Shown: positions 1 through 20,455 of the stretch, piece by piece | Position numbering within the stretch: the first letter of the stretch is position 1 | Layout of the letters: each line of letters begins with the position of its first letter | DNA from: a virus | IMG/VR virus record: IMGVR_UViG_3300047667_000671 | Location: 1 to 20,455 of that record | Direction: 5' to 3' (one strand) | DNA length: 20,455 nucleotides | Notes under the pieces: generated by a model | Databases searched by the model: none | Seen by the model: the letters and a program-made list of their open reading frames with translations, nothing else | Told to the model about the DNA's origin: nothing | Program-made: the position numbers and the translations under genes

Positions 1-1
1 C

Positions 2-1702
2 ATGAACCGCTATTCAGTTGACAGTGTGGACATGCCGATGGGGGATTGGCTCCGCCAGAACACTTCCTTGAACGGGCGGCCCTTCTCATTCGACCGCTAC
101 CCGTTCCAAGAAGCCATCGCGAATGATATGCACACCAACATGGACGTGGTGAAACCATCGCAGGTGGGACTCTCGGAAGTACAGGTCCGCAAGTCACTAG
201 GCTTTGTAGCCCGCAACCGCGGCACCACCCTGATCTTCACCATGCCCAACGAGAAGATGTTTAAGCGGATGTCGACGACGCGGATCAAGCCCCTTGTCGA
301 CGAGGAAAAAGCCTTCAACCTTGAAACCCGCTCAGGTGAAAAACCCGCCCGATCAAAAGATCTCTACCAAATTGGCCAGAGCTTTATGCACGTCACCGGT
401 GCATCGGAGTCTGATGCAACATCGATCCCCGCAGACGTGGTGATGAACGACGAGATTGATCTAACCGACCAGCAAATGCTGGCTCTGTTCAACTCACGCC
501 TTCAGAACTCTGATTGGAAAATCAACCAACGGTTCTCCACCCCCACCTTCACTGGCTTCGGTGTGGATAAGGGCTTCCAAGTCTCTGACCAGCATGAGTA
601 TATGAAGAAATGCTCAGCTTGTAACCACTGGCAGGTTCCGATCTTCCGTCCAGAATTCGTACACATCCCCAACCTGCCAGATGACATAAACAGTCTTATG
701 GATATCGATGAACAGATGATCGATGACAGAAATTTGGATCTATTGAATTCGTATGTGAAGTGCGAGAAGTGTCATGCACCCCTTGATTTATCTACGGATA
801 GAGAGTGGATTCCGAAGTACGCCAGCCGCAGTCACGCCCGAGGCTACCGCGTGGGCCCCTTCTCGACGAGCCGGCTACCGATCAGCTATGTTGTCAGCCA
901 GTTGCTGCGTTATAAAGCAAGGGATCACCTTCGAGGTTGGCACAACACAGTGCTGGGCGAGTCTTATACGGACAGCAATGCTCGGATGTCTGACGCGGAT
1001 ATCGACAAATGTTTCACCGGCCGTATGGACGTTCCAGACGTTGATGCTTCCGCCCCCACATGGATCGGCATCGACATAGGGCAAACCTGCCACCTCTTGG
1101 TTGGTCAGGGGAACTCGGATGAAGATATGCATGTCATCCGCTTTGAAGAAATCCCGATCTCAGAGCTTAAGGATGTAGTTCAGGGACACCTCGACACCTA
1201 CAACGTCGTCGGAGGAGCAGTTGACCGCTTTCCGTACACTCCAAATGCAGATGAGCTGTGGTCAATCTCAAACGGACGCATCCTCCCTGTGGAATACCGT
1301 GGGCAGAAGACAGTCAACCTGGTCAAAGACCCCTCAGTTGATGACGACGTGGTAGTCTATGCCCAGATGAACCGGACCCAGTTCCTAGACAAGGTCGCCG
1401 CACGAGTCCGCCGCAAACGGATCCTGTTTTCGGGCTACGGTAGTCAACAGGCGCTTATTCGTGAACACCTCAAGGATATGGTCCGTGATGAGGATCCTGA
1501 GAAGGAGGCCAAGTGGGTCAAACTCAATGGCAACGATCACTATTTCCATGGCATGGGTTTTCTACTTGCAGCGCCTAAGCTGAAAGAAACCCAGAACTAT
1601 CTGTTCACCGAGCCTCGCGGGAGCGTTTCTATCGGGGGTGTATCCATGGGAGCGGCACCAAGTAGTTTGCTCGGAAATGGAAAAAAGAGTGGACTTGTCT
1701 AA
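2..1702 (+). CDS. Terminase large subunit, lambda gpA type
   Basis: This is the ATP-driven DNA packaging motor and nuclease that docks on the portal. The 566-residue protein aligns by eye with lambda gpA. A deviant Walker A begins at K51 (KPSQVGLS; lambda has KSARVGYS). A Walker B Asp-Glu follows at D150/E151 (VVMNDEIDL). A CxxC...CxxC zinc-ribbon pair lies at C204/C207 and C254/C257, followed by the gpA-like stretch ending in NTVLGES. The nuclease domain has D358 (GIDIGQ) and D408 (GAVDRF). The third acidic position is less clear, because the C-terminal NDHYFHG has His where lambda has Asp. The ATG is at base 2 of the window, so a longer N-terminus or a preceding small subunit cannot be excluded. 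Lambda gpA is 641 residues, so this one is somewhat shorter. Confidence 0.93.
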   Translation: MNRYSVDSVDMPMGDWLRQNTSLNGRPFSFDRYPFQEAIANDMHTNMDVVKPSQVGLSEVQVRKSLGFVARNRGTTLIFTMPNEKMFKRMSTTRIKPLVDEEKAFNLETRSGEKPARSKDLYQIGQSFMHVTGASESDATSIPADVVMNDEIDLTDQQMLALFNSRLQNSDWKINQRFSTPTFTGFGVDKGFQVSDQHEYMKKCSACNHWQVPIFRPEFVHIPNLPDDINSLMDIDEQMIDDRNLDLLNSYVKCEKCHAPLDLSTDREWIPKYASRSHARGYRVGPFSTSRLPISYVVSQLLRYKARDHLRGWHNTVLGESYTDSNARMSDADIDKCFTGRMDVPDVDASAPTWIGIDIGQTCHLLVGQGNSDEDMHVIRFEEIPISELKDVVQGHLDTYNVVGGAVDRFPYTPNADELWSISNGRILPVEYRGQKTVNLVKDPSVDDDVVVYAQMNRTQFLDKVAARVRRKRILFSGYGSQQALIREHLKDMVRDEDPEKEAKWVKLNGNDHYFHGMGFLLAAPKLKETQNYLFTEPRGSVSIGGVSMGAAPSSLLGNGKKSGLV

Positions 1703-1734
1703 TTTTCAAATGAACGCCTAGTCTACACACCCCC

Positions 1735-1740
1735 TATACT
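1735..1740 (+). promoter_or_regulatory. Possible -10 element before the portal gene
   Basis: TATACT matches five of six bases of the sigma70 -10 consensus in the 72-bp gap between terminase and portal. The best -35 I can place (TGAACG, 18-bp spacer) matches only three of six bases. Activity is uncertain, and transcription could simply continue from terminase. Confidence 0.2.
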
Positions 1741-1774
1741 GTTACAGTGAAGTCTAAATCTATAAGGACTCTTC

Positions 1775-3259
1775 ATGGCTGGCCCCCTCGATCGCTTCTT
1801 GAAGGTTATCACCCCCAAACGCCAAAAGGCGAAGGGGGTGTCTTCAACGAACACTTATGCTGCTGATCGAACCGAACAAGTTCTTTCAGCCCCGACGTAT
1901 AAAGAGCACCTCAATGATCTTTTCAGCGAACGGCAATCTGATGACAGCAAAGATTTACTGCAGAAGTTATTTGTACATGATCCAGATGTCTCTGCTGCTC
2001 TCTCTGCCTTCCTAACAGTTGCAGACACTGAGCCTGTTTTTACAGTCAAAGACGCCGATGGGGCCTTTGATCGCAAGGGTATGCAAGCGCTCAATCAGAT
2101 CCTCGCAACGCTCACGGAGCGGTTTGATTATTCTAAGGGCTTCCAGCTTCAGCCCAACCTGCAAACCTTGACTGAGAATATGCGCTACATGGTGTTGCTG
2201 CGCGGCGGCATCGGCGAAGAGCTGGTGTTTGACAAGATGGGTGTCCCTGTTGAGATCCGACACGTTGACCTCGCTACGCTTGAGTGGTTTGAGGTTGAGT
2301 CCAATAAATTTGTCCCTAGCCAGTTGGCACCTCAGTCAAATGTACGGATTGACTTGAATATTCCAACGTTTTTCGTGTCCCACTTTCGTCGGGACCCCAC
2401 GAAGATCTATGCAAACTCGCCGTTTGTGTCTTCGATCAACACCGTCGCAGCCCGCCAACAGGTCATCAATGATCTGTACCGGATCATGCAGGTCACTGGC
2501 TTCCCACGGATGGATGTCACGATCATGGAAGAAGTGCTTAAGAAGAATGCCAACTCTGAGACCCAACAAGATGCTACAAAGATGCGAGCCTTCATCGACG
2601 GTGAGGTCGCGCGTATCCAAGGTGCTGTCGCCAGTCTGAGGGCTGATCAAGCCCTTGTTCACACAGACTCGGTGGACTTCAAGATTGCCAACGAGAAGAA
2701 CCCAGCCAACGGGCTCGATATCTCTTCCGTGATCAGCGCTTTGAATGCAATGAACCAAGCTGGTCTGCGCTCGATGGCAACAATCCTCGGTCGCGGCGAA
2801 AGTGGTGTAAACACCGCCTCCGTCGAAGCTCGGATCTTCTCAATGAACGCCGAAGCCCTCAACGTGCCGGTGGCCGAGTGCCTGAGCCAAATCCTCACCA
2901 TGGCTCTCCGTGTCGTCACGAAAACAGACGCTCGGGTAGAGTGTAAGTTCCGCGGTGTTGAACTGCGGCCCGAGCTCGAGCTTGAACCAATGCGGGTGAT
3001 GAAAGCGTCTCGCCTACGCCAAGATCTCTCAGACGGTATCATCAGTGATGATGAATATCACTTGGAGATGTACGGCCGCATCCGCCCAGACACTGCCCCC
3101 GAGCTCTCGGGCACCGACTTCATGTCGAGCGGTGGTGTTGAAATGGATGAGAAGGATGTTTCTCCGAACAGCGACCCCCTTGGTCGTGGCCTCGCACCCA
3201 AAGGTGGCAAGGCAGCTCGCAGCAGCAACGTTACTAAGAAAGCGGCCAAGGACTCGTGA
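1775..3259 (+). CDS. Portal protein
   Basis: This 494-residue protein sits directly after terminase, the usual portal slot. The portal forms the dodecameric ring at one capsid vertex through which DNA enters and leaves. Its body fits phage portals: an N-terminal basic segment, an alpha/beta wing region, then a long helical stem/crown segment with SLRADQALV and ANEKNPANGLDISSVISALN, and a C-terminal Lys/Ser-rich tail that is probably disordered. The start is set by AAGGA six bases before the ATG. The call rests on gene order, length and overall character, because portals have no catalytic motif. No gpW-like or head-tail joining gene precedes it. A stable hairpin covers codons 12-22. Confidence 0.85.
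   Translation: MAGPLDRFLKVITPKRQKAKGVSSTNTYAADRTEQVLSAPTYKEHLNDLFSERQSDDSKDLLQKLFVHDPDVSAALSAFLTVADTEPVFTVKDADGAFDRKGMQALNQILATLTERFDYSKGFQLQPNLQTLTENMRYMVLLRGGIGEELVFDKMGVPVEIRHVDLATLEWFEVESNKFVPSQLAPQSNVRIDLNIPTFFVSHFRRDPTKIYANSPFVSSINTVAARQQVINDLYRIMQVTGFPRMDVTIMEEVLKKNANSETQQDATKMRAFIDGEVARIQGAVASLRADQALVHTDSVDFKIANEKNPANGLDISSVISALNAMNQAGLRSMATILGRGESGVNTASVEARIFSMNAEALNVPVAECLSQILTMALRVVTKTDARVECKFRGVELRPELELEPMRVMKASRLRQDLSDGIISDDEYHLEMYGRIRPDTAPELSGTDFMSSGGVEMDEKDVSPNSDPLGRGLAPKGGKAARSSNVTKKAAKDS
1810..1840 (+). other. Stem-loop inside the start of the portal gene
   Basis: CACCCCC (1810-1816) pairs perfectly with GGGGGTG (1834-1840). After a small internal loop, CGCC (1820-1823) pairs with GGCG (1828-1831) around an AAAA loop. 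No T-run follows, so it does not look like a terminator. It may affect translation initiation or mRNA stability, or be a by-product of the Lys/Pro codons. Confidence 0.35.
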
Positions 3260-3309
3260 ACCTTAGGTAGACTGACGCCAAACTGAGATTTCCAAATAAA
3301 CCCATTGCT

Positions 3310-3324
3310 TTGACTACCTGTCAA
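3310..3324. repeat. Short inverted repeat upstream of the protease gene
   Basis: TTGAC (3310-3314) and GTCAA (3320-3324) are perfect inverted arms around five bases, in the 101-bp gap between portal and protease. The left arm also reads as a good -35 (TTGACT), but no convincing -10 lies 16-18 bp downstream. It could be an operator or promoter remnant, or chance. Confidence 0.2.
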
Positions 3325-3360
3325 CCTGTATGTTCTAAGTTAATGTAACAGAGAGCACCA

Positions 3361-4455
3361 ATGGACCGTCAAAAGCAAATTGAGATCACCGACGAAATTG
3401 TTTCGCAGATTAGCGAAGTGACGAAGTCTACTATTTCAGCTGATGACATTGTGGTTTTTGAAGCTGCAGCTCTCTCAACCGAGGCACTTCATAAACCTGG
3501 GTCGATCTACCATCAGGCGAAACCATCCCGAACCCTATTGATGGACTCAGCGGATGCTCTCAACAGCGGCGCGGAGAGTGTTCCACTTCACACGATGCAC
3601 TTGCAAGGTGAAGAGATCCCTGTTGGCCGAGTATTCCGCGCTCGAGTCGTTGATGAACCCAACGGTTCCTCGACACTTCTCGCGATGTTCTACCTGCCCA
3701 AATCTGAACGCCAGTTGATCGAGAAGATTAATCTGGCGGTTTTGGATGAAGTGTCAGTCGGGATCAAGTCAACCCAAGCACTCTGCTCCAAATGTGGTTT
3801 TGATTACTTCAGCGACGAAGCTGATTTCACCAATCTGTTTTCTCAGACTTGTGAAAGCGACCACACCATCGGGGTAGATGGCACACATCTCAAATTAGTC
3901 GGCCTTGATACGTGGATGGAGCTATCGCTCGTTTCGCGTGGCGCTTCTAGCAAACCCAAAATTCTCAGCCGTCCTAAGCAAATTCTTTCCGAGGTCGAAT
4001 ACGATCGGATCGCGGCGAGCGGGAAACCTGTGGAGGCACTTGTCCTCTATACCTCAACCTCCATGGAGAACCTTGATATGCCCAATACCCCCGCAGAGAT
4101 CACACCGGAAGCCGCTGCACCTTTGGCGACTTTCGATGCAGAAACCGCACATGCTGCTCTCGACGCAAAGCTCGAGGCACTGATTTTGAAACTGGACACT
4201 GCTGAAGAGCCCGAGCCAGAACCAGAAACGGAAACGGACCTCGCTGCGGAACTCGCAACTGCTCTTGCTGAGATTGAAGCCCTCAAGGCTGCTGCCTTGG
4301 AGACTGAAGTCACACCTGAGCCCGAGGTCACGCCTGAACCCGCATCTGAGATCGTTGTACCTGTTGATGGTGTAGCGGCTTCTTCGATCGCTGACGGCGA
4401 CGACAAACGACCAGCTCTTCGGGCTGCATCCTCTTTCAAAACAAAATCTCGCTAA
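3361..4455 (+). CDS. Prohead serine protease with C-terminal scaffold region
   Basis: Prohead proteases cleave scaffold and sometimes capsid protein during head maturation. The N-terminal ~225 residues look like an HK97/S78-type protease: histidines H77 and H80 in LHTMHLQGEEIPVGRVF precede the conserved 'GRV' strand, and S189 lies in ELSLVSRGA, matching the family's E-S-L-V catalytic Ser motif. Between them is an unusual C142-x2-C145...C164-x3-H168 set that could bind a metal. The C-terminal ~125 residues are Ala/Glu/Pro-rich with predicted helix, typical of a scaffold. This fused layout is like lambda C/Nu3, although lambda C itself belongs to a different protease family. The start site has only a weak GAGAG. 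Its position between portal and decoration/capsid genes supports the call. Confidence 0.8.
   Translation: MDRQKQIEITDEIVSQISEVTKSTISADDIVVFEAAALSTEALHKPGSIYHQAKPSRTLLMDSADALNSGAESVPLHTMHLQGEEIPVGRVFRARVVDEPNGSSTLLAMFYLPKSERQLIEKINLAVLDEVSVGIKSTQALCSKCGFDYFSDEADFTNLFSQTCESDHTIGVDGTHLKLVGLDTWMELSLVSRGASSKPKILSRPKQILSEVEYDRIAASGKPVEALVLYTSTSMENLDMPNTPAEITPEAAAPLATFDAETAHAALDAKLEALILKLDTAEEPEPEPETETDLAAELATALAEIEALKAAALETEVTPEPEVTPEPASEIVVPVDGVAASSIADGDDKRPALRAASSFKTKSR
4078..4455 (+). CDS. Probable nested scaffold protein from an internal start
   Basis: An in-frame ATG at codon 240 of the protease gene is preceded by GGAG at 4065-4068 with a 9-base spacer. It would give a 125-residue protein starting MPNTPAEITPEAAAP, made entirely of the Ala/Glu/Pro-rich helical tail. 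In lambda, the scaffold Nu3 is made from an internal in-frame start within gene C. The same arrangement here would supply scaffold in excess over protease. The site and composition are visible in the sequence; use of the start is inferred. A nearer ATG at 4063 has no well-placed Shine-Dalgarno. Confidence 0.5.
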   Translation: MPNTPAEITPEAAAPLATFDAETAHAALDAKLEALILKLDTAEEPEPEPETETDLAAELATALAEIEALKAAALETEVTPEPEVTPEPASEIVVPVDGVAASSIADGDDKRPALRAASSFKTKSR

Positions 4456-4470
4456 AAGGAGAACTAAACC

Positions 4471-4863
4471 ATGGCGATTATCGGAAATGGGATCAGCCTA
4501 CGCGGCTTGGCCCACAATGACTTCCAATACGGCTATAACCTCGCTTCGGGGATTGTAAAAGCTGACGTTGGTAAAGCTGTTTCACTCGACGCTTCAGCAG
4601 CGAATACAGCCAAACTGGCTGCAGATGGTGACTTCGTCATCGGTCGTCTGCTGACAGTTGAAGACCGGACAGTTGAAGGCACCCTCGTCGGTACCGTCGA
4701 AACTCATGGTGGCTTCCGCTTCACAAAAACCGCCGCTGCTGTTGCAATCGGTGACACTGTTGTCGGCGCTGGCGACGGCGAAGTCAAAGCAGCTGCTAAT
4801 GCAAATCACGCTGACAATTATGTCGTCGAGGTCGATGGCGACCTTGTAACCATTGTACGTTAA
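4471..4863 (+). CDS. Capsid decoration (head stabilisation) protein
   Basis: This 130-residue protein lies immediately before the major capsid gene, the position of lambda D. Decoration proteins bind the outside of the expanded shell as trimers and resist internal DNA pressure. The sequence is Gly/Ala/Val-rich with alternating beta-type hydrophobics and short turns (GDFVIGRLLTVEDRTVEG, AIGDTVVGAGDGEVKAA), suggesting a small beta-barrel like DUF2190/gpD-type decoration proteins. It has no signal peptide or membrane segment. A strong AAGGAG ribosome site sets the start, and the next Shine-Dalgarno begins at its stop codon, consistent with high coupled expression with the capsid protein. Family assignment rests on position and fold character rather than a diagnostic motif. 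Confidence 0.7.
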   Translation: MAIIGNGISLRGLAHNDFQYGYNLASGIVKADVGKAVSLDASAANTAKLAADGDFVIGRLLTVEDRTVEGTLVGTVETHGGFRFTKTAAAVAIGDTVVGAGDGEVKAAANANHADNYVVEVDGDLVTIVR

Positions 4864-4877
4864 GGAGAACGCATAAT

Positions 4878-6068
4878 ATGCCACTAGATCTAATTGACGT
4901 ACAACGTCAGCCCGTCGAAATCCTGCTGAAAGAGCTTAAAGCTACTAGCCAGCACGACTCCAAAGAAGCCGGCATCAAGCTGACTCAGAAAGCCAAGGAA
5001 GCTGGTCTCGGCCTTCGTGACTTTTTGACACTGGCCGTTGACACCCGCACCGGTGAAAACAAGGAGCGTTACGGCGCTGCTCAGCTTTCAGGCTATGAAG
5101 CGGCACTGGACTATCTGAACTTGCCAATTCGCAACGACCTCGTCGAGGGTGTCGTTCTGCAGGCTTCTTCTGAGACGTTCCAGACGTATCCAGGAACTCG
5201 GGCACTGTTCCCCGAGGTTGTCGACGACATGTTGCGTTGGAAAGATCGTCAAGAGATGATCGAAACAACTGACGCGATGATTTCTCAGTCCCGTACCATC
5301 GCTGGTTCAGAACTGATCTCCACGGTTATGGAACCAGATGCTGACGAACGTGGCTCGTTCACAGTCCCAGAACTGGCCAACATTCCTGTCCGCACGATCC
5401 GCAGCTCGCAGACCACTGTTGGTATGTTTAAGCACGGTTCGGCTTACCGGACATCGTATGAGTTCAACCGCCGTGCTTCCTTGGACATCTTGACACCTTT
5501 CGCAGCTCGAGTCGCTCGTCAGTTGGAAATTTCCAAAGTTGGTGCTGCAACATCTGTTCTCATCAATGGTGATGGCGTGAATGATGCGGCTCCAGTCGTT
5601 ACATTGGGCTCCTTCGGCGGAGTCTTCGCAGACGGTAAAACGTTGAAGAACAACTACCAAGCTCTGGCGAAGTTCATCATGTCCCGTGCCAAAACTGGTA
5701 ATCCAGTCGACACTTTGACGGGTAATTTTGATACCTTCATCGAGCTGTGGTTGATGTCTGCTCCTACCAACCAATCCGGTAGCACAACTGACATTGAAAA
5801 GCTCGGCGCAGCTGGCGGCCCTTCCTTGGCTCTGCCAATCCTGGGTAATGGACTTGTAAACTTCACGTTCTCCTCAGGCATGCCCGACGATATGCTCATG
5901 GCTTACTCCAAGGGCGAAACGTTGGAAGAGCTGGTTGAAGCTGGTGCTTCTATCTCTGAGAACGAGCGTTCCATCACGAACCAGTCGGTTGTGTATGTCC
6001 GCACAGAGACCACAGGCTACAAGCTGGCCTTCGGCGATACTCGCACCATGTTGGACTGCTCCCAGTAA
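4878..6068 (+). CDS. Major capsid protein, HK97 fold
   Basis: The 396-residue length suits a shell protein that builds the icosahedral head. The N-terminal ~80 residues are charged and helical (LLKELKATSQHDSKEAGIKL), like a delta domain or retained scaffold-like arm. Then come features typical of HK97-fold subunits: an extended beta/E-loop region (ELISTVMEPDADERGSF), a long spine-helix region (SLDILTPFAARVARQLEISK), and a Gly-rich turn after it (LINGDGVNDAAP). The C-terminal ~100 residues include the strand VVYVRTETTGYKLAF. The gene follows the decoration gene, has an upstream AAGGAGAA, and is closed by a strong terminator, as expected for the most abundant virion protein. No cleavage site for the protease is obvious. 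Confidence 0.87.
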   Translation: MPLDLIDVQRQPVEILLKELKATSQHDSKEAGIKLTQKAKEAGLGLRDFLTLAVDTRTGENKERYGAAQLSGYEAALDYLNLPIRNDLVEGVVLQASSETFQTYPGTRALFPEVVDDMLRWKDRQEMIETTDAMISQSRTIAGSELISTVMEPDADERGSFTVPELANIPVRTIRSSQTTVGMFKHGSAYRTSYEFNRRASLDILTPFAARVARQLEISKVGAATSVLINGDGVNDAAPVVTLGSFGGVFADGKTLKNNYQALAKFIMSRAKTGNPVDTLTGNFDTFIELWLMSAPTNQSGSTTDIEKLGAAGGPSLALPILGNGLVNFTFSSGMPDDMLMAYSKGETLEELVEAGASISENERSITNQSVVYVRTETTGYKLAFGDTRTMLDCSQ

Positions 6069-6090
6069 AGCGGGTTCAGTTAGCTTTTCA

Positions 6091-6124
6091 GGCCCATCCA
6101 CCCCCGTGGGTGGGCCTTTCTCAT
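6091..6124 (+). terminator. Rho-independent terminator after the capsid gene
   Basis: An 11-bp stem (6091-6101 with 6106-6116, one G-T wobble) closes a CCCC loop and is followed by TTTCTCATTT. It lies 22 bases past the capsid stop. The genes downstream are clearly part of the same module, so it is probably leaky or overridden by late antitermination, setting a step-down in expression after the capsid gene. Confidence 0.85.
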
Positions 6125-6140
6125 TTAAAGGAGAATGACC

Positions 6141-6506
6141 TTGAAAGTCATCGCCCAAACTACCTCAAGCATCCTACTGATGGACCCAATCAATCGGGAT
6201 ACAATTTCTTATGACAAACCTACGGTCGTGACGTGGGGCCATTTCTTTGAAGCCCGCGCCGGTAAAGGTCAGATTAAAACCTTGGCTTCAAATTTGCCCG
6301 ATGAGGCTTCTAACGAAGAGTTCCAAGAATATCTCAAGGAGGCTGAAGGGAAGATTGACCTCGCAGTCGCGAGCTTCATTTCTCAGTTTGAAGAAGAAGA
6401 AGAGGCTGAGAAGCCGACACCTCCCAAAAAGGAGAAGAAGAACAACAAGCCGGCCCCTATACAAGGGCCAGCACCTGCTCCCGCTCCAGCAACGGAAGAG
6501 GAATAA
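6141..6506 (+). CDS. Small acidic protein at the lambda FI position
   Basis: I do not recognise this family. It has a compact N-terminal part of ~85 residues (beta-like LKVIAQTTSSILLMD, then a helix NEEFQEYLKEAEGKIDLAVA). A disordered C-terminal tail follows, with a run of five Glu, a Lys-rich patch and Pro-Ala repeats (PAPAPAPATEEE). The TTG at 6141 is preferred because GGAG (6130-6133) lies 7 bases before it. The ATG at 6135 would be one base from that site, and choosing it would add only two residues. The position between capsid and connector genes matches lambda FI, an acidic accessory packaging factor, but I see no sequence match to FI. It could also be a head-associated accessory protein. 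Confidence 0.75.
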   Translation: MKVIAQTTSSILLMDPINRDTISYDKPTVVTWGHFFEARAGKGQIKTLASNLPDEASNEEFQEYLKEAEGKIDLAVASFISQFEEEEEAEKPTPPKKEKKNNKPAPIQGPAPAPAPATEEE

Positions 6507-6509
6507 ACC

Positions 6510-7214
6510 ATGTGGGTCACGTCAGGTACTGCTGCACAACTTCCGATCGACTATCGGATTGGGGAAGACTTTGTCATCCCTTCCGAGGCATGGGTAACTG
6601 TTCGTGACCACACTGGGGGGGTTCTGATTTCAGAAGAACCCTTAGGGGTCACCTCGACCTCAACGAGTTTTGAGGTCCCAGACTCCCATAATGTTCTACC
6701 GAATAATGGGGTATTCGTTTTTCGCTACGTGACTGTCATTTTCAACTATGAAAACCGACAGCACCAACTCAATTTGACCTACCGGATCATGGCCTTCGCC
6801 CCCTTGGCGGTCACTGCTCAAAATGTTCGGGACGAGCTGGGGCTTGATGCCTCGGAACTTCCTGACACTGCGATCGACATCCCAATGGCCTATCTCCATC
6901 TGGTGAAGGACTACGGTGCCGACTTCGAGGCAGCTCTTATCTCTGATGACCTGAAAGCTCTTCAAGCTCAGAAGGCTGTTGGTATCCGCGCGGCCATGGA
7001 GACGGTCAACAGTCTGACATTCAGAGCCGGCGTAAAGTTCACTGCAGAAGAGAGCCAGTTTACGCGTCAGAGCACCTTCGATCAGAAGGCTATTAGCTAC
7101 GCTCTCAGCCAGCGCCTCCAAGTTTTGCTTGATGAGATCTTGGAGCGAGAACCAGTCGGCAACACAGTAACTCTGGTCATTGCAACCCCAACGGATGCTA
7201 TCACAGGAGAGTAA
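6510..7214 (+). CDS. Head-tail connector (adaptor) with extra N-terminal beta domain
   Basis: The 234-residue protein has two parts. Residues 1-90 are beta-rich (AWVTVRDHTGGVLISE, FVFRYVTVIFNYENR) and read like an Ig-like sandwich. Residues ~95-215 are helical, beginning TAQNVRDELGLDASELPDTAID, which resembles HK97 gp6/SPP1 gp15 adaptors that form a ring under the portal ('I..vR..L..d..elpD..i'). Its place after the capsid and before a small beta protein and a gp10-like protein fits the usual connector-stopper-completion series. AGAGGA with a 7-base spacer sets the start. gp6-type adaptors are near 100 residues, so the N-terminal domain is an addition. The adaptor role is an inference from helix pattern and order. 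Confidence 0.62.
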   Translation: MWVTSGTAAQLPIDYRIGEDFVIPSEAWVTVRDHTGGVLISEEPLGVTSTSTSFEVPDSHNVLPNNGVFVFRYVTVIFNYENRQHQLNLTYRIMAFAPLAVTAQNVRDELGLDASELPDTAIDIPMAYLHLVKDYGADFEAALISDDLKALQAQKAVGIRAAMETVNSLTFRAGVKFTAEESQFTRQSTFDQKAISYALSQRLQVLLDEILEREPVGNTVTLVIATPTDAITGE

Positions 7215-7216
7215 CC

Positions 7217-7738
7217 ATGCTGGTTCGTCGTCCACGACAGAAGTTTGCGTTCACCTTCAAGACACATGAGGGGAACAAGTTCCGTGGTGAATTTGGAGAT
7301 CCTAACTCAGCCCCCCGCCCTCGTCGGGAAGTGCAAAACTTGCCTCACCGAATGCTGGTCACATCTCGTAAAGCGATCGCAAAAGCTGGAGACCTTGTTG
7401 AGCATAAGGGGGTAAAGTTCGTCCTTTGTGGCCAGCATACTCTTGAGTTTATGCAGCGTTTTCTGGCTGTTGAGGTCAACCACACTGTTAGCTGGACGTC
7501 ATCAACGGAGATCGAGGATCCGGTCACTCGGGTGATGAAGGATGTTTCGCCAGTTGTGAGGGACCCCGCCCTGCCGGTGGCGTTTGAGCCAAGAGGCGGT
7601 ACCGATGAGGAAGGTTTTGAGAGGACAAAGTTCCGAGCCTTTACCCACGCAGATGTAAAAGAAGGGGACCGCCTCGACGGTCTGAAGGTTTTGCGAGCTT
7701 ATGATGTGTTGGGTCTCCGAGCTGTGGAGATGGCCTAA
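7217..7738 (+). CDS. Probable head-closure (stopper) protein
   Basis: This 173-residue protein is mostly beta-strand in character (KFAFTFKTHEGNKFRGEF, KFVLCGQHTLEF) with a central linker rich in Pro, Asp and Gly. It occupies the stopper slot between adaptor and tail completion genes. Stoppers such as SPP1 gp16 form the ring that closes the head exit and accepts the tail. The phrase GDLVEHKGVKFVLCGQH resembles the 'gD.i...g..y.v' barrel turn common in those proteins. AGGAGAG lies 5 bases before the ATG, and its stop overlaps the next start (TAATG). There is no diagnostic motif, so the function is positional. Confidence 0.5.
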   Translation: MLVRRPRQKFAFTFKTHEGNKFRGEFGDPNSAPRPRREVQNLPHRMLVTSRKAIAKAGDLVEHKGVKFVLCGQHTLEFMQRFLAVEVNHTVSWTSSTEIEDPVTRVMKDVSPVVRDPALPVAFEPRGGTDEEGFERTKFRAFTHADVKEGDRLDGLKVLRAYDVLGLRAVEMA

Positions 7739-8421
7739 TGGCAAAGAATGCTTTCGAAGTTGCGAGTGTGTTCGCCACACAGAAGGTCGTCAACACGGCG
7801 GGGGCTGCCGCTGAGGACCTCCGTAACAGGATTGACCTTTATGTAAAACAATACACCAAGGCCTTTTATTTCCAGATGTTTGTTTATTTGTACAACGGTG
7901 GGTCTGCAAAATATAAAGGTCTCAGCGAGGGGTATGAGGATAAAAAACAACAAAGAGGTTTACCCCTACCCTCGTTCTACCGATTTACTGGGAAGCTCAA
8001 AACCGAGCTTAGACGAAGAAACCCTAGTCGAGACCTTGGTCAGGCTAAGGTTACGTTTGGGACTAAGGGTGGCACCCTGAAAAAAGGGATAAAACGCGAC
8101 TCAAGGGGTATACCACAATTTAAAGCGGGCTCTGGGGGGCGAGGCTTTGCGTCAATCTCTCAAGCCTTCAAGTCAGTCAACTTTGATATCACGATTGAGA
8201 TGTACAGTAGCATAAAGGGCGGTAACTACGACCAAGTCTTCGCGAAGTATAATCAAAAGCTGAGAATGAAATTTGCCAGCCAAGAGTTTGGTACCAAGAA
8301 GGCTTCAGGTTCAATTCCCGCCCGACCACTCCTCGTACCCTTTGCCCGTTGGTATGGGACGACCCGTCTCCGCACAGGTCTAAAGCAGAGATTCCCAACA
8401 ATAAATGTGAGAAAATTATGA
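7738..8421 (+). CDS. Tail completion protein, gpZ/HK97 gp10-like
   Basis: The 227-residue basic protein occupies the slot of lambda Z/HK97 gp10, which sits at the head-proximal end of the tail and helps it join the head. Features in keeping: an N-terminal helix, a positively charged middle (TGKLKTELRRRNPSRD) and the C-terminal PARPLLVPFARW, matching the family's common 'PaRPfl.pa' signature near the end. Arg and Ile codons here include more AGA/AGG/ATA than in neighbouring genes, perhaps a different ancestry. The ATG overlaps the preceding stop and its own TGA overlaps the next ATG (ATGA at 8418-8421), indicating translational coupling on both sides. Confidence 0.65.
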   Translation: MAKNAFEVASVFATQKVVNTAGAAAEDLRNRIDLYVKQYTKAFYFQMFVYLYNGGSAKYKGLSEGYEDKKQQRGLPLPSFYRFTGKLKTELRRRNPSRDLGQAKVTFGTKGGTLKKGIKRDSRGIPQFKAGSGGRGFASISQAFKSVNFDITIEMYSSIKGGNYDQVFAKYNQKLRMKFASQEFGTKKASGSIPARPLLVPFARWYGTTRLRTGLKQRFPTINVRKL

Positions 8422-8849
8422 CCCGTCAGAACATCTACCGTGACATCCAAGCTTCCCTAATCCGGTTCAGCCGTGACTTTGGAGACCTGCATGGTTTGGA
8501 TTTTGTAAACCTTGATGCCTCGACAAATGCTGAGGATTGGCCGGCCGGCGACTTCATTGGCATCGGTGAACTGAATGTGGAAGTTTTCGAGTGGGACGAA
8601 ATTTCATTGTCCTTCGCGATCTCAACTAAAGATGACAGCAATCTTCTGAAAATGAGTGACCTGATAAATAAACTTGCCAACGAGGTTATGCCTGGATCGT
8701 CCATCCCTGTTCTCGACGCCGAAAACGGAGTAAAGAAAGCCTCTATGCTCGTCACGAATGGCGTCAAAATTGGGACTGTGATGGATACAGACTTCCAGCC
8801 GCTTCAGCCGATTATAGTCCATCTTATATCGGATTATCATAGCGCTTAA
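8418..8849 (+). CDS. Tail terminator protein, gpU-like
   Basis: This 143-residue protein lies between the completion protein and the tail tube gene, where lambda U sits. Tail terminators form a hexameric ring that stops tube growth and gives the head-joining face. The pattern fits the gpU alpha/beta fold: an initial helix (YRDIQASLIRFSRDF), strands ELNVEVFEWDEISLSFAI, a helix DLINKLANEVMP, and a last strand (FQPLQPIIVHLISDYH). I chose the ATG at 8418, which overlaps the previous stop, rather than the in-frame ATG 69 bases upstream that lies inside the previous gene. The last 26 bases overlap the minus-strand ribbon-helix-helix gene. Confidence 0.65.
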   Translation: MTRQNIYRDIQASLIRFSRDFGDLHGLDFVNLDASTNAEDWPAGDFIGIGELNVEVFEWDEISLSFAISTKDDSNLLKMSDLINKLANEVMPGSSIPVLDAENGVKKASMLVTNGVKIGTVMDTDFQPLQPIIVHLISDYHSA

Positions 8850-9012
8850 CGACCTGCAGGTCTTGATCTACAGAGCTATCAATCCCGTGCTCTAGCAGCA
8901 CGAGGATCTCTGCATTCCGGACCCTGCGGTGAATAGCAGCTCGGGTATCGATTTGGTCTTTTAGTTCACGAGGTATGCGAACGGTAAAGGCTACGATGTC
9001 GTTATCTCTCAT
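8824..9012 (-). CDS. Arc/Mnt-type ribbon-helix-helix DNA-binding protein
   Basis: This is the only convincing minus-strand gene. It encodes 62 residues. The N-terminus VAFTVRIPRELKDQIDTRAA matches the Arc family: a short beta-strand with F9, T10, R12 and P14 aligning with Arc F10, N11, R13 and P15, then helix A. NAEILVLLEHGI matches the conserved NAEI at the start of helix B. Such proteins dimerise through the strand, which enters the DNA major groove; in P22, Arc represses transcription. The ATG has a modest GGAAA site. The C-terminal ~20 residues (SSVDQDLQVVKRYDNPI) have no known match. The gene converges on the tail terminator gene, overlapping it by 26 bases, and diverges from the tail tube gene. 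Target and role are unknown; autoregulation is inferred from nearby repeats. Confidence 0.82.
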   Translation of the reverse strand: MRDNDIVAFTVRIPRELKDQIDTRAAIHRRVRNAEILVLLEHGIDSSVDQDLQVVKRYDNPI

Positions 9013-9026
9013 TGACTTTCCAATCT

Positions 9027-9054
9027 ATTGTATGAACCACAAATAACCTTAGAT
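9027..9054 (-). promoter_or_regulatory. Candidate promoter of the ribbon-helix-helix gene
   Basis: On the minus strand TACAAT (9032 down to 9027) matches five of six bases of the -10 consensus. A three-of-six -35 (TTATCT) lies about 18 bases upstream within the direct repeats. The implied transcript would begin only ~8-10 bases before the ATG. The overlap with both repeat types fits a repressible promoter. Tentative. Confidence 0.35.
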
Positions 9055-9077
9055 AACCTTTGTGTCTACTGTGGTTC
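9034..9077. promoter_or_regulatory. Inverted repeat in the RHH/tail-tube intergenic region
   Basis: GAACCACA (9034-9041) and TGTGGTTC (9070-9077) are perfect 8-bp inverted arms around 28 bases. The interval lies between the divergent ribbon-helix-helix and tail tube starts. This two-fold symmetry suits a dimeric or tetrameric regulator; it could also form a long-loop hairpin. Confidence 0.45.
9043..9060. repeat. Tandem 8-bp direct repeats, possible RHH operator
   Basis: ATAACCTT occurs at 9043-9050 and again at 9053-9060, exactly 10 bp apart (about one helical turn), inside the inverted repeat. Ribbon-helix-helix repressors commonly bind short half-sites on one DNA face at such spacing. The same 8-mer also occurs singly near 15538 inside a coding gene, probably by chance. 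Confidence 0.5.
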
Positions 9078-9128
9078 TTCATGTAGTTTGCAAGTTGAAG
9101 AGAATTAAACCTTGAATGGAGAAGTCCT

Positions 9129-9887
9129 ATGGCTGGAGAAGCCCGCAGTAATAAATTTATGCTCGCCACCGCGACGGTAATGCTTGGCCCACGCGAGCAG
9201 GTTTTCGACCTCACACCGGATGAGCATTCGATCGGTCTCGTCAAAAATTTCCGAGCCACGTCTGAACCGTCTTACACAGACCTGACCCAAGGCGTGAAGA
9301 ACACCACCGTCTATTCTGTGATGACCGGTAACGTCGTCCGAGCTTCGATGGAGGCATATGAGTACACGGCCCAAAACGTGACTTATGCTCTTGGTCTCGA
9401 AGGGGCTACAATCACGGATGCTGTCGCTGAAACAGATCTTTCTGGTGAGGCTATAAAGGATGACACAGATCTCACCGTTACTGATGAGACTGATTTTGTG
9501 GTCGACGATTACGTCATGATTCAGCAGGGCAGCGATGATCAAGTTTATGTTCGCCAGATTACTGCTGTCACTACAGGTCAGATCACCTTCGCTGAAGGGT
9601 TGCCGACTGCGTTGGCAATTGGAACCGCGGTTCGCAAGTCTAACGTCATTGCAGTGGGTTCCAAAGCTGATCAGCCTTACTTGGCGGCGAAAATCGTCGG
9701 TTCACTGGCAGATGGCTCCCCCGTGTCGATGATCTGCCCAAAGATCCGTATCACCAATGGTTTCTCCTTTGGCTTTACGACTGAGGGCTTCGACAACATG
9801 CCGTTGGAATTCTCCTTCTACGATTCCGTTGCGGGCGATCCGTTCTACAGCAAGTTCAAAGACAGTCAAGCTCAACTCCACATGTAA
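9129..9887 (+). CDS. Major tail protein (tail tube)
   Basis: The 252-residue protein is in the lambda V position and would polymerise as stacked hexamers around the tape measure. It is beta-rich. N-terminal strands (NKFMLATATVMLGPREQVFDL) are followed by a Thr/Asp-rich segment (DTDLTVTDETDFVVDDYVMI) that reads like an inserted beta domain. The C-terminal strands are SMICPKIRITNGFSFGF and MPLEFSFYDS. GGAG with a 7-base spacer precedes the ATG. A strong terminator follows at once, as after the capsid gene, consistent with high expression. No Ig-like C-terminal decoration domain as in lambda V is evident after the last tube strands. Assignment is by order, length and strand pattern. Confidence 0.78.
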   Translation: MAGEARSNKFMLATATVMLGPREQVFDLTPDEHSIGLVKNFRATSEPSYTDLTQGVKNTTVYSVMTGNVVRASMEAYEYTAQNVTYALGLEGATITDAVAETDLSGEAIKDDTDLTVTDETDFVVDDYVMIQQGSDDQVYVRQITAVTTGQITFAEGLPTALAIGTAVRKSNVIAVGSKADQPYLAAKIVGSLADGSPVSMICPKIRITNGFSFGFTTEGFDNMPLEFSFYDSVAGDPFYSKFKDSQAQLHM

Positions 9888-9894
9888 GTTGACC

Positions 9895-9935
9895 AGTGTC
9901 CTCCCGCCGTATACTGGTAGGGGGACACTTTTCAT
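9895..9935 (+). terminator. Rho-independent terminator after the tail tube gene
   Basis: A 10-bp stem (9895-9904 with 9920-9929, one T-G wobble) has a 15-base loop and is followed by TTTTCATTT. An overlapping smaller pairing, ACCAGT (9892-9897) with ACTGGT (9913-9918), is also possible. It lies eight bases past the tube stop and, like the one after the capsid gene, must be partly read through for the tail genes to be expressed. Confidence 0.8.
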
Positions 9936-9952
9936 TTGGAGATCTAAGTTAA

Positions 9953-10327
9953 ATGCAAGACAATATCACAGTCACACTTGGTGATGAAACCAAAACCGTG
10001 CTGATGTCCTACGGACTTCTCAATGAGTTGACCCGTCTGGTTGGCGAAATTGACAATATCCCTGAAATCTCCCTCGACCCAGTCATGAGCGAAAGCGTTC
10101 TGATTTCTGTTTTGTCGACACGAGATGTAAAGGGTAAAATCGAAGAGCCCTTCAATATGTTCGAGAGCAACATCAGCACTGAAACCGCCAGTGAGTTGCT
10201 CGATTTTGTTGGAGCGCATCTGACCGATTTTTTTCTGACCTCCCTCGAGAAGACGAAAGTGATTCTGGACGGTCAAGCGGGTCGTCTAAAGGTCCTGATG
10301 CCTACCTCACCTGGTTCGGAAGCCTAA
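9953..10327 (+). CDS. Tail assembly chaperone, gpG-like
   Basis: The 124-residue acidic protein lies between the tail tube and tape measure genes. That is the slot of the paired chaperones (lambda G and GT) that coat the tape measure and recruit tube protein without entering the virion. The sequence has an N-terminal beta-like TVTLGDETKTVLMSYGLLNE followed by helices (TASELLDFVGAHL, FFLTSLEKTKVIL), consistent with the mostly helical G proteins. Its end overlaps a second reading frame in the -1 phase, open from 10183, and a seven-T run lies at codons 92-94. GGAG sits 11 bases before the ATG, a slightly long spacing. The pairing with the downstream frame is the main support. Confidence 0.75.
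   Translation: MQDNITVTLGDETKTVLMSYGLLNELTRLVGEIDNIPEISLDPVMSESVLISVLSTRDVKGKIEEPFNMFESNISTETASELLDFVGAHLTDFFLTSLEKTKVILDGQAGRLKVLMPTSPGSEA
10228..10234 (+). other. Probable -1 ribosomal frameshift site (T TTT TTT)
   Basis: Seven consecutive T's are read as T|TTT|TTT in the gpG-like frame, a valid X-XXY-YYZ slippery heptamer. The -1 frame is open from 10183 to 10599, so slipping here yields a 215-residue product (94 + 121). I found no other good heptamer in the overlap (10183-10327). The downstream frame has only a GTG with no well-placed ribosome site. Confidence 0.7.
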
Positions 10328-10599
10328 GCTTTCAGGACGCAGTCCACATAGTGTTTGACTGCGTCCCCTCAAGTATTCAAGAAGTATACTGGAAATTTAG
10401 TCGAAATGACTTTAAGGTTAGACTACGGCTATACGTTGGCGAACGACAGGCTGAAGTTGTCCAAAACTACCAGACGATGGGCATGATCCTATCTCAGGCA
10501 TTTTCGGCAAAATCCGGCTCCGACACCTCTTCAGGTGAGGATGTTGTTCCCCAAAATAAAGCTGAAATGATGTCAGCCTTCAAAGGGGTATTCGGATGA
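10234..10599 (+). CDS. gpT-like extension of the tail chaperone (made by -1 frameshift)
   Basis: This is the second part of the G/GT pair. After the shift the frame reads SDLPREDESDSGRSSGSS, a flexible Ser/Gly/Asp linker. A folded part follows (YLTWFGSLSFQDAVHIVFD, VYWKFSRNDFKVRLRLY), and the end is MMSAFKGVFG. In lambda, the T part binds the tail tube protein while G binds the tape measure. The frame ends in TGA overlapping the tape measure ATG (ATGA at 10596-10599), as expected for coupling. A GTG at 10351 could start a separate 82-residue protein, but it would cut the domain and lacks a good ribosome site. Confidence 0.7.
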   Translation, partial: SDLPREDESDSGRSSGSSKGPDAYLTWFGSLSFQDAVHIVFDCVPSSIQEVYWKFSRNDFKVRLRLYVGERQAEVVQNYQTMGMILSQAFSAKSGSDTSSGEDVVPQNKAEMMSAFKGVFG

Positions 10600-13500
10600 A
10601 CACTAAAAACACGATACCTTTAGGCTTTGATCCACAGCTCATCAAAGACAGCGCCACATTTACAAGAAATTTTGAGAAGTCTGCGGCTGACACAGCGAAG
10701 TTAAAGCAAGACTTCAAAGCCATCCAGAGCCTGCTTAAAGGTATTTCTCAGGCCAATATTATTGGGGCTGGACCTGGGTCAAACAGTGGGGGGATGGAGT
10801 ACATAAAAGGTCGGGCTTTTGCTGACAAGCAAAGAGTTGAGCAGTCCCGTCTTCTCGGCAGTCAGAATATGCAAAACCTGATGACTGAAAAGAAGGCTCT
10901 GGCTTTAAGTCGGGATTCTCTTCGGATTTTTCAAAACCAAAGCAAGCTGGCTATGGCAAGATCACTACACCTGAAAACAGATTACGAAGCCCTAAAAAAG
11001 ATCAAAAGCACCACTCAATTACAAATTGGGTTGGAAGCAACTAAAGTCCGTCTGGGTCTCGAGGTTGCCGCTGGGAATACAAAACAGATTCAGAAAGCTC
11101 AAAGGATCGTTGGGCTTTACGATCGACGCATCGCACAACTGAAGCAAGAAACAGCAGAACAAAAGAAGCTTGAGAGACTAGAGACTCGTCGGGCTGCTCG
11201 TTTAACTGCCTCTCAACAGGCCGAGAAGGCTCGATCCCAGTCCCGCGAACGCCTCTTTGGTGATGGTGGTGCAAACCTCTTTGGCATCCAAGCTGGTCTC
11301 GGGGCCAACTACGCGATCATGAACGGTATCCGTTCCGCAATGGCTGGAGCCGGCAAGTTTACTGCTGAGCTTGATCTAGCGATGCGGAACCTTCAGGCGA
11401 TCACCGTAACAACCGATGGTAACATGCAAGGTCTTCGAGAGACTTTGATTGGTATCTCAGAACAGACCAAGTTCACAGCAGTTGAAGTTGCGAATATGGC
11501 TGTGACCTTAGGTCAGGCTGGCTTGTCCACGGATGAGATTGTCGAGTCATCCAGAGCGATTACGCTCCTCGCAACCGCCACAGGTACAGATCTAACAACC
11601 GCTGTGGGTGTCGCAACATCCGTCATCGGTGTCTTCAACCTCCAAGGTAGCGAAATGGCCCGAGTGGCCAACGTTATGACTGAGGCAGTCAACGGCTCAA
11701 AGTTGAGCTTGGATAAACTCGCCCTTGGTCTCCAATATTCTGGTAACATCGCCGCCCAATCTGGCATCCGTGTTGAGGAGCTGACTTCAGCTCTGGGCGC
11801 AATGGCAAACGCTGGTATCCGCTCTGGTTCCACACTCGGTACCGGTATGCGTCAGATCCTGATCGCGCTTCAGAAACCATCAGCAGAGTTCCAAGAGACC
11901 CTCGCCCGTCTAGGAATTACGCTGTCGGATATCGACGTCAGATCTCAAGGCCTTTACGGGGCGTTAGCAAACCTACGTGATGGTGGTTTTTCAGCTGGTG
12001 ATGCCATCCAGACAATGCAGGTTCGAGCTGCAGCGGCCTACAACGCCCTGTCTAACAACTTGGAGCAGATGGTCGATCTGGAAACAGCCTTTCGGGGTAC
12101 AACGGCGGCTACTCAGGCCAACGATACTCAGATGAAGGCCTTTTCAAACCAGCTCCTAAGGTTGAAATCAGTCGCCGGCTCTGCCGCTGCAGAGGGCCTA
12201 GCACCGCTCCTAGCTCTATCTACCGATTTGATGAACGGTTTCAGCAACCTTTTACAAACCTTCAGCAAGTATCCAAAAACTCTAAGAACAGTTACCACCT
12301 CAGTCGTCGCCCTTGGATCAGCGTTTGCTGTCTGGAAGCTGGCAAGACTGACTCGTGGGCTTTATCGCCTAATAACGGGACTAACCGTAACCAAGGGGGC
12401 TACAAAAGGTTTAATCGCGACACAGGTACTGCAAGGCACAGTAACGAGTGCTTTAATTATGAGGTTGAAAGTGTACTCCCGCTGGGCGAAAATAAGTGCT
12501 GCTTCGGTAGGTATCCTTGGTACAGCTATAAAGCTGGCACTTGGACCCATTGGACTTGCCGTACTGGCTGTAGGCGTTATCGTTGGATCCTTCACCGCTC
12601 TCCGTCGAAGCACCAGAGAAGCCGCCACCAGTTTGGATAGTGCTCAGTCGGCCTTTGACCGCTCCGCCGGTGGTGTTGATACTATGGCGCAGTCGATCTC
12701 TTCTCTCGATGACAGGATTAGTGAACTCCTCAGCCGCTACGACCGTCTGAGTAACGACCAACAAATGTTGGACTCTGAGATTGAGGGTATCAAAAATCAG
12801 TTTATCTCAATGGGCCTCGATATCACAAGCGTCGGCGGTACTGTTGACGATCTGATTGAAACACTTCGGGCACTACGCCGCGAACTGGCAGAAGAGTACG
12901 TTGCGAAAGTTAACCTTCAGGGCGCACAATTGGCCGCGCTTCAGGCTGAAACAAACTTACAGCGAGGTCAGCAAACTTCAGCGTTCAACGCCTCGGGTGA
13001 TACAAACGCACTTCGCCAAACAAATTTCCCTGCTACAGGTAGGGCTCGAGACCCGAGCCTAATGCCAGAGCTGTTCGAACAGACTGGTTATGATCCTGCA
13101 TTCGCCTCTGAACAGACAAGAATTATTGGTGATGAAAATTCAACATCTGACCAGGTTGCACTTGCGGTCGCAAGACTCACATCAACGCTGGTGGCTTTTC
13201 AAGAAAGTGTACAGGGAGTAGACGCAAACCTCAAAGCTGCTGGAGATACTTTTGAAGACCAAATCGTAGGGGTCGTAGCTCAGGGACAGGCAATAGCTGA
13301 AACCGCAGGGGAACAACAAAACCAAGGGTTAGCCGCGGTAAGGATTGCTAACGACGCCCGTGATGCTCAAGCAGAAACTCTACCAGCTGTAGAATCGGTC
13401 ACCAATGGTGTGGGGGATCTGAATGTCAGCACCATTTCTCGGCTGCAAGACGCAGGAGCTGAGGCTCCCGAAAACGACGCTGTAGCTAGGCTTGAGGCTA

Positions 13501-15311
13501 TACGAGCCGAGGCTGATCAGATTGAGGCAGAATCTAAGCTGCTAAAATATCAGGCGGATCGGCTACTGAATGAGGACATTATCTCTGCTGGCAAACATCA
13601 AAGCCTACTGCAGGACTTTAATACCATCGCAGGTAACGTGGCTAACGAACTGTCGAACGTATCAGAAGCGGCTGGCAAAGTTAGCGGCGAGCTCGCAGAT
13701 GCGGCGATGGACGATCTGGAAGAAGACGTCGACGCGGTGTTGGAGAATATCAAAGAGGCCTCAACCAGAGAGGAAGCCGCAACTGCCCTCGGACAAGCTG
13801 GAAGAGTGCTTGAGGCTCTTAGAGACCAACAGATTGCCGATGCTCGGGCCGCTGGAATGGACGTTCAACTTTTCGATCTAAGAATGGCTGAGATCAACGA
13901 AGCGTTCGCGGCGGCCAATAAAGAACTCACGGACTCATTCGATGAGACTGTAAAAGATATCGATGAGGAGGCAGTCGATGCAGAGCTTAAGGATCTCGAG
14001 GCACAACTAGATCTCGCTCAAGCAACCTATGACCGAACTATGGATCTGGCAGAAGCAGCTACAGATCTCTCGGAACAAAATAAGCTACTGACTCAAGCCG
14101 CGATAGACGCAAAAGCAGTGGCTGAAGCCACCTTGGCAGTCTTAGGCATCGACCATGCAGACAGCACTCCGGCAGTACGAGACGCCAACGTGGCTATAGC
14201 GGATATCGAAACTGAGGAACGTGAAGACGACATTGAAGAGATAAGAACAAGGGGCCCGCGCAAGCCTAGAGGCTCTGGAGGCTCTGGAGGCTCTTCAGAC
14301 GAAACAGATCCCATCGAAGAGTGGGTTGGAGCAGCTACTGCTCAAATCACCGCCGTCAATCTAGGTGTCGCTGAAGCGATGTTCACTCCAGGTGAAGCCG
14401 TTGATAAGATCACCGGCACTGTAGCTGAGGCCCAGACAAAGATTGAAGGGATCACAGCTCAGATCGAGGCGATGCGTAGCCGCGTCCTCTCTGGTACCTT
14501 GACCGCAGATGAACAGGAACGGCTGAACACCCTCGTCGAACAGCACGGCCGACTGTCAACGTTCGTCCTCAATCAACAGAAAGCGCTCGTCGAGCTCAAG
14601 TATGAAGAAGGCGACATCATGGGTGCCCTGCGGATGCAGGTACAGCAGTTTGCCACTGAGAACCTCGACATGGGCAAGACTCTCATGGACGGTATCGGTG
14701 GTGCGCTTGGATCCTTGACTGGTTCACTCAAGAACTTCTTCAAGTCATGGGCTGACGGAACCAAGTCGGGTAAGGAAGCCTTCAAAGATCTCGCCCTGTC
14801 CGTCGTAAGTTCGATCGCAGATATGATGGCTGAGATGCTGGCCATGTACATCCTTCAGACAGCACTCGGGTTTATTATGGGAACGGGCCCTGCCGCCTCG
14901 AGAGGCCCGAGCTTCGCTCCTCCAATGAGGTCGGCAACCGGTGGGCGTGTAAGAGGCAAGGCCGCCGGCGGGCGTGTTGAGGGGAACCACGCTCGGGATA
15001 CTCAACCACATCTGCTGATGGATGATGAGTTTGTCGTTAGATCCTCAGCTGCTCGAGCGATCGGTTTTGATAATCTCGAGAAGATGAATGCCATGGGCAA
15101 CAACGCTGTATCTCAAGCTCCACATCGTGGCGTGGCGGCCCCCAAGGCAGCTGCAAAAGAAAAGGCCATCACGAATATCTATCTTGTCGATGAGCGGTCC
15201 CAAGCCGGTGGCATTGGACCTGACGACATTATTGCGGTCATCAACGATGATATTGCTCGCGGCGGAACAACCAAGAAGCTGATCAAGTCAGTTTCCTCAG
15301 GAGCTATGTAA
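10596..15311 (+). CDS. Tail tape measure protein
   Basis: At 1571 residues this is by far the largest complete gene. The protein sets tail length and leaves the tube during DNA delivery. Residues 1-230 are charged helix/coiled coil. Residues ~260-445 carry the TP901-type tape measure core (SALGAMANAGIRSGSTLGTG). Two hydrophobic stretches follow at ~565-583 and ~637-669 (LALGPIGLAVLAVGVIVGSF), likely membrane-active on ejection. Residues ~690-1220 are Ala/Glu/Gln-rich helix. A Gly-Ser hinge (GSGGSGGSS) lies at 1226-1234. The end has the typical GGRVRG...LLMDDEFVVRSSAARAIG signature (~1448-1500). AAGGGG with a 7-base spacer precedes the ATG. No lytic or peptidase motif is evident. Scaling from lambda gpH (853 residues, ~135 nm) suggests a tail of very roughly 240 nm. 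Confidence 0.93.
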   Translation: MNTKNTIPLGFDPQLIKDSATFTRNFEKSAADTAKLKQDFKAIQSLLKGISQANIIGAGPGSNSGGMEYIKGRAFADKQRVEQSRLLGSQNMQNLMTEKKALALSRDSLRIFQNQSKLAMARSLHLKTDYEALKKIKSTTQLQIGLEATKVRLGLEVAAGNTKQIQKAQRIVGLYDRRIAQLKQETAEQKKLERLETRRAARLTASQQAEKARSQSRERLFGDGGANLFGIQAGLGANYAIMNGIRSAMAGAGKFTAELDLAMRNLQAITVTTDGNMQGLRETLIGISEQTKFTAVEVANMAVTLGQAGLSTDEIVESSRAITLLATATGTDLTTAVGVATSVIGVFNLQGSEMARVANVMTEAVNGSKLSLDKLALGLQYSGNIAAQSGIRVEELTSALGAMANAGIRSGSTLGTGMRQILIALQKPSAEFQETLARLGITLSDIDVRSQGLYGALANLRDGGFSAGDAIQTMQVRAAAAYNALSNNLEQMVDLETAFRGTTAATQANDTQMKAFSNQLLRLKSVAGSAAAEGLAPLLALSTDLMNGFSNLLQTFSKYPKTLRTVTTSVVALGSAFAVWKLARLTRGLYRLITGLTVTKGATKGLIATQVLQGTVTSALIMRLKVYSRWAKISAASVGILGTAIKLALGPIGLAVLAVGVIVGSFTALRRSTREAATSLDSAQSAFDRSAGGVDTMAQSISSLDDRISELLSRYDRLSNDQQMLDSEIEGIKNQFISMGLDITSVGGTVDDLIETLRALRRELAEEYVAKVNLQGAQLAALQAETNLQRGQQTSAFNASGDTNALRQTNFPATGRARDPSLMPELFEQTGYDPAFASEQTRIIGDENSTSDQVALAVARLTSTLVAFQESVQGVDANLKAAGDTFEDQIVGVVAQGQAIAETAGEQQNQGLAAVRIANDARDAQAETLPAVESVTNGVGDLNVSTISRLQDAGAEAPENDAVARLEAIRAEADQIEAESKLLKYQADRLLNEDIISAGKHQSLLQDFNTIAGNVANELSNVSEAAGKVSGELADAAMDDLEEDVDAVLENIKEASTREEAATALGQAGRVLEALRDQQIADARAAGMDVQLFDLRMAEINEAFAAANKELTDSFDETVKDIDEEAVDAELKDLEAQLDLAQATYDRTMDLAEAATDLSEQNKLLTQAAIDAKAVAEATLAVLGIDHADSTPAVRDANVAIADIETEEREDDIEEIRTRGPRKPRGSGGSGGSSDETDPIEEWVGAATAQITAVNLGVAEAMFTPGEAVDKITGTVAEAQTKIEGITAQIEAMRSRVLSGTLTADEQERLNTLVEQHGRLSTFVLNQQKALVELKYEEGDIMGALRMQVQQFATENLDMGKTLMDGIGGALGSLTGSLKNFFKSWADGTKSGKEAFKDLALSVVSSIADMMAEMLAMYILQTALGFIMGTGPAASRGPSFAPPMRSATGGRVRGKAAGGRVEGNHARDTQPHLLMDDEFVVRSSAARAIGFDNLEKMNAMGNNAVSQAPHRGVAAPKAAAKEKAITNIYLVDERSQAGGIGPDDIIAVINDDIARGGTTKKLIKSVSSGAM
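14271..14297 (+). repeat. 9-bp tandem repeat coding for the tape measure hinge
   Basis: Two exact copies of GGCTCTGGA and a third diverged copy (GGCTCTTCA) encode residues 1226-1234. Because the unit is nine bases, copy-number change would lengthen or shorten the Gly-Ser hinge without breaking the frame. Confidence 0.8.
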
Positions 15312-15694
15312 TGGAGCATTTTCCCGCAACCTTCTTCACCTCAACAACCAAGTATCCTGACAGTGGTGTCCGGATCCAAATGGGGCGGAGCTACCAGTTC
15401 GACGCTCCAGCATCCGCGCCCGACCAAAGGCTTTTCAACTTGAAGCTCCCTGGCCTTGCTTACTTTTGTGACGCAGAGGGAGCTATCGATCTTACCCAAA
15501 GTCCTGAGCGCAACATGGCCGTCCTTGAGGCATTTTATAACCTTCACAAGCGGGCAAAATCCTTCATCTTCACTCACCCTGTCTACGGTGAGACGACAGT
15601 GAAATTTAATCGACCATTTGAAATTCCCCAAGGCATTATTGACGGGGGCGGTGCGCTCGAGAAACTTGAAATTGAACTGATTGAGCTCCCATGA
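15311..15694 (+). CDS. Minor tail (tip) protein, gpM-like
   Basis: The 127-residue protein follows the tape measure as lambda M follows H, and matches gpM in pattern: VRIQMGRSYQFDAPASAPDQ corresponds to lambda 'VRKVRFGDGYSQRAPAGLN'. A helix (ERNMAVLEAFYNLHKRAKSF) comes next, then FIFTHPVYGETTVKF and the last strand EKLEIELIEL. gpM-type proteins (Phage_min_tail family) form part of the tail tip ring that nucleates tube growth. An AGGAG lies 7 bases before the ATG, which overlaps the tape measure stop (TAATG). Its end overlaps the next start (ATGA). Fairly secure. Confidence 0.82.
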   Translation: MEHFPATFFTSTTKYPDSGVRIQMGRSYQFDAPASAPDQRLFNLKLPGLAYFCDAEGAIDLTQSPERNMAVLEAFYNLHKRAKSFIFTHPVYGETTVKFNRPFEIPQGIIDGGGALEKLEIELIELP

Positions 15695-16179
15695 GAGAGA
15701 ATTTCCCACAGAGCATTTCTGATACGGTACACGAGCTTGCTCCGGATGCCATTGCCAAGCTGTATGAGATCAAACTGTCCAATGGTGCGATCATACGACT
15801 GTGTCCGACGGCCGAGGTCACATGGCAAGGAAACCTATACGAAGAAGTCCCCTGTAATCTTGTTGGTCTCGGCCAGTCGAGTGACAGCAAAGTCAACCGA
15901 CCAAAGTTCAGCTTTGTAAACCCTGAAGGGGTGTTCACGGCTCAGGTTTATAATGGCGTGGTCGATAACGCTTTGATAACGCGCATAAGAATTCTAAAGG
16001 CTGATCTCGACGCTGACAACGACTTCGCGATCAGGGAGACGTTCAAAGTCTCAAGGATTATGCAGCTGGGTCAACAGATGGTTACGTTGGAGCTGCGGGA
16101 TGTGATGGACGGGCACCAGTTCAAACTCCCCGCCCGACAGTACCTTCCACCGGAGTTTCCACATGTCAAACTACGATAA
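15691..16179 (+). CDS. Minor tail (tip) protein, gpL-like, lacking the C-terminal cysteine domain
   Basis: The 162-residue protein resembles the N-terminal ~165 residues of lambda gpL: IAKLYEIKLSNGAIIRLCPT, then VTWQGNLYEEVPCNL, then strands and RIMQLGQQMVTLELRD before the loop HQFKLPARQYLPPEF. Lambda gpL is 232 residues and continues into a Cys-rich domain that binds an iron-sulfur cluster. This protein stops at the junction and has only two cysteines (in RLCPT and VPCNL), so it should not carry that cluster. It sits in the tip cassette between gpM-like and peptidase genes, with a 17-base overlap into the next gene. Confidence 0.78.
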   Translation: MRENFPQSISDTVHELAPDAIAKLYEIKLSNGAIIRLCPTAEVTWQGNLYEEVPCNLVGLGQSSDSKVNRPKFSFVNPEGVFTAQVYNGVVDNALITRIRILKADLDADNDFAIRETFKVSRIMQLGQQMVTLELRDVMDGHQFKLPARQYLPPEFPHVKLR

Positions 16180-16663
16180 TCTCCTCGGCCTCCCCTACAG
16201 TCAGGGTAAGCAGGATTGTTATAGTATCGCTCGACGGTATTATGCTCAGGTTTGGGGCCTAAGACTACCCAACTGGGCAAGACCCACAGCGTTCTGGAAC
16301 GACGAGAATTTGAACCTGTACAAGCAGTATAGAACCTCGGGGTTCGTACCGGTGACTGACGATGACTGGCAGATCGGGGACACCCTGTTGATGCCTTTGA
16401 GAACGCAGTTTCACACGCATGCAGCTGTCATTGTTGCGGACAATAAGATCCTGCATCACCTTCCAGGTCAGTTGAGCACTATTGAGTCTTTACGACCCAA
16501 ATGGGCCAACCGAGCAACAGCAGTCATCCGACACCCCGATGTCACGGCCGCCCGAGCGGACCCTGACATGACCGTAAACTTGCACGAGGTTACTAATGCA
16601 CACGTTTTCCGAGATCCAAAATTTCAAAACGCCGTTGCGAGAATTATGGGAGACGGGGAATGA
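16163..16663 (+). CDS. NlpC/P60-family cysteine peptidase, tail tip (gpK C-terminal domain-like)
   Basis: The 166-residue protein has the NlpC/P60 layout: C19 in QGKQDCYSIARRYY is the expected nucleophile at the start of a helix, H86 in THAAVIVADN the catalytic His on a strand, and H98/H99 the third polar site. NlpC/P60 enzymes cleave peptidoglycan peptide bonds. In tail tips they open a local passage in the cell wall during DNA entry. This domain forms the C-terminal half of lambda gpK but is here a separate gene placed before the JAMM gene. Residues beyond ~120 form a charged tail of no known match. CGGAG with a 7-base spacer sets the start, which overlaps the gpL-like gene by 17 bases. Confidence 0.87.
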   Translation: MSNYDNLLGLPYSQGKQDCYSIARRYYAQVWGLRLPNWARPTAFWNDENLNLYKQYRTSGFVPVTDDDWQIGDTLLMPLRTQFHTHAAVIVADNKILHHLPGQLSTIESLRPKWANRATAVIRHPDVTAARADPDMTVNLHEVTNAHVFRDPKFQNAVARIMGDGE

Positions 16664-16982
16664 GCGGTGTGGGATCATCACCGAAGCCGGTGAAATCATT
16701 GAGAAAACCAACATCTCTATGGATCCAGAGCACCAGTTTGAGTTTGCTTTAGAGGACCTCGACGAGGCCTACGCCACTTGGCACACCCACCCAAAAACCG
16801 ATGCCAACTTGTCTATCGCCGACTACTGGTTTTTTAAGTCGTGGCCAAGTAAAAGTCATTTCATTATCACCTTGACTGAGGTAAGGTGCTTCTTAACTGC
16901 ACAAGGGATAGTATACTTTGTCGACGAAGAAGAAGATCATCCTTCATGGCTTCCTAGCGGACCTCTACCCTCACGCGATTGA
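16596..16982 (+). CDS. JAMM/MPN (JAB) metallopeptidase, tail tip (gpK N-terminal domain-like)
   Basis: The 128-residue protein has an exact JAMM motif: H63-x-H65-x7-S73-x2-D76 in WHTHPKTDANLSIAD. The upstream catalytic Glu is likely E23 in NERCGIIT, equivalent to the 'E-C-C-G' strand of lambda gpK. The two His and the Asp would hold zinc. JAMM proteins are isopeptidases/peptidases; in lambda-like tails this domain is the N-terminal half of gpK. Here it is a free-standing gene after NlpC, overlapping it by 68 bases in another frame, with GAGG six bases before the ATG. It overlaps the gpI-like gene by 65 bases, suggesting coupled synthesis. Substrate is unknown; the neighbouring ubiquitin-like protein is a candidate. 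Confidence 0.88.
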   Translation: MHTFSEIQNFKTPLRELWETGNERCGIITEAGEIIEKTNISMDPEHQFEFALEDLDEAYATWHTHPKTDANLSIADYWFFKSWPSKSHFIITLTEVRCFLTAQGIVYFVDEEEDHPSWLPSGPLPSRD

Positions 16983-17667
16983 GGTCGAGGCTGCAACTAT
17001 TTCTGAAGCAATCCGGTCGCTGTCACAAATTCCAGAACTAGCGCCCATCGACGGTCAACCAATTCCCGTCACGATCCGAGATGTGAATTCAGAAATCGCG
17101 TTATTTTCAGTTACGACGATGACTGACATCCACGTTTACCCAAGAACCGGTGGCGCTGGTGGTGACAACGGTCTCGTACAGATCATTATCGGTATCGCCC
17201 TGATCGCTGTGGCTGTCTTCGCACCTGCACTCATTCCAGGATTTATGTCAGTTGCGAGTGTCGCGACGGCGGGTGCTATGATGGTCTTAGGCGGGGTCAT
17301 GCAAATGTTGACCCCTATGCCTGAGGCAGCTGGTGGTTCAACAGACGAGAAGTCAAACTATCTCGGTGCCAATCAGAACACTGTCAAAATCGGCACGAAC
17401 ATCCCGTTGGCCTACGGAAACGTAAAGATGTCGGGACACTATCTGTCCTTCGACGTTGACTCGAAGGATAACGCAGGGATCTCCAGTCTCGTGAACGAGG
17501 ATGGGGTCAGCCTCTTGGAGGGTGTCGAGACTGACGACATTACCTTTGGCGATGTGAGCTACTTTGAATACGACCGTACCCCTGTCCAGAAGGCTGTTGT
17601 CAATCCGATCTACGCCGGTTCAGTAGCATCTCCTGCCAACGTTCCAACCTCGGCATGGATCGCATGA
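16918..17667 (+). CDS. Tail assembly protein, gpI-like, with ubiquitin-like N-terminal domain
   Basis: The 249-residue protein matches lambda gpI. A ubiquitin-like beta-grasp domain (residues ~5-75, KIILHGFLADLYPHAIEVEA ... DIHVYPR) comes first. Then TGGAGGDNG (77-85), two hydrophobic segments (~86-107 and ~110-130) and the C-terminal pattern TVKIGTNIPLAYGNVKMSG follow (lambda: NVLPVLYGEMRVG). gpI acts in tail tip assembly and is not thought to stay in the lambda virion. The start is a TTG with AAGGG 10 bases upstream; a stop at 16909-16911 blocks any earlier start, and the next ATG (codon 68) would remove the domain. It overlaps the JAMM gene by 65 bases and ends in ATGA with the J-like gene. 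Confidence 0.82.
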   Translation: MSTKKKIILHGFLADLYPHAIEVEAATISEAIRSLSQIPELAPIDGQPIPVTIRDVNSEIALFSVTTMTDIHVYPRTGGAGGDNGLVQIIIGIALIAVAVFAPALIPGFMSVASVATAGAMMVLGGVMQMLTPMPEAAGGSTDEKSNYLGANQNTVKIGTNIPLAYGNVKMSGHYLSFDVDSKDNAGISSLVNEDGVSLLEGVETDDITFGDVSYFEYDRTPVQKAVVNPIYAGSVASPANVPTSAWIA

Positions 17668-20455
17668 GTCGTAAGCTATCAGGCGCTGGTGGCGGCGGCG
17701 GCGGCGGCGGAAGCAGCCCAACCCGTACCCCCGACAATTTACTATCCACTGATCTGGTAGAGTTCACCCTTGGTATCACGGAGGGCCCGATCGCCGGCCT
17801 CCAAGACGGGCCGAAGAGTTTTTATCTTGATGACACCGCTCTGGTTTCTGCGGACGGTCGGACTAATTTTTCCCCCTTTCAGCTGCATCTTTACCACGGT
17901 GATCCTATAGCAACACCGGTTGGAAACGTCCTCGGAGGCATCAGCTCAAACACTGTTGTTGGTCAGCGCCTAGAGGATCAAGTTCCTGTCACACGGACGA
18001 CCAGTTCTACTCTGAGAAATCAGATTGATAGCCTTGAGGTTCGCTTGAACTTCAACCAGCTCCTTAAAACCAATGAGAATGGTGACCAGCTCGAACATGA
18101 GATGGTTTTTGCCATCGAGTATCGTGCTGTAGGGTCTGCGACGTTCGAGAAGTTCTACGGCTCGAACATCAAGCTAACTGGCAAAACCACTTCAGGCTAC
18201 GCTCGAGACTTCACCATAAAGGTTCCTCGGGTGGGGACTGACTGGGAAATCAAGGTTACAAAATTCAACCCTGAGGCTCAAGAGTTTTTAACGAATGAGA
18301 TGACTTGGGAAAGCTTCCAGATGGTCACCGCTGGGAACAACTCCTATGACAACCTTGCGGTTGTTCGAGGGATTGGCGAAGCTGGAGACCAGTTCCCCAA
18401 TATCCCACAGTTTTCAGGGGTCTACGCTGCCAAGCTGGTACTGGTCCCCTCTAACTATAACCCGCTCACCCGATATTATAATGGTGTCTGGGACGGGACG
18501 TTCATCCTCGCCCACACAGACAACCCTGCTTGGATCGTCTACGACCTCTGTATCAACGACGTCTACGGCTTCCGTCGCTATTATCCGAACCTAAAGATCG
18601 ACCGGTTCTCTACTTATGAGTGGGGTAAGTGGTGTGATGAATTTGTTCCTCGTCCTGGTGGCGGCTACCAACCTCGTTGGACCTACAACGACAGCATAAC
18701 CGCTTCTCGGAATGCGATGGAGCTGCTGTATTACATCTGCGGTGCCACCGGTGCCGTCCCTATTTCAGACATGAATGGAACGGTCTCCTTCAAGATCGAT
18801 AAACCAGAGTCAGCGATCCAGATCTTTGGCCCTGAGAGTGTGACGACTGAGGGCTTCAACTATCAGTTCACGGCGGTCGAACAGCGTCCAAACGACATTA
18901 CCGTCAAGTTTGTAAATCCTAACCTTGATTGGAACGAGGACGTTCGTCGGGTTCACAACGATGACTGGATCAACAAAAACGGTCGGATCACTGAAGATCT
19001 TATCGCCATTGGTTGTAACAACGTTTACGAGGCTCAGCGTCGAGCGTTCCGTCGTCTAGTACAGGCCAATACCGAAACAGTCACTGTAAGCTTCTCAACG
19101 GCCCGCGCTGGTATCAAACTCGAGGCCTTCGATGTAGTCGGACTCGTTGATCCTGAGATGAACTGGGGTCTATCTGGCCGCATCAAGAGCGTCGAAGCGA
19201 GCACAATCTACTTACGGGATGCTCTCTTTGTACCGGTCAACGAACCTCTTGAACTTACTGTACAGACCAACGACGGGCCAATTGGTTTAATCGTTGAAGC
19301 CAGCCAGCCGAATGCAACTGAGCTGACAATCACCAATGGTTCGATGCCGGCTGGGCTACCAGAGTTTGCTCAATTTGCATTGACCACTGAAGCTCTAGGT
19401 CTCGTAAAGCCTTTCCGAATTCTTTCTGTTGAAGAGAGCACCTCCAATCCTGAACTGGTCACGGTCAGTGCCTTAGAGGTCAACGTCAACAAGTACGGTG
19501 ACATCGACAATATGGAGTTGTCCGACAGTGTCGACTTCGAAACCAAGTACGGTAAATTCCCCCCTACCCCAGAGATTACCAGCGTCGTCAGCGGCCGAGC
19601 TTATTCGTTGTTGCTCCCCGATGGGACACGCGAATACAGAATGTTTGTGGTCATCGACCCTGGCCTTTATCATGAAACTCGTGAGTTTACCTACCGAGTA
19701 AAGGATGTCGTAAACGGAGACGTTCTTGAACTCACTGGCCCGTCCGCTCAAAAGTTCTTTGGCGGGCTGACGCCTGAGAGATTGTATCAGATCACTGTTC
19801 AGGCAAAGTCTTTGTCGGGCCTCTCTGCTGTCAGTGACCCTGTTTTCCATACGCTTGAGGGTAAGGGGAATGATGTCCCAGCCCTCACCCAGTGGGAGGG
19901 TCGCTCACTCATCGGGGGGGTAGAACTCTCAGGACCCGCACCGACCCTCTTGGACTTCAAAGAATTCGAGGTGTTCGCTTACGATACCGAAGACCGGCTA
20001 CTCAACATTGGTCCGATCATAAAGAGCCCGAGTACGGTCATTGCCTTCGACACAACTCATTTTATGCCAGAACCAAACTCTTACCGTGTGAGAGCTGTAG
20101 ATCGGGAGGGTAACTATGGGGAGTTCTCACAGTATATCTTCGTCAGGGCACGTAAGATTGGGGAAATCGATCTAAGCGATGCTTTCTGGGAAGAGATGGG
20201 CGTAAGAACTCAGGCAGACTTTGATGAATACAACGCTAAGTACGATTTTGTCTTCGACCAGCTCGCTGAGCTAAACATCTCAGCTCAAGTCAACCAAACG
20301 CTTGAGGATGCCCGCGTCGAAGGTGTGGTCGACGAACAGAAAATTACTCTGACTGCAGCAATTGGCAATGTTAGTTCTAACCTAGCCATGAACTACTACA
20401 CAGCGGTCACAGTCGATCAGGCTATCGCTGCTTCTGAACTTACGCTCAACAGTAC
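17664..20455 (+). CDS. Tail tip / host specificity protein, gpJ-like (partial, runs off the window)
   Basis: The frame is open from the ATG overlapping the previous stop to the window end (930 codons, no stop), so the C-terminus is missing. Strong gpJ matches: VEFTLGITEGPIAGLQDGPK (lambda 'ISEGPIEGPVDGLKS'), TTSGYARDFTIKVPR, and PSNYNPLTRYYNGVWDGTF at residues ~262-280, then NPAW..D.C....YG. Two fibronectin III-like regions follow from ~640. gpJ forms the tip below the tube and its far C-terminus binds the receptor, so host range cannot be read here. The N-terminus has eight consecutive Gly (residues 9-16). A helical segment (EEMGVRTQADFDEYNAKYDF) near residue ~840 begins the stalk-like part. 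Lambda J is 1132 residues. Confidence 0.92.
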   Translation, partial: MSRKLSGAGGGGGGGGSSPTRTPDNLLSTDLVEFTLGITEGPIAGLQDGPKSFYLDDTALVSADGRTNFSPFQLHLYHGDPIATPVGNVLGGISSNTVVGQRLEDQVPVTRTTSSTLRNQIDSLEVRLNFNQLLKTNENGDQLEHEMVFAIEYRAVGSATFEKFYGSNIKLTGKTTSGYARDFTIKVPRVGTDWEIKVTKFNPEAQEFLTNEMTWESFQMVTAGNNSYDNLAVVRGIGEAGDQFPNIPQFSGVYAAKLVLVPSNYNPLTRYYNGVWDGTFILAHTDNPAWIVYDLCINDVYGFRRYYPNLKIDRFSTYEWGKWCDEFVPRPGGGYQPRWTYNDSITASRNAMELLYYICGATGAVPISDMNGTVSFKIDKPESAIQIFGPESVTTEGFNYQFTAVEQRPNDITVKFVNPNLDWNEDVRRVHNDDWINKNGRITEDLIAIGCNNVYEAQRRAFRRLVQANTETVTVSFSTARAGIKLEAFDVVGLVDPEMNWGLSGRIKSVEASTIYLRDALFVPVNEPLELTVQTNDGPIGLIVEASQPNATELTITNGSMPAGLPEFAQFALTTEALGLVKPFRILSVEESTSNPELVTVSALEVNVNKYGDIDNMELSDSVDFETKYGKFPPTPEITSVVSGRAYSLLLPDGTREYRMFVVIDPGLYHETREFTYRVKDVVNGDVLELTGPSAQKFFGGLTPERLYQITVQAKSLSGLSAVSDPVFHTLEGKGNDVPALTQWEGRSLIGGVELSGPAPTLLDFKEFEVFAYDTEDRLLNIGPIIKSPSTVIAFDTTHFMPEPNSYRVRAVDREGNYGEFSQYIFVRARKIGEIDLSDAFWEEMGVRTQADFDEYNAKYDFVFDQLAELNISAQVNQTLEDARVEGVVDEQKITLTAAIGNVSSNLAMNYYTAVTVDQAIAASELTLNS
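17688..17711 (+). repeat. GGC microsatellite coding for poly-glycine in the J-like protein
   Basis: Six GGC triplets (17691-17708) flanked by GGT and GGA give eight Gly in a row just after the start of the tip gene. Slippage would change only the number of Gly. Gly/Ser-rich starts are usual in gpJ-type proteins, but this one is very uniform. Confidence 0.85.

Follow-up and report, generated by a model that had tools for sequence, protein, structure and literature searches.

Our analysis of the window, which is the complete virus record of 20,455 bases and to which the work on this phage was confined, indicates that a ribbon-helix-helix (RHH) gene of the Arc/Mnt type, located on the minus strand between an upstream late gene and the tail tube gene, is very likely a local regulator of the tube, judging from sequence comparisons. 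The conservation of this gene and the candidate sites that match it suggest a dedicated, self-controlled tail-tube switch of which we found no description. The reading that we favor is that the gene probably encodes a dedicated, autoregulated protein that controls the tail-tube transcription unit locally and most likely represses it.

The minus-strand open reading frame at 8824-9012, which the sequence-only reading had already assigned to this family, encodes a protein of 62 residues that begins MRDNDIVAFTVRIPRELKDQIDTRAAIHRRVRNAEILVLLEHGID and carries the beta strand AFTVRIP; by eye, its ATG start codon (9010-9012) is preceded by a Shine-Dalgarno-like GGAAAG (9010-9021 with the start codon, minus strand). 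The protein matched the Pfam Arc family (PF03869) with an E value of 1e-6 and 28.9 bits (gathering score 20.4), and its AlphaFold2 model, computed for a monomer while the beta strand of the RHH fold requires a dimer, had a mean pLDDT of 89.4 (about 96 in residues 11-50) and helices at residues 15-27 and 32-59, in agreement with the RHH fold. The top Foldseek matches among solved structures were AmrZ-DNA and Arc-operator, as anticipated from the proposed likeness to Arc, with CopG listed too (TMt 0.84 for AmrZ 3qoq_D, 0.82 for an Arc mutant, and 0.86 for CopG), and AmrZ was also the best phmmer match in the PDB. Additionally, the RHH domains of antitoxins ranked level with Arc and AmrZ in VIA-align, and therefore the fold is unable to separate a repressor from an antitoxin. 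The alternating polar beta-strand residues A8, T10, and R12 align with H6, N8, and R10 of Mnt and, considering the contact roles of those Mnt residues, are presumably the DNA contacts; T10 is nearly invariant and R12 common among the RHH proteins of relatives. The length of the frame was not significant, since an ATG frame as long as this one arose in some reading frame when the 305-bp region was shuffled (170 of 2000 shuffles), and it is homology and selection, rather than length, that identify the frame as real and coding. Based on the profile match and the predicted structure, 8824-9012 encodes a genuine Arc/Mnt-family RHH protein.

The plus-strand late gene at 8418-8849 is convergent with the RHH gene and overlaps its 3' end by 26 bp, and both this overlap and the divergence from the tube gene were as previously described. 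In relatives, 26 of the 27 loci measured show a 3' overlap of 4-68 bp between these two genes. The upstream gene had no Pfam match, and its designation as a tail terminator stands by position alone, whereas the proposed identity of the other neighbor was upheld by its fold. This gene (major tail protein; 9129-9887, plus strand), separated from the RHH gene by a divergent gap of 116 bp up to its ATG at 9129, matched phrog_28493, as did all 14 tube-homologue members tested, six of which also matched "major tail protein with Ig-like domain". The fold matched that of the phage Mystique tail tube solved by cryo-EM (9n71; Z 19.8, rmsd 7.6, 29% identity over 248 residues), supporting a real tail tube.

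An intrinsic terminator follows the tube gene at 9895-9932 (plus strand); it was absent from the initial scan owing to a loop-length limit and was recovered by refolding, the 58 nucleotides at 9888-9945 folding at -24 kcal/mol (z -2.8). A terminator at this place is also annotated in Achromobacter phage JWF and was recognized by eye in nearly all relatives, and the tube can therefore form its own transcription unit. Interleaved with the terminator in the window is a promoter-like sequence seen by eye, TTGACC-15-TATACT (9889-9915, plus strand), upstream of the tape-measure chaperone gene. This promoter-within-terminator arrangement recurs by eye after the tube gene (9889-9932 in the window, 5799-5890 in locus L053, and other relatives) in the form TTG-N15-18-TA/CATxxT, with the -10 inside the hairpin and the chaperone gene downstream; examples are TTGAAG-17-CATAAT in L012 and TTGCTG-17-TAAGAT in L020.

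The upstream region attributed to the RHH gene does exist and contains operator-like repeats. The candidate operator op1 (9035-9059, minus strand), which reads AGGTTATCTA-AGGTTATTTG-TGGTT from 9059 down to 9035, consists of three WGGTT half-sites with 10-bp spacing, a triple that occurred in one of 5000 dinucleotide shuffles. The gap of Xylophilus phage Lumi likewise holds three direct half-sites, while two direct and one inverted half-site (GGT-10-GGT-13-ACC) are present in JWF, in Achromobacter phage 2-1, and in L010-L015, L017, L019, L020, L022, and L025. The tandem WGGT-N6-WGGT was found in 16/16 distinct loci whose RHH protein has an A-x-T/S-x-R-like beta strand and in 0/15 of the others (0.3-2.5% per gap in shuffled gaps), a division that was drawn after inspection of the gaps and in which the 16 loci amount to about seven independent clusters. 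Two loci depart from the pattern of residues: L014 has P instead of A in the beta strand, yet retains the tandem, and L028 has A, T, and R at the presumed contact positions by register, but lacks it. We regard the op1 half-sites as candidate binding sites of the RHH protein.

Two promoter positions can be assigned in the gap of the window. The tube promoter (TTGTGT-18-TAGTTT, 9060-9089, plus strand) is placed by homology, being weak in the window with an offset that is conserved in relatives, and a possible RHH promoter (TTATCT-18-TACAAT, 9027-9056, minus strand) overlaps op1 (p 0.56 against shuffles). Neither scored better than shuffles, and a sigma70 consensus scan of the window found no promoter in this gap; the positions in the window thus rest on homology. 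Among the 16 motif-bearing loci, the distance from the operator start to the start of the best plus-strand sigma70-like promoter is exactly 14 bp in 13 (15 bp in Lumi), and in most of them the half-sites abut the promoter-like -35 of the tube. Scores of these plus-strand promoters were best in Lumi, L010, and L011 (p 0.01 or less) and unremarkable in JWF (p about 0.3). Moreover, the overlapping promoter on the minus strand of Lumi, TTGCCT-17-TATCAT (p 0.03), places the operator at the transcription start of the regulator.

The window groups with phages JWF, 2-1, and Lumi, with Caulobacter phage Seuss, and with prophages of Burkholderia paludis, Inquilinus limosus, and Mesorhizobium. Examination of related phages for a gene at the same junction revealed that, of 48 loci encoding a tube homologue in these ~80-kb JWF-like siphoviruses, 38 have a minus-strand RHH gene between the upstream gene and the tube, a count that includes L027, where the tube is present twice and the RHH gene lies ahead of the first copy. 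The 48 loci were collected through the tube protein (a direct search of viral contigs with the RHH protein yielded three) and contain duplicate records, leaving 31 distinct RHH proteins once the offset L027 is removed. Among the ten remaining loci, L037 and L039-L042 carry an unassigned minus-strand frame at this place, with an RHH-like stretch by eye in L039-L042, and the gene is clearly absent from L029, L038, KB12-38, EAb13, and Mystique, where just 60-100 bp lie between the genes. These five loci of 48 indicate that the tube can function without the RHH gene.

The comparison of synonymous and non-synonymous changes gave dN/dS values of 0.03-0.29 in 14 pairs, denoting purifying selection on the RHH gene, and the Mantel correlations were 0.82 between RHH and tube, 0.84 between RHH and the upstream gene, and 0.90 between tube and upstream gene, the RHH gene thus following its two neighbors almost as closely as these follow one another. 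The view that the gene is undescribed does not hold for the gene as such, given that its orthologue in JWF (PJWF_00017; same junction and strand, 50% identical) is already annotated as "Arc-like DNA binding domain protein", although no paper discussing a role for PJWF_00017 was found; in Lumi and Seuss the gene is present but unannotated. Arc-family matches numbered one per genome in 9 of the 11 genomes searched and lay at the tube locus wherever coordinates were comparable. Phages with a tyrosine integrase match and phages lacking one both retain the RHH gene, which is therefore not tied to integration. Matches to this integrase occurred in five of eight IMG/VR relatives (G001, G002, G003, G005, and G007), and JWF, 2-1, Lumi, and Seuss had no match to PF00589. 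JWF has been reported as temperate from plaque morphology and UV induction (PMC3899368), and its record (KP202971.1) has a direct terminal repeat of 1466 bp. Two further variations were observed in the group. Seuss (L049, 4502-4858, minus strand) and L035 (4510-4890, minus strand) have RHH genes of about 120 codons with two RHH-profile stretches per chain, possibly a fused dimer, and L027 (4049-5001) has two tube-like genes in tandem with the RHH gene upstream of the first.

The strict motif AAAGGTTNTNTNWGGTW, with at most one mismatch, was detected in 13 phage records, each time at the RHH/tube junction, with one additional one-mismatch match in phage 2-1 (at 29464) and none in Lumi or Inquilinus. 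The 8.6-Mb genome of the B. paludis lysogen contains a single match, at the tube-gene position of the prophage. Host or competing-phage genes had been suggested as targets, and this near-complete restriction to the junction, with one match in the 8.6-Mb lysogen, speaks against them; the accompanying suggestion of local control of the gene's own promoter, the tube promoter, or both is the one that best fits the operator-like repeats upstream of the RHH gene. A genome-wide regulon was considered and rejected, as the other late gaps of JWF and 2-1 contain no further strict operator apart from the one-mismatch match in 2-1. One AACCTTTG half-site is found in the lysis-gene promoter region of JWF, 2-1, and L022, and the pre-lysis region and the tube promoter have AACCTTTG-N20/21-TAGAAT in common (33581-33614 in JWF and 33714-33748 in 2-1), which makes the pre-lysis promoter region of these two phages a possible further target. 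A degenerate single-site scan allowing two mismatches gave background levels and was uninformative by itself; it was the position of repeats after the tube gene that pointed to a second site (op2).

At this second site, GGT-N7-GGT or ACC-N7-ACC lies no more than 48 nucleotides past the tube stop codon in 13/16 motif-type loci versus 0/13 loci with other RHH proteins, with shuffle rates of 0.4-8% for such a pair. The spacing of these half-sites is mirrored relative to op1 in several loci. In the L012 group the GGT-10-GGT-13-ACC spacing appears in mirror image, and AGGTT-N6-GGTW-N9-ACC occurs twice per phage genome, on either side of the tube and in opposite orientation; in the whole B. paludis genome this pattern occurs exactly twice. 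After the tube stop codon of the window, Lumi, and L014, op2 is absent, and it is therefore outside what we claim for the window.

We propose that RHH dimers bind the tandem WGGT half-sites of the divergent gap, where they would adjoin the -35 of the tube and cover the regulator's own leader or promoter, so that the RHH gene would regulate itself and the tube promoter would most likely be repressed; in several relatives, the mirrored second site would perhaps extend repression to the post-tube promoter. Relief could come from late read-through from the upstream tail genes, which would traverse the convergent gene of the regulator in the antisense direction, and from operator copies produced by replication, which would dilute the RHH protein, and the tube would then be turned on sharply and late. 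Such a repressor would hold back the tube, an abundant self-assembling protein, until late transcription comes. Binding, the sign of regulation, and the mechanism of relief are what we infer from this arrangement, repression being the probable sign and activation a less probable, though still appreciable, one. A bolder version, in which an autoregulated RHH protein and three-half-site operators mirrored on both flanks of the tube are ancestral in the ~80-kb siphovirus clade, perhaps with looping over ~860 bp and an antisense reset, seems doubtful to us; with op1 at the tube promoter and op2 at the promoter that follows the tube, looping would insulate the tube as one switchable transcription domain within the late region.

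The same arrangement could be read in the opposite sense, with the RHH protein sitting directly upstream of the -35, recruiting RNA polymerase to the tube promoter and blocking its own. The operator does end, at a fixed offset, against the -35 of a sigma70-like promoter that is weak in most cases (TTGATT-17-TAGCAT type), and AmrZ, the best structural match, acts both as an activator and as a repressor. However, phage Arc/Mnt proteins and CopG are known chiefly as repressors, the three half-sites would overlap the edge of the -35 as well, and an activator that is expressed early would switch the tube on early unless it were timed itself, so that we consider this alternative fairly unlikely.

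In two further readings the tube is not the target. A leftover or modified form of P22-type immI control, with a lone Mnt-like repressor acting in immunity or maintenance in lysogens or on incoming phages rather than on tail genes as such, would account for the fold family and for a kind of location known from P22-like phages. It would also suit the existence of prophage members, the temperate behavior of JWF (PMC3899368), and the tail block of Erwinia phage Midgardsormr38, with its minus-strand RHH gene, second Arc, and two antirepressors. Nonetheless, it appears improbable, considering that the 11 genomes gave no match to a P22-type antirepressor (PF10547), that the gene is found equally in JWF, 2-1, Lumi, and Seuss without an integrase match, and that operator-like sites in the genomes are restricted to the flanks of the tube. 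The suggestion of a moron, or of antitoxin-like cargo that controls itself alone and lies next to the tube incidentally, is highly improbable in our judgment, even though the small size of the RHH gene, its opposite orientation, and its own upstream region would agree with it, as would the several antitoxins that rank close in fold by VIA-align. Most members of the clade have the gene at this one fixed junction, and it has diverged in step with its neighbors; this occurrence (38/48), the purifying selection, and the co-inheritance argue against a moron. Besides, no toxin gene adjoins the RHH gene, which in almost every locus is flanked by a convergent and a divergent virion gene, and the operator is phased to the tube promoter, with second sites just beyond the tube stop codon.

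Late phage genes are usually regarded as being turned on jointly by one late control. If the reading of a dedicated regulator is correct, the dosage or timing of the tail tube would need a feedback of its own, exerted through a private, self-limiting regulator of the most abundant tail protein that phages infecting diverse proteobacteria retain at a single junction. Tail tube proteins also trigger the bacterial defense DSR2 (cf. PDB entry 8k98), and restraint of the tube could, speculatively, bring a second benefit against DSR2-type defenses. A search of the open-licence literature for RHH regulators of tail genes gave nothing on point, and the JWF-like phages, in which operator and regulator covary, offer a ready test set.

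The notion that Arc/Mnt genes are foreign to structural blocks is contradicted by known phages, since mnt and arc of P22 are located inside the late operon (PMC2629481) and phage L retains an mnt homologue on its own there, lacking both arc and ant (PMC8022706). The immI region of P22 has even been proposed to affect the amount of tailspike by modulating read-through (PMC2629481). As in immI, the locus described here has, within a late block, an mnt-like RHH gene oriented against late transcription. In contrast to immI, neither ant nor the second repressor arc was found, PF10547 having no match and PF03869 at most one match per genome in the 11 genomes of relatives, and the RHH locus is not a P22 immI region given the missing antirepressor and second Arc. 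The neighbor is the tail tube here and the tailspike in P22, the P22-type ant moron is fast-changing and highly variable whereas the RHH gene is stably co-inherited, and the candidate operator lies at the promoter of the structural gene itself. The Midgardsormr38 set of opposite-strand RHH, second Arc, and two antirepressor genes (L004, 3991-6327), in a siphovirus tail block, is an immI-like cassette outside the P22-like podoviruses. CopG of plasmid pMV158 is likewise a short RHH protein (fold match 1b01) with operator-like repeats upstream of its own gene, but its target is the replication gene downstream in the same operon, while the partner here is a divergent virion gene. AmrZ of Pseudomonas aeruginosa is a larger, global bacterial regulator, whereas the RHH protein of these phages is a candidate local switch. 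Overall, what is distinctive in relation to known Arc/Mnt systems is that the RHH gene is stably paired with the tail tube gene, whose promoter carries the array.
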